In this document: piece after piece, positions 1-64,000 of the stretch
Numbering within the stretch: the first letter of the stretch is position 1
Layout of the letters: each line of letters opens with the position of its first letter
From: Catenuloplanes indicus
Lineage (GTDB): Bacteria > Actinomycetota > Actinomycetes > Mycobacteriales > Micromonosporaceae
Direction: 5' to 3'
Assembly (NCBI RefSeq): GCF_030813715.1
Contig: NZ_JAUSUZ010000001.1
Location: 8,724,501 to 8,788,500, forward strand
Length of the DNA: 64,000 nucleotides
Translations under genes and position numbers: made by a program
The notes under the pieces: generated by a model
What the model was told of the DNA's origin: nothing
Databases searched by the model: none
The model's input: only the letters and a program-made list of their open reading frames with translations

Positions 1-371
1 GTCGCGTTGGCGAACACCTTGTCAACGACGTCGCCCATGACCGAAGTCGAGCTGTGGTAGAGGGAGTTGTGGACGTAGTCGGAGTAGCACGTCTTCGGTG
101 GGATGATGGCGTAGACGGAGCCGTAACTCCAGGTTCCCCCACCGACATTCGTGACGGTGAGCGGAGAGACAGTGCCCGGCTTGATCGTGCCGTCGATCGT
201 GACGTTGGCGTTTTCCGGCGCGACAGCCGACCCGCTGGCGATCGGCGTCAGTTCGGCGGCCGCCGCCATTCCAGGCGCGAATAGCCACGCCGCAGCAACC
301 GCAACCGCAGCACCGGCAATAACGCCTGCAAGGCGACTCTCGGCCTTGTTCAGACCCTTGCTTTCCAGCAC
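1..371 (-). CDS. Lactococcin 972-like secreted bacteriocin, 3' end beyond window
   Basis: Reading leftwards from a GTG at 371-369, which is preceded by a GGAGG ribosome site, gives about 123 residues before the window ends. The start is basic and is followed by a long Ala/Val-rich hydrophobic stretch and an AAA cleavage-type motif (residues about 18-40), so it is a secreted precursor. Further on the protein shows VGGGTWSYG, then CYSDYVHNSLYHSS. The GGGTW-YG block and the YS-Y-H---H-SS block are hallmarks of the lactococcin 972 family, small secreted proteins that in Lactococcus block septum formation through lipid II. The last residues of the family lie outside the window, as would any partner ABC exporter or immunity genes. 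The family call is from motif recognition; activity is not shown. Confidence 0.75.
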   Translation of the reverse strand, partial: MLESKGLNKAESRLAGVIAGAAVAVAAAWLFAPGMAAAAELTPIASGSAVAPENANVTIDGTIKPGTVSPLTVTNVGGGTWSYGSVYAIIPPKTCYSDYVHNSLYHSSTSVMGDVVDKVFANA

Positions 372-831
372 GTGTCCTCCAGCTTCGGGAGCGGCAGGAT
401 TTCCACCGCAGAACCGTTAACGGCGATCCGCGGTACACGGATCACCATGGCAAACTTGAGGGGCACGCATCGAAGGTGCCCTTCGTGTTGCGGACATGAT
501 CCTCGGAGAGTTCGGGATAAAAGTCAACTCGACCTGCAAGCCGAGACTGTCTGGCCTCTGTCCGATGTGTACGGTACTATCGCCCATGCTTGAACACCCT
601 CTGACGAGCGTGGCCGAGGCGCCATCTGAGATGAATGCGAACGGGCTTCTGTGCTCACATGGGAGCCGTCATCGACCCCCCTGCCCCCGTCGGCTTCGGG
701 TCGCTCCAGGGGCGCGAGGGCGGCCCGTCTCGCGGCGACCGCGCGACGCGCGCCGTAGTGCGGGTATGGGTATCTGCAGAGCAGAGGGTGTCCGTGTCGC
801 GATTGGTGTTCCGGCTTTGCGGTCAGTATGT
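372..831. other. Intergenic stretch without recognisable gene
   Basis: This 460-bp stretch separates the bacteriocin-like gene from the IS scar. It must hold the promoter of the leftward gene. Short open frames exist on both strands, but none shows coding-type composition, a ribosome site or a recognisable motif. It may be decayed flank of the IS256-type element. Confidence 0.5.
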
Positions 832-1076
832 TCAGGCGGCCGACCAGCGGTCACCGAAGGCGATGGCGAAGGCATCGATGACCGGCTTCCAGCGCATCGT
901 CCATCGTGCGCGGCCGGACCCTGTCGAGTCCACGCTGCGGGTCACAAGATGCAGGCATTCATGGCGGCCTGCTCGCTCGGGAAATGACTGCAAGCCCGGA
1001 CAGCATGCCGGTAGGGCATTCAACGACTCGATCGCGTTTGTCGAGCATATCACCCGTCGAATTCCGACGTCGTAGT
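832..1076 (-). pseudogene. IS256-family (Mutator-type) transposase, C-terminal remnant
   Basis: The leftward frame reads LDYDVGIRRVICSTNAIESLN, then CLHLVTRSVDSTGSGRARW and MRWKPVIDAFAIAFGDR, the conserved C-terminus of IS256-type transposases. Between the two blocks the correct protein (YRHAVRA, then FPSEQAAM) is found in another frame, so two compensating frameshifts have occurred. The N-terminal two thirds are missing. The sequence stops exactly at the terminal repeat of the adjacent IS5-type element at 1077, and no continuation was found beyond the far end of that element at 2786, so a deletion accompanied or followed the insertion. Confidence 0.85.
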
Positions 1077-1450
1077 CCAAGGAGCCTTTTTCATCCTGGT
1101 GTGTGGCCTGCGTCGATGTGGTCGAGGACCAGGATGGCTTGGATGATGGTGGTGGTGCGGTGCGGGCTGCAGCGGAGTTTGGTCAGGATCTTCCATTGCT
1201 TCAGGGTGGCGTTGGCTTGTTCGCCGATGGCTCGTAGGCGGGCGTGTCCTTTATTGGCGGTTTTCTCTCCGGTCGATAGTTTGCGCCAGCGGCTGCCGCG
1301 GTAGGGGACGAGGACGTTGTCGGGGGCGCCGAGGTAGGCCTTGTCGGCGAGGACGGTGATGTTCGCGCTGGCGAGGGCGTCGATGATGCCGTGGGTGCGG
1401 GCGGCGGTGAGGTCGTGGGCGCCGCCGGGCAGGGCGGGTGAGGCCCATAG

Positions 1451-2345
1451 AGCTCCTAACACGATCTCGGTATGGGCTATTTGATCAAGCGTCGCCAGCA
1501 GATGAGGGCGCAGCCGAGGCTGACGAATGCTTCGTGGAGGTCGAGGTGTCGTTCCCAGCGGATGGCGAGGCGGCGGAACTGGTGGAGCAGGGCGATGCCC
1601 TGTTCGACGACGTAGCGCAGCCGGCCGAGGCCTTTGATGTGCTTGCGGCCGCGTTGCGGGATGATCGGCTCGGTCCCGCGTCGTCGGCACTCGGCCCTGA
1701 ATCCCTTGCTGTCATAGCCTTTGTCGGCCAGCAGGACCGGGAACCGGAACCGCGGCCGGCCCACTCGGCCGGCGATCGGGGGCACGGAGTCCAGCAGCGT
1801 GACGGCCATGCTGATGTCCGGCATGTTGCCGCCGGTCGTGATCACCTTCAGCGGTGTGCCTTCGCCGTCGGTGATCACATGGTGCTTGCTGCCGGGCTTG
1901 CCGCGGTTGACCGGCGACGGACCTGTGCCGGGACCCCCTTTTTCGCGTCGACGTGACCGCCGTCCATGACCGCCCGTGACCAGTCGATGCGGCCCGCCGC
2001 GTTCAGCTCCGCGAGCAGGATCCGGTGCAGCCGGTCGAAGACACCCGCGTCGGTCCACCGCCGCAGCCGACGCCAGCACGTCATCCCCGACCCGAACCCC
2101 AGCTCCTGCGGCAGGTCCTCCCAGCCGATCCCGGTGTAGAGCACGTACAACACCCCTTGCAGGCACAACCGGTCCGGGACCGGGCGCGGCCCGGGGGACC
2201 TCTCCGGCCACGGCGGCAGCAACGGCTCGATCAACGCCCACAACTCGTCATCGACCACCCACGGCGCACTCACGCCGTACCGAACGAGACCCAACTGTCC
2301 ACGACTCGCTGATCAACATCGATTCAGCAGATCGTGTTAGGAGCT
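1451..2345 (-). mobile_element. Inner IS5-family element (two-frame transposase type)
   Basis: This 895-bp unit has perfect 17-bp inverted ends, AGCTCCTAACACGATCT at 1451-1467 and its inverse at 2329-2345. It is flanked by CATAG on both sides (1446-1450 and 2346-2350). An alternative reading with 18-bp ends and a 3-bp ATA duplication cannot be excluded, because the junction bases are ambiguous. The ends are intact, there is one transposase with both frames open, and the host frame is preserved, so the copy looks complete and potentially active. Confidence 0.88.
1477..2294 (-). CDS. IS5-family transposase made by programmed -1 frameshift
   Basis: The first frame (2294 to 1875) encodes the N-terminal DUF4096-like region (LWALIEPLLPP, GIGWEDLPQELG, CWRRLRRW) and ends after MDGGHVDAKKG. 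The second frame (open from 2241, stop at 1477) carries KHHVITDGEGTPL, LLADKGYDSKGFR and YVVEQGIALLHQFRRLAIRWER, so the DDE Asp and Glu residues are downstream of the shift. The two frames differ by exactly -1 and meet at an A5G5 run (complement of 1934-1943), a classical slippery site: AAG GGG can re-pair one base back. The fused product is about 270 residues. Frameshifted transposases of this kind are known in the IS427-type branch of IS5. Confidence 0.85.
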
Positions 2346-2921
2346 CATAGCCATGTGCCTTGTGGGCTGGCGATCGTTTGGGTGTTCATGCCGTGCCGGT
2401 GATGTTTTCCGGAGTAGTACGGTTTTTGGTCCGCGACCCGGTCGATGGGTATCAGGGTGCCATCGAGGATGACGTACGGGTACCGGCGGATCCGGTCCAT
2501 GGCGGTGGCCAGATCGGGTGCGGCGGCGGCGAGCAGGGCGATGGCTTCCTGGACGTAGCGCCAGGCGGTCGTGACCCCGATACCGAATCCGGCGGCCAGG
2601 CGGGTGTAGGTGTCCCCGTTACGCAGGTGTGCCAGGGCGAGAAGGGCCTGGTCGCGGGGTGTCAGCCGCCGCCACCGGGATCGTTGCTGGTGGCGGTGGC
2701 GGCGGATATGGCCGGTGAGGTGGTTGAGGGTGCGGGTGGACAACGAGATCGTGGCGGGGTAAGACAGCACGGGCGAGGCTCCCTGGTCGGGGCATCGGAT
2801 CTTGGTCGACTGCTGGACATTCCCGTCGCCGACCTGAAGGCCGCGCACCTGGGCGTCGTCAAGCGAGAACGCCGTGCGCCGCGTGTCCATCGCCATCGAC
2901 GATAGTCGGCCGCGGCACGAA

Positions 2922-2954
2922 GCGGCCCGACCGGCACGCTGCCGATCGGGCCGC
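2922..2954. terminator. Strong GC hairpin, terminator-like
   Basis: The arms 2922-2935 and 2941-2954 are 14 nt with one mismatch around a 5-nt loop. The hairpin lies between the IS scar and the end of the leftward oxidoreductase gene at 3012. There is no T-run, so it is terminator-like only. Confidence 0.5.
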
Positions 2955-3011
2955 ATCATTCGTCAGGGGGTGTCCCTATGGCTACTGCAACCGCATTAAC
3001 GACTCAGGACG

Positions 3012-3917
3012 CTAGACGAGCTTCCGCAGCTCCTCCAGCATCTCGATCTGCACGTCGATCGGGTCGGTGGGCGGCATCGCGAACGAGACCGCGGTGATGC
3101 CGTGCGGCCGGAGCCGGTCGATGTCCGCGGCGATCTGGGTGGGGGTGCCGCCGAGGAACGGGCGGTCGCCGGGCATCGGCTGGCGGGTTATTGGCGTGTT
3201 GGACTGCGCGGTCACGGTCAGCGCGGCCGGGTCGCGGCCGAGGCGCTCGGCGGCGGCCCGGAATCGTGCGGTCTGCGCGGTGATCGCGTCCAGTGAGAAC
3301 GCCACCGGCATGATGCCGTCCGCGATGCGTGCGGCCCGGTCCACGCCGGCCTCGGTGTTGACGCCCATCACGATGGGGATGCGCCCGCGTACCGGCTTGG
3401 GATTGATCTCCGAGGCCTCGATCGTGTAGAAACGGCCGTCGTATTCGACCGGGTCCGGTCCCCAGGCGGCCCGGATCGCCGCGACCATGTCGTCGAGGCC
3501 GGCGCCACGGCGCTTCCACGGTACGTTCGCGGTCGCGAACTCCTGCGGCAGCGAGCCCTGCCCGACACCGGCGACGACGCGGCCGTCGCTGAACCGGTCG
3601 AGCGTGGCGAGCCGGCGGGCCAGCATGACCGGCGTGTGCAGCAGCGCGTTGAGCACGCTGGTGCCGAGCGTGATCCTGCTGGTCAGCGCGGCCACGTGGC
3701 CGAGCGTCTGGAGCGGCTCGTAGGTGGTGCCGTAGAGCTCCGGCAGGCGCTGCAGCGTGCCGTCCGGGCCGGGCCACACGCCGGCCATCGGGCGCAGCAG
3801 CCGTTCGTAGGTCCACAGTGAATCCCAGCCGAGCCGTTCCGCGGCCTGGGCGATGGTGACGATGTTCGCCGGGGACGCGTGGACCCCGGACACGGGCAGC
3901 ATGACGCCGAGTTTCAT
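3012..3917 (-). CDS. LLM-class (luciferase-like) flavin/F420-dependent oxidoreductase
   Basis: From ATG 3917 the 301-residue protein begins MKLGVMLPVSG and keeps the TIM-barrel landmarks of luciferase-like monooxygenases: ERLGWDSLWTYERL near residue 30, LTSRITLGTSVLNALLHTPVMLARRLATLDRFSDGRVVAGVGQG near 80-125, and PIVMGVNTEAGVDRAARIADG near 185-205. Actinobacterial members usually use coenzyme F420 or FMN; the substrate cannot be deduced. A longer in-frame start at 3953 exists, but the family start is clearly at MKLG. The gene is directly downstream of an HxlR regulator on the same strand, with GGTAACC boxes between them, so it is probably controlled by that regulator. Confidence 0.85.
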   Translation of the reverse strand: MKLGVMLPVSGVHASPANIVTIAQAAERLGWDSLWTYERLLRPMAGVWPGPDGTLQRLPELYGTTYEPLQTLGHVAALTSRITLGTSVLNALLHTPVMLARRLATLDRFSDGRVVAGVGQGSLPQEFATANVPWKRRGAGLDDMVAAIRAAWGPDPVEYDGRFYTIEASEINPKPVRGRIPIVMGVNTEAGVDRAARIADGIMPVAFSLDAITAQTARFRAAAERLGRDPAALTVTAQSNTPITRQPMPGDRPFLGGTPTQIAADIDRLRPHGITAVSFAMPPTDPIDVQIEMLEELRKLV

Positions 3918-3959
3918 GCCCCCATGCTCGCGACCGGGCGGCATGGCCCGCAACGACGA

Positions 3960-3984
3960 GGTAACCGGGTTACCTTTGGTAACC
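3960..3984. promoter_or_regulatory. Cluster of GGTAACC boxes, likely HxlR operator
   Basis: GGTAACC at 3960-3966, an inverted GGTTACC at 3968-3974, and GGTAACC again at 3978-3984 stand within 25 bp between the oxidoreductase gene and the stop of the HxlR gene. A further GGTAACC lies at the other end of the regulator gene (4340-4346). GGTAACC is itself palindromic around its centre, and its repetition at both gene boundaries suggests a regulator binding site. This is inferred from sequence only. Confidence 0.6.
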
Positions 3985-4331
3985 TATGCGTCGTCCCACC
4001 GCCGGACGAACCCGGCGATCGGCTGCAGCGAGGCGACCAGGTCGACGCCGCGCGGGGTGAGGCGGTAGCGCACGGAAACCGGCGTGGTGGGCACGACGAT
4101 CCGCTCGACCAGCCGGGCGGCCTGAAGCTGCTTCAGCCGGACGGTGAGCATGCGCGCGGAGATGCCGGTGGCCGCGGCCGCGATCTCGGTGAACCGCTCG
4201 GTGCCGCGGGCCAGCGCGATGAGGATGCTGGGCGACCACCGCTGCCCGACGATCTCCAGCGCCGCACCGGCCCGCTTGCACTCGGCCTCGTCGCTGTGGT
4301 TCCACTGCGACCGGGATCTCTGCGTAGTCAC
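3984..4331 (-). CDS. HxlR-family winged-helix transcriptional regulator
   Basis: 115 residues from ATG 4331. ECKRAGAALEIVGQRWSPSILIALARGTERFTEI is the typical first half, and ISARMLTVRLKQLQAARLVERIV plus VRYRLTPRGVDL the recognition helix and wing of HxlR/DUF24 proteins. These are dimeric redox- or electrophile-responsive regulators. No cysteine other than Cys18 (AECKR) is present; a Cys at this place is the sensing residue in HypR/YodB-type members, so thiol sensing is possible. The gene lies between the oxidoreductase (same strand) and a divergent broken hydrolase, both flanked by GGTAACC boxes. Confidence 0.9.
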   Translation of the reverse strand: MTTQRSRSQWNHSDEAECKRAGAALEIVGQRWSPSILIALARGTERFTEIAAAATGISARMLTVRLKQLQAARLVERIVVPTTPVSVRYRLTPRGVDLVASLQPIAGFVRRWDDA

Positions 4332-4339
4332 TTACGAAT

Positions 4340-4346
4340 GGTAACC
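4340..4346. promoter_or_regulatory. GGTAACC box upstream of HxlR gene
   Basis: A copy of the same 7-bp palindromic word seen three times at 3960-3984 lies 9 bp upstream of the HxlR start and 8 bp before the divergent hydrolase remnant. It could serve autoregulation and control of the divergent gene. Confidence 0.5.
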
Positions 4347-4353
4347 AGGTTGC

Positions 4354-4636
4354 GTGAAAACAGGAGATCCGGCATCTCACCGTACCCGCGGGCCGATCGG
4401 GCTCGCGCCCGACCTCCACCTGCCCGCCGGCTTCGACGAGGCCGCGGCGCCTCAGCCCGCCGTGGTGCTGTCCGCGCCGGGCGCAGCGTGAAGGAGCAGA
4501 TCGGTGCCGAGTACGCGTCCCGGCTCGCGGCCCGGGAATCCCGGCGCTCACGTTCGACCCGGCCCACCAAGGCCGCAGCGGCGGCGAACCGCGGGACCCC
4601 GAGGACCCGTACCGGCGGAGCGAGGACCGATTAGGT
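4354..4636 (+). pseudogene. Alpha/beta hydrolase (dienelactone hydrolase-like) N-terminal remnant
   Basis: From GTG 4354 the frame reads IGLAPDLHLPAGFDE, then AVVLSAPGA, and stops at 4489. One frame over the protein continues as SVKEQIGAEYASRLAAR, and after a second shift as GIPALTFDPAHQGRSGGEPRDPEDPYRR. These three blocks in order are the first about 95 residues of YcjY-like alpha/beta hydrolases (the KEQ...YA-RLA...FD-HQG-S-GEPR-LED pattern). Two frameshifts plus loss of the catalytic C-terminal part make this a dead gene. It was divergent from the HxlR regulator, the usual arrangement for an HxlR target. Confidence 0.75.
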
Positions 4637-4776
4637 CCCCGAGAACGGGATCCGTTTGTCAGCGACAGGCGGAGCCGGTGTCGCGACGACGGGCATGATC
4701 GATGCCGGCGATTTGGGGAGCCATCGGTATCCGTGTCTCGGCCGCGTCGCGGGTGTGGCTGCGGCTGGTATTGCTG

Positions 4777-5472
4777 TCAGTGCTGGTGTGGGGTGCAGCA
4801 GCCGTCTTGGCAGGTGTCACCCGTGGTGGTGAGCGGTGTGCAGCAGGTGTCGCCGCGCCAGGCGTCGCGGCCTTCTTTGACGGCGACGGCGGCGATGATG
4901 AGCGCGGCGATCGGGTCGGCCCAGCTCCAGCCGAACAGGCTGTTGAGGCCGAGGCCGGCGAGCAGGACCGCGGACAGATAGGTACAGAGCAGGGTCTGTT
5001 TGGAGTCGGCGACGGCGGTGCGGGAGCCGAGTTCGCGGCCGGCGTGGCGCTGCGCCCAGGACAGGCCGGGCATGACCGCCAGGGAGACTGCGGCCAGGGT
5101 GAGCCCGATGGTGGAGTGCGCGGCGTCGCCGTCGCCGAGTAGTGCGCGGACCGACTCGACGGTGACGTAGGCGGCGAGCGCGAAGAACGACACCGCGATG
5201 ATCCGCAGCGCGGTTTTCTCCCGGGCGGCGGGGTCGCGGGCGGTGAACTGCCAGGCGACCGCGGCGGCGGAGGAGACCTCGATGACGGAGTCGAGGCCGA
5301 ACCCGATCAGCGCAGTCGACCCGGCGGTCGTGCCGGCGCTGATCGCGACGACGGCCTCGATGAGGTTGTAGCCGATCGTGGCGGCGACCAGTAGCCGGAT
5401 CCGGCGGGTCAGGACCGCCCGGCGGGCCGGTGCCGGGCCGGCGGGTGCGAGCGGGAGCAGGGGCAGGCTCAT
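4777..5472 (-). CDS. Cation transporter (CDF-like) with Cys-rich tail
   Basis: 231 residues from ATG 5472, overlapping the stop of the upstream ArsR gene (TGATG). The hydrophobic protein has about six membrane segments and CDF-like motifs: IGFGLDSVIEVSS near residue 70 and TAVADSKQTLLCTYLS near 160, where acidic/polar residues line the transport site, and SWADPIAALIIAAVAVKEG near 195. It lacks the usual C-terminal cytoplasmic domain. Instead it ends in a tail with five cysteines and a final HQH (DTCC, DTCQDGCC), likely binding soft metals. With the CmtR-like regulator it forms a two-gene metal efflux operon; the exact metal (Cd, Pb, Zn) is inferred. Confidence 0.85.
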   Translation of the reverse strand: MSLPLLPLAPAGPAPARRAVLTRRIRLLVAATIGYNLIEAVVAISAGTTAGSTALIGFGLDSVIEVSSAAAVAWQFTARDPAAREKTALRIIAVSFFALAAYVTVESVRALLGDGDAAHSTIGLTLAAVSLAVMPGLSWAQRHAGRELGSRTAVADSKQTLLCTYLSAVLLAGLGLNSLFGWSWADPIAALIIAAVAVKEGRDAWRGDTCCTPLTTTGDTCQDGCCTPHQH

Positions 5473-5801
5473 CAGCAGCAGTTCTTCGTCTCGGTGTCCG
5501 GGCAGGCGGCCGGGTCGACCGCGAGGACCAGTCCGAGCAGGTCGTTCAGGGCGTGGCGGAGGCGGACGTCGGCGAGTTCGTAGCGGGTGCGTCGTCCCTC
5601 GGGGGCGGCGACGACCAGGCCGCAGCCGCGCAGGCAGGCGAGGTGGTTGGACAGGTTCTGCCGGGTGACGCCGAGCAGGTCGGCCAACTCTGCCGGGTAT
5701 CCGGGGGAGTCGCGCAGCGCGAGCAGCAGCCGGGCGCGGGTCGGGTCGGACAGGGCGTGGCCGAACCGGGCGAGGACCTGCCCGTGTGTCACCGTCTCCA
5801 T
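5472..5801 (-). CDS. CmtR-like ArsR/SmtB metal-sensing repressor
   Basis: 109 residues. The winged helix is plain: LSDPTRARLLLALRDSPGYPAELADLLGVTRQNLSNHLACLRGCGLVV. In Mycobacterium CmtR, Cd/Pb binds two cysteines in the SCLRGC helix and one C-terminal Cys. Here Cys56 and Cys60 occupy the same spots and the tail has Cys100, Cys108 and Cys109. It should repress its own operon and release it on binding a soft metal. The stop overlaps the start of the transporter gene, giving translational coupling. A perfect 16-bp palindrome starts 10 bp upstream of the ATG. Confidence 0.9.
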   Translation of the reverse strand: METVTHGQVLARFGHALSDPTRARLLLALRDSPGYPAELADLLGVTRQNLSNHLACLRGCGLVVAAPEGRRTRYELADVRLRHALNDLLGLVLAVDPAACPDTETKNCC

Positions 5802-5811
5802 GCCCCGACAG

Positions 5812-5827
5812 TACAGCTTTGGCTGTA
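5812..5827. promoter_or_regulatory. Palindromic operator of the CmtR-like repressor
   Basis: TACAGC-TTTG-GCTGTA is a perfect 6+6 inverted repeat just upstream of the repressor start codon (5801). ArsR-type repressors bind such 12-2-12-like or shorter dyads overlapping the promoter. The 10-bp distance implies a leaderless or very short-leader transcript. Confidence 0.7.
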
Positions 5828-6042
5828 TTCAGAAAACGTGGCTCCCCAGGTAGGCCGATCTGCAGGCCGTTGCCGGGTTCATTGTTCATTGCGGGTAGCC
5901 ATGGGCCGAACGCCGTATCCAGTATGTGAGTTCGCCTCTGGTTGCGAGCTCGGGGCCGCTTCGGAGCTCATGGGCCGAGTCCTCGTGCTCATGCCGCTAC
6001 ACGACGAATGCCGCAACGCCTGACGTGCCGGACAGCACCGCG

Positions 6043-6591
6043 ATGGAGGGGATCACATACGATCTTGGCGTGATCGAGGCCTCCAGGATCTGCCGCTGCG
6101 TCATCTGCCATGACTACGGCGATCGTGACGACTACGACGCGGCGGACCGTGGCGTGATCGCGAACGTGGCGGAGGTCGGGTGGAGCGTCACCGGGGTTCC
6201 GGCCGACGAGCGGGGGCCGGGCTGGGCGTACACGATCGGGCGGTGGCATCGGCGGGGTGAGCCCGAGCTGGCCATGTTCGGCCTTGACCTGCGGGTCATG
6301 CAGTCCTGCCTGAACATCCTCGGGCAGCGCGACGGTCTCGCCGACGGCCAGGCGCACGACGATGTCGTCAAGGGCTATCCGCTGCGGCTGCGGACCGTCG
6401 AGCCGGAGTGGTTCCGGGCGTTCTTCGGGCAGGGGATGTGGTTCTACCGGCACCCGCCGATCCCGTTCCTCGAGGTCGTCTGGCCGGACCGGGACGGCGC
6501 GTTCCCCTGGGACACCGGCAGCGCGGCCCAGCCGCACCTGTGGCTGAAGCCGGACGCGCACGCCCGGAACGTCTGGACCCAGGACGTCTGA
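6043..6591 (+). CDS. DUF4262 domain protein
   Basis: 182 residues from ATG 6043 (a longer in-frame start at 5926 has no coding character; a GTG at 6070 is also possible). CRCVICHDYGD near residue 13 and VGWSVTGVPADERGPGWAYTIGRWHRRGEPELAMFGLDLRVMQSCLNILGQR match the DUF4262 pattern (a short Cys-containing start, then WAYTIGL-----PEL...GL). Function of the family is unknown. It is not in an operon with its neighbours. Confidence 0.75.
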   Translation: MEGITYDLGVIEASRICRCVICHDYGDRDDYDAADRGVIANVAEVGWSVTGVPADERGPGWAYTIGRWHRRGEPELAMFGLDLRVMQSCLNILGQRDGLADGQAHDDVVKGYPLRLRTVEPEWFRAFFGQGMWFYRHPPIPFLEVVWPDRDGAFPWDTGSAAQPHLWLKPDAHARNVWTQDV

Positions 6592-6596
6592 CCGGC

Positions 6597-7409
6597 TCAA
6601 CCGGTGATCGACTCCGCGAGGGTACGGTGCGTGCCGGTCAGGCCGCGGGTGTCGCGCAGGGCGCTGGGGTCCGGGCTGACCAGGTCGCCGTACCGCACCG
6701 AGACGTCGGTCGGGCTGATCAGGTAGTTGGTGGTCAGGATCGTGGCACGGTGGGCGAGCAGGAATTCCAGGATGCCGTGCAGCCGGCGGCTGTCGCGGGA
6801 CCAGTGACCGAGTGCGGGCACGTGCAGCACCGCGTCCCCGGTTGCGGCCCGGCTCAGGCGGGTGCGCAGCTCGTCGTCGGCCAACGGCGGCAGGCCCGGG
6901 ACCGGCGCGGCCGGCAACGTCAGCGGGTGCGGCCCGCCGGCCGCGAACCCGTCGGTGAGCGCCTCCAGGCAGGTCCACGCCCGCGGGTACCGCCCGGCCA
7001 GACCCATGAACGGGTGTATCCCGGCCAGCCCGACCGGCTCCCGCAGCCGCGCGCCGAGCAGGTGTGACAGCGGCGCGGCCGCGTACCGCAGCACCGCCGC
7101 CACGCCGTAGCTGGGCGCGCCCGCGCGGACCGGCTCGTCCAGCAGGCTGTTGCGGACCACCAGCGCGACCTTGGCCTTCAGGTCCAGCGGCGCGTCCGCC
7201 GGTTCCTGCGCGAACGCCTCCTCGACGAACGGCGCGATGAGCACGTCCTGCTCCCGGGCGGGCAGGCTGGCCAGGGCTTCGGCCCGGCGCAGCACGTCGA
7301 CGGCGATCCGGTGCGCGAGATCCTCGGGCACCTCGCACACGTCGATCAGCATGCCGGGCAGCGTCTGCTCGCAGTACGCGACCATGAACCCCGGGTCGGG
7401 AACCGTCAT
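6597..7409 (-). CDS. Hypothetical protein
   Basis: 270 residues from ATG 7409 (an upstream in-frame ATG at 7445 is less likely). It starts MTVPDPGFMVAYCEQTLPGMLIDVCEVPEDLAHRIAVDVLRRAEALASLP and ends SVRYGDLVSPDPSALRDTRGL. Composition and codon bias are those of a real soluble protein; no signal peptide, membrane segment or catalytic motif was recognised. It is convergent with the DUF4262 gene, with 5 bp between stops. Confidence 0.6.
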   Translation of the reverse strand: MTVPDPGFMVAYCEQTLPGMLIDVCEVPEDLAHRIAVDVLRRAEALASLPAREQDVLIAPFVEEAFAQEPADAPLDLKAKVALVVRNSLLDEPVRAGAPSYGVAAVLRYAAAPLSHLLGARLREPVGLAGIHPFMGLAGRYPRAWTCLEALTDGFAAGGPHPLTLPAAPVPGLPPLADDELRTRLSRAATGDAVLHVPALGHWSRDSRRLHGILEFLLAHRATILTTNYLISPTDVSVRYGDLVSPDPSALRDTRGLTGTHRTLAESITG

Positions 7410-7904
7410 CGTCCCCGAGAATATGGGCGCCGACGACCGTAACACCGGAAAATCCGCAGATCAGGTGCCCGCCGGCGGCTTGACCGCGCGCACCGAGCGG
7501 GGGCGCTCCCGCAGTATCCGCTTGGCTGCCGCGTGACCGGCACGCCGCCGGCCGGGAACCGGTCCAGGTCCGCCAGGTGCCGGTCCGCCCGGAGGTGACG
7601 GCCACCGTCACGTCGGCGAGCGGAGCCGCTTCGAGCGGCGATCGTCGTGCCGGCGTCGGTGAGCCGGTCGAGGAACCAGCCGGTGCCGGACGGCGCGTTC
7701 GGGCAGGCGGAGCGCCGGGGCGCCGGAGAACGCCGATCTCGTGCCCCGCCGCCGGGCCGGCGCCGTGCAGGCCGGATGCGTCACGGTGGCCCCACCGGTG
7801 CCCGGCGGGCGCGACCGCAACGGCCGGCCGGTGCGCGGCGTGCGCCACCCCCGCTCCGGACTCGGCCGGCCAGGTGCTGGCGCTGTCACATCGTTTCCTC
7901 GTAC
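7410..7904. other. About 500-bp gap without an intact gene
   Basis: Both strands have GC-rich open frames but none has convincing family similarity. On the minus strand fragments such as GGATVTH and AGHEIGVLRRPGAP in different frames faintly resemble a Rossmann-type start, so this may be a decayed gene that was divergent from the TetR regulator. Not supportable as a CDS. Confidence 0.35.
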
Positions 7905-7946
7905 CTACCATCGGTAATCTACCATCAGTAACCTACTAGTGGTAAG
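7905..7946. repeat. Three tandem 14-bp repeats, likely TetR operator
   Basis: CTACCATCGGTAAT, CTACCATCAGTAAC and CTACTAGTGGTAAG follow each other without gap at 7905, 7919 and 7933. The last ends 8 bp before the GTG of the TetR gene. Each unit has the dyad-like form TACC--C-GTA, so an array of repressor half-sites overlapping the promoter is likely. Confidence 0.65.
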
Positions 7947-7954
7947 TTGCTGAT

Positions 7955-8551
7955 GTGAACGACCAACCACCGCGGCGGCGCCTGTCCAAAGCGGATCGGC
8001 ACGCACAGCTGCTGGACGTGGCGCGGGAACTGATCCGCGACACCGGCACCGACGAGCTCACCCTCGGGCGGCTCGCCGAGCGGGCCGGAGTGACCAAACC
8101 CCTGGTGTACGACCACTTCGGCGACCGGGCGGGACTGCTCGCCGAGCTGTACCGCGCGTTCGAGGCCCGCCAGCGGGACACCCTCGAGACCGCCATCGCG
8201 CAGGTCGAGCGCGAGCTGCCGGCGGTGGCGAGCGTGGTCGCCGGGGCGTACATCGACTGCTGCATCGCCGAGGGCCGGGAGATGGCCGACGTCGTCGCGG
8301 CGCTGGCCGGCTCGTCGGCCCTCAGCCGGGTCCGCCAGGAGGCCGAGGACGCCTACCTCGTCATGTGCCGCACGGCACTGGAACCCTTCTGCGACCCGCT
8401 CGACGCGGCCGGCCTGCACGCGTTCGTCGGCGCCGCGGACGCGCTGGCCCGCACCGTGCTCGCCGGCCGGATCGGCGCCGCCCGGGCGCGCGCCGTGCTC
8501 ACCCGCGTCCTCATCGCCATCGCTCTCGACCCCACCGAGGTGACCCCATGA
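7955..8551 (+). CDS. TetR-family transcriptional regulator
   Basis: 198 residues from GTG 7955. The N-terminal DNA-binding part is canonical: HAQLLDVARELIRDTGTDELTLGRLAERAGVTKPLVYDHFGDRAGLLAELYRAF. The ligand domain is variable. The stop overlaps the ATG of the downstream reductase gene by 4 nt (ATGA), so they are co-translated. The operator-like tandem array just upstream suggests autorepression, with the reductase as the regulated function. Confidence 0.92.
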   Translation: MNDQPPRRRLSKADRHAQLLDVARELIRDTGTDELTLGRLAERAGVTKPLVYDHFGDRAGLLAELYRAFEARQRDTLETAIAQVERELPAVASVVAGAYIDCCIAEGREMADVVAALAGSSALSRVRQEAEDAYLVMCRTALEPFCDPLDAAGLHAFVGAADALARTVLAGRIGAARARAVLTRVLIAIALDPTEVTP

Positions 8552-9372
8552 CGATCACGCACCCACCGAAGCCCGGCACCGCCCACTGGATCTACGCGCA
8601 CCCGCGCCGCGGATCCCTCAACGACCGCCTCTTCCAGGCGGGGACCGAAGAGCTCGCCATCCGGTACGACGTGGCGACGTCCGACCTCAACGCGCAGGGT
8701 TTCGACCCCGTGCTCGGCGAGCGCGACCTCGGCGATCTCGCCGCGAAGCCCGGGAACATCGCGGTACTGGCCGGCGAGGCCTACGCCGAGAACCAGCTCC
8801 CCGCCGACATCCGCGCGGAACAGGCCAAGATCGCCGCAGCTGAACTGGTCGTCGTGCAGTTCCCGCTGTGGTGGTACGGGATGCCGGCGATCCTCAAGGG
8901 CTGGTTCGACCGCGTCCTGACCGCCGGCTTCGCCTACGGCGACGACGACCCGGAGCATGGAGTGCCACGGCGGTACGGCGACGGCGGTCTCACCGGCCGC
9001 CGGGCCCTGGTCGTGGTCACCGCGGGCGACGACGCCGGCACTCTCGGCCCCCGCGGCATCAGCGGCGACCTGGAGTCCCTGTTGTTCCCGCTCACCCACG
9101 GCATCCTCTGGTACGTCGGCATCGAGACCCTCGACCTGCACGTCGTCCACGACGCGGACACGCTCGACGCCGCCGCGGTCGACCACGAGATCGCCCGCCT
9201 CCGGAAACGACTCCACACCGTCGGCACCGAGACCCCGATCCGGTTCCGCCGGCTGCGCGACGGCGACTACCGGGAGACCCGGGCGCTGCGTGCGGACCTC
9301 TACCCCGGCCGCACCGACCTCGGCATTCACGTCGTCCCGGCGCCGCGCGACCCGGACCCGGCGCCGCGGTAG
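8548..9372 (+). CDS. NAD(P)H:quinone oxidoreductase-like flavoprotein
   Basis: 274 residues. WIYAHPRRGSLNDRLFQAG near residue 13, the central AELVVVQFPLWWYGMPAILKGWFDRVLTAGFAY, and TGRRALVVVTAGDD near 152 are the signatures of the flavodoxin-fold NQO1/MdaB/KefF family, which reduces quinones or other electrophiles with NAD(P)H and FAD/FMN. The C-terminus (after about 230) is longer than in most members. Coupling to a TetR regulator points to induction by a quinone-like or electrophilic compound. Confidence 0.88.
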   Translation: MTITHPPKPGTAHWIYAHPRRGSLNDRLFQAGTEELAIRYDVATSDLNAQGFDPVLGERDLGDLAAKPGNIAVLAGEAYAENQLPADIRAEQAKIAAAELVVVQFPLWWYGMPAILKGWFDRVLTAGFAYGDDDPEHGVPRRYGDGGLTGRRALVVVTAGDDAGTLGPRGISGDLESLLFPLTHGILWYVGIETLDLHVVHDADTLDAAAVDHEIARLRKRLHTVGTETPIRFRRLRDGDYRETRALRADLYPGRTDLGIHVVPAPRDPDPAPR

Positions 9373-9547
9373 CGAGCCGCGGCGAGATACCGGTCGGCGG
9401 CCCGCACGTGGGATGGCGGGTCGGGCGGATCGTCGAGGTGCCGTTGCCGGCCGGGATGGCCGCATCCAGCAGCGTGGTCAGCAGTTCAAGACCGCGCCTT
9501 CGGCGATGATCCCGCGGGTACGCCATCAGTCGCCTGCGGTAGTGCGC

Positions 9548-9874
9548 TCACGCGGTGGCCGGGCGGGTGGCGAGCCGGGCGACGGCCGCGTCGGAGTGCC
9601 GGCGCAGCCGGGCGGCCTCGGTGGCGAGCGCGGTGGCGCCGGCCTCCGCGAGGCGGTAGTAGCGCCGGAGACGGCCGTCGACGGCCTCCTCCCGGTCGAC
9701 CTCGATCAGGCCCTGCTCGGAGAGCCGGTCCAGGGCGCCGTAGAGCGTGCCGGTGCGCAGCGTGACGCTGCCCTGGGAGAGCGCGCTGACCTGTTGCATC
9801 ACGCCGTAGCCGTGCAACGGGCCGGACGCGAGCGCGGTGAGGATCAGGAACGTGGGTTCCTGCATGGTAGCCAT
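9548..9874 (-). CDS. PadR-family transcriptional regulator
   Basis: 108 residues from ATG 9874. PTFLILTALASGPLHGYGVMQQV, VTLRTGTLYGALDRLSEQGLIEVDREE and RRYYRLAEAGATAL are the PadR winged-helix signature. It is shorter than members with a long C-terminal helix. It is divergent from the DUF4132 gene. An imperfect inverted repeat lies just upstream of the start. Confidence 0.9.
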   Translation of the reverse strand: MATMQEPTFLILTALASGPLHGYGVMQQVSALSQGSVTLRTGTLYGALDRLSEQGLIEVDREEAVDGRLRRYYRLAEAGATALATEAARLRRHSDAAVARLATRPATA

Positions 9875-9879
9875 GGACG

Positions 9880-9919
9880 CATACTACAGCGACCGGCATA
9901 CGTCGTCCAACGTACTATG
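9880..9919. promoter_or_regulatory. Possible PadR site: imperfect inverted repeat
   Basis: CATACTAC at 9880-9887 and GTACTATG at 9912-9919 form an inverted pair with one mismatch in the promoter region between the PadR and DUF4132 genes. PadR proteins usually bind ATAC/GTAT-type dyads. The spacing of 24 bp is wide, so this is tentative. Confidence 0.35.
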
Positions 9920-9992
9920 TCGGTCCGGCTTTCTGTCGTACCGGGTCGTTACAGTGACGCCGGTTTCCGAACGGATGTGAGAGGCGGACGGT

Positions 9993-12900
9993 GTGGGCGG
10001 CTTTCCGGACGAGGACACGCTGCTGCCGCAGAGCGGCTGGCGGCGCGGGCACCTGCTGCGCCCGGGCGGCTGGTTCACCGATCCGCCCGGGCGGGTCGAC
10101 GCGGCGAAGGCGGCGGCGAACGCGGCGGCGCTGTTCGACGCGCAGCGGGACGGGGCACTGCGTCTGCTGATCGGCCGGCCCGACGACGGCGGCCTCGGTG
10201 AGTCCGGCCGGGCCGCGCTGGCGGACCCGGCGACCGCGACGCCGGCCGGGGCGGCCGCGCTGCTGGCCGCGTTCGTGCACACGCGGGGCTGGCGAGGCGA
10301 CGACCGGGTGGCCGACGTGGCCGACCACTGGATCGTCACGCGCGGGCTGACCTTCGCGGTGACCGTCTCCGCGGAGCTCGCCGGGATCTACACGAACAGC
10401 CACGTGCGGGCGGCGACCGACCACGACTTCGCCCAGCGGCAGCACCACCACTTCCAGGGCTGGGCGGAGCTGTACTCGATCGCCTTCTCCGGCCGGATCC
10501 GCAACCGGCTGGCGACCGCCGGTGCCGGGGAGCGCGCGGCGGCGGAGGCGGTGCTCACGCCGTACCGTGGCGGCAATCCGATCCAGCGGGCGATGGCCGG
10601 CTTCCTGCTGCCGGCCCGCGAGGACTGGCTGGCCGAGGACGTCGCCTGGCTGCCGTCCGCGCCGGTGCCGCACGTGATCGGCGGCCTGCTGCTCCCGTCG
10701 CTGCGCACCGTGGCGCAGCTCGACGCGGTGATCGACTACGTGACGCCGTGGTGGGTGCTGCGGCGCCCCGGCGAGGTGACCGCCGTCGTCGAAGGACTCG
10801 GCGCGGCGGTGCTGCCGAGGCTGCTCGCCTGGCTCGACGACCGGAAATGGGGTGCGGAGGCGGAGCGGAAGGTCCTGCAGATGATCGCGGCGCTGCCGTC
10901 CGACGAGGCCTACCAGGCGCTGCTCGACCGGTCCACGGAGAAGTACGTGCTGCCCGCGCTGCACGAGGCGGCCGCGCGATTCCCCCGCCGTGCGCTGCGG
11001 CTGACCGCCGCGTCCGGCGCGCGGCCCGTCGCCGAGCTGCTGCGCGGGCACGTCAACCGGCACCGGGAGCTGGCCACCACAATGCTGCCGGAGCTGGACG
11101 GTCCGGCCGCGGCCCGGGTCGGTGCGCTGCTCACCGACGTCGACGCCGCAGCGGACGCCCCCGCGGACAGCCTGCCGCGCGTGCTGGTCAGCCCACCGTG
11201 GGCGGACCGGAAGAACGCGCCGAAGCCGGCCGTGATCGCCGGCCTGACCGCGGACCTGCCGGCCGCCGAGGCGTGGGAGCCGGGCGAGCGCGAGAAATTC
11301 CTCGCGATGAAGGACGACTACTACTATTTCAAGTACAACCACGAGCGTGCCGACTACCCGGCCATGGCCGAGCGGTACGCGCGCGGCGAACTGCGTTACG
11401 GCGAGGAGAGCCTGCTCTTCGCGCTCGGACCGGAGCCGCTGTCCCGGCCGCTGCTCGCCGACTGGCGCCCGCGGTACGTGTGGAGCGCCGAGTCCTGGCT
11501 GCCGCCGATCGTCGCCCGGCACGGCCTCGCCGCGCTGCCGGCCGCGATCCGGATCGCGCAGCGTGCCCCGTCCGCCGCGCCGGCGCTGCTGCCGTTCACC
11601 AGCTCCGAACTGGCCGCCCTGATGGCGGACTGGTTCGCCCGCACGAAGACCATGCGCGACCTGGCCCGCGAATGGCTGACCCGGCACCCGGGCGTCGCGG
11701 CCCGGGCGCTGATCCCGGCCGCGCTCGGCAAGCCCGGCGTGGCCCGCCGCGCCGCCGAGACCGCGCTGCGCGTGCTCGGCCGCGCCGACGTGCTGGCCGC
11801 CGCGGCCGGCTACGGCGAGCAGGCCACCGCCGCGATCGCCGCGGCCCTGGACACCGACCCCCTCGACGTGCTCCCGGCGAAGATCCCGCCGCTCGCCGAC
11901 TGGATCGACCCGGAGACACTGCCCCGGGTGGCGCTGCGCGACGGCACCGGCCTGCTCCCGGTCGACTCGGTCCGGCACCTGCTCACCATGCTGGCGTTCA
12001 CGAAGCCGGACGACCCGTACCCCGGGATCGCGATCGCCGTGCAACTGCTCGACCCGCATGACCTGGCCGAGCTGGGCCGGGCCGTGTTCGCGCGCTGGCA
12101 GGCGGCCGGGGCACCGTCCAAGGACGGCTGGGCGCTGACCTCCCTCGGCGTCACCGGCGACGACGAGACGGTCCGGCGGCTCGCCCCGGTCATCCGCACC
12201 TGGCCCGGCGAGGGCGGCCACTCCAAGGCCGTAGCCGGCCTGGACGTGCTGGCCGCGATCGGCACCGACGTGGCACTGATGCACCTGCACGGCATCGCGC
12301 AGAAGGTGAAGTTCAAGGGCCTCAAGGACCGCGCCACCGACAAGATCGACGAGGTGGCCGCATCGCTCGGCCTGACCGCGGAGGAACTGGCCGACCGCCT
12401 CGTGCCCGACCTCGGCCTGGCCGCGGACGGGTCGATGCGCCTGGACTACGGGCCGCGCGCGTTCGTGGTCGGCTTCGACGAACAGCTCAAGCCGTACGTG
12501 ACGGACGGAACCGGCAAACGGCTCAAGGCACTGCCGAAGCCGGGCGCGCGGGACGACGCCGAACGCGCGGCGGAGTCGTACGCCCGGTTCTCGGCGCTGA
12601 AGAAGGACGCCCGGACGATCGCGGCCGACCAGATCGCCCGGCTGGAACGCGCCATGGTCACCGGACGGCGATGGACCGGCGCGGAGTTCCGGCAATACTT
12701 CGCCGGTCACCCGCTGCTGGTGCACATCGTCCGGCGGCTGGTCTGGGCCGTCTACACCGACGGCGTGGTCAGCGCCGGCTTCCGGGTCGCCGAGGACCGC
12801 AGCCTCTCCGACGCCGACGACGAGCCGACGACCGTCGCGGACGACGCCGTGGTCGGCCTGCCGCACCCGCTCGAACTCGGCGTCGCGGTGCCCGGGTGGG

Positions 12901-13310
12901 CGGAAGTGTTCGCCGACTACGAGATCCTGCAACCGTTCGCGCAGCTCGGGCGCGAGGTCTACACCCCGTCGCCGGATGACTTCGCCGCGATCGAAGGGCA
13001 CGTCGTGCCGGTCGGGCGGGTGCTCGGCATGGAGAAGACGGGGTGGCGGCGCGGGGCGCCGCAGGACGCCGGCATCCAGGGCTGGATGGAGCGGCCGCTG
13101 CGCGGCGACCGGCTCGCGGTCCTCGATCTCGACCCCGGCATCGTGGTCGGCCTGGTGACCGAGTTCGAGGAGCAGACGCTCGGCCTGCTCCGCGTCGTCG
13201 AGGGAGCGAACCCCTGGTCGTCCGGCGTGCCGTCCGTCCCCCTCGACCGGCTCGACCCGGTCACCGCCGCCGAGCTGATGCGCGACCTGACGCTCCTGAC
13301 CGCCTCGTGA
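9993..13310 (+). CDS. Large DUF4132 domain protein
   Basis: 1105 residues from GTG 9993. The middle is Ala/Leu-rich with HEAT-like helical repeats (for example TLRVLGRADVLAAAAGYGEQ and the REWLTRHPGVAARALIPAALGK region). DUF4132 itself is around residues 830-1010: KKDARTIAADQIARLERAMVTGRRW, then FAGHPLLVHIVRRLVWAVY and WAEVFADYEILQPFAQLGREVY. Members of this family (MolR-related) often carry a WGR domain, which is absent here. Molecular function is unknown. The last 75 codons (13086 on) are repeated almost identically at 14695-14919. A hairpin follows the stop. Confidence 0.8.
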   Translation: MGGFPDEDTLLPQSGWRRGHLLRPGGWFTDPPGRVDAAKAAANAAALFDAQRDGALRLLIGRPDDGGLGESGRAALADPATATPAGAAALLAAFVHTRGWRGDDRVADVADHWIVTRGLTFAVTVSAELAGIYTNSHVRAATDHDFAQRQHHHFQGWAELYSIAFSGRIRNRLATAGAGERAAAEAVLTPYRGGNPIQRAMAGFLLPAREDWLAEDVAWLPSAPVPHVIGGLLLPSLRTVAQLDAVIDYVTPWWVLRRPGEVTAVVEGLGAAVLPRLLAWLDDRKWGAEAERKVLQMIAALPSDEAYQALLDRSTEKYVLPALHEAAARFPRRALRLTAASGARPVAELLRGHVNRHRELATTMLPELDGPAAARVGALLTDVDAAADAPADSLPRVLVSPPWADRKNAPKPAVIAGLTADLPAAEAWEPGEREKFLAMKDDYYYFKYNHERADYPAMAERYARGELRYGEESLLFALGPEPLSRPLLADWRPRYVWSAESWLPPIVARHGLAALPAAIRIAQRAPSAAPALLPFTSSELAALMADWFARTKTMRDLAREWLTRHPGVAARALIPAALGKPGVARRAAETALRVLGRADVLAAAAGYGEQATAAIAAALDTDPLDVLPAKIPPLADWIDPETLPRVALRDGTGLLPVDSVRHLLTMLAFTKPDDPYPGIAIAVQLLDPHDLAELGRAVFARWQAAGAPSKDGWALTSLGVTGDDETVRRLAPVIRTWPGEGGHSKAVAGLDVLAAIGTDVALMHLHGIAQKVKFKGLKDRATDKIDEVAASLGLTAEELADRLVPDLGLAADGSMRLDYGPRAFVVGFDEQLKPYVTDGTGKRLKALPKPGARDDAERAAESYARFSALKKDARTIAADQIARLERAMVTGRRWTGAEFRQYFAGHPLLVHIVRRLVWAVYTDGVVSAGFRVAEDRSLSDADDEPTTVADDAVVGLPHPLELGVAVPGWAEVFADYEILQPFAQLGREVYTPSPDDFAAIEGHVVPVGRVLGMEKTGWRRGAPQDAGIQGWMERPLRGDRLAVLDLDPGIVVGLVTEFEEQTLGLLRVVEGANPWSSGVPSVPLDRLDPVTAAELMRDLTLLTAS
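13086..13310. repeat. 225-bp duplication, copy 1 (3' end of DUF4132 gene)
   Basis: This segment, from ATGGAGCGG to the stop codon, matches 14695-14919 with an offset of 1609 bp and about eight differences, most of them in the last 25 bp. It encodes LRGDRLAVLDLDPGIVVG through the protein end. Confidence 0.9.
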
Positions 13311-13348
13311 CCTGCCTCGTGCGTGACCTGACCGGGGCGCACGTGGAT

Positions 13349-13398
13349 GGCCGCCATCCTCCTCAGCCCGCCGAGGCGCGCTGAGGAGGACGGCCGCC
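13349..13398. terminator. Bidirectional hairpin between convergent genes
   Basis: The arms 13349-13367 and 13380-13398 pair over about 19 bp with two mismatches; the 11 bp nearest the loop are perfect. It lies after the DUF4132 stop and overlaps the 3' end of the leftward membrane protein gene, so it can end transcription from both sides. Confidence 0.65.
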
Positions 13399-13899
13399 AG
13401 GGAGGGGTCCGGCTGCGAGGGCGAGTGCCAGCACCAGCATCGAACCGATACCGGCGTACAGACCCCACATCACCTCGTGCGTCAGACCGGAAATGTCGAT
13501 GAGCACCAGGTCGTCCCGGACGATGTCACCGAACTCGCCGGCCGGCTCGGTCGAGGCACTCCACTGCATCCCGCCGCTGAGATCCACCGACGGAATGGAG
13601 AGCCAGGCCCAGACGGTCAGCCCGGCTGCGGCCAGGACGATGCCGGCCGCCACCCCTCGCACGACCGCCGGCGCCGTCCGGAAGGTCGCCACGATGCCGG
13701 CGACGGCGGCCAGCACACAGAGCACGATCGCCGCACTCCACCAGGTCGACGACGCCCACGCCGACGCGGTGTTGGTGTCCACACCGGTCCTGCCGGTCGC
13801 CCAGGTCATGCGAAACCAGGGCGCGAACGTCCCCACGACGACCACACACAGCGCGGAAATGGCGACGATCCATCGGTACGCAATACAGTCAGGTCGCAT
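13363..13899 (-). CDS. Small integral membrane protein, unknown function
   Basis: 178 residues from ATG 13899. Four hydrophobic segments are seen at about residues 10-30, 55-72, 80-102 and 143-165, with an extracytoplasmic-looking loop (SVDLSGGMQWSASTEPAGEF) between the third and fourth. No motif was recognised. The stop lies inside the shared terminator hairpin. Confidence 0.65.
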   Translation of the reverse strand: MRPDCIAYRWIVAISALCVVVVGTFAPWFRMTWATGRTGVDTNTASAWASSTWWSAAIVLCVLAAVAGIVATFRTAPAVVRGVAAGIVLAAAGLTVWAWLSIPSVDLSGGMQWSASTEPAGEFGDIVRDDLVLIDISGLTHEVMWGLYAGIGSMLVLALALAAGPLPGGRPPQRASAG

Positions 13900-13968
13900 C
13901 GGCAGTCCAGTGTGGTCGCACCACTTTCTCGCCCGGCAGTAACGCTCGGAGTCGTCGATCCGGCGGTC

Positions 13969-14487
13969 TCAGCGGCCCGGACCGTAGATGCGGACCGGCT
14001 GACCGTCGCCGTACGTGGTGTTGCGCTCGAAGCGAAGGCCGATCTTCTCGGCCACGCGCTGGGACGGGACGTTGGCCGGGTCGATTATCGCGACGATCCG
14101 GTCGATGCCCAGCGTCTCGCGGGCGTGTGCGAGGCAGGCCGCAGCGGCCTCGGTGGCGTACCCCAGGCCCTGCGCGCCGGACCGGACGTGGTAGCCGACC
14201 TCGACCTCGGTGGTGCCGTCCACCTCCTGCGGTGTCAGGCCGCAGTCGCCGAGGAACTCCCCGGTCGCGCGTGACCGGATCACCCAGAGGCCGAACCCCG
14301 CCCGCGTGTAGAGGCCCTGGTTCCAGCCGATCCAGTGCAGCGCCTCGGCCCGGGTCTTCGGCCGCGGGTAGTACCGCATCACCTCGGCGTCGCCGAGCAG
14401 CGCGGCCATGTCGTCCAGGTCGTCGGGCGTCATCTCCGCGAAGGTCAGCCGCGCGGTGTCCGCGGGCGGCCCGTCAGTGCCACCCAT
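13969..14487 (-). CDS. GNAT-family N-acetyltransferase (RimJ/RimL-like)
   Basis: 172 residues from ATG 14487, chosen because GGGGGGAA stands just upstream; a longer frame to 14553 exists. RLTFAEMTPDDLDDMAALLGDAEVMRYYPRPKTRAEALHWI, FGLWVIRSRATGEFLGDCGL, EVEVGYHVRSGAQGLGYATEAAAACLAHA and IVAIIDPANVPSQRVAEKIGLRFERN are the four GNAT blocks; the acetyl-CoA loop is Q-GLGYA. RimJ/RimL-like enzymes acetylate protein N-termini or small amines; the substrate is unknown. It lies between the two copies of the 225-bp duplication. Confidence 0.9.
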   Translation of the reverse strand: MGGTDGPPADTARLTFAEMTPDDLDDMAALLGDAEVMRYYPRPKTRAEALHWIGWNQGLYTRAGFGLWVIRSRATGEFLGDCGLTPQEVDGTTEVEVGYHVRSGAQGLGYATEAAAACLAHARETLGIDRIVAIIDPANVPSQRVAEKIGLRFERNTTYGDGQPVRIYGPGR

Positions 14488-14622
14488 GTCGTTCCCCCCG
14501 TTGTTGATGTCGGCCAACGATAGCGCGACCTGACGGGCAGCACCCGGCCCCACCCGTCCGTTGTGACGTCATGGCGCGGCGGTTGTTCGCGGGCAGTTCA
14601 GCACGTGCGGTGGGATCGCCGC

Positions 14623-14919
14623 ATGTCCGACACCGGCACCAAGCGCGTGTACGTCAGGTCGGCCGACTTCGCCAGGATCGCGGAGCGGATCCACATGGAG
14701 CGGCTGCTGCGCGGCGACCGGCTCGCGGTCCTCGATCTCGACCCCGGCATCGTGGTCGGCCTGGTGACCGAGTTCGAGGAGCAGACGCTCGGCCTGCTCC
14801 GCGTCGTCGAGGGAGCGAACCCCTGGTCGTCCGGCGTGCCGTCCGTCCCCCTCGACCGGCTCGACCCGGTCACCGCCTCCGAGCTGATGCGCGACCTGAC
14901 CCTGCTCATCACGTCGTGA
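14623..14919 (+). CDS. Small ORF ending in duplicated DUF4132 tail
   Basis: 98 residues: a 24-residue leader (MSDTGTKRVYVRSADFARIAERIH) unrelated to the long protein, then the complete C-terminal 74 residues of the DUF4132 protein (MERLLRGDRLAVLDLDPG to the stop). Substitutions in the copy are few and the frame is open, so the chimera may be expressed, but it has no clear ribosome site. It could be a functional mini-protein, a partner of the full-length protein, or a non-functional scar. Confidence 0.5.
   Translation: MSDTGTKRVYVRSADFARIAERIHMERLLRGDRLAVLDLDPGIVVGLVTEFEEQTLGLLRVVEGANPWSSGVPSVPLDRLDPVTASELMRDLTLLITS
14695..14919. repeat. 225-bp duplication, copy 2
   Basis: Nearly identical to 13086-13310 (about eight substitutions, no indels seen). 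Homology begins abruptly at the ATG and ends at the stop codon. Confidence 0.9.
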
Positions 14920-14982
14920 CCCGCGTTTACAGGAGGGGGAACATCCCAGCCGGTGCGCTTCCAATGGCTGTCTTGCTGCTGA

Positions 14983-16113
14983 TCAGGTGCCGACGATGTT
15001 ACGAGTGACGGCGGCCTGTTCGGTAAGCACGCCGCTTATCATGGTCTGGGTTTCGTTGATCCGGTCGACGACGTGGGCGATGTTGGCCAGGGCCTGCACC
15101 ACGGTGGCAGCGTCGGCCTGGATCGCGGTGACAAGGGCGCTGACGTCGTCAGTAGCGCGAGCCGTGCTCTGGGCGAGTTCCTTCACCTCGCCCGCCACGA
15201 CGGCAAAGCCCTTACCCAGTTGGCCGGCGCGGGCGGCTTCGATGGTGGCGTTCAGCGCGAGCAGATTGGTCTGCGCGGCAATGCTCGTGATCACTCTGAC
15301 GACGTCGCCGATCTTGGCACTGGACTCCTCGAGACGGTGCACAGACGCGTTGGCGTCCTCGGTCATGACCTGAGCTTGACCGGCGACTGAAGTGGCGGCC
15401 AGGACGTTGCGCTCGGCTTCCTCGATCGAGGTGACCAGCTCGGCTCCGGCCGCGTTGATCCGATTCGTCTCCCCGATCCGCTGGATCGACTCGGCGACGA
15501 GAAACATCGCATTGCGCAGCGCATCGGCACGGCTGCTGGACAGTTCCTCCAACACCTCGGTCGCGAAGAAGTCCATGGTTCCGATCACTTTGCCGCGAAT
15601 GATCAGGGGGAGCGCGACGCCGGACTTCACGCCGGCGCGCTGAGCAGCCGGCGCTCGCACACAGTCCGTCATCTCGCCCAGATCCTGGACGAACATCAAG
15701 TCGCGCTTCCGCCATGCCCTACCGGCCAGGCCGACGCCCTCGGCGAAACTCGCCCTCTCAGTGATCCGCCGGAACTCCTCGCCCGCGCTGCCGGACTCGA
15801 CGACGAAGTGCAGCGCGTTGTCACGAGAGTCGACCTGCCAGAAGGATCCGTATGCCCAGCCGAACCCCTCCCGGATCGCGTCGAGCGCGGTTCGGGCTGC
15901 GGCCTCCACAGAGGTCGAAGCGGAGACGGCCCGCAATACGGCGGTGACGGCTCCGGCGTCGGCTGAGGCCGCCGCCCGGCGCTCACTGTCGACGAGACGC
16001 TCAAGCGTCTGAGAGACCAACATCCCGACGACTCGTAGCGTATCGAGGCGCTGGGGTGACGGGTCGAGCGTCTCGCCGGTGAAGAAATCCATGGTGCCCG
16101 TGACCTGACCCCG
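14983..16113 (-). pseudogene. Soluble GAF methyl-accepting chemotaxis-type receptor remnant
   Basis: The frame starts abruptly inside a first GAF domain ([29 protein letters not shown]), passes a full second GAF domain ([20 protein letters not shown] to [27 protein letters not shown]) and a signalling helix ([33 protein letters not shown], the MCP hairpin tip region). It stops at NIVGT, before the long C-terminal helix is complete. Both ends are missing compared with cytosolic GAF-GAF-MCP proteins of filamentous actinobacteria, and no start signal is present at the junction, so it is a truncated gene. Confidence 0.75.
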
Positions 16114-16144
16114 ATCGAGCTGGCCAGCAGCGTGTTCCGGGTGA

Positions 16145-16582
16145 CCGGCACGTCGGTTCAACGGGCTGCACGCGTACTTCCTGGTCGCCCCGGACGGTTC
16201 GCGGCGCGCGTTCCGCTACAGCTGGCTGCCGGACGCGGGCGAGGCGACGCTCACCGCCGGCGACCAGCGCCCGCCGCACTACCTGATCGACGAGATGCTG
16301 CAGCGCGGTACGGCGTCCTGGTCGCTGGTGTTCACGCTGGCCGAACCGGGCGACCCGACCGACGACGTGACCGCCCGGTGGCCGGACTCCCGCGAGACGG
16401 TCACGGCCGGCACGCTGCGCCTCGACTCCGCGGCCGAGGACCAGGCCGCGCTCGATGCGACCGTCTTCGACCCGGCCGGCGTCGTCCCCGGCATCGAACT
16501 CTCCGACGATCCGATCCTGCACTTCCGCTCCCAGGTCTACGGCGAGTCCTTCACCCGCCGTACCCGAGAGGAACGTCCCTGA
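16145..16582 (+). pseudogene. Catalase-family peroxidase, C-terminal fragment
   Basis: The frame ending at 16582 reads [28 protein letters not shown], then DQRPPHYLIDEML, VFTLAEPGDPTDDVTARWPDSRETVTAG and FDPAGVVPGIELSDDPILHFRSQVYGESFTRRT. This is the C-terminal half of small heme catalase-like peroxidases. An in-frame stop lies at 16142 and the heme-binding and catalytic N-terminal half is absent, so it cannot be functional as it stands. It abuts the truncated chemoreceptor. Confidence 0.7.
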
Positions 16583-16623
16583 GCGTCTGGCGGTGCGGCC
16601 GGCGCCCGCCGCCGCGAGCCCGC

Positions 16624-19443
16624 TCAGGCGCAGTCACCCGGCTGAGCCGGCACGCTGTGCGCGGGCGCGGGGCCGCCGCCGGCCAGTCGCTGCCGGATGG
16701 TCTCCGCCTCGGGATCGTCGAGTTCGACGAAGCTCTCCAGCGCGGCCCGCCAGGCGGCGTGTGCGGAGTCCGGCGAGCCGTTGGCGTGGTGGGCGTCGCC
16801 GAGGTTCGCCAGTGCTTTGGCCTCGCCGTGGCGGTCGGCGAGTTCGGTGCGCAGGGCCAGGCCTCGCTGGTACGCGTGCACCGCGTCGCGCGGCCGGCCC
16901 CGATGCAGGTGGGCGTAGCCGAGGCTGTCCCAGGTGGCGGCCTGACCGACCCGGTCGTCGAGTTCCTCCAGCAGCGTCAGTGCCTCGCCGCAGAATCGCA
17001 GGCACCGCTCGTGATCGCCGAGTACGGCGTGACTCCAGCCGATGATGTTGAGCGCGCGGGCCTGGCCGGGCAGGTGGCCGGCGTCGCGGTAACCGGTCAG
17101 GGCCAGTTCCGCGTGCCGCAGCATGTCCCGATGGCGGCCCAGGCTGTCACAGACCCATGCCAGGCTGTTGTGCACCTGTGCCTGCCCGAGACGGTCTCCC
17201 CCGGAGGTGAACAGGTCCAGCGCCGTCATCAGGTGCGTGTGCCCGGTCCTGCACCGTCCGAGCCGGACGTTGGCGGCCGCCAGGCCGCGCAGAACATGGG
17301 CCTGGGCGGGACGGTCGCCGAGCCGTCGTGCCGACGTCAGCGCGGTGCCGCCGGCGGCGAGCCAGTCGTGCCAGTGCCCGCGACGGTCGAGGAAGGTGGC
17401 CATGGCCCAGACGAGCTTCCACGCGTGTTCGTCGAAGTGGTGCTTCGCCGCGACGTCCACGGCGGCCAGGAGGACCGGGCGTTCGGTCCGGAACCACTCC
17501 ATGGCCGCGGCCGGGTCCGGGATCGGTGCGCACGCCCGCGGGGACCGGATGTGGTCGACGGAGTCGCGGTGCGGGTGCAGCACCCGGGCGGCCTGCACCG
17601 CCGTTGCCAGGTAGTGGTCGAGCAGGCGGCCGAGGGCGGCTCTTCTGTCCTCCGGCGGCTCGGAGCGCTCGGCGAGCTCGTGCGCGTAGGCGCGCAGCAG
17701 GTCGTGGAAGGCGAACCGGCCGGGTAGCCGCTCGGTGATCAGATAGGCCTGGGTCAGCTCCGCCAGCGCCGCCGCGGTCTCGGCGTCGCCCCAGGTGGTC
17801 ATCCGGGCGACCGCCGAGGTGGCGATCTCCGGTCCGATGATCGTGTCCAGCTGCCGGAACAGGCGCGCGGCGGGTGCGGTGAGCAGCCGGTACGACCAGG
17901 AGAAGACGGCCCGGACGTCGGTGCTGACGTCCCCTGTGACCAGTCCTCCGGTGCGGTTGACCTCGGCGGCCAGCGATTCGAGCGGGAACTGCGGGTTCAT
18001 GGCGGCGCGGGCGGCGACGACGGACAGGGCGAGCGGCAGGCCCGCGCACCGCCGGATGATCATCTCGGCCGCCTCCGGTTCGGCCGAGACCCGCTGCGCG
18101 CCGACGCGGCGCGCGAGGAGCTGCTGCGCCTCCCGCCGCGACAGCCTGTCCAGTGTCATCGGGATGGCGCCACCGGTCGCGACGAGACCGTGCAGTTGCC
18201 GCCGGCTGGTGACCACCACGACGCACCGGGCGGAGCCGGGCAGCAGCTGCGCGATCTGGGTGGCGTCGCGTGCGTTGTCGAGGACGATGAGCGCCTGCCG
18301 GCCGGCCAGCAGGCTCCGGTAGAGACCGGTCTGCGCGTCCGCGTCGTCCGGGATCTTCTCCGGCGGTACGCCGAGCGCGGCGAGGAAGCCGCGGATCGCC
18401 GCGTGCGGCTGCATCGGCGGCCCGGCCGGGTCGAAACCGCGGAGGTTGACGTAGAGCTGGCCGTCGGGGAACCGCGCGGCGACCCGATGCGCCCAGTGCA
18501 GCGCCAGTGCGGTCTTGCCGATCCCGGGAGGTCCGCCGACGGTGACGATCCTGATGCCCGGTGGCCCGGCGCGTTGCTGGTCCAGCATCGCGTCGAGGCG
18601 GGCGAGCTCACCGATCCGGCCGGTGAACCCGGCGAAGTCCGCCGGCAGCTGCGCCGGGGTCGGATGCCCGGGATCCGGCGGCGGGGCCGAGGTGCCGGAT
18701 GCCTCACCGCGGAGCACCTCGTGGTGCGCGCGACGCAGCTCCGGGCCGGGATCGGTGCCGAGGTCCTCGGCGAGCTGTCGTCGTACCGTGGTGTAGCAGT
18801 CCAGAGCCTCCGCGGTACGCCCGTCCGCCTGCAGCGCGGCCATCAGCCGGGCCGCGAGCGGTTCGACGTGCGGCATGTCGGCCAGCGCCGGGCGCAGCGT
18901 GTCGATGACCAGGCGGTGCCCGCCGGTACGCAGCTGTGCCTCGGCCCACGCGAGCAGCGTGTCCAGGCGTTGCTGCCGGAGGGTCTCCCGGACCCGGGCC
19001 GACCAGTCGCTGCCCAGGCCGCCGAGCGGGTCGCCGCGCCACAGTCGCATGGCGTCGTGCAGGATCGCGGCGCGGCGGTGGTCGTCGTCGGCGTCCCGGG
19101 CGGCCGTGACGAGCGTGCGGAATCGGTGCAGGTCGACGGAGCCGGCGTCGAACTCGGCGACGTAGCCGCCGGAACGCCGCGTCACTGCCGGCCGGCCCGC
19201 ACCGTCCCGCGGCAGCGACGACAGCATCGTCCTGATCCGGCTGACGTGGGCGTAGAGCACCGCGCGGGCGCCATCGGGCGGTGCGCCACCCCACACCCGT
19301 TCGATCAGCGTCGGTACGCTCACCGGCCGTCCGGCGTCGACCATCAGCGCGGCGAGAACCTCGCGCTGCTTGACGGTGCCGAGCGGCACGGGACGTCCCT
19401 CGGCCCAGACCTCCACCGGCCCGAGAAGTCGGAAGTCGGCCAC
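16624..19443 (-). CDS. AfsR/SARP-type regulator (BTAD, NB-ARC, TPR)
   Basis: 939 residues if started at GTG 19443 (VADFRLLGPVEVWAEGRPV, the usual SARP start, with GGGGG upstream); the open frame extends to 19530. Order: winged-helix OmpR-like DNA-binding domain (about 1-95, KQREVLAALMVDAGRPVS), bacterial transcriptional activation domain (about 100-245, WRGDPLGGL, RLMAALQADGRTAEALDCY), NB-ARC ATPase (about 275-530, P-loop VGGPPGIGKTALALHW and ALIVLDNARD), and C-terminal TPR repeats (about 690-930). Such proteins activate adjacent secondary metabolite operons. It is divergent from the NRPS start, 108 bp away, so it is almost certainly the cluster-situated activator. Confidence 0.92.
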   Translation of the reverse strand: MADFRLLGPVEVWAEGRPVPLGTVKQREVLAALMVDAGRPVSVPTLIERVWGGAPPDGARAVLYAHVSRIRTMLSSLPRDGAGRPAVTRRSGGYVAEFDAGSVDLHRFRTLVTAARDADDDHRRAAILHDAMRLWRGDPLGGLGSDWSARVRETLRQQRLDTLLAWAEAQLRTGGHRLVIDTLRPALADMPHVEPLAARLMAALQADGRTAEALDCYTTVRRQLAEDLGTDPGPELRRAHHEVLRGEASGTSAPPPDPGHPTPAQLPADFAGFTGRIGELARLDAMLDQQRAGPPGIRIVTVGGPPGIGKTALALHWAHRVAARFPDGQLYVNLRGFDPAGPPMQPHAAIRGFLAALGVPPEKIPDDADAQTGLYRSLLAGRQALIVLDNARDATQIAQLLPGSARCVVVVTSRRQLHGLVATGGAIPMTLDRLSRREAQQLLARRVGAQRVSAEPEAAEMIIRRCAGLPLALSVVAARAAMNPQFPLESLAAEVNRTGGLVTGDVSTDVRAVFSWSYRLLTAPAARLFRQLDTIIGPEIATSAVARMTTWGDAETAAALAELTQAYLITERLPGRFAFHDLLRAYAHELAERSEPPEDRRAALGRLLDHYLATAVQAARVLHPHRDSVDHIRSPRACAPIPDPAAAMEWFRTERPVLLAAVDVAAKHHFDEHAWKLVWAMATFLDRRGHWHDWLAAGGTALTSARRLGDRPAQAHVLRGLAAANVRLGRCRTGHTHLMTALDLFTSGGDRLGQAQVHNSLAWVCDSLGRHRDMLRHAELALTGYRDAGHLPGQARALNIIGWSHAVLGDHERCLRFCGEALTLLEELDDRVGQAATWDSLGYAHLHRGRPRDAVHAYQRGLALRTELADRHGEAKALANLGDAHHANGSPDSAHAAWRAALESFVELDDPEAETIRQRLAGGGPAPAHSVPAQPGDCA

Positions 19444-19551
19444 ATCCACCCCCGCTGTCGCCTGCACCAATTGTTCTGTCCTGGGCGGGCACGGGCGCAA
19501 GGTTCCCGCAAGCTTTTGACACATAGCCATTCATCAGGCTGGGGAGGTTGC
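19444..19551. promoter_or_regulatory. Divergent promoter region of the biosynthetic cluster
   Basis: This 108-bp gap separates the regulator from the first biosynthetic gene. A TTGACA word at 19516-19521 could be a -35 element for the NRPS operon, and GGGGAGG at 19541-19547 is a strong ribosome site for its ATG at 19552. Clear SARP heptamer repeats were not identified by eye. Confidence 0.45.
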
Positions 19552-22500
19552 ATGGCGGCGCGGTACATCGACGCTGCGCCCGCACCGACGACGGGGGACA
19601 GACGAATGGTGCGAAACGGTGGGGACCCGCGTGCGCTCGTGACGGAGCTGGTCCAGGCCCGGGTACGCGAGTACCCGGAACGCACGGCGCTGCGGGACGG
19701 GGATTCGGAGGTCACCTACGGGCAGCTGAACGCGCGTGCGAACCGGCTGGCTCACTGGCTGCGAGAGCGGGGCGTGGGCCCGGAGCGGGTCGTGGCCGTG
19801 CACCTCGGCCGGGGCGCCGGCTACGTCACGGCGGCCCTGGCCGTGCTCAAGGCGGGCGGGGCGTACCTGCCGATCGATCCGGCCAATCCGGAGGCCCGGG
19901 TCGCGGCGATGACCGCCGGCACCGGGGCCGGGCTGGTGCTGTGCGGCACCGAACATGCCGGGCGGCTGCGTGCGGCCGGCGTCGAGCCGGTGTCGCTCGA
20001 CGCGATCGTGCTGGACGGACTGCCGGACGACGATCCGGAGCCCGGCCCGCTCCCCGGCGACCTGGCCTACGTGGTCCACACCTCCGGCTCGACCGGGGCA
20101 CCGAAGGGCGTCATGGTCACCCACGGCGCGCTGGCGGCCTTCCTCGCCTCGATGGGGCGTGCCTACGATGTGCGTCCGGCCGACCGGCTCGCCCTGGTCT
20201 GCTCGCCCAGCTTCGACGTGTCGGTCTCGGAGCTGTGGCTGCCGCTCGCCGCGGGCGCGTCGATCGACGTGCCGCCGGCCGAGACGGTGGTGTCGCCCGT
20301 GGCCGTCGTGCGCTGGCTGGCGGACCGCGGGATCACGATGACCGTGCTGCCGACGCCGCTGGCGGAGCGGGCGCTGCAGGAGCGATGGCCGGAGCGGTCG
20401 GCGCTGCGGGTGCTGAACACCGGCGGTGACCGCCTGCACGTGCGGCCGTCGGCTGACCACCCGTTCGTCATGATCAACAACTACGGCCCGACCGAGAACA
20501 CGGTGATCTCCACATTCGGTGTGGTGCGGCCGTCGCACGGTGCGGACCCCGCGTTGCCGACCATCGGCCGGCCGGTGCCGGGCACCACCGTCGAGCTGCT
20601 GGACGGCGAACTGCGCCCGGTCGCGGACGGCGAGACCGGCGAGATGTATCTCGGGGGTGACCAGCTGGCCCGCGGTTACGCCGGACGGGCGGACCTGACG
20701 GCCGACCGGTTCGTGCCGCACCCACGGCCGCGGTACCCGGGGGAGCGGCTGTACCGCTCCGGCGACCTGGCCCGGCGTACCGGCACCGGGGAGATCGAGT
20801 TCGTGGGCCGCGGTGACGACCAGGTCAAGCTCCGTGGGCACCGCATCGAGCTGGGCGAGGTGGTGGCCGCGCTGCGCTCCTGCCCCGGCGTGGCGGACGC
20901 GTACGTGCTGCCCCGGCGCGACGGCGGCGAGGACCGCCTGATCGCCTACCTGGCCCCGGCCGACCTGCGCCGTGTCCCCGCCGCGGCGCAGCTGCGCGCG
21001 TGGCTCGCCGAGCGCCTGCCGCAGTACATGATCCCCGCGGCCTTCGTGGTCCTGGAGTCGCTGCCGGCCGGCACGAACGGCAAGGTGGACCGTGCCGCGC
21101 TGCCCGATCCGGTGTTCGGCGCCGGCCCGGCCGCGACGGAGGCGCCACGCTCGGCCACCGAGAAGGTGATCGCGGCGATCTGGCGGGAGGTCCTGCACGT
21201 CGCGCGGGTCGGCCGCACGGACAGCTTCGTCGATCTCGGCGGGCACTCGCTGATGGCCACCCAGATCGTGGCCCGGGTCCACGAGGTCCTCGACGCGCCG
21301 GTGACCGTCGGCGACCTTTTCCGCGCACCCCGGCTGGATGCCTTCGCCCACGCGGTGGAGCAGGTGCGGCACTCCGGACGGCCCGGCTGGCTACCGGCGC
21401 TCGAGCCCGGCTCGGGGCCGCTCGTGGCTCCGCTGTCGGTGCCGCAGGAGCAGGTCTGGTTCATCGGCAAGCTCGCGCCGGGCAACACCGCCTACCACGC
21501 GCAGGCGACGATCCGGGTCACCGGCCCGTTCGACACCGGCGTCTTCGCCGGCGTGCTGACCGAGATCGTGCGCCGTCACGAGAGCCTGCGGACCGCGTTC
21601 GAGGAGCACGACGGTCGGCCCCGCCAGACGGTGCTCGCTCCCTCGGCGTACCCCCTGAGGGTCGTCGACCTGGGCGGCGTACCGCCGGCCGAGCGCGAGG
21701 AGCGCCTGGCCGAGGAGATCGACGCGGAGATGCGGCGTCCCTTCGATCTGAGCCGCCCGCCGCTGAGCCGCTGGACCGTGGTCCGGCTGGGACCGGACGA
21801 ACACGAACTGATCATGGTGGAGCATCACTTCGTCCACGACGGCTGGTCGTTCTCGGTGCTGATGCGCGAGATGGAGGAGATCTACGGCGTGCTCGCCGGC
21901 GGCGGGACCCCGGTCGCGGCACCGGACCGGGCGCAGTACCGCGACTTCGTGGCGTGGCAGCAGGATCTGATCGACTCCGGCCGGCTCCGGCCACAGCTGG
22001 AGTTCTGGCGACACCGCCTGGCCGGTGTGACCGCACTGCCGCTGCCGACGGACCGGCCCAGGCCGACCACGCAGACGTTCCGTGGGCGGGTGCTGCGCCT
22101 GGAGACCTCCGCCGGTCTCGCCCGGCAGATCGCCCGCCTCGGCCGGGCCGAGGGGGTGAGCCGGTTCATGACGATGTACGCGGCGTTCACCGCGCTGCTG
22201 CACCGGTACACCGGCGCCACCGATCTCTGCTTCGCCAGCGGGTTCGCCAACCGCCGGCTGCGTGAGCTCGAGGACGTGATCGGCATGATCGTCAACCCGG
22301 TGGCGCTCCGGCTGGACGTGCGTCCGTCCGAATCGTTCCGGGACCTGCTGGCCCGCGCCCGTGACACCGTGCTGGAGGCGGCCGAGAACCAGGAGTCGCC
22401 GTTCCCGCTCGTGGTCCGCCAGCTCGGCCTGGAACGGGACCCGTCCCGTAACCCGCTCACCCAGATCATGTTCAGCGCGCACGACTCCGCGGTGCGCAAC

Positions 22501-24654
22501 CCGCGGTTCGGCACCGCGACCGGAACCGTCTTCGAGCGCAGCAACAGCACCTCTAAGGTGGACCTGAACATCATCGTCGTACCGCGGGCGGCGGGGCGGC
22601 TCGGCGCGGCCGACTACGCCGACGAGCGGATCACCGTGCTGTGGGAGTACAACAGCGACCTGTTCGACGCCGCCACCATGCACGCGCTCGCCGACGCGTA
22701 CTTCCGCCTGCTCGGCGCCGCGGTGGAGCGGCCCGGCACCGCGATCACCGACCTGCCCGTCCTCAGCGACACGCAGCTGCGCGCGCTGCTGGTCGACGAC
22801 AACGCCGCCGAGCGGCGCGCGGTGCCGCACACCGCGCCGTCGGTCGCCAGGCTGGTGGAGGCGCGGGCGGCCGCGGACCCCGGGGCGGTCGCGGTCGACG
22901 ACGGCGAGCGCGTACTCACCTACGGGGAACTGGACGCGGAGGCGAACCGGCTGGCCGGTGCGCTGCGCGCGCTCGGCGCGGGCCGGGAGGACGTGATCGG
23001 TGTGCTCCTGCACCGCTCGTGTGCGCTACCGGTGGCCGAGCTGGCGGTGCTGAAGTCCGGTGCGGCGTTCCTGCCCGTCGACCCGGCGCACCCGGACGAG
23101 CGCGTACGCCGGATCCTGGACGACGCGGGCGCCCGCGCGCTGCTCACGACGACGGCGCTGGCCGGCCGTCCCTGCGCCGCGGACCGGGCGGTCATCGCCG
23201 TCGACGCGCCACCGGAGGCCGCGCCGGCGACCGCGGTGCGGACCGGTCCGGACGATCTCGCATACGTCATCTACACCTCCGGGTCGACCGGACGGCCGAA
23301 GGGCGTGCTCATCCAGCAGCACTCGTTCGCCAACCTGGTCACCTGGCACGCCGCACGCTTCGCGCTGGGACCGGCCGACCGCACCACCGGCGTCGCCTCG
23401 CCGGGCTTCGACTTCTCCCTCTGGGAGCTGTGGCCGACCCTGGTCTCCGGCGGCAGCGTCCACCTGCCGCCCGACGAGACGCTGCTGTCGTCGCCGGAGC
23501 TGCGGCGGTGGCTGGTGCGGCAGCGCATCACGGTCACGCTGTTGCCGACGCCACTGGCCGAGCCACTGCTGGACTCGCCCTGGCCGGAACCGGGCAGCCT
23601 GCGGGTACTGCACGCCGGGGGTGACCGGCTGACGGTCCGTCCGCCGGACGGCCTCGGCTTCGAGGTGTTCAACACCTACGGACCGACAGAGAACACGATG
23701 ATCTCGACGACCGGGCCGGTGGCACCCCGCCCGGCGGACGGCACGCTGCCGCACATCGGCACGCCGATCGACGGCACCGGGGCATACGTACTCGACGGCG
23801 AGCTGAACCTGGTGCCCGAGGGGGCGGTCGGCGAACTCTACCTGGCCGGCGTGGGCCTGGCGCGTGGCTACCTCGGCCGTCCCGACCTGACCGCCGACCG
23901 GTTCGTGCCGCACCCGTTCCCCGCAGAGCCGGGCCAGCGCCTCTACCGCACGGGTGACCTCGTGCGACGTCTCGCGGACGGCTCGCTGGCCTTCCTCGGC
24001 CGTGCCGACGCCCAGGTCCAGATCCGCGGTCACCGCATCGAGCCCGCCGAGGCCGCAGCCGCGCTACGGGAGCACCCGTCGGTCGGTGAGGTGCACGTCG
24101 CCGCCGACACCGATCCGGACACCGGGCGAACGGAGCTGGTCGCCTGGGTGACGCCGGTGCCGGGCGCGGCGCCGCCGGAGGCGCCGGTGCTGCGCGCGTA
24201 CCTCGGCCGTGTGCTGCCCGCCTACCTCGTGCCGGGCGCCTACGTCGTCCTCGGCCGGCTGCCGCTGACCCGCAACGGCAAACTGGACCGGACGGCCCTG
24301 CCCCGCCCCCGGCGGGACACCGCGGCCGGCCCCGCGCCCGCCGGCGAGACCGAGGGGCGGCTGGCGTCGATCTGGGCCGAGGTGCTCAAGGTCGACCGGG
24401 TCGGCGCCGACGACAACTTCTTCGACCTCGGCGGGCACTCGCTGCTGCTGGCCGAGGTGCACCGGCGGATCGTGACCGACCTCGGCCGACGTCCACCGCT
24501 CGTCAGTCTGCTGACCCATCCGACCGTACGGTCGCTCGGCCGTTTCCTCGACTCGGCGGCACCGGAGCCCGCGGACGATCCGCGGCCGGCGAGCCGGGAT
24601 CGGCTGCGCGCCCAGCGGTCCCGGCGGCGCCCGGCCGAGGACGGCGCCCGATGA
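19552..24654 (+). CDS. Dimodular NRPS: A-PCP-C-A-PCP
   Basis: 1700 residues. A1 (about 25-515): TSGSTGAPKGVMV, NNYGPTENT, YRSGDLARR, VKLRGHRIELGE, NGKVDRAAL. PCP1 (about 530-600): DLGGHSLMAT. Condensation domain (about 615-1050): HHFVHDG at residues 758-764, complete motif. A2 (about 1085-1590): TSGSTGRPKGVLI, NTYGPTENT, VQIRGHRIEPAE, NGKLDRTAL. PCP2: DLGGHSLLLAE near 1626. There is no leading C domain, so module 1 loads a free amino acid, and no thioesterase or epimerase. Hand-read specificity codes are DVSVNGNVIK for A1 and DFWLHGTMIK for A2; I do not assign substrates. The stop overlaps the PKS start (ATGA), implying the dipeptidyl chain passes to the PKS module. Confidence 0.95.
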   Translation: MAARYIDAAPAPTTGDRRMVRNGGDPRALVTELVQARVREYPERTALRDGDSEVTYGQLNARANRLAHWLRERGVGPERVVAVHLGRGAGYVTAALAVLKAGGAYLPIDPANPEARVAAMTAGTGAGLVLCGTEHAGRLRAAGVEPVSLDAIVLDGLPDDDPEPGPLPGDLAYVVHTSGSTGAPKGVMVTHGALAAFLASMGRAYDVRPADRLALVCSPSFDVSVSELWLPLAAGASIDVPPAETVVSPVAVVRWLADRGITMTVLPTPLAERALQERWPERSALRVLNTGGDRLHVRPSADHPFVMINNYGPTENTVISTFGVVRPSHGADPALPTIGRPVPGTTVELLDGELRPVADGETGEMYLGGDQLARGYAGRADLTADRFVPHPRPRYPGERLYRSGDLARRTGTGEIEFVGRGDDQVKLRGHRIELGEVVAALRSCPGVADAYVLPRRDGGEDRLIAYLAPADLRRVPAAAQLRAWLAERLPQYMIPAAFVVLESLPAGTNGKVDRAALPDPVFGAGPAATEAPRSATEKVIAAIWREVLHVARVGRTDSFVDLGGHSLMATQIVARVHEVLDAPVTVGDLFRAPRLDAFAHAVEQVRHSGRPGWLPALEPGSGPLVAPLSVPQEQVWFIGKLAPGNTAYHAQATIRVTGPFDTGVFAGVLTEIVRRHESLRTAFEEHDGRPRQTVLAPSAYPLRVVDLGGVPPAEREERLAEEIDAEMRRPFDLSRPPLSRWTVVRLGPDEHELIMVEHHFVHDGWSFSVLMREMEEIYGVLAGGGTPVAAPDRAQYRDFVAWQQDLIDSGRLRPQLEFWRHRLAGVTALPLPTDRPRPTTQTFRGRVLRLETSAGLARQIARLGRAEGVSRFMTMYAAFTALLHRYTGATDLCFASGFANRRLRELEDVIGMIVNPVALRLDVRPSESFRDLLARARDTVLEAAENQESPFPLVVRQLGLERDPSRNPLTQIMFSAHDSAVRNPRFGTATGTVFERSNSTSKVDLNIIVVPRAAGRLGAADYADERITVLWEYNSDLFDAATMHALADAYFRLLGAAVERPGTAITDLPVLSDTQLRALLVDDNAAERRAVPHTAPSVARLVEARAAADPGAVAVDDGERVLTYGELDAEANRLAGALRALGAGREDVIGVLLHRSCALPVAELAVLKSGAAFLPVDPAHPDERVRRILDDAGARALLTTTALAGRPCAADRAVIAVDAPPEAAPATAVRTGPDDLAYVIYTSGSTGRPKGVLIQQHSFANLVTWHAARFALGPADRTTGVASPGFDFSLWELWPTLVSGGSVHLPPDETLLSSPELRRWLVRQRITVTLLPTPLAEPLLDSPWPEPGSLRVLHAGGDRLTVRPPDGLGFEVFNTYGPTENTMISTTGPVAPRPADGTLPHIGTPIDGTGAYVLDGELNLVPEGAVGELYLAGVGLARGYLGRPDLTADRFVPHPFPAEPGQRLYRTGDLVRRLADGSLAFLGRADAQVQIRGHRIEPAEAAAALREHPSVGEVHVAADTDPDTGRTELVAWVTPVPGAAPPEAPVLRAYLGRVLPAYLVPGAYVVLGRLPLTRNGKLDRTALPRPRRDTAAGPAPAGETEGRLASIWAEVLKVDRVGADDNFFDLGGHSLLLAEVHRRIVTDLGRRPPLVSLLTHPTVRSLGRFLDSAAPEPADDPRPASRDRLRAQRSRRRPAEDGAR

Positions 24655-27641
24655 CCGCGCCGGAGTACCCGGAGGACAACGCGTTCATCGCCGTGATCGG
24701 CATGGCCGGCCGGTTCCCCGGCGCCGCCGATGTGGACGCGTTCTGGCACGCCCTCCGCCGGGGTGACGAGTCGGTGCGCCCGGTGCCCGCCGGTGCCCCG
24801 GTCGCCGGATTCACCCCGGCGCACGGGGTGCTCGACGGCGCCGACGAGTTCGACGCCGACCACTTCGGATACGCCCCGAACGAAGCCATGATCATCGACC
24901 CGCAGCAGCGGCTCTTCCTGGAGTGCGCGCACGAGGCGCTGGAACGCGCCGGCTACGGCGCGCCACCGGGACGCGGCCGGGTCGGTGTCTTCGCCGGCGG
25001 CTCCACCACCGACTACCGCGCGGTCCTGCAGTCCCGGCTGGCCGATCTGCCGTTCGTCGACGAGTGGCAGCTGCGTCTGGCGACGGCGCCGGACTTCCTG
25101 GCCACCCGTGCCGCGTACAAGCTGGGTCTGCACGGCCCGGCGGTGGCCGTGCAGACCGCCTGCTCCACGTCGCTGGTCGCGGTGCACCTGGCGATGCAGG
25201 CGCTGCTGGCCGGCGAGTGCGACACGGCCCTCGCCGGCGGCGCGGCCGTGCACGTGCCGCACCCGAGAATCGCCTACACCGAGGGCGGCATCCTCTCGCC
25301 GGACGGCCACTGCCGGGCCTTCGACGCGGACGCCCGCGGCACGGTCGGCGGCAGCGCGGTCGCGGTGGTGCTGCTCAAACCGCTGTCCGACGCGCTGCGC
25401 GACGGTGACCACGTGCACGCGGTGCTGCGCGGCTCGGCCATCAACAACGACGGTGCCGGCAAGGTGGGTTTCACCGCACCGAGCGTCGCCGGGCAGGCCC
25501 GCGTGGTGCGGGCGGCGCACCTGGTCGCCGACGTCGACCCGGACAGCATCACCTACGTCGAGGCACACGGCACCGGTACGCCCCTGGGTGACCCCGTCGA
25601 GATCGCCGCACTGACCGAGGCCTTCCGGCGTGGCACCCAGCGACGCGGGTACTGCGCCATCGGCTCGGTCAAGACCAACATCGGTCACACCGACGCGGCC
25701 GCCGGTGTCACCGGGCTGATCAAGACGGTTCTCGCCGCCGAACACGGCTATCTGCCGCCCAGCCTGCACTTCCGGGCACCGAACCCGGAGATCGACTTCG
25801 CCGGTTCGCCGTTCGTCGTCAACGCCGCCGGCCGTCCGTGGGAGCCCGACGGCATCCCACGCCGGGCCGGCGTCAACGCGCTGGGCGTCGGCGGCACCAA
25901 CGCCCACGTCATCGTCGAGCAACCTCCGGCACGTCCACCGGCCCCGGCCGTGCGCGCCTGGCACCTGCTGCCGCTGTCCGCGCGCACCCCCTCGGCGCTG
26001 GCCGCGACGGGTGACCGCCTCGCCGGCGCGCTCACGGCCGGCCGGCACGAACTCAGCGACGTGGCGTGGACCCTGCAGACCGGGCGGGCCGCGCATCCAC
26101 GACGTACGTACGTGGTCGCCCGCGACGCGGTCGAAGCGGCCGCGGCGCTGCGTGGACTGCCGGCGGGTCCCGACCCGGAATCCGGCGTCACCACCGGCGG
26201 CGCGGTCGCCACCGGCACGGCACCCGAGGTCGTCTTCCTCTTCCCCGGCCAGGGCAGCCAGCACGTCCACATGGGACGCGGCCTCTACGAACAGGAGCCG
26301 GTGTTCCGGCGCCACCTCGACGAGTGTGCGCGGGCCGCCGAGCCGGTCCTCGGCTTCGACCTGCGTGCGGTGCTCTATCCGCCGGCCGGCGACGAAGTGG
26401 CCGAGAAGCGGGCACGGGACCTGCTCGGCGGCATCGAGACCGGGCAGCCGGCCGTGTTCGCCGTCGAGTACGCACTTCTGCGGCTGCTCACCGACTGGGG
26501 CGTGACGCCGACCGCGGTCGCCGGGCACAGCCTCGGCGCGTTCGCCGCCGCCTGCGCGGCCGGCGTCCTCTCCGGCGCGGACGCGGCCCGGCTGGTCGCC
26601 ACCCGCGGAATGCTGCTCGGCACCCTGCCCGCCGGGACGATGCTGGCCGTCCGGCAGCCCGAGGCCGAGGTCGCGGCGTCGCTGCCGCCGGGGCTGACCG
26701 TGGCGGCGGTCAACGGGCCCGGTCAGTGCACCGTCTCCGGACCCGCCGCGCTCACCGTCGCCTTCGCCGGCGAACTGGCCCGGCGGGGGGTGGAGGCGCG
26801 GGTACTGCCGATCGCCACGGCCGGTCACTCCCCGCTGGTGGAACCGATCCTGGACACGTTCCGGCAGGCCGTCGAGTCCGTCACGCTGCGGGAACCGGCC
26901 GTGCCGCTGCTGTCGGACACCAGCGGTGACTGGGCCGGCCCGTCGGAGGTGGCGAGCGCCGGATACTGGGCCAGGCATCTGCGGGCCCCGGTGCGCTTCG
27001 ACCGGGTACTGTCGCGGCTCGGCGAGACACCGGACCGGATCCTCCTCGAGATCGGGCCCGGCCGGACGCTGAGCACCCTGGCCCGTCAGCACCCCGGCTG
27101 CCGAGCGCGCGCGGTGCGGACCCTGCCGCACCCGGCCGAGCGGACCCCGGAACAGGCCGTCGTGCTCGCGGCGGTCGGCGAGCTGTGGTCCGCCGGAGTC
27201 GGTGTCCGCTGGCCCCGGATGCACGAGGGCCGGCCGGCACGCCGGGTGGTGCTGCCGACGTACCCGTTCGAACGGCGTCGCTACCTGGTGTCGCCGGCCG
27301 GTCCGCCGGCCGTCGCGGCGGACGCCGGTCCGCCACTGCTCAACGGCGACGCCGCACCGTCCGCACCCGAGCCGCAGGAGCCCACGCCGGGCGACCGACC
27401 GGCCGATCCGGTCGAGGCGCAGGTGCGCACCGCGTTCCGGCAGGCACTCGGCGTCGCCCAGCTGACCGGCGCGGACGACTTCTTCGAGCTGGGCGGCGAC
27501 TCGATCACCGCCACGAAACTGGCCGCATGGGCCCGCGGCACGTTCGGCGTGCCGGTCAGCGCCGTACACGTGCTCCGCACCCGCACCGCCGCGTCACTCG
27601 CGGCCCACATCCGCGCCGGACTGTCCGGCGTCACGACCTAG
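24651..27641 (+). CDS. Type I PKS module: KS-AT-ACP
   Basis: 996 residues. KS (about 12-430) has the full triad Cys171 (QTACSTSLVA), His306 (VEAHGTGTPLGDP) and His346 (KTNIGHTDAAAG). AT (about 525-830) has Ser627 in GHSLG and His726 in ATAGHSPLVEP. ACP (about 910-990) has Ser951 in LGGDSITATK. There is no ketoreductase, dehydratase, C-methyltransferase or thioesterase, so the extended unit stays a beta-keto acyl-ACP. The TAGH motif replaces HAFH (malonyl) or YASH (methylmalonyl); XAGH motifs are associated with ethylmalonyl and other unusual extenders. The module receives a peptide from the coupled NRPS and needs an external release step. Confidence 0.95.
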   Translation: MTAPEYPEDNAFIAVIGMAGRFPGAADVDAFWHALRRGDESVRPVPAGAPVAGFTPAHGVLDGADEFDADHFGYAPNEAMIIDPQQRLFLECAHEALERAGYGAPPGRGRVGVFAGGSTTDYRAVLQSRLADLPFVDEWQLRLATAPDFLATRAAYKLGLHGPAVAVQTACSTSLVAVHLAMQALLAGECDTALAGGAAVHVPHPRIAYTEGGILSPDGHCRAFDADARGTVGGSAVAVVLLKPLSDALRDGDHVHAVLRGSAINNDGAGKVGFTAPSVAGQARVVRAAHLVADVDPDSITYVEAHGTGTPLGDPVEIAALTEAFRRGTQRRGYCAIGSVKTNIGHTDAAAGVTGLIKTVLAAEHGYLPPSLHFRAPNPEIDFAGSPFVVNAAGRPWEPDGIPRRAGVNALGVGGTNAHVIVEQPPARPPAPAVRAWHLLPLSARTPSALAATGDRLAGALTAGRHELSDVAWTLQTGRAAHPRRTYVVARDAVEAAAALRGLPAGPDPESGVTTGGAVATGTAPEVVFLFPGQGSQHVHMGRGLYEQEPVFRRHLDECARAAEPVLGFDLRAVLYPPAGDEVAEKRARDLLGGIETGQPAVFAVEYALLRLLTDWGVTPTAVAGHSLGAFAAACAAGVLSGADAARLVATRGMLLGTLPAGTMLAVRQPEAEVAASLPPGLTVAAVNGPGQCTVSGPAALTVAFAGELARRGVEARVLPIATAGHSPLVEPILDTFRQAVESVTLREPAVPLLSDTSGDWAGPSEVASAGYWARHLRAPVRFDRVLSRLGETPDRILLEIGPGRTLSTLARQHPGCRARAVRTLPHPAERTPEQAVVLAAVGELWSAGVGVRWPRMHEGRPARRVVLPTYPFERRRYLVSPAGPPAVAADAGPPLLNGDAAPSAPEPQEPTPGDRPADPVEAQVRTAFRQALGVAQLTGADDFFELGGDSITATKLAAWARGTFGVPVSAVHVLRTRTAASLAAHIRAGLSGVTT

Positions 27642-27653
27642 AGAGGTACGACG

Positions 27654-27860
27654 ATGTTCGAGGACGACGGGGACCGCGAGTACGTCGTGGTCCGCAACAC
27701 CGAGGAGCAGTACTCGATCTGGCCGGTGCGGCAGGCACTGCCACCGGGATGGCAGCGCGCCGGGCGCACCGGCCCGAAGGCCGACTGCCTGTCCGAGATC
27801 GCCGAGCTCTGGACCGACCTGCGCCCCCGCAGCGCCCGTGCGGCGCAGGAGCGACGGTGA
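27654..27860 (+). CDS. MbtH-like protein
   Basis: 68 residues. NTEEQYSIWPVRQALPPGWQ and LSEIAELWTDLRPRSA contain the invariant N-E-Q-S-WP, P-GW and WTD-RP residues of the MbtH family. These small chaperones bind A domains and are often needed for their solubility and adenylation activity. Placed 12 bp after the PKS gene, it presumably serves A1 and/or A2 of this cluster. The stop overlaps the GTG of the thioesterase gene. Confidence 0.95.
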   Translation: MFEDDGDREYVVVRNTEEQYSIWPVRQALPPGWQRAGRTGPKADCLSEIAELWTDLRPRSARAAQERR

Positions 27861-28609
27861 CCGGCACCTCTCGCTGGCTGAGCCGCCACCGGGACGCTCA
27901 GCCGGCCGCGGTGACGCTGTACTGCTTCCCGCACAGCGGCGCGACCACCGCCGAGTACCTGCAGTGGACGCCGTCCCTGCCCGGGCTGTCGGTCCACGGC
28001 GTTAACCTCCCGGGCCGTGGCGCACGGTTCGACGAGGCACCGCTCACCACCATGCCCACGCTGGTGCGGGCGCTGGCCGACGAGGTGCGCTTCGAGGCAC
28101 CCTGCGTGTTCTTCGGCCACAGCCTCGGTGCGTTCGTCGCCTACGAGACGGCCCGCGAACTGCGTCGGCGAGGGCGGGAACTGCCGGGCGTACTGGTGCT
28201 CTCGGCCGCCCCCGCCCCGCACGTGCCCCGGACGGCGCCACGTCTGAGCGACCAGCCCGACGCACGCCTGCTCGCCGAGATCGGCGCGCGGTACGGCGGT
28301 CTTCCGCCCGGCCTGGCCGCAGACCCCGACCTGCTGCAGCTGGTGCTCCCACCGCTGCGCGCCGACCTCGCGATACTGGAGGACTACGCGCCGGGCGACA
28401 CCCCACCGATCGACGTGCCGTTCGTGGCGGTCGGCGGGGACCGCGACGGAATCGGCCGGGACGACCTGCGGGGCTGGGCCCGGCACACCAGCGCCGGCTG
28501 CCGCACCGTGTTGCTGCCCGGCGGGCACTTCTACTTCCGGGACGACCCCACCGGGCTGCTGGACCTCCTGCGGCAGACCGTGCCCACCGCGGCCGGGACC
28601 CTACGGTGA
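27857..28609 (+). CDS. Type II thioesterase
   Basis: 250 residues from GTG 27857 (GTGA overlap with the MbtH gene). LYCFPHSGATTAEYLQW near residue 22, VNLPGRGARFDEAPL near 50, FFGHSLGAFVAYETAREL with Ser89, and LLPGGHFYF with His224 define an alpha/beta hydrolase thioesterase of the RifR/GrsT group. Its usual job is hydrolysis of mis-primed carrier proteins. As the assembly line has no terminal TE, it could also release the product. It overlaps the next gene by 4 nt. Confidence 0.93.
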   Translation: MTGTSRWLSRHRDAQPAAVTLYCFPHSGATTAEYLQWTPSLPGLSVHGVNLPGRGARFDEAPLTTMPTLVRALADEVRFEAPCVFFGHSLGAFVAYETARELRRRGRELPGVLVLSAAPAPHVPRTAPRLSDQPDARLLAEIGARYGGLPPGLAADPDLLQLVLPPLRADLAILEDYAPGDTPPIDVPFVAVGGDRDGIGRDDLRGWARHTSAGCRTVLLPGGHFYFRDDPTGLLDLLRQTVPTAAGTLR

Positions 28610-30243
28610 GCGGCCTGCTGACCGGGATCCGCCGCGGGACGCTCGACTGGGACCTGCTGCGACCGTTCCCCGCACCGGACCCGGCCGAGCTGGCCGCGGC
28701 CGACGACGCCGCCACCGATCTGACGGTCCTGCTGGACGGGTTGCTGGACCCGGACGACGCCGACCTGACCCGGACCCTGCCACCGCAACTCGTGCCGAGC
28801 CTCGCCGCCAAGGGTTTCCTGCGGCTGACCCTGCCCGAATTGGACGGCGGCCTCGGCCTGGGCCCGTTCGGCATGTTCCGCACGCTCGCGGCCGCGTCCG
28901 GCAGGTCCGCGGCCGTCGGGCTGCTGCTCGCCGTGCACAATGCCCTGAGTCTTCCCGCATACCTGCCGGTGCTGCCGCCGGGCCCGCTGCGGGATCTCGT
29001 CCTGGCCCGGCTGGCGGACGGTACCGTCTTCGGAGTCGCCGACACCGAGCCGGCCGGGGCCGCCAACACGGCCAGGAACACGGTGGCGGTGCCGACCGCG
29101 GACGGCCGCGGCTACCTGTTGACCGGGGAGAAGACCTTCATCGGCAACGGGCGCATCGCGGGGCTGCTCGCCGTCACCGCGACGGTCCTCGACACCGGAC
29201 CCGAACGCGTCGATCTGTTCGTGGTGGACACCGCGGCCGAGGGTTTCTCGGTCGCGGCCGCACACGATTTCCTCGGCCTCGCCGGGGCGCCGAGCGCGGC
29301 GCTGCGTCTCGACGGCGTGTTCGTGCCGGCCCACCGGGTGCTGGTGACCACCGACGGGGGATGGCGATCGTCGCCCGCCGTCACCGGCATCAACGCCCTC
29401 GCCCGGATGTGCATCACGGTGGCACCCGCGGCCGCGATCGCCCGGTCATGCGTCGGCTGGACCAGGGACTTCCTCGGCCGCCGCGCGATCGACGGGCGTC
29501 CGCTGGCCGGCTACGAGGCGGTCCGCCGCCGCGCGGCCGCCTCCGCCGCCGAACTGTTCGCGCTGGACAGCGTCGTGCGGTGGTGCCTGCTCGGGCCCGG
29601 TGACCGCACGCCCGAAATGGTCTCCGCCAAGAACATCGGCACGGTCCTCGCCTGGCGGGTGGCGGAACGGACCATGTCGCTGTTCGGCGCGGAAGGCTAC
29701 GAGACCGCCACCAGCAAGGCACGCCGCGGGGTTCCTCCGGTCCCGCTGGAACGGGCGCTGCGCGACGTCCGCGGCCTCCGCATCGCCGGAGGCGTCGACT
29801 TCTCCGTCGACCTGCGGTCCGCCCGGGGCGCCATCCTCCCGCCGTACCGATCCGGTGAACTGCCGCCGCCGGGACGGCCCGCTGCCGCGGCGCACCCGCC
29901 CGGTTCCGCGCTCGCGCCGGCCGCGCGCTACCTCGACCGGCAGGCGCACGAGTTCGCCGTCCGGTGCGCGCGGCTCACCCGGGACAGCACCGCCTCCGAA
30001 CTCGTCGAACGGCAGGACACCCTCATCACGCTCAGCCGGCTGGCCGACGAACTGTTCACCATGGCGGTCGTCCTCGGCCGGGCCGGCGGACCGGCCGAGA
30101 CCGCGCTCGCGGAGACCTACTGCGCGCACGCCCGCAACCGGACAGCTGCCCTGTGCCGTGTCCTGGACACCCCCGCCGACGACGCCCACGACCGACTGGG
30201 CCGCGCATGGCTCGCCGGCGACCTCGACCATCTGCTGATGTGA
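28606..30243 (+). CDS. Acyl-CoA dehydrogenase homologue of the NRPS-PKS cluster
   Basis: 545 residues from GTG 28606. The ACAD fold is clear: VADTEPAGAANTARNTVAV, LTGEKTFIGNGRIAGLLAVTA, RRAIDGRPLAGYEAVRRR and MSLFGAEGYET. It is about 150 residues longer than simple ACADs at the C-terminus. Where many ACADs have the catalytic Glu in an I-EGT motif, this protein reads IAGGVDF, with Gly395 at that place, so ordinary alpha,beta-dehydrogenation of a CoA ester is doubtful. Flavoproteins of this fold (EpnF/EpxF/TmcF) turn beta-keto acids from NRPS-PKS lines into enones or epoxyketones. By context a similar decarboxylation/oxidation of the released beta-keto acid is plausible; this is inference. Single-flavin soluble enzyme expected. 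Confidence 0.85.
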   Translation: MSGLLTGIRRGTLDWDLLRPFPAPDPAELAAADDAATDLTVLLDGLLDPDDADLTRTLPPQLVPSLAAKGFLRLTLPELDGGLGLGPFGMFRTLAAASGRSAAVGLLLAVHNALSLPAYLPVLPPGPLRDLVLARLADGTVFGVADTEPAGAANTARNTVAVPTADGRGYLLTGEKTFIGNGRIAGLLAVTATVLDTGPERVDLFVVDTAAEGFSVAAAHDFLGLAGAPSAALRLDGVFVPAHRVLVTTDGGWRSSPAVTGINALARMCITVAPAAAIARSCVGWTRDFLGRRAIDGRPLAGYEAVRRRAAASAAELFALDSVVRWCLLGPGDRTPEMVSAKNIGTVLAWRVAERTMSLFGAEGYETATSKARRGVPPVPLERALRDVRGLRIAGGVDFSVDLRSARGAILPPYRSGELPPPGRPAAAAHPPGSALAPAARYLDRQAHEFAVRCARLTRDSTASELVERQDTLITLSRLADELFTMAVVLGRAGGPAETALAETYCAHARNRTAALCRVLDTPADDAHDRLGRAWLAGDLDHLLM

Positions 30244-30260
30244 CCGGGAAGGACACCGCC

Positions 30261-31460
30261 ATGCCGGCCAGACCCACGCTCCTGCTCCTCGCACTCGGCG
30301 CGTTCGCCGTGGGCACCGACAACCTGGTGGTCAACGGTGTGCTGGCATCGATCGCGGTCTCGATGGACGTGCCGGAGGCCGCGGCCGGACAACTCGTCAC
30401 CGTCTTCGCCCTGGTCTACGCGGTCGGTGCGCCCGTACTGGCCGTGATCACCGCCGATCTCTCCCGGCGGGTGCTGCTGACCGCCTCGATGGCCGCCTTC
30501 GTGGCCGGCAACGCGCTCGCGGCGCTCGCACCCACCTTCGGCACGCTCATGGCCGGCCGGGTCCTCTCCGCGCTGGCGGCCGCCTGCTACATGGGCCCGG
30601 CCATGGCCGCCGCGGCGGCGCTCGTCCCGGCCAGTCACCGGGGACGAGCGCTGGCGCTGGTCGGCGGCGGGCTCACGGTCGCCACCGCGCTCGGTGTCCC
30701 GCTCGGCACACTCCTCGGTCACCTCGGTGGCTGGCGGCTCACCTTCACCGCGGTGGCGGTCATCGCGGCGATCGCGGCGGCCGGCATCGGCACGCGGCTG
30801 CCACCGGTGCCGAACCCGCCGACCGCCGGCCTCGCCGCGCGGGTCCGCGTGGCCGGGCGCAGCCCCGTGCTGCTCGGCCTGGCCGCCAACACGGCGACCG
30901 TGGCGGGTACGTTCGCGCTGTTCACCTACATCGGGCCGCTGAGCCTGCGGGAGACGCCGATCGGTGCCGCGTTCACCGTGGTCCTGCTGGCCTGGGGGCT
31001 GGCCGCGGTGGCCGGGAACCATCTCGGTGGCCGGTGGACGGACACGTTCGGCGCCGACCGGACCCTGACGACCGGCATGCTCGGCGTCGCCCTGGTGCTC
31101 GCCGCCATCAGTCTGCTGACCGTCGTCATTCCCCCGGACCGGGCGGTGGGCGTGCCGTTGCTGCTGCTCGCCGTAGCCGCACTGGGCGTGACGTCGTGGG
31201 CGCTTCCGGCAGCCCAACTGCACCGCATGGTCGGGCTCGCGCCGGAGTCCGCCGCCGTGATGTCCTCACTGAACAGCTCCGCCACCTACCTCGGGCTGGC
31301 GCTCGGCGGCGCACTGGGCGGTCTCACGCTCGCCGTCGCGTCCCCGTCCGCGCTGGGCTGGATCGGAGCTCTGCTGCAACTGCCGGCGATCGCACTGGTC
31401 GCCGCCTCCCGCCACCGGCGGAACGCCACCGCCCGGCCAGACCACGCCGGCGCACACTGA
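30261..31460 (+). CDS. MFS drug/metabolite exporter (DHA1-like)
   Basis: 399 residues with about 12 membrane segments. LLALGAFAVGTDNLVVNGVLASIA at the start and LMAGRVLSALAAACYMGPAMAAAAALVPASHRGRALALVGGGLTVATALGVPLGTLLG (motif C-like) fit DHA1 antiporters of the Cmx/AraJ type. GGGAAGGA stands before the ATG. It is 17 bp after the dehydrogenase gene and closes the operon, so it likely exports the cluster product and may give self-resistance. Confidence 0.9.
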   Translation: MPARPTLLLLALGAFAVGTDNLVVNGVLASIAVSMDVPEAAAGQLVTVFALVYAVGAPVLAVITADLSRRVLLTASMAAFVAGNALAALAPTFGTLMAGRVLSALAAACYMGPAMAAAAALVPASHRGRALALVGGGLTVATALGVPLGTLLGHLGGWRLTFTAVAVIAAIAAAGIGTRLPPVPNPPTAGLAARVRVAGRSPVLLGLAANTATVAGTFALFTYIGPLSLRETPIGAAFTVVLLAWGLAAVAGNHLGGRWTDTFGADRTLTTGMLGVALVLAAISLLTVVIPPDRAVGVPLLLLAVAALGVTSWALPAAQLHRMVGLAPESAAVMSSLNSSATYLGLALGGALGGLTLAVASPSALGWIGALLQLPAIALVAASRHRRNATARPDHAGAH

Positions 31461-31470
31461 TTCCTCGCCG

Positions 31471-31495
31471 CGCCGGTCACGCTGCCGGACCGGCG
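31471..31495. terminator. Hairpin after the cluster operon
   Basis: CGCCGGTC at 31471-31478 pairs perfectly with GACCGGCG at 31488-31495 across a 9-nt loop, 10 bp after the exporter stop. No T-run follows. It plausibly ends the biosynthetic operon. Confidence 0.5.
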
Positions 31496-31589
31496 ACCAC
31501 GCGCGGGCCGGGACGGACCGTGATCGCTTGCGTACCGCAGGCATTGTGGAGCGTGTGCCACATTGACAGGTTCCGTGGCCGGTGACCTG

Positions 31590-32019
31590 CGGACACGGGG
31601 GTACGAGCGGAATGGCGAGACAGCGCCGATGGATCCTGCCGAGCGCCGCCGTCACCGCCTGCAGGGCCGTGGTCTTGCCCGCCCCGCGTCGCCGATCAGG
31701 ATCACGTGCCCGGTGGCGTCCGCGACCCGCTCCACCCCGCGACGACCTGGTCCGCGTGGGTGCTCCGGTCGGCGCCCGCGTACTGCGCCACCTGGATCGG
31801 GATGTAGGTGCGGTCCAGGTGCAGCGGTGCGGTGGCATCCAGGTAGGGGTTGTCGTAGGTGCCGTACGTGTCCAGGAACCAGGCGCGGTAGCGCACGTCC
31901 GGCCGTTTCCGCCGCAGCGCCCGCAGCCGGGTCACCGCCCAGCTGCTCAGCCCGACGAGGCCGCCGAGGACCGCCAGCACGGTCTGCCGGGCCCCCAGCT
32001 GAGCGAGCAGGTCGTCCAT
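31590..32019 (-). pseudogene. NACHT/STAND-type ATPase, N-terminal remnant
   Basis: From ATG 32019 the frame encodes a membrane-anchor start (MDDLLAQLGARQTVLAVLGG), then RYRAWFLDTYGTYDNPYLDATAPLHLDRTYIPIQV, and runs out after HADQVVAG. One base over, VERVADATGHVILIGDAG follows, and after another shift GAGKTTALQAVTAALGR, so a Walker A motif is split by two frameshifts. Only the first about 140 residues of what would be a large ATPase survive; the rest is absent, with the biosynthetic cluster end beside it. Confidence 0.7.
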
Positions 32020-32090
32020 CGCTCCATGGTGGCACCGGCGTTCACCCCGGCGGAGCCGGCCGGGTTGGCCGGGCCGGGCTAGGATGCGGC

Positions 32091-32621
32091 ATGTCGTACA
32101 GCTTCGTGGTCGCGGGCCGGCTGCCGATGAGCCGGGACGCCTTCGGCGCCTGGCTCGACGCGCCCGTGCCCGGCCCGGCCGTCATCTCCAACCCGGGCGA
32201 CATGTTCGCCGGCTGGTACTGGGACGACCGCCCGCGGCCCGAGGACTGGAGCGACGCGCCGGCCACCGGCACGCCACGTGACCTGCTGGCCGCGCGTGAC
32301 CCCGAGGACACGATCACGGTGGTACGGCACGAGCGCGGCGCGCTGGAGGCCTATCTGTGGACGCCGGCCTGGTCCGGCGCCTGGGCGCCCGCGCAGCAGC
32401 GCCTGCTGCTGATGCTCGCGGGCGCGCGCGTACCCGGGCACGTGCTCTTCTGGGAGGACGCCGCGGGCGCGCTGCCGGACGCGGATTCCCTGCTGGCGCT
32501 GCTGTCCGTCACACCGGACCGCGCCCGCTTCCTCGGCCGCACCGACATCGGCCCACTCCTCGACGAGCTGCGGCCCGTCGAGGAGGCCTTCTCCGAGGCC
32601 GCCGCCGACCCGGAGGACTGA
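32091..32621 (+). CDS. Hypothetical protein
   Basis: 176 residues from ATG 32091: MSYSFVVAGRLPMSRDAFGAWLDAPVPGPAVISNPGDMFAGWYWDDRPRP at the start and an acidic C-terminus (LRPVEEAFSEAAADPED). Good coding bias, no signal peptide or membrane segment, no family recognised. It is convergent with the lipoprotein hydrolase gene. Confidence 0.6.
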   Translation: MSYSFVVAGRLPMSRDAFGAWLDAPVPGPAVISNPGDMFAGWYWDDRPRPEDWSDAPATGTPRDLLAARDPEDTITVVRHERGALEAYLWTPAWSGAWAPAQQRLLLMLAGARVPGHVLFWEDAAGALPDADSLLALLSVTPDRARFLGRTDIGPLLDELRPVEEAFSEAAADPED

Positions 32622-32675
32622 AGCCCGGCGCCGCCTCGGCGCAGCCCGGGGCAACGGGCGCGTGGCGGGTTCAGC

Positions 32676-33422
32676 TCAGGCCGCGGCGCTGATCGCGTCG
32701 ACGACCGCGGCCGGCGCCTCGGACGGGATCTCGTGGCCGCTGCCCTCCGCCACCCGCAGCGTCCCCCGGGTGGAGAGCGCGGCCAGCCGCTCCTGCGCCG
32801 CGATCCAGGCGTCCGTGGCCTTCTCGCCCCGGCGCAGCACCACCAGCGGCAGATCGGTGAACACCCCGGGCTGCCCGGCCGCGTCACTCGCCTGGGCCTG
32901 CACCTGTTCCAGCGCCAGCCGCTCCTCGGCCATCGGCACGTCCGCCCACGAGTCCGCGCCGAGTGCGGGCAGCAGCCCGAAGCCCGGCTCGACGCCGTCG
33001 ACCAGCACCAGGCCGGCCACCCGGTCCCGGTTCGCCGCCGTGTAGATGAGCACGGGGTAGCTGCCGAACGAGTGCCCGGCCAGGATCACCGGCGTGCCGG
33101 CCTCGGTGACCACCGCGTCCAGCTCGGCCGCCAGGTCGTCGCCGTCCCGGTCCCGCACCCGCGGTTCCGGGCTGTCGCCGGCACCGGGGCGGTCGTAGCG
33201 GCACACCCGCCGGTCCTCGGGCAGCCGGTCCAGCACCGCGTCCCAGGACGCGGAACTCGCCCGGTCGCCGATGCCGTGCACCAGCACCACCGGCGGGCCG
33301 GCGCTGCCACGGCACTCGGCCCGCTGCTGTTCGCCCGCGGCCTCGGTCACCGTGCCCCAGGACGTGCAGGCGCTCAGCGTCGCGACGACCAGTACCAGGC
33401 ACGCCAGACGACGAACCACCAC
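32676..33422 (-). CDS. Alpha/beta hydrolase lipoprotein
   Basis: 248 residues from GTG 33422, chosen for the upstream GGGAGGGGA. Residues 1-19 are a lipoprotein signal ending LSAC, so it is anchored by Cys19 on the outer face of the membrane. PPVVLVHGIGDRASSASWDAVLDRL, VCRYDRPGAGDSPEP, ILAGHSFGSYPVLIY (nucleophile Ser), LVLVDGVEPG and GSGHEIPSEAP (His) form a complete alpha/beta hydrolase. Substrate unknown; esterase or peptidase are both possible. It is divergent from the MFS/MarR operon, with 130 bp between. Confidence 0.88.
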   Translation of the reverse strand: MVVRRLACLVLVVATLSACTSWGTVTEAAGEQQRAECRGSAGPPVVLVHGIGDRASSASWDAVLDRLPEDRRVCRYDRPGAGDSPEPRVRDRDGDDLAAELDAVVTEAGTPVILAGHSFGSYPVLIYTAANRDRVAGLVLVDGVEPGFGLLPALGADSWADVPMAEERLALEQVQAQASDAAGQPGVFTDLPLVVLRRGEKATDAWIAAQERLAALSTRGTLRVAEGSGHEIPSEAPAAVVDAISAAA

Positions 33423-33527
33423 GTCTTCCCCTCCCGCTCGGGTCGATCCAGCGTGGCAGCGGCCGGATCGATGCGCATCAGGGTTGACCCGGAAACTGTT
33501 TTGACCTTCAGCCTCCTCGTCCCTATG

Positions 33528-33543
33528 GTTGATAAACGTCAAC
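33528..33543. promoter_or_regulatory. Inverted repeat GTTGA-N6-TCAAC, likely MarR operator
   Basis: GTTGA at 33528 and TCAAC ending 33543 form a perfect dyad with a 6-bp spacer, 10 bp before the ATG of the MFS gene whose operon encodes a MarR protein. MarR regulators typically bind short dyads of this size over the promoter. Confidence 0.6.
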
Positions 33544-33552
33544 TGTTGCACG

Positions 33553-35121
33553 ATGAAACGAGTACCCGTGTCCGACGCACCACCCGCCCCCATGACGCAC
33601 CGGCAGATACTCGAGGCCCTCTCCGGGCTGCTGCTGGCCATGTTCGTCGCGATGATCTCCAGCACGGTGGTGACGAACGCGCTGCCGCGGATCGTCACCG
33701 ACCTCGAGGGCAGCCAGACCGGGTACACCTGGGTGGTCGTCGCGACCCTGCTCGCGATGACCGCGACCACACCGGTCTGGGGCAAACTCGCCGACCTGTT
33801 CAGCAAGAAACTGCTGGTCCAGCTCGCGCTGCTGATCTACCTGGCCGGCTCGCTGGTCGCCGCGCTCGCGCCGGACATGCAGACGCTGATCGGCGCACGC
33901 GTGCTGCAGGGCCTCGGCGTCGGCGGCCTGACCGCGCTGGTCCAGATCGTCATCGCGAGCATGGTCAGCCCGCGCGACCTCGGCCGCTACTCCGGCTACA
34001 TGGGCGCGGTCTTCGCCGCGGCCACGGTCACCGGCCCGCTGATCGGCGGCGTGGTCGCGGACAGCCCGCTCGGCTGGCGCGGCTGTTTCTTCATCGGCCT
34101 GCCGTTCGGTATCGTCGCGTTCATCCTGCTGCAGAAGACACTGCACCTGCCGGTGGTCCGGCGTGAGGTGCACATCGACTACCTCGGCGCGACCCTGATC
34201 ATGGCGGGTGTGTCGCTGCTGCTGATCTGGGTCTCGCTGGCCGGCGACCAGTACGCCTGGGTCTCCGTCACCAGCGCCCTGCTGCTCGGCGGCGGACTGC
34301 TGGTCCTCGCCGCCGCGACGTTCGTCGAGGCCCGGGTCGCGCGCGAACCGGTCGTACCGTTGCGGCTCTTCAAGGACCGCACGATCTCCCTCGCGACGCT
34401 CGCGTCCGTCTTCGTCGGCGTCTCGATGTTCGCCTCCACCGTCTACCTCAGCCAGTACTTCCAGCTCGCCCGCGGCATGTCGCCGACCGAGGCCGGCCTG
34501 ATGTCGATCGCGATGGTCGGCGGCCTGCTCGTCTCCAGCATCGTCAGCGGCCGCATGATCAGCGCCACCGGCCGGTGGAAGACCTGGCTGATCGTCAGCA
34601 TGGTGCTGGTGCTGGCCGGCTGCATCCTGCTCGGCACGATCGACGAGCGCACCAACCTGGTCCTGGTCGGCGTGTACATGGCCGTGCTCGGCACCGGCCT
34701 CGGCGCCGCCATGCAGAACCTCGTCCTGCCGGTGCAGAACGTCGCCGCCCCCGCCGACCTCGGCGCGGCCAGCTCCGTCGTCGCGTTCTTCCGCTCGCTC
34801 GGCGGCACGATCGGCGTCTCCGCGCTCGGCGCGCTGCTCACCCCGCACGTGGCGGACAAGGTCACCGACGGCCTGACCGCGCTCGGCGTTCCGGCCACCG
34901 GCGGGCAGAGCTCCGGCATCCCCGACCTGACCGCGCTGCCCGCGCCGGTCCGCGCGGTCTTCGAGCACGCGTTCGGCGCGTCGATCGCCGAACTGTTCCT
35001 GGTCTCCGCGCCGCTCGCCGCGCTCGGCCTGATCTGTGTGCTGTTCATCAAGGAGGTCCCGCTGCGGACCGCCGTGCACGCGATCGACGACGTCCCCGGC
35101 GACGTCAGGGTGGCGGGCTGA
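33553..35121 (+). CDS. MFS multidrug efflux pump (DHA2, EmrB/QacA type)
   Basis: 522 residues from ATG 33553; a GTG at 33568 is an alternative start. About 14 membrane segments. FVAMISSTVVTNALPRIVTDLEGSQTGYTWVVVATLLAMTATTPVWGKLADLFSKKLLVQ carries the DHA2 motifs (D1 and A), and GARVLQGLGVGGLTALVQIVIASMVSPRDLGRYSGYMGAVFAAATVTGPLIGG motifs B and C. It exports lipophilic or cationic drugs by proton antiport. The next gene, 2 bp later, is its MarR regulator. Confidence 0.92.
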   Translation: MKRVPVSDAPPAPMTHRQILEALSGLLLAMFVAMISSTVVTNALPRIVTDLEGSQTGYTWVVVATLLAMTATTPVWGKLADLFSKKLLVQLALLIYLAGSLVAALAPDMQTLIGARVLQGLGVGGLTALVQIVIASMVSPRDLGRYSGYMGAVFAAATVTGPLIGGVVADSPLGWRGCFFIGLPFGIVAFILLQKTLHLPVVRREVHIDYLGATLIMAGVSLLLIWVSLAGDQYAWVSVTSALLLGGGLLVLAAATFVEARVAREPVVPLRLFKDRTISLATLASVFVGVSMFASTVYLSQYFQLARGMSPTEAGLMSIAMVGGLLVSSIVSGRMISATGRWKTWLIVSMVLVLAGCILLGTIDERTNLVLVGVYMAVLGTGLGAAMQNLVLPVQNVAAPADLGAASSVVAFFRSLGGTIGVSALGALLTPHVADKVTDGLTALGVPATGGQSSGIPDLTALPAPVRAVFEHAFGASIAELFLVSAPLAALGLICVLFIKEVPLRTAVHAIDDVPGDVRVAG

Positions 35122-35123
35122 CC

Positions 35124-35567
35124 GTGGACCGGGCCGACGCGCTGCGCCGCCTCGAGGGCGAACTGGGCGTGCTGTCGCGCCGGCTCAAGTGCGTCCACGA
35201 CGCCCAGGCCCGGGTGGTCCACCCGGGCCTGCAGCCCAACGCGTACCTCGTCCTGATCTGGATCGGCGAGCACGGCCCCGCCCGCCCCAGCGCGATCGTC
35301 GAGGAGTTCGCGCTCGACAAGGGTGCGGTCAGCCGCCTGCTCACCCACCTCGACGACCTCGGCCTGATCACCCGCGTCCCGGACCCGTCCGACCGCCGCG
35401 CCACGCTCATCTCCGCCACCGGCGAGGCCGTCACCCGGATGGCCACCGCCACCGAATCCGTCCGCCGCCACCGCGGCGACCGCCTCAGCGACTGGCCCGA
35501 CGACCAGCTCTCCGCCTTCGTGACCGCCCTGGCCCACTACAACCGCACCCTCGGCCAGCCCACCTGA
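35124..35567 (+). CDS. MarR-family transcriptional regulator
   Basis: 147 residues from GTG 35124, 2 bp after the efflux gene stop. QPNAYLVLIWIGEHGPARPSAIVEEFALDKGAVSRLLTHLDDLGLITRVPDPSDRRATLISATGEA is the winged helix with the DRR wing typical of MarR. It probably represses the operon through the GTTGA/TCAAC dyad; note it is encoded downstream of, not upstream of, the pump. Confidence 0.92.
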   Translation: MDRADALRRLEGELGVLSRRLKCVHDAQARVVHPGLQPNAYLVLIWIGEHGPARPSAIVEEFALDKGAVSRLLTHLDDLGLITRVPDPSDRRATLISATGEAVTRMATATESVRRHRGDRLSDWPDDQLSAFVTALAHYNRTLGQPT

Positions 35568-35587
35568 AGATCAAGTTCTGGATCTTC
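35566..35587. terminator. Hairpin overlapping MarR stop codon
   Basis: GAAGATC at 35566-35572 and GATCTTC at 35581-35587 form a perfect 7-bp stem with an 8-nt loop, beginning inside the TGA of the MarR gene. It leads directly into dispersed repeat copy A. Confidence 0.5.
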
Positions 35588-35700
35588 CCGTTCCCGGCGT
35601 GGTTGCTTCCCGCATGCTTCCGCGGGCCAACCTCGCCGAGGGCTCCGACTCCGCTGGCTCCGCTCCGCCCGCGGCGCCGGAGCCGGTCCCGCCGTGCCCG
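35585..35700 (+). repeat. Dispersed intergenic repeat, copy A
   Basis: The core TTCCCGGCGTGG, then TTGCTTCCCGCATGCTTCCG, CGGGCCAACCTCGCCG, CCGACTCCGCTGGCTCCGCT and CGGAGCCGGTCCCGC is shared with copy B (44611-44720, opposite strand), and its first about 45 bp with copy C (52935-52980). It starts right behind a hairpin at the end of the MarR gene. Confidence 0.75.
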
Positions 35701-35711
35701 GCAAACACCAC

Positions 35712-35877
35712 GCGACCTCCGCCGCTACCCGGCTTTCCCGCCGCACCTCCGCCCCGCCGGCACCAAGCGAGTTCCGCGGCCTCCCGGTTTCCCTGCCGAC
35801 TCTCCGGCTCGCCGGTGCCACGCGTCCTCTGTGGCCTCCGGGGTTCCCAGCCGTGCCTTCGGCCCGCCGGACCCACA
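35712..35877. repeat. Degenerate 55-bp tandem repeat, three units
   Basis: Units start at 35712, 35767 and 35822 (55, 55 and 56 bp), each beginning GCG and keeping CTCCG or similar, a TTCCC block near position 23-27, and CGCCGG near position 44-49. A partial fourth unit may follow at 35878. The units are diverged by roughly a third. No conserved protein is encoded through the tract. Confidence 0.6.
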
Positions 35878-36264
35878 CGACATCCGCCGCTTTCGGCATC
35901 ACGCCCGCACTTCGGCCGCTGGCGACTCTGTCCAATGTTCCCGCCGAGAGGCCGGTCCGGATGGCGGCTGCGGACGGCTGGCCGTAGACGTCGTATATTC
36001 CGGGCGTGTAGCGCTCGGGAGCCGCAACAGGCCGGTCGACGGCGTGCCGGAGACGTCGGTGCGCCATTGCCGCGGTCTTCGTGTGCGCTTCCGCGAGCCG
36101 GCGTGTAAGCGGCGGAGTCTCCGGCGGCCGGGAATCGCGCGGTATCGGCCGGCTTTCATGTCACGGCCGCGCTTCCGGTTCGCCGATCGCCGGAGTGCGC
36201 GTGCCGCCGCAACGTCCGCACCCGGACTCGCCGGCTCGGCCGGGACCGCACCGCGGTGATCCCG
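35878..36264. other. Non-coding remainder of a 700-bp repeat-rich gap
   Basis: No supportable gene. The sequence continues to show degenerate CTTCCG/CCGGCG words like those of the tandem repeat, and ends at the stop of the leftward TetR gene. Confidence 0.45.
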
Positions 36265-36825
36265 TCAGGCGCGGGTGATCCGGGCGATCGCGTCCACCAC
36301 GTCGGCCGCGTCGGCCGGTTCGGTGTCCAGCGCGCGGTGGATCGTCAGGCCCTCGATGAGCGCGTCCACCAGCCGGGCGGTGACCGGGTCGAAGTGCCGT
36401 TCCAGCGCCGCCCGGCTGCGCCGCATCCACCGGTTGGTCAGCGTCCGGTACGCCGGTTCGCGCGCGGCGAGCGTGTACAGCTCGTGCGTGAGCACCAGTT
36501 CCCGGCGGCTGGTGAACAGGTCGCGGGTGATCAGGCCGGCGACCGCCGCGCGCGCCGAGTCCAGGTCGGTCGCGGTCGCCATCCGGCGCTCGAACACGTC
36601 GCTGAACCCGCTGGTGAACCGGTCGAACGCGGCGTGCAGCAGCTCGTCCATGCCGGTGAAGTGGTAGGTCATCGAGCCCAGCGGCACCCCGGCCGCAGCC
36701 GCGACCCGGCGGTGTGACGCGCCGGCCACGCCCGACTCCGCGATCACGTCGAGGGCCGCGTCGATGATCCGGTCCCGGCGCTCCGGGTCGTACCGTCGCG
36801 TGGTCCTCGGCGCATCCGCGGTCAT
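36265..36825 (-). CDS. TetR-family repressor of the divergent MFS gene
   Basis: 186 residues from ATG 36825. RRDRIIDAALDVIAESGVAGASHRRVAAAAGVPLGSMTYHFTGMDELLHAAFDRF is the TetR DNA-binding domain; the rest is the ligand-binding helical bundle. The start is 39 bp from the start of the divergent MFS gene, and two identical 12-bp palindromes fill that space, so it very likely represses both genes. Confidence 0.93.
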   Translation of the reverse strand: MTADAPRTTRRYDPERRDRIIDAALDVIAESGVAGASHRRVAAAAGVPLGSMTYHFTGMDELLHAAFDRFTSGFSDVFERRMATATDLDSARAAVAGLITRDLFTSRRELVLTHELYTLAAREPAYRTLTNRWMRRSRAALERHFDPVTARLVDALIEGLTIHRALDTEPADAADVVDAIARITRA

Positions 36826-36827
36826 GC

Positions 36828-36862
36828 GTACGATCGTACACGAGTGATGTGTACGATCGTAC
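36828..36862. promoter_or_regulatory. Two identical palindromic operators, GTACGATCGTAC
   Basis: GTACGATCGTAC occurs at 36828-36839 and again at 36851-36862, centres 23 bp apart (about two helical turns), one adjoining each start codon. Both are perfect palindromes, extended by GC outside. The whole divergent intergenic region is only 39 bp, so promoters and operators must overlap and the transcripts have very short leaders or none. Confidence 0.8.
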
Positions 36863-36864
36863 GC

Positions 36865-38079
36865 ATGAACGTCGTGGACCGCCGCGCCCGGATAGCCGTC
36901 GCCGCCCTGTTCTTCACGAACGGGGCGCTCTTCGCGAACCTCATCCCGCGCTACCCCGAGATCAAGGCCGAGCTCGGCATCGGCAACGCGCTCTACGGCC
37001 TGTCCGTCGCCGCGTTCCCGACCGGCGCGATCGTCGCCGGTCTCGCCGCCGGCCTGCTGGTCCGCCGGTTCGGCTCGGCCACCGTCGCCGCGGCCGGCAC
37101 GCTGCTCACCGCGGCCGGCGTGCTCGCCGCCGGCCTGGCCCCGTCCGTCGCGGTCTTCGCCGGCGTGCTCTTCCTGGCCGGCGCCATGGACGCGATCACC
37201 GACGTCGCCCAGAACGCACACGGCCTGCGCGTCCAGCGCCGCTACGGCCGCTCGATCATCAACTCGCTGCACGCGATCTGGTCGATCGGCGCGGTCACCG
37301 GCGGCGCCATGGCCGCCGGCGCGATCGCGCTCGGCCTGTCCCGCGGCGTGCACCTCGGCCTCTCCGGCGCGCTGTTCACGCTGGCCGGCCTGGCTGCCTG
37401 GCGCTTCCGCCTCCCCGGCCCGGACACCGAGCCCGAGACCCGGACCAAGACCACGCCGGGGTACGGGCCGAGGCCCGCGCCGCGCCTCTGGCCGATCGTC
37501 GGCGCGCTGGTGCTGATCGCGATCGGCGGCACGATCGTCGAGGACGCCGGCAACTCGTGGGCCGCCGTCTACCTCTCCGGCTCACTGCACGCGGCCGCCG
37601 AGATCGCGGCGTGGGGCTACATCGCACTGGTCGGCGCCCAGTTCATCGGCCGTCTGCTCGGCGACCGCCTGGTCGACCGCTTCGGTCAGCGCACCATCGC
37701 CCGCGCCGGCGGCCTGATCGTCGCCGCCGGCATGGGCCTGGCGCTCGCCGTACCGTCGGTGCCCGGCACGATCCTGGGTTTCGCCGCCGCCGGTTTCGGC
37801 GTCGCCACACTGGTCCCGGCCGCCCTGCACGAGGCCGACGAACTGCCCGGCCTCGCCCCCGGCGCCGGACTGACCGTCGTCTCCTGGCTGATGCGCCTCG
37901 GCTTCCTGCTCTCCCCGCCGATCGTCGGCGCGGTCGCCGACGCCACCACGCTCCGCACCGGCCTGCTCATCGTCCCGCTCGCCGGCCTGCTCGTCGTCCT
38001 GCTGGCCGGTGTCCTCGCCGCCCGCCGCCCGGCGCACCGCGACCGGCCCGCGGAGCCGGTCGCCGCGGCGGCCGGCTGA
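36865..38079 (+). CDS. MFS transporter (YbjJ-like)
   Basis: 404 residues, about 12 membrane segments. ARIAVAALFFTNGALFANLIPRYPEIKAELGIGNALYGLSVAAFPTGAIVAGLAAGLLVRRFGS at the start and GAMDAITDVAQNAHGLRVQRRYGRSIINSLHAIWSIGAVTGG near residue 105 match the YbjJ-like branch of the major facilitator superfamily, of uncertain substrate. It is controlled by the adjacent TetR gene through the shared palindromes. Confidence 0.9.
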   Translation: MNVVDRRARIAVAALFFTNGALFANLIPRYPEIKAELGIGNALYGLSVAAFPTGAIVAGLAAGLLVRRFGSATVAAAGTLLTAAGVLAAGLAPSVAVFAGVLFLAGAMDAITDVAQNAHGLRVQRRYGRSIINSLHAIWSIGAVTGGAMAAGAIALGLSRGVHLGLSGALFTLAGLAAWRFRLPGPDTEPETRTKTTPGYGPRPAPRLWPIVGALVLIAIGGTIVEDAGNSWAAVYLSGSLHAAAEIAAWGYIALVGAQFIGRLLGDRLVDRFGQRTIARAGGLIVAAGMGLALAVPSVPGTILGFAAAGFGVATLVPAALHEADELPGLAPGAGLTVVSWLMRLGFLLSPPIVGAVADATTLRTGLLIVPLAGLLVVLLAGVLAARRPAHRDRPAEPVAAAAG

Positions 38080-38154
38080 CCGCCGCCCGTTGTCCTGACG
38101 GCCGGAGAGCGCATAAGGTCTCGAATGGCATCGATTTCCGTCATTGGAGGTCTC

Positions 38155-40713
38155 GTGCGTTCGCTACTGACGGCTGTCCTCGTTCTCGCCGTGCTCCCCG
38201 GAGCGCCGGCCGACCGCGCTGGTCTGGAGTGGACGGTCGTGGCGCCGGACGGGGCGGTCACCGCGCGCGTCGGGCTCGACCAGGGGCGGCTGTCGTTCGG
38301 GATCGACGGGGTGCTGCCCGCCGCGCCGATCGGCATCCGGACCGCGGCGGCGGATCTCAGTGCCGGTCTGGTGCTCCAGAACCGCAGCGCCCGCACGGTG
38401 CGCGAGCGATACACGATGACCAGCGGCAAGCGGCTCGACCGGGACACCACGCTGCGCGAGTCGACGTTCTCGTTCACCGGCACCGGCGGCGCCCGGCTCG
38501 ACCTGGTGGTGCGGGTCTCCGCCGAGGGTGCCGCCTACCGCTACGTGCTGCCGGGCGACGGGCCGGTCACCGTCACCGGCGAGACCTCGTCCTTCGCGAT
38601 CCCGGCCGACGCCCCCGCCTGGCTGCTGCCGTACTCGCCGAACTACGAGGAGTCCTGGAGCCAGACCACCGCCGGTGCCGCGCCCGCGGGGAACTACGGC
38701 TTCCCGGCGCTGTTCCGGATCGGCGGCACCTACGCCATGCTCGCCGAGTCCGACGTGGACGGGCGCTACGCCGGCGGCCGCCTCACCCACGCCGGCGACG
38801 GCACCTACACGATCGACCTGGCTGATCCGGCAGTCAGCGCTGACGGGCCGCTCAGCACGCCGTGGCGGGTCGCCGTGGTCGGCGACCTCGCGACCGTCAC
38901 CGGGAGCACGCTCACCGACGATCTCGCGCCCGCCTCGAAGATCAAGGACACCTCGTGGGTACGGCCGGGTGCCGTCGCCTGGTCGTGGCTGTCCGAGCAC
39001 GCGAGCCCGGCCGATCCGGTGCGGCAGCGGCAGTACGTCGACTTCGCCGCGCGGCACCGCTGGCCGTACGTGCTGATCGACGAGGGCTGGAACGCGTCCT
39101 GGGTGCCGGAGACGGTCCGCTACGCGCGTGCCCGCGGCGTCGACATCCTGCTCTGGCTGCACTGGACCGCGCTGGACACGCCGGAGGAGCGCGCCACGGT
39201 GCTGCCGCGGCTGAAGTCATGGGGCGTCGCCGGACTGAAGATCGACTTCATGGACTCGGACGGCCAGGACCGGTTCCGCTGGTACGACGAGATCCTGCCG
39301 GCCACCGCGGCGCTGCAGCTGATGGTCAACTTCCACGGTGCCACCACGCCGCGCGGTATGCAGCGCACCTGGCCGCACGTGCTCACCCAGGAGGCGGTGC
39401 GCGGCGCCGAGCAGTTCCGCACCCGGGCCGCGACGAACACGATCTTCCCGTTCACCCGCAACGTCACCGGTGGCATGGACTACACGCCGGTGACCTGGGC
39501 GGTTACCGACCGGGACACCACGGACGCGCACGAGGTCGCGCTGTCCGTGGTCTACGAGTCCGGCTGGCAGCACCTGGCGGACCGGTTCGAGAACTACGAG
39601 ACGCACCCGGAGGCGCTGCGCACGCTCGACCAGATCCCGGTGGTCTGGGACGACACGCGGCTGCTGTCCGGCGAGCCGGGCCGGTCCGCGGTCCTGGCCC
39701 GGCGTGCCGGTGACCGCTGGTGGGTGGCCGGGATCAGCGCCGCACCCGCCGGGAGCACGGCCGCCGGGCTCGGTTTCCTGCCCGCCGGGCGGTGGCTGGC
39801 CGAGACGCTGCGCGACGGCGACCACGGCCTGGTCCGGGAGAGCCGGATCGTGCGCCGCGGCGACACGCTGACCGTGCCGCTGGCCGCGAACGGCGGGTTC
39901 GTCACCGCGCTCTGCCCGTACACCGGCGCGGCGACCTGTGACCGCCCGGTCGTGCCGGTGCCGTCCACGATCCTGACCGTGGACCCGCCCGCGGCCGAGG
40001 GCAGCACGGTGGACGTCACCGCGACGTTCACGCTGCCGGCCGGTGGCCCGATCACGGACGTGCGGCTGGCGCCCGCGGCCGGCGGCACCCCGGTGACCGC
40101 GGCCCGGCTGCGCGGCGGCGAGTCGCTGACCGGGACGTGGCGGCTGTCCGTGCCGGCCGGTGCGATCGGCGACGTCGACCTGCCGATCGTGGCCATCTAC
40201 CGCTGGCAGGGCGAGACCGTGCACGTCGAGCGCGCGGTCCGGGTGTTCGTGCCGCCGCCCGCACCGGCCGGTGACGCGTGGGTGAGCGACCTGCCGTTCC
40301 TGAGCGAGACCAACGGGTACGGGCCGGTGGAGCGCGACCGCTCCAACGGCGAGCAGTCCGCCGGTGACGGCAACCCGCTCACGCTGCGCGGCACCGTCCA
40401 CCCGAAGGGCCTGGGCACGCACGCGCCCGCGGAGGTGACGGTGTGGCTCGGCGCGGCCTGCACGTCGTTCACCGCGCTGACCGGCGTCGACGACGAGGTG
40501 ACCTCGCCCGGCTCGGTCACGTTCGAGGTGCTCGGCGACGGCCGCCCGCTGGCCGCCACCGGCGTGCTGCGCAGCGCCGACCCGGCGTATCCGCTGACCG
40601 CGGACGTGACCGGCGTCCGCCGCCTCACGCTGCGCGTCACGGACGGCGGCGACGGCAAGAACTTCGATCATGCCGACTGGGCCGCCGCGCGTCTCACCTG
40701 TGCCGGAAAGTAA
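38155..40713 (+). CDS. Secreted GH97 glycoside hydrolase with C-terminal NPCBM
   Basis: 852 residues from GTG 38155, preferred over an ATG at 38125 because GGAGG precedes it and RSLLTAVLVLAVLPGAPA makes a clean signal peptide. GH97 features: the N-terminal beta-domain (WTVVAPDGAVTARVGLDQGRLSFGI), SWVRPGAVAWSWLSEHASPADPVRQRQYVDFAARHRWPYVLIDEGW, GVAGLKIDFMDSDGQ, LMVNFHGATTPRGMQRTWPHVLTQEAVRGAEQF and NTIFPFTRNVTGGMDYTP. The Asp in LKIDFMDSDGQ corresponds to the nucleophile of retaining alpha-galactosidase-type members rather than the inverting SusB type. The C-terminal about 145 residues (WVSDLPFLSETNGYGPVERDRSNGEQ, HPKGLGTHAPAEVTVWL) are an NPCBM/CBM51 sugar-binding module. Substrate is probably an alpha-galactoside or alpha-glucoside. 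Confidence 0.9.
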   Translation: MRSLLTAVLVLAVLPGAPADRAGLEWTVVAPDGAVTARVGLDQGRLSFGIDGVLPAAPIGIRTAAADLSAGLVLQNRSARTVRERYTMTSGKRLDRDTTLRESTFSFTGTGGARLDLVVRVSAEGAAYRYVLPGDGPVTVTGETSSFAIPADAPAWLLPYSPNYEESWSQTTAGAAPAGNYGFPALFRIGGTYAMLAESDVDGRYAGGRLTHAGDGTYTIDLADPAVSADGPLSTPWRVAVVGDLATVTGSTLTDDLAPASKIKDTSWVRPGAVAWSWLSEHASPADPVRQRQYVDFAARHRWPYVLIDEGWNASWVPETVRYARARGVDILLWLHWTALDTPEERATVLPRLKSWGVAGLKIDFMDSDGQDRFRWYDEILPATAALQLMVNFHGATTPRGMQRTWPHVLTQEAVRGAEQFRTRAATNTIFPFTRNVTGGMDYTPVTWAVTDRDTTDAHEVALSVVYESGWQHLADRFENYETHPEALRTLDQIPVVWDDTRLLSGEPGRSAVLARRAGDRWWVAGISAAPAGSTAAGLGFLPAGRWLAETLRDGDHGLVRESRIVRRGDTLTVPLAANGGFVTALCPYTGAATCDRPVVPVPSTILTVDPPAAEGSTVDVTATFTLPAGGPITDVRLAPAAGGTPVTAARLRGGESLTGTWRLSVPAGAIGDVDLPIVAIYRWQGETVHVERAVRVFVPPPAPAGDAWVSDLPFLSETNGYGPVERDRSNGEQSAGDGNPLTLRGTVHPKGLGTHAPAEVTVWLGAACTSFTALTGVDDEVTSPGSVTFEVLGDGRPLAATGVLRSADPAYPLTADVTGVRRLTLRVTDGGDGKNFDHADWAAARLTCAGK

Positions 40714-40855
40714 AGGGAGACGATCCTCACATCCATTGCTTTCACGCGAAACGGAATGTCCGCCGCATTGCCTATTGTCATTTGATATCTGCGCACGCGA
40801 TGATCTCCTGCGGATCGCGCCGGGACGGCCCGGACCGGTCGGAAGGGATGCGCTC

Positions 40856-41557
40856 GTGAAGCGGAAGAACGATGGTCCCGCACTGCCCGGTGAGGGCGAC
40901 ACCGACTATGCGCGGTACATGCGTACCGATGTACTGCTCGACCTGCAGCGAAGCCCGGCAGAGGTCATTCACCGCGATGAACTGCTCTTCCAGGTGGCGC
41001 ACCAGTCCGCCGAACTGTGGCTCAAACTGGCGGCGGCCGAACTCGCCGGCGCGGCCGAGCGGATCGACGCGGGTGAACCGGCCGCGGCCGAGTTGCTGCT
41101 CACCCGCGCCACGCTCGCGGTCCGGCTGATCACGGATCAGCTCGACATGCTGGCCCACCTGCGCCCGGCCGACTTCCAGGCGATGCAGCCGGCGCTCGGC
41201 ACCGGGTCCGGCGCGGAGTCGCCCGGCTGGCGGCAGACCCAGGCCGTGACGCGCCGGCTCGGCGTCGCGTTCGGCGCGCTGCTCACCGCCCGGGGGCTCG
41301 ATCCGGCCGCGCTCTACGCCGGTGAGCCGTCCGACCCCGCGCACCGGCTCGCCGAGGCCATGGTCGAGTTCGACGACCGGGTCTCGACGTGGCGGGTGCG
41401 GCACTACAAGCTGGCGATCCGGGTCGGCAGCCACGGCGTCATCGGCACGGCCGGCAGCCCGTCCGGCTGGCTCGCCAAACTGATCGACTACCGGTTCTTC
41501 CCGGAACTGTGGCAGGCCCGCGCGGAACGCGCGCTGAGCGGGACGGTGCATTCATGA
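40856..41557 (+). CDS. Tryptophan 2,3-dioxygenase family protein
   Basis: 233 residues from GTG 40856 with GGAAGGG upstream. Family residues: DELLFQVAHQSAELWLKLAAAEL with substrate-side His49, the D-LAHLRPADFQAM region, and WRVRHYKLAIRVGSHGVIGTAGSPSGWL, where His183 is the expected proximal heme ligand and GTAGSPSG corresponds to the GTGGSSG loop. It would oxidise tryptophan to N-formylkynurenine using heme and O2. It is shorter than catabolic enzymes (about 280), as often in natural product pathways. The stop overlaps the next gene (ATGA). Confidence 0.87.
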   Translation: MKRKNDGPALPGEGDTDYARYMRTDVLLDLQRSPAEVIHRDELLFQVAHQSAELWLKLAAAELAGAAERIDAGEPAAAELLLTRATLAVRLITDQLDMLAHLRPADFQAMQPALGTGSGAESPGWRQTQAVTRRLGVAFGALLTARGLDPAALYAGEPSDPAHRLAEAMVEFDDRVSTWRVRHYKLAIRVGSHGVIGTAGSPSGWLAKLIDYRFFPELWQARAERALSGTVHS

Positions 41558-42669
41558 CGGCGGCGGCGATCCGTGACCACTTCCCATTGCTGAACACCTG
41601 CGTCTACCTCGCCAACAATTCCACCGGGGCCGTCCCGAAAGGCGCCGAACGCGTTCTGGCCGACTATTGGAAATCGCTGAGCACCTGGCGGGACAGCGTC
41701 TGGGACGGCTGGCACGAGGGCCTCGACGAATACACCGCCGGATTGGCGGATTTCATCGGGGCGCCGCCCGGCAGTGTGGCCGTCGACGCGAACCTGAGCG
41801 CGTTCCTGGCCCGGATCGCGTCCTGTTTCGACTACCGCGCGCCCCGCAACCGCGTGGTCATCACCGACCTGGAGTTCCCGACCGTACCGTTCATCTGGAA
41901 CGCGTTCCGGCGGTACGGCGCGGAGGTCCTCGTGTCCGGCACCGGCGGGCCGCACCTCGACGAGGACGCGCTGCTGCGGAGCATCGACGAGCGCACGCTG
42001 CTGGTGTCCGTGCCGCACGCCAGCTTCTCCTCCGGCGCCACCGTCGACCTGGAGCGCCTGGTCAAGCACGCGCACAGCGTCGGCGCGCTGGTCGTGGTGG
42101 ACGCGTTCCAGAGCGTCGGCGTGATGCCGCTGGACGTGACCGCGCTCGACGTCGACTTCGTGCTCGGCGGCTCGCACAAGTGGATGTGCGGCGTCGGCAC
42201 CGCGTTCCTGTACGTCCGCCCCGACCTGCTGCCCGGCCTCGAACCCGCGGCGACCGGCTGGCAGGCGGGCGACCGCGCGCTGACGTTCCAGCCGTCCACC
42301 GGATACGCCGGCGACGCGCGCCGGTTCACCGGCGGCACGCCGTTCCCGCTCACCGCGCTCGTCTCCCGGGTCGGCCTGGACCTGCTGCGCGGCGTCGGCA
42401 TCGAGGCGATCCGCGCGCACTCGCTGGCCTGCACGGACCGGATCATCGAGCGTGCCGGTGCCGCGGGCCTGCGCGTGGTCAGCCCGGCCGAGCCGCACCG
42501 GCGCGGCGGCGTGGTGTGCCTGGACCTGCCGGAGAGCGTCAAGTACCGGCTGGCCGAGCGGGACATGATCTGCAGCTGGCGCACCTACCTGCGGATCGGC
42601 CCGCACGTCTACAACACGCTCGACGAGATCGACGCGTTCATGGACGCGCTCGAGGACGTGACCCGGTGA
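41554..42669 (+). CDS. PLP-dependent kynureninase-like class V aminotransferase
   Basis: 371 residues. VYLANNSTGAVPKGAERVLADYW at the start, LLVSVPHASFSSGATVDLERLVKHAHSVGALVVVDAFQSVGVMPLDVTALDVDFVLGGSHKWMCG with PLP Lys209, and RRFTGGTPFPLTALVSR are fold type I, class V features. Coupling to a tryptophan dioxygenase makes cleavage of a kynurenine to an anthranilate the likeliest reaction, as for the TDO/kynureninase pairs of actinomycin and pyrrolobenzodiazepine pathways. A cysteine-desulfurase-like activity is the alternative. Its stop overlaps the methyltransferase remnant (GTGA). Confidence 0.85.
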   Translation: MTAAAIRDHFPLLNTCVYLANNSTGAVPKGAERVLADYWKSLSTWRDSVWDGWHEGLDEYTAGLADFIGAPPGSVAVDANLSAFLARIASCFDYRAPRNRVVITDLEFPTVPFIWNAFRRYGAEVLVSGTGGPHLDEDALLRSIDERTLLVSVPHASFSSGATVDLERLVKHAHSVGALVVVDAFQSVGVMPLDVTALDVDFVLGGSHKWMCGVGTAFLYVRPDLLPGLEPAATGWQAGDRALTFQPSTGYAGDARRFTGGTPFPLTALVSRVGLDLLRGVGIEAIRAHSLACTDRIIERAGAAGLRVVSPAEPHRRGGVVCLDLPESVKYRLAERDMICSWRTYLRIGPHVYNTLDEIDAFMDALEDVTR

Positions 42670-42896
42670 CCCTCTCGCCGCGCGCGCTGATGAGCCTGCT
42701 GGTCAACGGTGCGAAGGCCGTCGACGTGGTGACGACCGCGCTGGAGACCGGTCTGCTCGACGCGCTGGAACCCGGCCCGGTCAGCCGGTTGCGCGAGGTC
42801 GGCTTCTGCACCGCGCTGCTGGCCGAGACCGGCTTCATCGACGTGGAGGTGCTGCCCGGCGTCTGGGAACTCGTCGTGGCCCGCAAGCCCGGTTGA
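42666..42896 (+). pseudogene. SAM methyltransferase with internal deletion
   Basis: The 76-codon frame joins a typical N-terminal dimerisation segment of O-methyltransferase-like enzymes (ALMSLLVNGAKAVDVVTTALETGLLDALEPGPVS) to a typical last segment (LLAETGFIDVEVLPGVWELVVARKPG). The Rossmann core with the SAM-binding GxGxG, normally about 250 residues, is missing between them. The frame is preserved across the deletion. It is coupled by GTGA to the kynureninase-like gene. TDO, kynureninase and methyltransferase are the core of 4-methyl-3-hydroxyanthranilate pathways, so this looks like decay of such an operon. Confidence 0.7.
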
Positions 42897-42905
42897 TCTC
42901 CTTGA

Positions 42906-42953
42906 CGAAGTGGAACCTCGTTCCGTATTGTTGCGGAACGAGGTTCCACTTCG
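42906..42953. repeat. Perfect 20-bp inverted repeat with nested dyads
   Basis: Arms 42906-42925 and 42934-42953 are exact reverse complements (CGAAGTGGAACCTCGTTCCG on the left) around an 8-nt spacer. Each arm itself contains GGAAC-N3-GTTCC or its inverse, so four half-sites are present. It sits 10 bp after the methyltransferase remnant and 17 bp before the epimerase start. It could be an operator for a dimeric repressor, binding as a pair, or a terminator; no T-run follows. Confidence 0.75.
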
Positions 42954-42970
42954 TTGCGGAGGTCTGGGTC

Positions 42971-43915
42971 ATGAGCATTCTGGTCACCGGAGGTCTCGGT
43001 TTCATCGGGTCGCACACCGTGGCGGCACTGCGCGAGCAGGGGCAGGAGTGCGTGCTGGTGCAGCGCCGGGCCGGCGGCGCCCACGCCGGCGACGGCGTCG
43101 CGGTGGAGCAGGCCGACATCCGGGACCTGGCGTCGCTGCGCGCCGTCGGTGAGCGGCACCGCATCACCGGCATCGTGCACCTCGCCGGCTCGATGCCGTG
43201 GCCGCCGAACGCGGACGCGCCGGTCGAGGACGCACGCCGGGCCCTCGGCAGCCTGTTCAACATCATGCAGGTCGCGCAGGAGTGGGGCGTGCGCCGGGTC
43301 GGTCTCGCCAGCACCATCGGCGTGTACGTGTCGAGCGGCTTGACCGAGGGCGCGCTGACCGAGGACATGCTGCTGTCGCTCGGCGCCGCACACCCGATCC
43401 CCACCTTCAAGAAGGTCGGCGAGCTGCTCGGCGGCTACCTCGCGGACGCCACCGGCATCGAGGTCGTCAACTACCGCATCTCCGGCACCTGGGGCCCGCG
43501 CGGCCACCGCGACCCGTTCTTCGCCGCCCCCGCGCTGGTGCATGCGGCCGCGCGCGGCACCGCACCCGACTTCTCCGACCTGATCGCACCGCCGCACGCG
43601 GAGGACGCGCTGGACCTCTGCTACGTCAAGGACACCGGGCGGGCCATCGCGCTGCTCCAGCTGGCGGACAAGCTGAACCACGCCACGTACAACGTCGCCT
43701 CCGGCCGCGCCACCTCCAACGCCGAGATCATCGCCGCCATCCGGGCCGCCGTCCCGGACGCCGGCGTCGACCTGCCCACCGGCGACGGCACCGCGCCCCG
43801 CGCCTGGCTCGACATCACCCGCCTGCACGGCGACACCGGCTTCACCCCGGAGTACGACACCACCCGCGCGACCGCCGACTACATCACCTGGCTGCGCGCC
43901 GGCAACGAGCGCTGA
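42971..43915 (+). CDS. NAD-dependent epimerase/dehydratase (extended SDR)
   Basis: 314 residues from ATG 42971 with GGAGG upstream. ILVTGGLGFIGSHTVAALRE is the Rossmann GxxGxxG, followed by GIVHLAGSMPW, RVGLASTIGVYVSSG and NYRISGTWGPRGHRDP. In the usual YxxxK position the protein reads IPTFKKVGE by hand alignment: the Lys is kept but the Tyr seems replaced, so catalysis may differ or be lost. The 20-bp inverted repeat just upstream probably controls it. Confidence 0.85.
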   Translation: MSILVTGGLGFIGSHTVAALREQGQECVLVQRRAGGAHAGDGVAVEQADIRDLASLRAVGERHRITGIVHLAGSMPWPPNADAPVEDARRALGSLFNIMQVAQEWGVRRVGLASTIGVYVSSGLTEGALTEDMLLSLGAAHPIPTFKKVGELLGGYLADATGIEVVNYRISGTWGPRGHRDPFFAAPALVHAAARGTAPDFSDLIAPPHAEDALDLCYVKDTGRAIALLQLADKLNHATYNVASGRATSNAEIIAAIRAAVPDAGVDLPTGDGTAPRAWLDITRLHGDTGFTPEYDTTRATADYITWLRAGNER

Positions 43916-43960
43916 GGCCCGCGTGCACCGCCGGGCGTTGCGGAGGTCTACCGTGCCTCC

Positions 43961-44497
43961 ATGAGGCGCGGAACGATCACCGGGCTGGCGACCGCCCCGT
44001 TGACGTACGAGGAGACCGGTGCCACCCGGGCCGAGCCGATGCCCGGCGGCTACCACCACGTGCACCGGGACGTCAGCATCGGCAGCGGCCCGGACGACTT
44101 CGCCCGGGCCGCCGACGCGCTGATCGGCTGGCGCATGCACGAGGGCGCCGGGCTGACCGTGCTCCACGCCGACGGGCCGGCCGCCCCCGGGGTCCTGGTC
44201 GTGCTGCGCGGACCGCTGCGCCTGCGCATCCCGTGCCGCGTCGTCTACACCGTCGACGAACCGGGCCGCCGCGGCTTCGCCTACGGGACGCTGCCCGGCC
44301 ACCCGGAGCGCGGCGAGGAGGCGTTCACCGTCGTGCTGACCGGGACCGGCGACGTAAGGATCCGGATCCGCGCGTTCAGCCGCCCCGCCTCCCTGCTCAT
44401 CCGCGCCGCCGGCCCGGTCAACCGCCGTTTCCAGCAGCACGCCACCGACCGCTACGTCGCCGCACTCGGCCGCCTCGCCCGCGGTCACGCCGGCTGA
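43961..44497 (+). CDS. DUF1990 domain protein
   Basis: 178 residues from ATG 43961. PLTYEETGATRAEPMPGGYHHVHRDVSIGSGPDDFARAADALIGWRMHEGAG and FAYGTLPGHPERGEEAFTVVLTGTGDVRIRIRAFSRPASLLIRAAGPVNRRFQQHATDRYVAAL match the DUF1990 family, a SRPBCC-like fold of unknown function common in actinobacteria and plants. Likely cytosolic. Confidence 0.88.
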   Translation: MRRGTITGLATAPLTYEETGATRAEPMPGGYHHVHRDVSIGSGPDDFARAADALIGWRMHEGAGLTVLHADGPAAPGVLVVLRGPLRLRIPCRVVYTVDEPGRRGFAYGTLPGHPERGEEAFTVVLTGTGDVRIRIRAFSRPASLLIRAAGPVNRRFQQHATDRYVAALGRLARGHAG

Positions 44498-44610
44498 GCA
44501 CCGCGCGGATCAGCGGCTGCCTGCTGCGGGCGTCACGCCGTGCCGCGGTGCCGCGGTCTCGTGCCGCGTTGTGGATCCTCGTGTACGGCGGGGGTCGGCC
44601 GGCCCCGCGC

Positions 44611-44720
44611 GGGACCGGCTCCGACGCCGGGCGGCAAGCGGAGCCAGCGGAGTCTTGCCGGACGGCGAGGTTTGCCCGCGGGAGCGCTCGGGACGCGACC
44701 GCGCCGGAAGCGGGGAGATC
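44611..44720 (-). repeat. Dispersed intergenic repeat, copy B
   Basis: The reverse complement aligns over its length with copy A (35585-35700): CTTCCGGCGCGG, GCTCCCGCGGGCAAACCTCG, GACTCCGCTGGCTCCGCTTG and GGAGCCGGTCCCGC. A GATCAA/TTGATC hairpin (44716-44732) stands at its 5' side, as a hairpin does in copies A and C. It fills the 320-bp gap between the DUF1990 and SRPBCC genes, which holds no gene. Confidence 0.75.
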
Positions 44721-44819
44721 AATTTCTTTGATCGTGAATTCGACCGGCGGCAGCCTGATCCGGCGCGACGAAATGGCGGCGCCGGGATTGGGCCGGCCGG
44801 CTGGGGGCATGACCAGGAC

Positions 44820-45227
44820 ATGGGGCTGACCTGGGGAACCGTGCGCCGCAGTGCGGTGGTGTGTGGTCCGCGTGGCGCGGACGAGGTGTGGGATCGGTAC
44901 GTGCGTCCGCGGCGCTGGCCGGAGTGGTCGCCGCAGATCCGGTCGGTGGACTACCCGGCCGGCGTGCTCGGGGCCGGTGGCGCCGGTGCGGTGCGCGGGC
45001 CGCTCGGGGTGCGGGTCAGGTTCCGGGTGGTGGACGTCGACCCGGCGGGGCCGGTGCGCAGCTGGTCCTGGGTGGTGTCGGCGGCGGGTCTGCGTCTCGG
45101 CCTCCGGCACACGGTCGAGGCGGCCGGCACCGGCACCCGGACCGGGCTGACGATCGAGGGACCCGCCCCGGCGGTGCTCGGTTATCTGCCGATCGCCCGC
45201 CTGGCGTTACGCCGGCTGGTCCGCTGA
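44820..45227 (+). CDS. SRPBCC-family protein
   Basis: 135 residues from ATG 44820. GPRGADEVWDRYVRPRRWPEWSPQIRSVDYPAGVLGAGGAGAVRGPLGVRVRFRVVDVDPAGPVRSWSWVV is a typical polyketide-cyclase/START-like pattern. It probably binds a hydrophobic ligand. The reading frame is open well upstream through the repeat, but only the part from 44820 has family similarity. Confidence 0.75.
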   Translation: MGLTWGTVRRSAVVCGPRGADEVWDRYVRPRRWPEWSPQIRSVDYPAGVLGAGGAGAVRGPLGVRVRFRVVDVDPAGPVRSWSWVVSAAGLRLGLRHTVEAAGTGTRTGLTIEGPAPAVLGYLPIARLALRRLVR

Positions 45228-45290
45228 GAGTCTCCCGGGACGACCGCCGGCGGTACGGCCGGGAGCGCGCCGGGTGGACGGCGGGATCAC

Positions 45291-45749
45291 CTACGAACCA
45301 GTCACGTACCGGGCGAGGTTGTCCAGGGCCGTCCGGGTGCCGGTCTCGTTGTCGGCGGCGGGAATCGCGTCCGGGATGCCCTCGTGCAGGATGGTGACCT
45401 CGGTGCCGCCGGTGGCCGGGGTGAGCGTGGTGGTCATCGTCATGGTGCCCCGCATCGCCGGGTCCGCGGTCTCGAACTCCATGGTCTCGACGACCTGCTC
45501 GTCCGGCACGAGCCGGAGGAACCGGCCGTGGTACGTGTCGGTGTGCGCGGCCGACTTGCCGGTCTCGCCGGGCACCTCGTAGGTCAGCGACACCCGGAAC
45601 CGGCCGCCCTCACGCGCCTCGAACTCGTGCACCTGCCCGCGCATGCCCTCCGGCACCCGCCACGCCGCGATCGCGTCCGCCTCGGTCAGTGCCCGGTAGA
45701 CCACCGCCGGTGCAGCGCCGACGAGCCGGGAGATCCGCGTCGAGTACAT
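45291..45749 (-). CDS. SRPBCC/AHSA1-domain protein
   Basis: 152 residues from ATG 45749. ISRLVGAAPAVVYRALTEADAIAAWRVPEGMRGQVHEFEAREGGRFRVSLTYE and GTEVTILHEGIPDA are the Aha1-like START fold signature. It is divergent from the PHP gene with only 29 bp between start codons, so both transcripts have very short leaders. Confidence 0.88.
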   Translation of the reverse strand: MYSTRISRLVGAAPAVVYRALTEADAIAAWRVPEGMRGQVHEFEAREGGRFRVSLTYEVPGETGKSAAHTDTYHGRFLRLVPDEQVVETMEFETADPAMRGTMTMTTTLTPATGGTEVTILHEGIPDAIPAADNETGTRTALDNLARYVTGS

Positions 45750-45778
45750 GCGGCCAGCATAGGGCTAGGCTGGGGCCG

Positions 45779-46567
45779 GTGAGCCTGCCCGCGGACAGTC
45801 ATGTGCACAGCGAGTTCTCCTGGGACGCGGCACGGCGTGGCACCGGGTCGATGGAGCGGACCTGCGCGCGGGCGGTGGAGATCGGGCTGCCGGCGCTGGC
45901 GTTCACCGAGCATCTCGACCACACGGCCTGGCTGGACTACACCGCGCCGCCGCTGGACGTGGACGGCTACCTGGAGTCCGTCGAGCGGTGCCGGGACCTG
46001 TTCCCGCAGCTGCGCATCCTGACCGGCCTGGAGATCGGCGAGCCGCACTGGCACCCGGAGCCGGTCGCGAAGCTGCTGGCCGGCGGCCGGTTCGAGCGCG
46101 TCCTCGGCTCACTGCACTCGCTGCGCGTCCCGGCCGGGATCGCGGAGGCGAACTCGGTCTACCTGCTCCGCCCGGCCGCGGACGTGGTACGCGACTACCT
46201 GACCGAGCTACCGCAGCTGATCGCGGGCTCGGACGTGTTCGAGGCGCTGACCCACATCGACTACCCGGCCCGGCACTGGCCGGCCGACGAGGGGCGCTTC
46301 GACCCGTACGCGTTCGAGGAGGAGTTCCGGGTCGCGCTGCGCGCGCTGGCCGGGACCGGCCGCGCGCTGGAGATCAACACGCGGCGCCCGCTCGACGAGG
46401 TGGTGCTCCGCTGGTGGCACCAGGAAGGCGGCGACGCGGTCACGTTCGGCAGCGACGCCCATGAGCCGGACGCGCTGGCCCGCGGTTTCGCGGACGCGGC
46501 CGCGATGGCGCAGGCGCACGGCTTCCGGCCCGGCCCCCGGCCGTACGACTGGTGGTCCAGGTCCTGA
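45779..46567 (+). CDS. PHP-domain phosphoesterase (histidinol-phosphatase-like)
   Basis: 262 residues from GTG 45779. DSHVHSEFSWDA (D-H-H metal motif), LAFTEHLDHTAWLD, LTGLEIGEPHWHPEP, VLGSLHSL, HIDYPARHW, ALEINTRRP and TFGSDAHEPDALARGF cover the metal-binding blocks of the PHP family. Related enzymes hydrolyse histidinol phosphate or other phosphoesters with two or three metals. Outside a his operon, the substrate is open. Confidence 0.87.
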   Translation: MSLPADSHVHSEFSWDAARRGTGSMERTCARAVEIGLPALAFTEHLDHTAWLDYTAPPLDVDGYLESVERCRDLFPQLRILTGLEIGEPHWHPEPVAKLLAGGRFERVLGSLHSLRVPAGIAEANSVYLLRPAADVVRDYLTELPQLIAGSDVFEALTHIDYPARHWPADEGRFDPYAFEEEFRVALRALAGTGRALEINTRRPLDEVVLRWWHQEGGDAVTFGSDAHEPDALARGFADAAAMAQAHGFRPGPRPYDWWSRS

Positions 46568-46695
46568 TCCCGTAGCTGACGCGCGGGTCTCGAACAGGGC
46601 CGCGCCGGTCCGGGACGTTCCAGGTGGTCGACTGGTGAACAGCGGCTGAACGTCCTGATGCGACGGACGCGGGTCGCATACAGCGGCTGCTATGA

Positions 46696-49131
46696 ATGGT
46701 GCCCGTGAGATCATTTATACGTGTGGTCACCGCCGCACTACTGATCAGCGGGTTCGCCGTAGCGGCCGAATCCCCGGCCATCGCGGCGGTCACGCCGTCC
46801 GCGCGACTCCTGCTCAACCCCGGCTTCGAGGCCGGGCTGCCCGGCTGGACCACCGACGACGCGGGCGCGACCGCGGTCGTCACCTCGCCGGTGCACGGCG
46901 GCGGCCGCGCGGTCCGCATCACCGACACCTCCACCGGCAGTGGCGTCAGCGTGCGCAGTGCGCACCTGGCCGTGCTGCCGGGCGAGGAGATCACCACCTC
47001 CATCTGGGTGCAGCAGGCGGTCGCGGGGGCCGGCGGCTCGCTCTACCTCGAGTTCTGGCGTGCCGACGGCAGCCGGACCACCCCGGTGACCTCGCTCGCG
47101 GCCGCGGACTCCACCGCCTGGCAGAAACTCACCGTCACCGGGACCGTCCCGGACGACGCGGTCACCGCGACGCTGCTCGCCTACACCACGTGGGCCGACA
47201 GCGGCGTCACGTACTGGGACGACGCCGCGGTCACGGCGCTGCCGCCGCCGCTGCGCAAGGTGCCGAACGCCGGCTTCGAGGAGATGCGCAACCGGGAGGT
47301 CCCGACCCAGTGGACGTCCACGGAGCCGAACTGCACCGGCACCGCGTGCCCGGTCCAGTGGCTGCGCGGCACGGTCGCGCACGGCGGCTCCGGCTACGTG
47401 CTGATCAACGACACGTCCAGCGCCGAGGCGATCTCGGTGCTCAGCGACGCGGTACCGGTCAACGCGGGTGAGACGATCACCGCGTCCGCGTGGGCGCACC
47501 GGCTCAGCGGCACCGGCGCCCGGATCTACGTGGAGTTCCGGGACGCGTCCGGCGCCCGGATCGGCGTCACCGACACGGTCGTACCTTCCGGCTCCGGGTG
47601 GCAGAAGGCCAAGGTCACCGGCACCGCACCGGCCGGCGCGACCACCACCAGCGTGCGCCTCTACGGTGACCTCGACGGCGTCGGCCAGACCCGCTGGGAC
47701 GACGTCGAGCTGCGCTCCAGCGCGGACGTGGCGGACAGCACCGCGCTGAACCCCGGCGCCGCCGTGCTGTTCGTCGGCGACCAGCGCGTCGAGGCGTACA
47801 CCGGCGTCGAGCGCGTCGTCCACCCCGGCAGCAAGGGCGCGAACGACGGCGTCGTGCTGACCGGCACCGGCGCGGCCACCTGGGACGCCAACCCGCGGAT
47901 GGGCGGCACCGTGCTGCCCGGGATCTTCCCCGGCGAGCCGGCGTTCACCATGTGGTACCAGACCAGCTCCGGCACCGGCCGGGCGATCAGCGACGACGGG
48001 ATCACCTGGAGCCGGGACGGCCGTACCGCGCCGGTCTACCCGACGCACGGGCCGCAGGGCGTCGTGCGGAACCCGGCCTGGACGCCCGGCGCGACCGTGC
48101 CCAAGTTCTTCATGATGGTGCGGGAGGGCATGACCTACATCGGTAAACAGTCCAACGACGGCATCACCTGGTCGGCCATCTCCGGCGCCCGCGGCATTCC
48201 CGGGTTCGACGTGGCCATGGCCACCTACGACCCGGTGTCCAAGCGGTTCGTCGCGATGATCAAGAACCAGCTGACGTCGCCGTTCGGGCCGCGTACCACG
48301 TGGGTGTCGTACAGCACCGACTTCCGGACGTGGACCACGCCGTCCCCGTCGTTCGCGGCGGACCTGCTCGACGACGCGCGGATCCCGGCCGGGTACGGCC
48401 GGCTCGGCGACACCGCGTGGAGCGAGATCTACGGCATGCCGGCGATCCGCTACGGCGACCAGTTCCTCGGCGTCCCGTGGATCTTCGACATCGCGTACTC
48501 GCCGAACCGGCTCGGCAACCCCGGTGCGGACACCGGCCGCAGCCACCTCGGCGTCGCCGCGTCCCGCGACCTGGTCAACTGGAGCCGGCCGAGCCGCGAC
48601 AACCTGGTCGAGCCCGGCCCGCTCGGCGGCTGGGACTACGGCTTCAACCTCTCCAGCAGCGGCTTCGTCACCGTCACCCGTGCCGACGGGCGGCTGGAGA
48701 CCCGCCTCTACTACGGCGCGTTCAAGGGCGAGCACGTGTGCCAGCAGGAGCAGATCGACGCCGGCTACTGCACGGTCCACTACGGCAACTCCAACGTCGG
48801 CATGGTCTCCTGGCCGGCCGACCGGTTCGCGTCGTTCCACGCGGACGGCGCCGGCACGGTGACCACCCGGCCGCTGACCGCGGCCGGCCGTGCGCTGACC
48901 GTGAACTACCGGCCGGCCGCGGCCGGTGACTCGCTGCGCGTGGAGGTCCTCGACGTCAACGGCAACCCCATCCAGGGGTACGCCGCGGCCGACTCGATCC
49001 CGGTGACGACCGACGCGCTCGCACCCGGCGTGCGTGCGGCCTGGACCGGCGGCGACACGCTGCCCTCCGGTGCGGTCCGGCTCCGCTTCCACCTGTCCGG
49101 CGGCGACCTGTACTCCTTCGCCGCGAACTGA
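46696..49131 (+). CDS. Secreted two-CBM beta-propeller protein
   Basis: 811 residues from ATG 46696 (GTG 46705 possible). The signal peptide is FIRVVTAALLISGFAVAAESPAIA. Two jelly-roll modules of the CBM4/9 type follow: LLNPGFEAGLPGWTTDD to about residue 185, and VPNAGFEEMRNREVPTQW to about 345, each ending with W-D-V or A-V patterns. The rest (about 350-720) resembles the five-bladed propeller of GH32/43/68/sialidase-like proteins (TGAATWDANPRMGGTVLPG, YQTSSGTGRAISDDGITWSRDG, FMMVREGMTYIGKQSNDGITWS). No catalytic assignment is made. A perfect terminator follows. Expected role: extracellular polysaccharide binding or hydrolysis. Confidence 0.8.
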   Translation: MVPVRSFIRVVTAALLISGFAVAAESPAIAAVTPSARLLLNPGFEAGLPGWTTDDAGATAVVTSPVHGGGRAVRITDTSTGSGVSVRSAHLAVLPGEEITTSIWVQQAVAGAGGSLYLEFWRADGSRTTPVTSLAAADSTAWQKLTVTGTVPDDAVTATLLAYTTWADSGVTYWDDAAVTALPPPLRKVPNAGFEEMRNREVPTQWTSTEPNCTGTACPVQWLRGTVAHGGSGYVLINDTSSAEAISVLSDAVPVNAGETITASAWAHRLSGTGARIYVEFRDASGARIGVTDTVVPSGSGWQKAKVTGTAPAGATTTSVRLYGDLDGVGQTRWDDVELRSSADVADSTALNPGAAVLFVGDQRVEAYTGVERVVHPGSKGANDGVVLTGTGAATWDANPRMGGTVLPGIFPGEPAFTMWYQTSSGTGRAISDDGITWSRDGRTAPVYPTHGPQGVVRNPAWTPGATVPKFFMMVREGMTYIGKQSNDGITWSAISGARGIPGFDVAMATYDPVSKRFVAMIKNQLTSPFGPRTTWVSYSTDFRTWTTPSPSFAADLLDDARIPAGYGRLGDTAWSEIYGMPAIRYGDQFLGVPWIFDIAYSPNRLGNPGADTGRSHLGVAASRDLVNWSRPSRDNLVEPGPLGGWDYGFNLSSSGFVTVTRADGRLETRLYYGAFKGEHVCQQEQIDAGYCTVHYGNSNVGMVSWPADRFASFHADGAGTVTTRPLTAAGRALTVNYRPAAAGDSLRVEVLDVNGNPIQGYAAADSIPVTTDALAPGVRAAWTGGDTLPSGAVRLRFHLSGGDLYSFAAN

Positions 49132-49145
49132 CCCGATCGGCGGCG

Positions 49146-49171
49146 GCCCCCTCCCGGCGACGGGAGGGGGC
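49146..49171 (+). terminator. Perfect GC-rich terminator hairpin
   Basis: GCCCCCTCCCG (49146-49156) and CGGGAGGGGGC (49161-49171) pair perfectly over 11 bp with a GCGA loop, 15 bp after the secreted protein stop, followed by GTTT. Confidence 0.8.
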
Positions 49172-49245
49172 GTTTGCGCCTCACCGTGGCAGACGGACAA
49201 AACGGCGGTCCGATCGCGCCCGGCCGTTGCTACTGTCCCGGCCTG

Positions 49246-51996
49246 ATGACCCAGCGATCCGATTTCGTCGGCCGGGTGGCCGAGACCGCGATCCTCCGCC
49301 GGTCCTGGCAGCTGGCGGCCCGGGACGGCGGCACCCGGCTGGTCGCGGTGCACGGGCCGGCCGGCATCGGCAAGACCGCGCTGGTCCGGGCCGCACTGGC
49401 CACGGTGGACGGTGCGCCGCCGGTGGTCCGGGTCAGCGCGGACCGCGCCGGGTTCGTCCCGCCCTGGGCGGTGCTCGGCGCGATCCTGCGCGAGTTCGAC
49501 GGCGAGGCACCGGCCGAGACCGCGGACCGCTACCTGGTGGCGATGACCGTGGCGGGGCTGTTCGAGCGGTCCGGTGGCCTGATCGTGTTCGTCGACGACG
49601 CGCATCGCATCGACGTGCCGTCGCTGACCGCGCTGCGCCACGCGACCGGGCGGGTGACCCGGCACCCACTGCTGGTCGTGCTGGCGTACCAGGCCGGCAC
49701 CGACCCGGCCTGGCGGCTGACCGGCCGCGACGCGGACCCGGACCGGCCGCAGGAGTGGGCCGACGCCGCCGGGGCCGACGAGATCGCGCTCGGCGGGCTC
49801 ACCGTCGAGGAGCTGATGCACCTCGCGCACGCGCGCAAGAGACCGCTGCCCACCGCGGCCGCGGTCCGGCTGCACGAGATCACCGGCGGCCATCCGGTGC
49901 ACGCGGCCCACCTGCTCGACCGGTACGACCCGGCCACGTTCACCGCCGCGATCGGCCCGCTGGACGCGCCGCCGGACGTGACCCGCGCGGTCGCGGCCGG
50001 CCTGGCCGAGCTGCCGCCCGAGGTCCGCGACGTGATCATGACGGCGGCCGTGCTGGGCCGCCGGTTCAGCGCGGCGGACGTGCGCGAGTTGCACGGCGCG
50101 GACGTCCGGGTCGCGCTCGCGGCCGGGATCGAGGCCGGCCTGCTCGACGAGGAGCCGGGCAGCGCCGGTCGCCGGCTGCGGTTCGTCACCACGCTGGTGC
50201 GCGACGCAGCGTACGCCCGGCTGCCCGCCGGCCGGCGCGGTGAACTGCACCGGGCCGCCGCCCGGCTCGGCGACCGGGACACCGTCTGGCACCGCGTGGC
50301 GGCCAGCGACGGCCCGGACGAGACCCTGGCCGAGGCGGTGGCCCGGGTGGCGAAGATCGCGCTGCGCGAAGGCCGCCCGCAGCGTGCCGCGCAGTTCCTC
50401 ACCCAGGCGCTGGAGCTGACCCCGCGGGACAGCCCGCACCGCGCCGCCCGGCTGCTGGAGGCGGTGGAGCTGCTGCTGGTCGCCGGCGAGATCGCCACCG
50501 CGGTCCGCTACCTGGACGCGCTGGACGAGCTGCCGCCCAGCCCGTGGCGTGCGTACGTGCGCAGTTACCTGCTGATGATCTCCGGGGATCTGGCCGCGGT
50601 CCGCACCGGCTTCCAGAGTGCGCTGACCGAGATGGACGATCAGGCACCGCCCGATCTCGAGGCCCGGATCTGCGGTCAGATCGCCGTCCTCGGCATCGTG
50701 GAACTCCGGCACGACGAGACCGTGTCGTACGCCGACCGGGCACTCTCGTTGCACCCGCGCGACCCGTCCGTGCTCACGTTCGCCTGGTTCGCCCGCAGCG
50801 TCGGCCTGGCGATGACCGGCCGCGGCGCGGAGGCGCTCGCCGCGCTGGCCAGCTCGACCGCGCTGGTCCGCGCGTCCGGGCTGGACGCGCTGGTGGCCCG
50901 CGGCATGATCCACCTCTGGACCGACGACCTGGACGCGGCCCGCCGCGACCTGACGGACGCGGTGCAGCGCGCCACCCGCGGCGAGTCGCTGCGCATCGGG
51001 CAGGCGCTGGCGTACCTGGCCGAGACCGAGTTCCGCCGTGGCGACCTGGACGCGGCCGTGCACCTGGCGCAGTGGGCCGCGGACGACGCCGAGGCCAACG
51101 GCCGGTTATGGGACTTCGCGCTGGTCCGGGCGCTGCGCGCGTATCCGCACGCGGCCCGCGGCGACTGGGGGATCGCGGAGGAGCTGGTCCGCTCGTCCGG
51201 GAACGCCGCGGTCACCCGGATCGGCCGCGCCTACTTCGCCGGTGGCCTGGCCGCGCTCGCCCAGGCCCGCGACGACCCGGGCGCGCTGCTCACCGCGGCC
51301 GACGACCTCGCGGCCGTGCTCGACGTCGGCGAGCCCGGCACCCACCTGTACGGCCCGCTGCGCGCGGACGCGCTCAGCCGCCTCGGCCGGCTCGACGAGG
51401 CCACCGCCGAACTGGCCGCGTTCCGGGCCCGCTACGACCACCTGCATCGCACGTCCGCCCGGATGACCGCGGACCGCGTGGCGGCGCAGATCGCGCTCGA
51501 GGCCGGCGACCCGGCCGGCGCCCGGGACCTGATCTTCGACGCGCTGCGCGGCGCCGAGCGGGTCGGCCTGCCGATCGAGGCCGGCCGGATCCGGCTGGTC
51601 GCGGCGCGCGTGCTGGACGCGCTCGGCCGCCGCCGCGCCGCCGAGCGCTTCCTGAACCGGGCGCGGCACGCGTTCCGCGGCGCCGGCGCGTACGCGGCAC
51701 AGGCGTCCGCGCTCGCGGACACGCTGGGCCTGCCGGCCGGGCGCCCGGCCGGGCACGGGCTCGGCGCGCACGAACGGCAGGCGATCCGCATGCACCTGGA
51801 CGGCGCCACGCACGCCGCGATCGGCGCGGCCATGCACTACAAGCCGAAGAGCATCGAGAACATGATGCGCGCGATCCGGCACGTCAAGCTGGAGATCCAG
51901 CCGGTCGAGGACGAGGACGCGGTGCTGGCCGACGCGATCGCCGAGGGGGTACCGGCCGCGGACCGAGGGGATGTGCCCGGGCCGCGGCCCCGCTAG
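49246..51996 (+). CDS. Large ATP-binding LuxR-like (LAL-type) regulator
   Basis: 916 residues from ATG 49246. P-loop GPAGIGKT at residues 37-44, Walker B-like GLIVFVDDAHRID near 110, winged/helical NTPase rest to about 360 (AAGLAELPPEVRDVIMTAAVLGRRF), then TPR-like repeats to about 820. A C-terminal helix-turn-helix, ERQAIRMHLDGATHAAIGAAMHYKPKSIENMMRAIRHVKLEI, aligns with the LuxR HTH but is diverged at its start. It follows the architecture of MalT/LAL regulators. It lies 10 bp before a GTPase gene and leads a four-gene operon. Confidence 0.85.
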   Translation: MTQRSDFVGRVAETAILRRSWQLAARDGGTRLVAVHGPAGIGKTALVRAALATVDGAPPVVRVSADRAGFVPPWAVLGAILREFDGEAPAETADRYLVAMTVAGLFERSGGLIVFVDDAHRIDVPSLTALRHATGRVTRHPLLVVLAYQAGTDPAWRLTGRDADPDRPQEWADAAGADEIALGGLTVEELMHLAHARKRPLPTAAAVRLHEITGGHPVHAAHLLDRYDPATFTAAIGPLDAPPDVTRAVAAGLAELPPEVRDVIMTAAVLGRRFSAADVRELHGADVRVALAAGIEAGLLDEEPGSAGRRLRFVTTLVRDAAYARLPAGRRGELHRAAARLGDRDTVWHRVAASDGPDETLAEAVARVAKIALREGRPQRAAQFLTQALELTPRDSPHRAARLLEAVELLLVAGEIATAVRYLDALDELPPSPWRAYVRSYLLMISGDLAAVRTGFQSALTEMDDQAPPDLEARICGQIAVLGIVELRHDETVSYADRALSLHPRDPSVLTFAWFARSVGLAMTGRGAEALAALASSTALVRASGLDALVARGMIHLWTDDLDAARRDLTDAVQRATRGESLRIGQALAYLAETEFRRGDLDAAVHLAQWAADDAEANGRLWDFALVRALRAYPHAARGDWGIAEELVRSSGNAAVTRIGRAYFAGGLAALAQARDDPGALLTAADDLAAVLDVGEPGTHLYGPLRADALSRLGRLDEATAELAAFRARYDHLHRTSARMTADRVAAQIALEAGDPAGARDLIFDALRGAERVGLPIEAGRIRLVAARVLDALGRRRAAERFLNRARHAFRGAGAYAAQASALADTLGLPAGRPAGHGLGAHERQAIRMHLDGATHAAIGAAMHYKPKSIENMMRAIRHVKLEIQPVEDEDAVLADAIAEGVPAADRGDVPGPRPR

Positions 51997-52006
51997 ACCT
52001 GAGGGC

Positions 52007-52564
52007 ATGCGACGTTCCCTGCGCACCGCGGTCTTCCTGGGCACGCGCGGCGCCGGTAAGAGCTCCACGCTGAACCGCCTGTTCGCGCTGGGCCTGGACA
52101 CCGACCCGGTGCGCGAGTGCGCCACCGGCCCGTCCGCGCACCGGCTGCGGGTCACCGGCGGCCGCCCGTGGCTGATCGTCGACCTGCCCGCCACCGACTG
52201 CGGCGAGCACCCGCACTACCGCCGCTGGCTGCCGCACGCCGACGTGATCGTCTGGATCACCCGGGCGAACACCCGCGCGTACCAGCAGGACCAGCGGTTC
52301 TGGCGCGACCACGCCCGGTTCGTGGCCACCGGCACCCGGCTGGTGCTCGCGGTCGGCGCGTTCGACACCCGGCTGGCCGGGCTGCCCGGCACGGCCGCCG
52401 ACCCGCGCGCCGCGGATCTGGTCGGCCGGGCCCTGGCCGACGCCGGTGCCGGCATCATCCCGTTCACCTGGACCACCGTGGACCGCACCCGCGTCGTCCC
52501 GTACTCCGCCGAGGCCGGCTGGAACCTCGGCCGGCTGCACCGCGAGATCTTCGAGGAGCACTGA
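52007..52564 (+). CDS. Small P-loop GTPase-like protein
   Basis: 185 residues from ATG 52007. GTRGAGKSS at residues 12-20 is the Walker A motif, followed by VDLPATDCGEHPHYRRWLPHADVIVWITRANTRAYQQDQRFW, the switch II and G3-like strand of YfjP/IRG-like dynamin-related GTPases. No NKxD was found in the expected place (AVGAFDTRLAG instead), so nucleotide specificity is unclear. The stop overlaps the next small gene (TGATG). Confidence 0.75.
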   Translation: MRRSLRTAVFLGTRGAGKSSTLNRLFALGLDTDPVRECATGPSAHRLRVTGGRPWLIVDLPATDCGEHPHYRRWLPHADVIVWITRANTRAYQQDQRFWRDHARFVATGTRLVLAVGAFDTRLAGLPGTAADPRAADLVGRALADAGAGIIPFTWTTVDRTRVVPYSAEAGWNLGRLHREIFEEH

Positions 52565-52716
52565 TGGACCTGCCCGCCGACCCGCCGATCTGCCTGTCCC
52601 GCGCCCGCCCGCGCCGGCTGCCCACGCTGCGCCGGCCCGCGATCCGGGCCGGCTGCTGTCGCGAACCCGACCTGGTCCTGCTGATCAGCCGCGCCCGCCG
52701 GGCCGGCCACCGGTGA
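52564..52716 (+). CDS. Very small basic protein, unknown
   Basis: 50 residues: MDLPADPPICLSRARPRRLPTLRRPAI then CCREPDLVLLISRARRAGHR, rich in Arg, with three Cys. Its start overlaps the GTPase stop and its stop overlaps the next start (GTGA), so tight coupling supports translation, but there is no family recognition. Confidence 0.45.
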   Translation: MDLPADPPICLSRARPRRLPTLRRPAIRAGCCREPDLVLLISRARRAGHR

Positions 52717-52910
52717 GCGATCTCGACGACCGGGACCGCCGGGAGATCGTCGACGCGCTCGACCGGGAGAGCCCGGCCGCGCGCACCGACATCCTGGCCA
52801 CCGTGGACGCCTTCCGCGACTGGCTGCGCCGGACGCTGCACCTCATCTTCCTCAAGACCCACGACGACCTCGAACCGCTCTGGGCCTGGCTGCGCCTCGC
52901 CTACGCGTAG
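52713..52910 (+). CDS. Small helical protein, unknown
   Basis: 65 residues from GTG 52713. LDDRDRREIVDALDRESPAARTDILATVDAFRDWLRRTLHLIFLKTHDDLEPLWAWLRLAYA looks like two or three amphipathic helices and has good coding bias. Last gene of the LAL-GTPase operon; dispersed repeat copy C follows. Function unknown; a partner of the GTPase is conceivable. Confidence 0.55.
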   Translation: MSDLDDRDRREIVDALDRESPAARTDILATVDAFRDWLRRTLHLIFLKTHDDLEPLWAWLRLAYA

Positions 52911-52934
52911 CGGGCGACAGGACCGGAGCATGCT

Positions 52935-52980
52935 GTCCCGCTTCCGGCGTGGCCGCTTCCCGCACGCTCCCGCGGGCACC
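52935..52980 (+). repeat. Dispersed intergenic repeat, copy C (short)
   Basis: GTCCCGCTTCCGGCGTGG, CCGCTTCCCGCACGCTCCCG and CGGGC match the first about 45 bp of copies A and B. A hairpin (GCGGG..ACAG with CTGT..CCCGC, 52911-52942) precedes it at the end of the operon. Confidence 0.7.
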
Positions 52981-53034
52981 GGTCGTCGCTGGCGCTCCTC
53001 CCTGCACGATCCGCGGGTGGCGAAGAGCAGCGGG

Positions 53035-56000
53035 TCATCCGGTGAGGTCGAGCACGGCCTGCCGCAGGAGCATCAGCAGTGGCTCGGCGGCGTCCGTGGA
53101 CGTGTGGGGCAGCCAGGCGGCCGCGAGCGCCAGCACGCCGAACCGGAACGCGGTCCAGACGCGGGGATGCTCGGACGGCGGCACGGCACGCACACGGCGG
53201 TCCAGCTTGTCCGCGGCGACCAGCAGGGCGAGCCACCCGGCGCTGCCGATCAGCACGGCCGCCGCCGTGTGCGTGCCGACCGTCGCGACGAGCCACCCGT
53301 CGACGGCGCGGAACGGCGCGACGGCCGCGTCCCAGACCGGCGGCGAGAAGCGGTCACCGCCGTGCCACACCGCGACGGCGGCGAACAGCGTGGCGGCCGG
53401 TGCCACCTGGCGGGCCGCCGGTACGTCGCGGCCCGGCCGGCGCGGGCCCGCGATCAGCACGAGCAGCAGCGCCAGGACCGGCACCGCGAGCCGCGCCTGC
53501 ACGGTCGCCACGCCGTCGAGGACCGCCTCGTCGCGGACGCTGCCGCCGTAGGAGAGCACGGCCAGCGCCGCCGTACCGGTCATCAGGTAGCCGGTGACCA
53601 GCAGCACGCCGAGGTAGAGGCCGTCCAGGCCCGCGATCCCGGCCGCCCGGCGCAGGCGGGTGACCGCGGACGCCCGCACCCACGCGGCCCGCGCACCGGC
53701 CTGCGCGGCCGCGGCCGGCGCCAGCGACGCGGCGAGTGCCAGCCGGGCCGCGGCCGCCGGGCCCGTGGAGGTCGCCAGCTCGGCCCGCAACGCGGCCCAC
53801 CAGGCGGTCCGGCCCGCGCCGGCCGCCTGCCGCACCGTGGCTCGCTGGGCCTGTGCGACCTCGGCCGACGCGCGCTGATCGTGCAGCGCGCGCACCGCCT
53901 CGGCCAGCGTGCCGCTATCGGCTGGTGCGGTGACCGGCAGGGCGTCGTGCCGTTCGGTGAGCGCGGCGAGCGCGGCGTCGAACGGGTCCAGGGCCGGTGC
54001 GGGCGCCGCCGTCAGCCGCGGCGGGGGCGGCGCCCAGTCGAACTCGCGCCGGGCGTACCGTTCCGCCTCGACCGTGGTCCGTGGCCAGCCCCGGGCCCCG
54101 GGCAGCCGGTCCAGGCGCAGCGCCAGCAGTGCGAGCCCGGCCGTGACGCGTTCCCGCAGCGGGCCGCCGGGCCGGTCCGCCCGGTCGCGGAGCGTCTGCG
54201 CCGCCTCCGCGCGGAGCCCGTACGCCCGCGCGAGCACCAGCAGCACGTGAACGGCGAGACCGGCCGGGGTGCGCGGATCGGTGAGCACCTCGTCCGCCGC
54301 CGCGACGCCGGCGTCGGTGGCACCGAGCCGCCGCAGCGCCGTCAGCGCCAGCAGCCGCAGCTGCACCGGGCGGTCCGCGGAGCGCACCCAGCCGAGCAGC
54401 GCCGCCACGTCCGCCGCGCGCGGGTCCGCGCGGTCCAGCGCCTCGACCCGGCCGTCCGCCGGGCCGGCCGCCTCGTCCGGCCCGAATACGTGCGCGATCG
54501 CGGCGGACAGGCTGTGCGCGGCGGGCGGCACCACGGGCGGGTCCAGCAGCCTGTGCCGCCGCTGGTCGTACGGCAACCGGAAGACCCAGAACGGCACGAA
54601 CGGCGCCGGATCGGCCCCGACCAGGTTCGGCCGCAGATGCGCGGGCAGCTGTGCGAGCTCCTCGCCGCTGACCGTGGCGGTCCGCTCGAGGCCGGCGCCG
54701 TGTTCGAGCTGCACGAGATGACCCATCGCCGCGACCTGGTCGGACCACACCACCGACCGCGCCGCCCGCAGCAGCAGCGCCCGCCGGATCGCGGCGGTCT
54801 CGCCGAGGCCGAGCAGCATGTCGATGGCCTGGAAGCGGTCCGCCTCGACCGGCGCGGACTCCACCAGCCGGACCAGGGTCGCCACGCCCCGCGCGCGGGC
54901 GTCCGCGTCCCGGTCGTGCGCGAGTGTGTGCAGCGCCTGGAACCGGCGCCGGCGGGAGACGGACCGGGCCGTGCCCAGCTCGGTCAGCACCCGCGCGCCG
55001 AACGCACGGTCCGCGGCCGTGGACCCGTGCGTCACCAGCATCCGGGCCGCGACGAGCCGGCGGCCGGCCGGTGCCCGGCCGGCGGCGACCGTGGACAGCA
55101 CCCGGCCGTCCGGGTCCCTGGCGGCCAGCGACTCCAGCACGGCCGCGACCGTGGCGTCGTCCAGCCGGCCGAGCCGCAGCGCCCAGCGTGCGAGCGTGGT
55201 GAGCCGGCGGATCGCGTCCGGCGGCAGCGGCAGCCCGTCCTCCAGCACCTCGCAGAACGCGATCAGCGCCGGGAACCGCAGGCGCGGTCCGGGCAGCAAC
55301 AGCACCACCAGGATCGGTACCGGATCGTGCCGGTCGCCGGTCCAGCGGGCGAGCGTGAAGAGCGAGACGTTGTCCAGCCCGCGCCGGCGGACCTGCCGCA
55401 GCCAGCGGCGCGGCGCGAAGCCGGACCGGACCCGCAGACCGGCGGCCAGGTACTCGGCGAACCCGCGGTGCACGAACGCGAGCCGGTCCCAGGCCACCAC
55501 CAGCAGCCCGGTGTTGACCAGCAGCGACCGCACGTCGGCGACCAGGGCCGGCACGTCCGGCAACCCGGTGACGCGCTCGCGCAGCCAGTCCATGCCCACG
55601 CCGGTCGCGTCCGGGTCGTCGTCCCGGGCGAGCATCACCGTGGCGATCTCCTCCAGGCACTCCTCGGTGCTACCGGCCAGCAGCTCCGCCGCCCGCTGCG
55701 ACGCCGGCCCGAACCGGCCGATCCGGGTCCGCAGATCCGCGTGCGCGGCCGCCCGCGACGGCCGTTCGTAGAGCAGCCCGTGCACGAACCGTCGGTACAG
55801 GCCGGTCCGGTCGATCGGCAGCGGGTCGTCCGGGTGCTTCTCGTGGACGATGGCCGCGATCGTGGCCAGCAACGGCACCGCGACCAGATGGGACAGCCGG
55901 CTGTGCGAGACCCGGTCGAGGAACGCCGCGGTGCGTTCCGGTGCCCGCCCCGGGTCACGCAGCTCGAACCACTTCGCCGCGAACGCGGCCAGCCGTCCCC

Positions 56001-57290
56001 GGTCGAACGGCAGCAGCTCGTACGCCTCGAACCGCAGCCGGGTGCCGACCTCCACGCCCCGGGAGCGCAGGCCGTCGAACTCGGCCTGCAGCAGCCCCCG
56101 GCTGGCCACCAGGATCCGCCAGTGCGAGCCGTACCCGCCCATGTAGTGCGCGATCGCCCCGATCAGCCGTTCCCGCCGCTCGGGGTCCATCACCTCGTCG
56201 AGGCCGTCGATGAGCAGCAGCCACTCCAGGCCCGGCCACGGCTCGCGGCCGAACATCGCGGGGGTGACGTCGCCGCCGAGCAGGTCGCCCAGGTCCGCGT
56301 GCACGGCGCCGGCGATCATCGCCGCCCACGGCTCGCCGGCCAGCAGCGCGGTCGCGGGGATCCGGACCGGCACCACCCAGCCGTACGGCGGCGGGCCCTT
56401 CTCCGCGTCGTCCCGCAGATGCCAGCCGGCCGTCTCGTGCACGATGCGCCGCAGCAGGCTGGACTTGCCCGCGCCGGGGCCGCCGACCAGCAGCGTGTGC
56501 CGGTGCGCGCCGACCATCTCGCGTACCGACAGCATCTGCTCGGCCCGGATCGCGGACGCCCCGGATCGCGGCGTGGCCTGCGGGCTCACGTAGATGGACG
56601 ACAGTCCCGGCGACGGCCCGTCGGTCAGCCGGTACGGCATGTCGTCGGAGCGTTCGGCCTGGGCCGTGAGCAGCCGCCGCAGCCGCGGGTCGCCGATCGG
56701 CGGCGGCGCGGAACGAGGGGACGCCGCGTCGGCCGGCGTCCGCCAGTGCTCCTGGAGCTGGGTGGCGACGATCGTGGCCGGGATGATCCAGCCACCGCGC
56801 GGCCGGTCGTAGTCCCGGGAGGCCTTGACGATCCCGTGCAGCCGGCCTTCGCCGTCGACCGCCGGCGCGCCGCTCATCCCGTCGACGATCTCGTCGTCCT
56901 TGACCCGCAGATAGCCGTCCCCGCTGCGGCCGACCACGGTCAGGCGGAGGCTGTCCGGCTGCACGCCGGCTCCCGGCGTGTGCAGCGAGAACCCGACCGC
57001 GGTGAGGACCTCCGGCGGTGCCGGGCTGTCGCTGAGACGCACGTCCGGATGGTCCGGCGGCGCCGTGACGCGCAGGAACGCCAGGTCCGGGAAGGGGTAG
57101 TGCGCGTCCGCGCCCGGTCCGGCGGGACCAGCGTGACGGCCTCCGCGGTGAACTCCCGGTCCATCCAGACGACGGTGAGCGGGCCCGGGTGGCCGTGCAC
57201 GACGTGCGCGCAGGTGACCACCGTGTGGTGCCGGAGGAACGAGCCGGTGCCCAGGTAGAGATCACCGGCCCGGATCGCGACGGTGGACAT
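53035..57290 (-). CDS. Trypsin-like protease-NACHT-transmembrane protein, frameshifted
   Basis: About 1418 residues if the frame is repaired. The start at ATG 57290 gives MSTVAIRAGDLYLGTGSFLRHHTVVTCAHVVHG (catalytic His29) and runs to about 57125, where the frame must shift to continue as ADAHYPFPDLAFLRVTAPP (Asp) and DGMSGAPAVDGEG (Ser). Then a NACHT ATPase: VGGPGAGKSSLLRRIV, LEWLLLIDGLDEVMDPERRERL, FEAYELLPFDRGRLAAFAAKWF. HEAT-like helical repeats and four or five C-terminal membrane segments follow. This fits predicted STAND-type conflict or defence proteins, where a sensor repeat region triggers a protease effector. Divergent from a trypco1 gene. The shift may be real inactivation, recoding or a sequence error. 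Confidence 0.82.
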
Positions 57291-57378
57291 CCGTACGAGG
57301 TCCACGGGCCCGGCCGGATGGTAGATCACGGTGCGTAGCATAGTCGTCACGTGCATCCCCGTGTCGACAGGAGCCGAT

Positions 57379-57720
57379 GTGACCGAGACCCGGATCGTCC
57401 CGCTGGTGCTGCCCGACGGCACCGAGATTCTCGCCGAGGTGGCCGTGGCCGGGACCGGCGGGGACGCGCGTGCGGCCGGCGCACTGTCGCTGGAGGACAT
57501 TCGCGGGCAGATCGCCACCATCGGCGCGTTCTTCGCCGACACCGTCAAGCGGTCGCTGCCGGATCCGCCGGACCGGTTCGGCATCGACTTCGGGCTGAAG
57601 CTGGCCGTGGAGAGCAAGGGCCTGGTCAGCGTGCTGGCCAAGGCGTCCGGCGAGGCGACCGTCACGGTCCGCCTGGAGTGGGACCGCGCCGAGGTCACGG
57701 ACGGTGACCCCCATGCATGA
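57379..57720 (+). CDS. Trypsin-co-occurring domain (trypco1, CU044_2847-type) protein
   Basis: 113 residues from GTG 57379 with AGGAG upstream. TRIVPLVLPDGTEILAEVAVAG, ALSLEDIRGQIATIGAFF and PDRFGIDFGLKLAVESKGLVSVLAKASGEATVTVRLEW match the small proteins named for occurring beside trypsin-like peptidases in predicted NTPase-dependent conflict systems. The start is 88 bp from that of the divergent trypsin-NACHT gene, which supports the link. It probably binds or regulates the protease. Its stop overlaps the methyltransferase start (ATGA). Confidence 0.82.
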   Translation: MTETRIVPLVLPDGTEILAEVAVAGTGGDARAAGALSLEDIRGQIATIGAFFADTVKRSLPDPPDRFGIDFGLKLAVESKGLVSVLAKASGEATVTVRLEWDRAEVTDGDPHA

Positions 57721-58562
57721 CGATGCCGTCTGTCCATGCGGGACCGTCTGCGAGTAGATTACTGGGCGTGCCGCCGCTTGAGTTGAACACGGATGTTGCC
57801 CACTCCGCCCGGATCTATGACTTCCTGCTGGGCGGGAAGGACAACTTCGAGGCCGACCGCAAGGCGGCCGAGGCGATCATGAAGGCGTCGCCGAGCCTGC
57901 CGATCTCGATGCGGGCGAACCGGGACTACATGGTCCGCGTCGCCCGGCACCTGGCGAGCGAGCACGGCATCCGCCAGTTCCTGGACATCGGCACCGGGCT
58001 GCCGACCTCGCCGAACCTGCACGAGGTGGTGCAGGAGATCGCGCCGGAGTCACGGATCGTCTACGTGGACAACGACCCGCTGGTGCTCGCGCACGCCCGC
58101 GCGCTGCTGACCTCGCACGACGCCGGCGCGACCGCCTACATCGACGCGGACCTGCGGGACGTGCCGGCCATCCTCGGGTCGGCGCAGCTGCGCGACACGC
58201 TGGACCTGACGCGGCCGGTCGCGATCAGCCTGATCGCGGTGCTGCAGTTCGTCACCGACGAGGCGGAGGCGCACGCGATCCTCGACGAGTTGATCGCGGC
58301 GGTCCCGGCCGGCAGCGCGCTGGCGATCTCCACGGTCACGGCGAACAGTCTGCAGGCGGTCGGCGCGGCCGCGAGCTACAAGGCGCGCGGCATCCCGGCG
58401 AAGCCGCGCACGGACGACGAGGTGCGCGCGCTGTTCCGTGGGCTGGAGCTGGCCGAGCCGGGCGTGGTCCCGGTGCACCGCTGGCGCCCGGAGCCGGGCA
58501 CCGACCCGGCGGCCGACGACGTCCACGTGCAGATGACCGGCGGTCTCGCGCTCAAGCGCTGA
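57717..58562 (+). CDS. DUF574-family SAM-dependent methyltransferase
   Basis: 281 residues from ATG 57717 (GTG 57768 is possible). LNTDVAHSARIYDFLLGGKDNFEADRKAAEAIMKASPSLPISMRANRDYMVRVARHLA and QFLDIGTGLPTSPNLHEVVQEIAPESRIVYVDNDPLVLAHARALL (SAM site) are the signature of this streptomycete-type family, which is frequent near regulatory and conv-type signalling genes. The target is unknown. It is coupled to trypco1 by a 4-nt overlap, and is convergent with the GH42 gene, with 3 bp between stops. Confidence 0.9.
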   Translation: MTMPSVHAGPSASRLLGVPPLELNTDVAHSARIYDFLLGGKDNFEADRKAAEAIMKASPSLPISMRANRDYMVRVARHLASEHGIRQFLDIGTGLPTSPNLHEVVQEIAPESRIVYVDNDPLVLAHARALLTSHDAGATAYIDADLRDVPAILGSAQLRDTLDLTRPVAISLIAVLQFVTDEAEAHAILDELIAAVPAGSALAISTVTANSLQAVGAAASYKARGIPAKPRTDDEVRALFRGLELAEPGVVPVHRWRPEPGTDPAADDVHVQMTGGLALKR

Positions 58563-58565
58563 GCC

Positions 58566-60548
58566 TCAGCGCAGGATCAGCACGTCGCGTGGTGCGAGCC
58601 GGAGCGGCGCACCACGCGTGACCGGCGTGCCGGTCAGCAGATCCGTGGCGTCCCGGTCCGCGACGACCTCCACCGGCTCGTCGCGGTGGTTCAGGAGGAA
58701 CATCAGCGGTACGCCGCCCGCCGTCACCCGGTGCGCCACCTCCAGGTCCGGCACGTCCGGGTACGGCCCGGCCAGGCCGTGCCGGTCCAGCGCGCGCCGC
58801 ACCAGCGCGTCCACCCCGGGCTGTGCCAGCACGGTGCCCACGTACCAGGCCGCACCGCCGCCGTACTCGTTGCGGGTCACCGCGGCCGTCCCGGCGTAGA
58901 AGTCCGCGCCGTACGTGCCCTCCACCGCCGCTGTCAGCGGCGTGATCAGGTCGAAGTGCAGCCGTGCGTCCACCGCCGTGCCGTCCGCGAACGAGACCGG
59001 GTTGACCACGGCGGGCTCGCGCGCGTCCCACTCGTCCACGCGCACCCCCAGCAGCGAGGTCAACGGCGGATCACCGAGGTACGCGCGGGCGTGCTCATCC
59101 ACCAGACCGGACAGGAACGTGGTGATCACCGTCCCGCCGCGCGCGGCCACCTCGGCCAGCCGCGCCGCCAGGTCGCCCTTGAGCAGGTGCAGCGCCGGCG
59201 CGAGGACCACGTCGTAGCCGCCCAGGTCCGCGGTCACCGGGACCGCGTCCAGGTCGGCACCGGCCGACCAGACCGCCCGGTGGTACGCCAGCACGATCTC
59301 CGGGTAACGCAGGTGCCGATTCAGCCCGTCGGTCATCTCCAGCGCCCACCAGCTGTCCCAGTCGAACAGCAGCGCGACCCGGGCCGGCGTGCGCGCGCCG
59401 ACCGTGAGACCGCCTAGGTCGCGCAGTTCCGCGCCGAGCGCCGCGACCTCCCGGAACACCCGCGTGTCGTCCCGCCCGGCGTGCCCGATCACGGCGCCGT
59501 GGTACTTCTCGCACGCGCCCCGGCTCGCCCGCATCTGGAAGAACAGCACCGCGTCCGCGCCGTGCGCGACCGCCTGCCAGCTCCACGACCGCATCACGCC
59601 GGGCCGCTTGACCGGGTTGACCGCGCGGGACGCGGTGATCGACGGCGTCTGCTCCATCAGCCAGAACGGCGCCCCGCCCTTCAGCCCGCGCATCAGGTCG
59701 TGGGTGAACGCCATCCGCGCGTACGACACATCGTCCGGCGGATAGTTGTCCCAGGACACGAAGTCCAGGTCCGATGCCCACCGGTGATAGTCGATCGGCT
59801 GGTACATGCCCATGAAGTTGGTGGTCACCGGCGCGTCGGAGAACGCCCGCACCGCAGCCTTCTCGTCGCGGAAGTTCGCCAGCATCGCGTCCGACATGAA
59901 CCGGCGGTAGTCGAGCGTGATCCCCTGGAACGCGGTGTGGTCCGGCCCGCGCCAGTGCTCGGTCAGCGCGCTCGGCGGCTCGATCTCGTCCCAGTCGCCG
60001 AACGTGTGCGACCAGAATCGGGTGTACCAGGCGTCGTTGAGCGCGTCCAGGCTGCCGTGGCGGGCGCGCAGCCAGTCCCGGAACCCCGCCGCGCACAGCC
60101 CGCAATAGCAGGCGCCGCCGTACTCGTTGCCCACGTGCCACGCGGTGACCACGTCGCCGTACCGTTCCGCGATCCTCCCGGCGACCAGCGCGGAGAACCG
60201 GCGGAACGCGGGGGAGGAGGGACAGGAGTGGTGCCGGGTGCCGTACGCGTGCCGCCGCCCCTCGAAGTCCACGCGCGTCACCTCCGGGTAGGCGCGGGCC
60301 ATCCACGCCGGGTGCGCGCCGGTGCCGGTGGCCAGGCAGATCGTGCGGCCCTCGGCGGCCGCGCGCCCGACCACGGCGTCGAGCACGGTGAAGTCGTAGA
60401 CGTCCTCGGCCGGCTGGGTCAGCCCCCAGGTGAACACGCCCAGCGTGACCGTGTCGATCGCCGCGAGGTCGAACAGCCGGTAGTCCTCCTTCCACACCTC
60501 TTCCGGCCACTGCTCCGGGTTGTAGTCGCCACCGAACAGGATCTTCAC
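58566..60548 (-). CDS. GH42 beta-galactosidase
   Basis: 660 residues from GTG 60548 (MKILFGGDYNPEQWPEEVWKED). Catalytic acid/base Glu in HVGNEYGGACYCGLC, with the Zn-binding cysteines around it, and nucleophile Glu in PFWLMEQTPSITASR are both present, together with FQMRASRGACEKYHGAVIGHAG. It would hydrolyse short beta-galactosides inside the cell (no signal peptide). It overlaps the upstream DUF624 gene by 4 nt (GTGA) and ends a transport/utilisation operon. Confidence 0.95.
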   Translation of the reverse strand: MKILFGGDYNPEQWPEEVWKEDYRLFDLAAIDTVTLGVFTWGLTQPAEDVYDFTVLDAVVGRAAAEGRTICLATGTGAHPAWMARAYPEVTRVDFEGRRHAYGTRHHSCPSSPAFRRFSALVAGRIAERYGDVVTAWHVGNEYGGACYCGLCAAGFRDWLRARHGSLDALNDAWYTRFWSHTFGDWDEIEPPSALTEHWRGPDHTAFQGITLDYRRFMSDAMLANFRDEKAAVRAFSDAPVTTNFMGMYQPIDYHRWASDLDFVSWDNYPPDDVSYARMAFTHDLMRGLKGGAPFWLMEQTPSITASRAVNPVKRPGVMRSWSWQAVAHGADAVLFFQMRASRGACEKYHGAVIGHAGRDDTRVFREVAALGAELRDLGGLTVGARTPARVALLFDWDSWWALEMTDGLNRHLRYPEIVLAYHRAVWSAGADLDAVPVTADLGGYDVVLAPALHLLKGDLAARLAEVAARGGTVITTFLSGLVDEHARAYLGDPPLTSLLGVRVDEWDAREPAVVNPVSFADGTAVDARLHFDLITPLTAAVEGTYGADFYAGTAAVTRNEYGGGAAWYVGTVLAQPGVDALVRRALDRHGLAGPYPDVPDLEVAHRVTAGGVPLMFLLNHRDEPVEVVADRDATDLLTGTPVTRGAPLRLAPRDVLILR

Positions 60549-61195
60549 CGCATCGCACCCCTCGCGACGGTACGCACGAGCGCGAGCAGCAGCGGCGGCG
60601 CGGCGAGCAGCAGCGCGGCCTCGGTGCCGGCCAGCGTGACCGCGGCGGCCACCACGAGCAGCGCGGCCACGGTCAGCGTCACGCCGGGCCGGGTCGACAG
60701 CGTCCGCGCGGACCGCCGCGCCGCGTCCCGCCGGCCGAGCGCGACCAGCGCGAGCGCGACCGCGATCCACAGGCACGCGGCCACGGTGATCAGCGTGAGC
60801 GGCACCGCCCACCAGCCCGGCACCCGGGCCACGTCCAGGTGGGTCAGGTTGATCGCCATGATCGTGAGCAGGGCCAGGAACGGCGCCCACAGCCGCAGCG
60901 ACGCCGCGAACCCGGCCCGGTAGCCGCGCCGGAAGTCCGCGGACGGGTGCAGGTCGGCCAGGTCCGGCCGGTGCGCGGCGAGCGCGTGCAGCGCGGCCGC
61001 GATGGCCGGCCCGGCCGGGAGCGCGGCCACGGCCAGCAGCGGCAGGTTGGTGACGTCGCCGCCGAGCGCGAGCCCGGCGGCGACGGTGGGGGCGCAGGCC
61101 ACGGCCGTCCACGCGCCGACCACCAGCAGCCGGTGCACGAGTGCGGCGGCGCGGGCGAGCGGTGACTCGAGGACCGGCGCTCCCGGACGTACCAT
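60545..61195 (-). CDS. DUF624 (YesL-like) membrane protein
   Basis: 216 residues from ATG 61195, overlapping the binding-protein stop (TGATG). Five or six membrane segments, starting VHRLLVVGAWTAVACAPTVAAGLALGG. YesL-like proteins are found in carbohydrate ABC operons of this type; their role is unknown. It is the fourth gene of the operon, between the binding protein and GH42 genes. Confidence 0.75.
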   Translation of the reverse strand: MVRPGAPVLESPLARAAALVHRLLVVGAWTAVACAPTVAAGLALGGDVTNLPLLAVAALPAGPAIAAALHALAAHRPDLADLHPSADFRRGYRAGFAASLRLWAPFLALLTIMAINLTHLDVARVPGWWAVPLTLITVAACLWIAVALALVALGRRDAARRSARTLSTRPGVTLTVAALLVVAAAVTLAGTEAALLLAAPPLLLALVRTVARGAMR

Positions 61196-62790
61196 CACCC
61201 GTTCTTGTCCGTGTACCGGGTCCGGGCCTTGTTCACCAGGTCGATGTAGGCCTGCCCGTTCTTCGCGTTCAGCTCGGCGACGTAGGCGTCCCATTCGGCC
61301 AGGTCCCGCTGGCCGAGGATGAAGCGCAGCGTCTGCTGGGTGACGTAGTCCTTCAACGGCGTCTCCCAGAGCGTGGCCTGCTCGCGCTCGGAGTCGGTCA
61401 GCGGCGCCGGCGGCGGCACCGGGATCGAGGTCTTCGCGTCCATCGTGGCCTGGAACGCCTGCTCCTCCGCGGAGAACGTGGAGCGCAGCAGCTCGGTGCT
61501 GCCGCCGTAGGCGAAATTGCCGCCGGAGAAGCCGAAGTCCTTCTGCAGGTGCTTCGGCGCGCCCTTGTTCAGGCCGACGAAGTCGACGTTCTTCGTGAGC
61601 ACCCGCTTGCCCGACGCGTCCCGGGTGAACGTGACGCCCTCCACGCCCCACTTCGCGAACTCCTGGCCGGCGTCGGAGTAGAACAGCCAGTCGACGAACT
61701 GCATCAGCGCCACGAAGTTCTTCGACTCGCGCGCCTTCGCCGAGATCATGATGCCGCTCTCCCGGCGGATCCAGTTCTTCACCTCGCCGGTCGGCCCGGA
61801 CAGGAACGGGATCTTCGCCATCGTGGCGCCGTTCTTCAGCAGCGGCCGGTAGTCGTTGATCAGGTTCTGCGCGTTCGTGCTGATCACCAGCGCCTTGCCG
61901 GCGGCGACCTTCTGCTTGGCCTGGTCGTCGGTCTGCGTGAAGCTCTCCGGGTCGAGCAGCCCCTCGGCCACCAGCTTGTGCAGGTAGGTGAGCATGTCCC
62001 GGTACTGCGGCATGGCGCCGGTGAGCACGTACTTCTGCCCGTCCCAGGTGCCGGTGTTGTAGCCCCAGCCGGCCTGTGTGCCGTAGGCCAGCGCCAGCAT
62101 GTTGAGCAGGTTGCCGCCCGGGTCCGGGACCGCGAACCGGTCGGAGAACGGGTACGAGTCCGGGTACCGCGCCTTCATCGCCTTCAGCGTGGTGTACAGC
62201 TGGTCCCAGGTCTTCGGCGGTTGCAGGCCCAGCTCCTGCAGCACGTCGGTGCGCACCGCGAGCGTGTAGTCCTGCCAGACGTTCTCGTGCAGGCCGGGCA
62301 GCACGTAGAACTTGCCGTCCGCCAGCCGCAGGTTGTCGATCTGCGGCTCCAGCTTCCACTTCGCGATCTTGTCCTTGAAGTGCGGCATCAGGTCGAGGTA
62401 GTCGCTGACCGGCAGGATCGCGCCGGACGCCACGAACGGCTGCTCCTGCGGCGGGTAGACCTTCGGGATGATGAACGGCGCGTCACCGGCGGAGACCACC
62501 AGGCCGCGCTTCTGGTTGTAGTCGCTGGCCGGCACCACGGACGGCGTGATCGTGATGTTGGTGCGCTTGGTCAGCTCCTGCCAGAACAGCCAGTCGTTCT
62601 TGATCGGATAGTTCGGGTGGTCGCTGTAGAGCATGTCGAACGTGATCGGCTCGGTGGCCTTGAACTGCGCGCCGATCGCGTAGTCCGCCATCGCGCCCAC
62701 ACGGTTCTCGTCGAGGTTGCTCTCCTCCGGCGATGATCCACAGGCGGCGAGGAGAGCGAGTGCCGCCAGTGACGCTATTGCTCGTTTCAT
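61195..62790 (-). CDS. Sugar-binding lipoprotein of an LplA-like ABC importer
   Basis: 531 residues from ATG 62790. MKRAIASLAALALLAACGSS is a lipoprotein signal with Cys17. The mature part (PITFDMLYSDHPNYPIKNDWLFWQELTKRTNI, PKTWDQLYTTLKAMKARYPDSYPFSDRF, GVTFTRDASGKRVL) matches the large LplA/YtcQ type of extracellular solute-binding protein that feeds paired LplB/LplC permeases. Ligand is probably a galactoside oligosaccharide, judged from the GH42 enzyme in the operon. Confidence 0.9.
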   Translation of the reverse strand: MKRAIASLAALALLAACGSSPEESNLDENRVGAMADYAIGAQFKATEPITFDMLYSDHPNYPIKNDWLFWQELTKRTNITITPSVVPASDYNQKRGLVVSAGDAPFIIPKVYPPQEQPFVASGAILPVSDYLDLMPHFKDKIAKWKLEPQIDNLRLADGKFYVLPGLHENVWQDYTLAVRTDVLQELGLQPPKTWDQLYTTLKAMKARYPDSYPFSDRFAVPDPGGNLLNMLALAYGTQAGWGYNTGTWDGQKYVLTGAMPQYRDMLTYLHKLVAEGLLDPESFTQTDDQAKQKVAAGKALVISTNAQNLINDYRPLLKNGATMAKIPFLSGPTGEVKNWIRRESGIMISAKARESKNFVALMQFVDWLFYSDAGQEFAKWGVEGVTFTRDASGKRVLTKNVDFVGLNKGAPKHLQKDFGFSGGNFAYGGSTELLRSTFSAEEQAFQATMDAKTSIPVPPPAPLTDSEREQATLWETPLKDYVTQQTLRFILGQRDLAEWDAYVAELNAKNGQAYIDLVNKARTRYTDKNG

Positions 62791-62801
62791 GGAAAGACCT
62801 T

Positions 62802-63665
62802 TCAGCCCTTGACGGCGCCGAGCATGACCCCGGAGACGAAGTAGCGCTGGACGAAGGGGTAGACCGTCAGGATCGGCACGACCGTCAGCACCATGGTCAC
62901 GGCCTTGATGTTCGCCGCGACCTGCGCCACGTTCGTGTCGACGCTGCCGGTGGAGGTGGCGTCCGTCGCGCCCGCGATCAGGTTCCGCAGGTAGACGGTG
63001 ACCGGGAACAGATCGGCCCGGTCCAGGTAGAGGAACGCGGTGAACCACGAGTTCCAGTAGGCGACCGCGTAGAACAGCAGCATGGTGGCGACGATCGCCT
63101 TCGACAGCGGCAACACGATCCGCAGCAGGATGCCGTACGTGCCGAGCCCGTCGACCGCGGCCTGCTCCTCCAGCTCGACCGGCAGGCTCTCGAAGAACGC
63201 CTTCATCACCAGCAGGTTGAACACGTTGATCGCGTTCGGCAGCACCACGGCCCAGATGGTGTTGCGCAGGCCCAGCCCGGAGACCAGCACATAGTTGGGG
63301 ATCAGCCCGCCGGAGAAGAACATGGTGAACACCGCGATCCCGACCAGCACGCCGCGCCCGCGGAGGTGGTGCTTGGACAGCACGTACGCGTAGCAGGTGG
63401 TCAGCACGATCGAGATGATCGTGGCGACCACGGTGTAGACCACCGTGTTCCGGTAGTTGGTCCAGAAAAGATCATCGGACATGACCAGCCGGTACGTGGT
63501 GAGGTCGAACCCGCGAGGCAGCAGCGTCACCCGCCCGGCGATGATCTCCTCCTCGCTGGACAGCGACCGCGCCACGATGTTGAGGAACGGGTAGAGCGTC
63601 ACCACCACGACCGCGCTCAGCACGACCGCGTTGATGACGTTGAAGACTTTGCGGCCGGTCACCAC
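62802..63665 (-). CDS. ABC sugar permease (LplC/YtcP-like)
   Basis: 287 residues from GTG 63665 (GTG 63662 equally possible, giving a GTGA overlap). Six membrane segments; the EAA loop EEQAAVDGLGTYGILLRIVLPLSKAI contacts the ATPase; the family-typical end is FVQRYFVSGVMLGAVKG. It pairs with the upstream permease. No ATPase gene is in this part of the operon; such importers commonly share an MsiK/MsmX-type ATPase encoded elsewhere. Confidence 0.93.
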   Translation of the reverse strand: MVTGRKVFNVINAVVLSAVVVVTLYPFLNIVARSLSSEEEIIAGRVTLLPRGFDLTTYRLVMSDDLFWTNYRNTVVYTVVATIISIVLTTCYAYVLSKHHLRGRGVLVGIAVFTMFFSGGLIPNYVLVSGLGLRNTIWAVVLPNAINVFNLLVMKAFFESLPVELEEQAAVDGLGTYGILLRIVLPLSKAIVATMLLFYAVAYWNSWFTAFLYLDRADLFPVTVYLRNLIAGATDATSTGSVDTNVAQVAANIKAVTMVLTVVPILTVYPFVQRYFVSGVMLGAVKG

Positions 63666-64000
63666 AGACTCGTCCCTACCGTGCGGCGGGAGATCGTGTT
63701 CGCGGAGAACACCAGGATCAGCCCGATGAGCGCCTCGAACAGGCCGATCGCGGCGCCGTAGGAGAAGTTCCCGCTGACCACGCCGAGCCGGTAGAGGTAC
63801 GTGGGTATCACGTCCGCGGTCGGGTAGGTCAGCGGGTTGTACAGCAGCAGGATCTTCTCGAAGCCGACCGCCATGAACGTGCCGATGTTCAGGATCAGCA
63901 GCGTGATCATCGTCGGCCGGATGCCGGGCAGCGTCACGTGCCAGGTCTGCCGCAGCCGGCCGGCGCCGTCGATCTTCGCGGCGTCGTAGAGCTCCTCGTC
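63659..64000 (-). CDS. ABC sugar permease (LplB/YteP-like), 5' end beyond window
   Basis: The visible C-terminal 113 residues begin in the EAA loop (DEELYDAAKIDGAGRLRQTWHVTLPGI) and continue with ITLLILNIGTFMAVGFEKILLLYNPLTYPTADVIPTYLYRLGV, typical of the LplB-type partner permease. It overlaps the downstream permease start by 4 to 7 nt. The N-terminal half and probably the operon promoter lie outside the window. Confidence 0.93.
   Translation of the reverse strand, partial: DEELYDAAKIDGAGRLRQTWHVTLPGIRPTMITLLILNIGTFMAVGFEKILLLYNPLTYPTADVIPTYLYRLGVVSGNFSYGAAIGLFEALIGLILVFSANTISRRTVGTSLW

What the first reader, a model, noticed from the sequence alone, without database searches (positions are those of the whole stretch)
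16624..31460. Small NRPS-PKS cluster with hallmarks of a ketone-warhead pathway
Seen: a SARP regulator divergent from a coupled A-PCP-C-A-PCP, KS-AT-ACP, MbtH, TEII, ACAD-type, MFS set, with no terminal thioesterase, KR or C-methyltransferase. Known: NRPS-PKS lines that end in a beta-keto acid processed by a dedicated ACAD-fold flavoenzyme make epoxyketone proteasome inhibitors (EpnF/EpxF/TmcF), and related enzymes act in vinyl-ketone-type pathways. Inference: the product is a free-amine dipeptide extended by one substituted malonate, released and decarboxylated/oxidised to an enone or related electrophile. No P450, methyltransferase or acyl-starter C domain is present, so it would be smaller than known epoxyketones.
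Basis: partly seen in the sequence, partly recalled or inferred. Interest (0 to 1): 0.9.

Follow-up and report, generated by a model that had tools for sequence, protein, structure and literature searches.

The report
Ureido-dipeptide vinyl-ketone gene cluster
This stretch of an actinomycete genome carries a compact set of genes that probably makes a very small protease-inhibitor-like molecule: two amino acids joined back-to-back through a urea and ending in a reactive vinyl ketone, a relative of the recently described compound threopeptin.

Summary
Its flavoenzyme belongs to the EpxF/MatG/SnaO warhead family, not to fatty-acid ACADs: best solved match EpxF, 389 bits against 71 for the next. 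Two parts of the interpretation change. (1) The C domain carries EHHFVHDG, the published signature of ureido-forming C domains, and groups (SH-aLRT 100) with SnaA's experimentally shown ureido domain. The core is therefore a urea-linked head-to-head dipeptide with a free carboxylate, not a free-amine dipeptide. (2) EpxF Ser406, needed for epoxidation (S406A stops at the enone; PMC12624316), is Ala394 here, and also Ala in MatG and SnaO, whose published pathways give vinyl ketones. So a vinyl ketone is predicted, not an epoxyketone. Gene order matches the threopeptin (sna) cluster of Stackebrandtia nassauensis, except that no SnaE (PEARL) gene is present and the adenylation codes are not SnaA's. 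It is a new, PEARL-less member of a known kind. The Ser/Ala split across 73 family rows is not discussed in the paper text I saw (searches) and could make warhead type predictable from sequence. No chemistry supports this yet.

The parts
16624..19530 (-). SARP/AfsR-like transcriptional regulator (968 aa), divergent from the operon
   Evidence: Pfam BTAD, Trans_reg_C, NB-ARC, TPR; NCBIfam AfsR 491 bits, below its cut-off
19552..24654 (+). NRPS A1-PCP-C(ureido)-A2-PCP, 1700 aa; C motif EHHFVHDGWS from residue 757; codes A1 DVSVNGNVI, A2 DFWLHGTMI
   Evidence: Pfam; motif; C-domain tree; codes by alignment, positions recalled
24651..27641 (+). PKS module KS-AT-ACP, 996 aa; AT motif IATAGHS as in MatO
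   Evidence: Pfam; AT motif; active sites
27654..27860 (+). MbtH-like protein
   Evidence: Pfam PF03621, 4.7e-18
27857..28609 (+). stand-alone thioesterase (type II), SnaD-like; proposed release enzyme
   Evidence: Pfam PF00975, 6e-38; a stand-alone TE sits directly before the ACAD in L118, L062, L093 and L116 too
28606..30243 (+). EpxF/MatG/SnaO-family flavoenzyme; Arg267 (=EpxF Arg273), Ala394 (=EpxF Ser406), Gly395 where FadE-like rows have Glu
30261..31460 (+). MFS exporter, probable efflux of the product
   Evidence: Pfam MFS_1, 9e-37

Best explanation
The operon builds a ureido-linked dipeptidyl vinyl ketone. All steps are inferred for this organism; the precedents named are experimental or proposed in the papers cited. 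(1) A1 and A2, helped by MbtH, load two amino acids; their codes suggest uncharged side chains. (2) The C domain joins the two amines through a carbonyl, probably from bicarbonate (as in SylC, proposed for SnaA), so residue 1 ends as a free carboxylate cap and residue 2 stays on PCP2. (3) KS-AT-ACP adds one methylmalonyl unit, giving an alpha-methyl-beta-ketoacyl-ACP. (4) The stand-alone thioesterase hydrolyses it to the beta-keto acid. (5) The flavoenzyme decarboxylates it using Arg267 and oxidises the enolate to the vinyl ketone. It stops there because Ala replaces the Ser that EpxF needs for the flavin-hydroperoxide epoxidation. (6) The MFS protein exports HO2C-CHR1-NH-CO-NH-CHR2-CO-CH=CH2, which should tend to cyclise (ureido N onto ketone) as threopeptin does and could trap protease Ser/Cys residues.
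For: Gene order A-T-C-A-T / KS-AT-T / MbtH / TE / ACAD is the same in the sna cluster (L118) and in L062, L093 and L116 (sna work in PMC11212132). C motif EHHxxHDG in 16 of 16 distinct clusters of the A-T-C-A-T + KS-AT-T + TE + ACAD kind, and in 0 of 7 of the C-A-T kind with a separate A-T. In the window's own genome 1 of 22 readable C motifs has it (30 of 41 C-domain matches were read), this cluster's own. C tree with the two diagnostic residues masked: window in an 18-row clade with SnaA, SH-aLRT 100. Flavoenzyme: EpxF is the top sequence and structure hit; 73 family rows split from 6 FadE-like rows, SH-aLRT 100; residue 406 is Ala in window, MatG and SnaO, Ser in EpxF; Arg273 kept in 71 of 73 rows. 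AT motif TAGHS as in MatO, where feeding showed methylmalonyl as the source (PMC5719088 passages). cMT in 0 of 28 Ala-type and 7 of 18 Ser-type clusters with a readable module.
Against: No chemistry has been done on this organism. The Ser/Ala rule rests on one proven epoxidase (EpxF, with its S406A mutant) and two pathways that give vinyl ketones (MatG, SnaO); EpnF and TmcF sequences were not in hand. Nine other alignment columns also separate the EpxF clade from MatG, SnaO and the window. The ureido motif and Ala do not always go together: of the 22 clusters with a motif-bearing C domain, the ACAD residue is Ala in 15, Ser in 6 (L051, L058, L078, L086, L088, L116) and Thr in 1 (L093). The window's ACAD is 35% identical to SnaO, less than to EpxF (44%); its nearest neighbour in the quick tree (L037) is a flagged long-branch join. 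L037's C domain sits in the ureido clade without the Glu of the motif, so clade membership alone does not prove ureido formation. Neither A-domain code could be assigned to an amino acid.
Confidence: 0.7

Rival explanations
1. One reading: an ordinary amide-linked dipeptide with a free N-terminal amine, extended by one malonate and turned into an enone.
For: A-PCP-C-A-PCP is also the plainest amide-forming layout; [quoted passage not shown] one relative (L037) sits in the ureido clade without the full motif.
Against: C motif EHHFVHDG is the ureido signature, found in no C domain of another function in MIBiG according to PMC11212132; the window C domain groups with SnaA's.
Confidence: 0.1
2. 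The flavoenzyme goes on to epoxidise, so the product is a small (ureido) epoxyketone proteasome inhibitor.
For: Enzyme belongs to the EpxF family; 11 of 18 Ser-type clusters with a readable module also lack cMT, so lack of cMT alone does not exclude an epoxide.
Against: Ala394 at the position whose Ser-to-Ala change abolishes epoxidation in EpxF; window lies outside the 23-row EpxF clade (22 Ser, 1 Thr); no proteasome gene in the cluster, the two PF00227 matches of the genome lie 0.8 Mb away.
Confidence: 0.12
3. The flavoenzyme is inactive or acts elsewhere, and the product is the decarboxylated ethyl ketone or its cyclised form.
For: Ethyl ketones and cyclised forms are made in the sna system without SnaO (PMC11212132).
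Against: Open frame overlapping the TE gene by 4 bases; Arg267 and fold kept.
Confidence: 0.1
4. The ACAD homologue is a fatty-acid beta-oxidation enzyme that merely sits beside an NRPS-PKS.
For: Three acyl-CoA dehydrogenase Pfam domains hit; second-tier matches are FadE-like.
Against: Separate clade; Gly in 72 of 73 family rows where 6 of 6 FadE-like rows have Glu, by recall the catalytic base; found beside the same kinds of module in relatives.
Confidence: 0.02

Closest known systems
Threopeptin (sna) cluster, Stackebrandtia nassauensis (PMC11212132)
   Same: Same gene order A-T-C-A-T, KS-AT-T, MbtH, TE, ACAD; ureido C-domain signature; KS-AT-T without cMT; Ala at EpxF-406
   Different: No SnaE (PEARL) gene, so no Thr cap; A-domain codes differ (SnaA DATAHGCVD / DVGDLGAVT, both Arg); a SARP gene is adjacent here; ACAD 35% identical
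MatG / matlystatin cluster, Actinomadura atramentaria (PMC5719088)
   Same: EpxF-like ACAD with Ala at 406; AT motif IATAGHS; vinyl ketone from methylmalonate
   Different: Hydroxamate acyl start, piperazic acid and a non-linear NRPS; the one C domain seen in L087 reads IHHIAFDG, not the ureido motif
EpxF / epoxomicin synthase (and EpnF, TmcF, sequences not seen)
   Same: Fold (TM 0.89-0.91), 44% identity to EpxF, Arg273, Gly where FadE-like rows have Glu
   Different: Ser406 is Ala here; the window PKS has no cMT and a TAGHS instead of HAFHS-type AT; window not in the EpxF clade
SylC (syringolin) and other ureido-forming NRPSs
   Same: Head-to-head amino-acid condensation through a bicarbonate-derived carbonyl (by signature, per PMC11212132)
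   Different: Different downstream assembly and warhead (recalled); not compared by sequence here

Membership tests
sna-type (threopeptin-like) cluster | A-T-C-A-T NRPS, KS-AT-T PKS, MbtH, stand-alone TE, ACAD in this order | tested here: met
sna-type (threopeptin-like) cluster | Ureido C-domain signature EHHXXHDG and grouping with SnaA C | tested here: met
sna-type (threopeptin-like) cluster | PEARL-like ligase SnaE | tested here: not met
   whole-genome search with SnaE matches only one frame, C1:764870-767371, fused into another NRPS
sna-type (threopeptin-like) cluster | Both A domains specific for arginine | tested here: inconclusive
   codes differ from SnaA's and hold no acidic residue beyond D235; substrates not assigned
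sna-type (threopeptin-like) cluster | Product a ureido dipeptide vinyl ketone | not testable with these tools
   needs expression and mass spectrometry
EpxF/MatG/SnaO flavoenzyme family | Sequence clade and fold distinct from fatty-acid ACADs | tested here: met
EpxF/MatG/SnaO flavoenzyme family | Arg273 for beta-keto acid decarboxylation | tested here: met
   Arg267
Epoxyketone synthase (EpxF/EpnF/TmcF) | Ser406 for epoxidation | tested here: not met
   Ala394
Epoxyketone synthase (EpxF/EpnF/TmcF) | Falls in the EpxF clade | tested here: not met
   (quick tree; the window row is a long branch)
Epoxomicin-type cluster | PKS with C-methyltransferase giving the gem-dimethyl beta-keto acid | tested here: not met
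Fatty-acid acyl-CoA dehydrogenase (FadE) | Catalytic Glu (its role recalled) | tested here: not met
   Gly395; Glu in 6 of 6 FadE-like rows

The most novel reading that the evidence does not exclude
One residue (EpxF 406) tells the enone-making from the epoxide-making branch across the whole warhead flavoenzyme family. The window shows a minimal form of the ureido vinyl-ketone pathway: six genes giving an acid-capped ureido dipeptide vinyl ketone with no tRNA-dependent (PEARL) step, one case of a ureido-plus-EpxF-like layout seen in actinomycetes, myxobacteria and one Bacteroidota genome.
Probability: 0.55. Interest if true: 0.6.

Novelty: new member of a known kind. Interest (0 to 1): 0.5.

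Why it matters
Together the two residue-level markers (EHHxxHDG in the C domain; Ser or Ala at EpxF 406) would predict both backbone polarity and warhead of an orphan cluster. The sister pair SnaO (Ala) and the L116 enzyme (Ser), in sna-like clusters of the same gene order, makes the rule directly testable with natural enzymes. If right, it would sort dozens of orphan clusters into vinyl-ketone and epoxyketone makers.

Tried and rejected
Considered and rejected: fatty-acid ACAD; epoxyketone synthase (Ala394); free-amine dipeptide; a PEARL acting in trans. For the last, SnaE used as query matches one frame in the genome, fused into another NRPS cluster about 1.2 Mb away if the contig is circular; PF04738 also marks a second, LanB-like gene at C1:3997362 that the SnaE query did not match. 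Disfavoured, not excluded.

Led nowhere: the codes of A1 and A2 match no code I recall, so substrates stay unassigned. Methyltransf_12 as a whole-genome marker for cMT was useless (54 of 54 genomes match); I replaced it by the AT-to-T gap (over 350 aa counted as cMT) and scanned the seven large gaps with Pfam, 7 of 7 methyltransferases; short-gap modules were not scanned one by one. Ser406 does not track cMT perfectly (11 of 18 Ser-type lack it). EpnF and TmcF sequences were not found. A plasmid search with the ACAD gave three Streptomyces records at 38-45% identity, not followed.

Papers: PMC11212132 parts 1-3 of 6 and passages; PMC12624316 parts 1-2 of 4 and a term search; PMC5719088 and PMC9943649 passages; other papers as listings only. 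No supplement was seen, so the residue rule may be shown in one.

Dropped before counts: the 73 family rows are 65 of the 66 loci (L042, on a 3.3-kb contig, left out), 6 of the 10 stretches (L110, L113, L114, L117 repeat L040, L062, L063, L093), the window and EpxF. 24 of the 72 rows other than EpxF had no readable AT-T module and are not in the cMT tally. Own-genome C-motif control: 30 of 41 matches read, 22 with a motif.
Full report
WHAT IS THERE. The finding's coordinates hold a tightly packed operon in open frames, divergent from a SARP/AfsR-like regulator (16624-19530, minus). NRPS 19552-24654 (A-PCP-C-A-PCP), PKS 24651-27641 (KS-AT-ACP), MbtH 27654-27860, stand-alone thioesterase 27857-28609, ACAD-fold protein 28606-30243, MFS 30261-31460. 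The motifs looked for in KS, AT, ACP, both PCPs, C and TE are present. Pfam finds no KR, methyltransferase or TE in the PKS. The neighbours scanned (GAF/MCP protein, catalase fragment, alpha/beta hydrolase, MFS proteins and others) look unrelated. The window lies in a 9.25-Mb genome. Its family set holds contigs of the same length as those of Micromonospora sp. C31, Actinorhabdospora, Actinoplanes xinjiangensis and Allorhizocola loci, so by inference it is in the Micromonosporaceae.

THE FLAVOENZYME. The best solved match is EpxF (9GN5), 389 bits; the next is 71 bits. An AlphaFold model (mean pLDDT 90.5) has 9GN5 as top fold match, TM 0.89/0.91. In a tree without the trait column, 73 family rows separate from 6 FadE-like rows with SH-aLRT 100. 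At the position after EpxF Ser406 all 6 FadE-like rows have Glu and the family has Gly in 72 of 73; I recall this Glu as the ACAD catalytic base. Chain index minus one gives the paper's EpxF numbering; Phe227, Arg299, His183, Arg273 and Ser406 all fit. Arg273, needed for decarboxylation, is Arg267 here and Arg in 71 of 73 rows. Ser406, whose change to Ala makes EpxF stop at the enone (PMC12624316), is Ala394 here.

THE SER/ALA SPLIT. Of 73 family rows, 29 have Ser, 38 Ala and 6 another residue at this place; the EpxF clade (23 rows) has 22 Ser and 1 Thr. MatG (L087) has Ala; its deletion abolished the congener thought to arise from a vinyl ketone (PMC5719088 passages). SnaO (L118) has Ala; it is needed for the enone of threopeptin and no epoxide was seen (PMC11212132). 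Among clusters with a readable PKS module, a C-methyltransferase (the gem-dimethyl, epoxomicin-type route) occurs in 7 of 18 Ser-type, 0 of 28 Ala-type and 0 of 2 Thr-type clusters. These rows are related and not independent. Ten columns separate the EpxF clade from MatG, SnaO and the window; 406 is singled out by the published mutant, not by the alignment. L116 (Ser) and SnaO (Ala) are sisters (SH-aLRT 100) in clusters of the same gene order, both with a SnaE homologue.

THE C DOMAIN. The motif is EHHFVHDGWS. PMC11212132 reports EHHXXHDG as the mark of ureido-forming C domains, with in vitro proof and mutants for SnaA. In the loci fetched, 16 of 16 distinct clusters of the A-T-C-A-T + KS-AT-T + TE + ACAD kind carry it: window, L118, L062, L093, L116, ten myxobacterial loci, and Aquimarina L078. 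None of the 7 clusters of the C-A-T kind with a separate A-T (L056, L060, L063, L082, L084, L097, L119) does. In the window's own genome only this C domain has it, among 22 readable motifs. With the two diagnostic residues masked, the window C domain falls in an 18-row clade with SnaA's (SH-aLRT 100); 17 of the 18 have the motif, the exception being L037. Five further motif-bearing C domains (L034, L051, L058, L086, L088) lie outside that clade. The chain therefore most likely starts with a urea: residue 1 points backwards with a free carboxylate. The motif does not fix the warhead: of the 22 motif-bearing clusters the ACAD residue is Ala in 15, Ser in 6 and Thr in 1.

THE EXTENDER AND RELEASE. 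The AT motif IATAGHS is identical to MatO's (L133). SnaB has AAHS. The cMT-type modules have HAFHS or RAFHS in the six of seven where a motif was read. Feeding traced the added unit of the MatO and SnaB products to methylmalonate/propionate. I infer methylmalonyl here. Release by the stand-alone TE is inferred from what is proposed for SnaD.

WHAT IT LACKS. No SnaE-like PEARL lies in the window. The SnaE query matches one frame of the genome (38-39% identity in the two long pieces), fused behind an A-T didomain in a separate NRPS cluster at C1:0.75-0.77 Mb. Among the 76 loci searched, SnaE homologues appear in L118 and L116 only; flanks reach 10 kb at most for most of them and some are cut by contig ends. 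The A codes DVSVNGNVI and DFWLHGTMI differ from SnaA's Arg codes and are not assigned. The nearest C domain (58-59% identity) and a like A2 code are in G776 (L111), where a further C-A-T module follows.

DISTRIBUTION. EpxF-like enzymes (E <= 1e-60): 9 of 394 genomes of the class sample by my count of the table, 2 of 397 of the order sample and 10 of 354 of the family set, own genome included each time; the four same-genus genomes listed have none. The genome-contig scan gave 66 loci. The best relatives of the window's enzyme are 46-48% identical, so no orthologous cluster was found in what was searched.

VERDICT. A real, probably functional, PEARL-less sna-type cluster, expected to make an acid-capped ureido dipeptide vinyl ketone. 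It works like the threopeptin pathway minus one step. It is not filed as an epoxyketone synthase cluster because Ser406 was tested and not met.

Noticed in passing
own genome G000:C1:754000-771000 (L120, L121), outside the window: A separate NRPS cluster in which a PEARL/lantibiotic-dehydratase-like region (PF04738) is fused behind an A-T didomain, with C-A-T modules and a reductase-like NAD_binding_4 domain. Possibly another tRNA-extended peptide.
   Followed up: partly
L116 (unnamed Micromonosporaceae genome): An sna-like cluster with SnaE homologue and an A2 code identical to SnaA's (Arg), but Ser at EpxF-406: predicted epoxyketone counterpart of threopeptin and natural sister of SnaO.
   Followed up: partly
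L035, L036, L038, L041, L043, L045, L046, L047, L094, L096; L078: Ureido-type clusters with EpxF-like enzymes in Corallococcus/Myxococcus (Ala) and in Aquimarina algiphila (Ser); A2 codes DPADLGQVT / DAADLGQIT hold a further acidic residue like SnaA's A2 code.
   Followed up: partly
L034, L056, L060, L062, L063, L082, L084, L086, L088, L093, L097: A recurring A-domain code DVENVGAIT/VT in EpxF-like clusters of both ureido and non-ureido kind; substrate unknown to me.
   Followed up: no
L089, L091: Family members with Ala in place of the decarboxylation Arg273 but Ser at 406; a different reaction is likely.
   Followed up: no
L037: A C domain inside the ureido clade with AHHILHDG (Glu lost, His kept), in a T-C-A-T-KS-AT-T protein.
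   Followed up: no
window 16295-16582 (+): Short ORF matching only an internal part of catalase (profile 271-338 of 383): a likely gene remnant next to the cluster.
   Followed up: no
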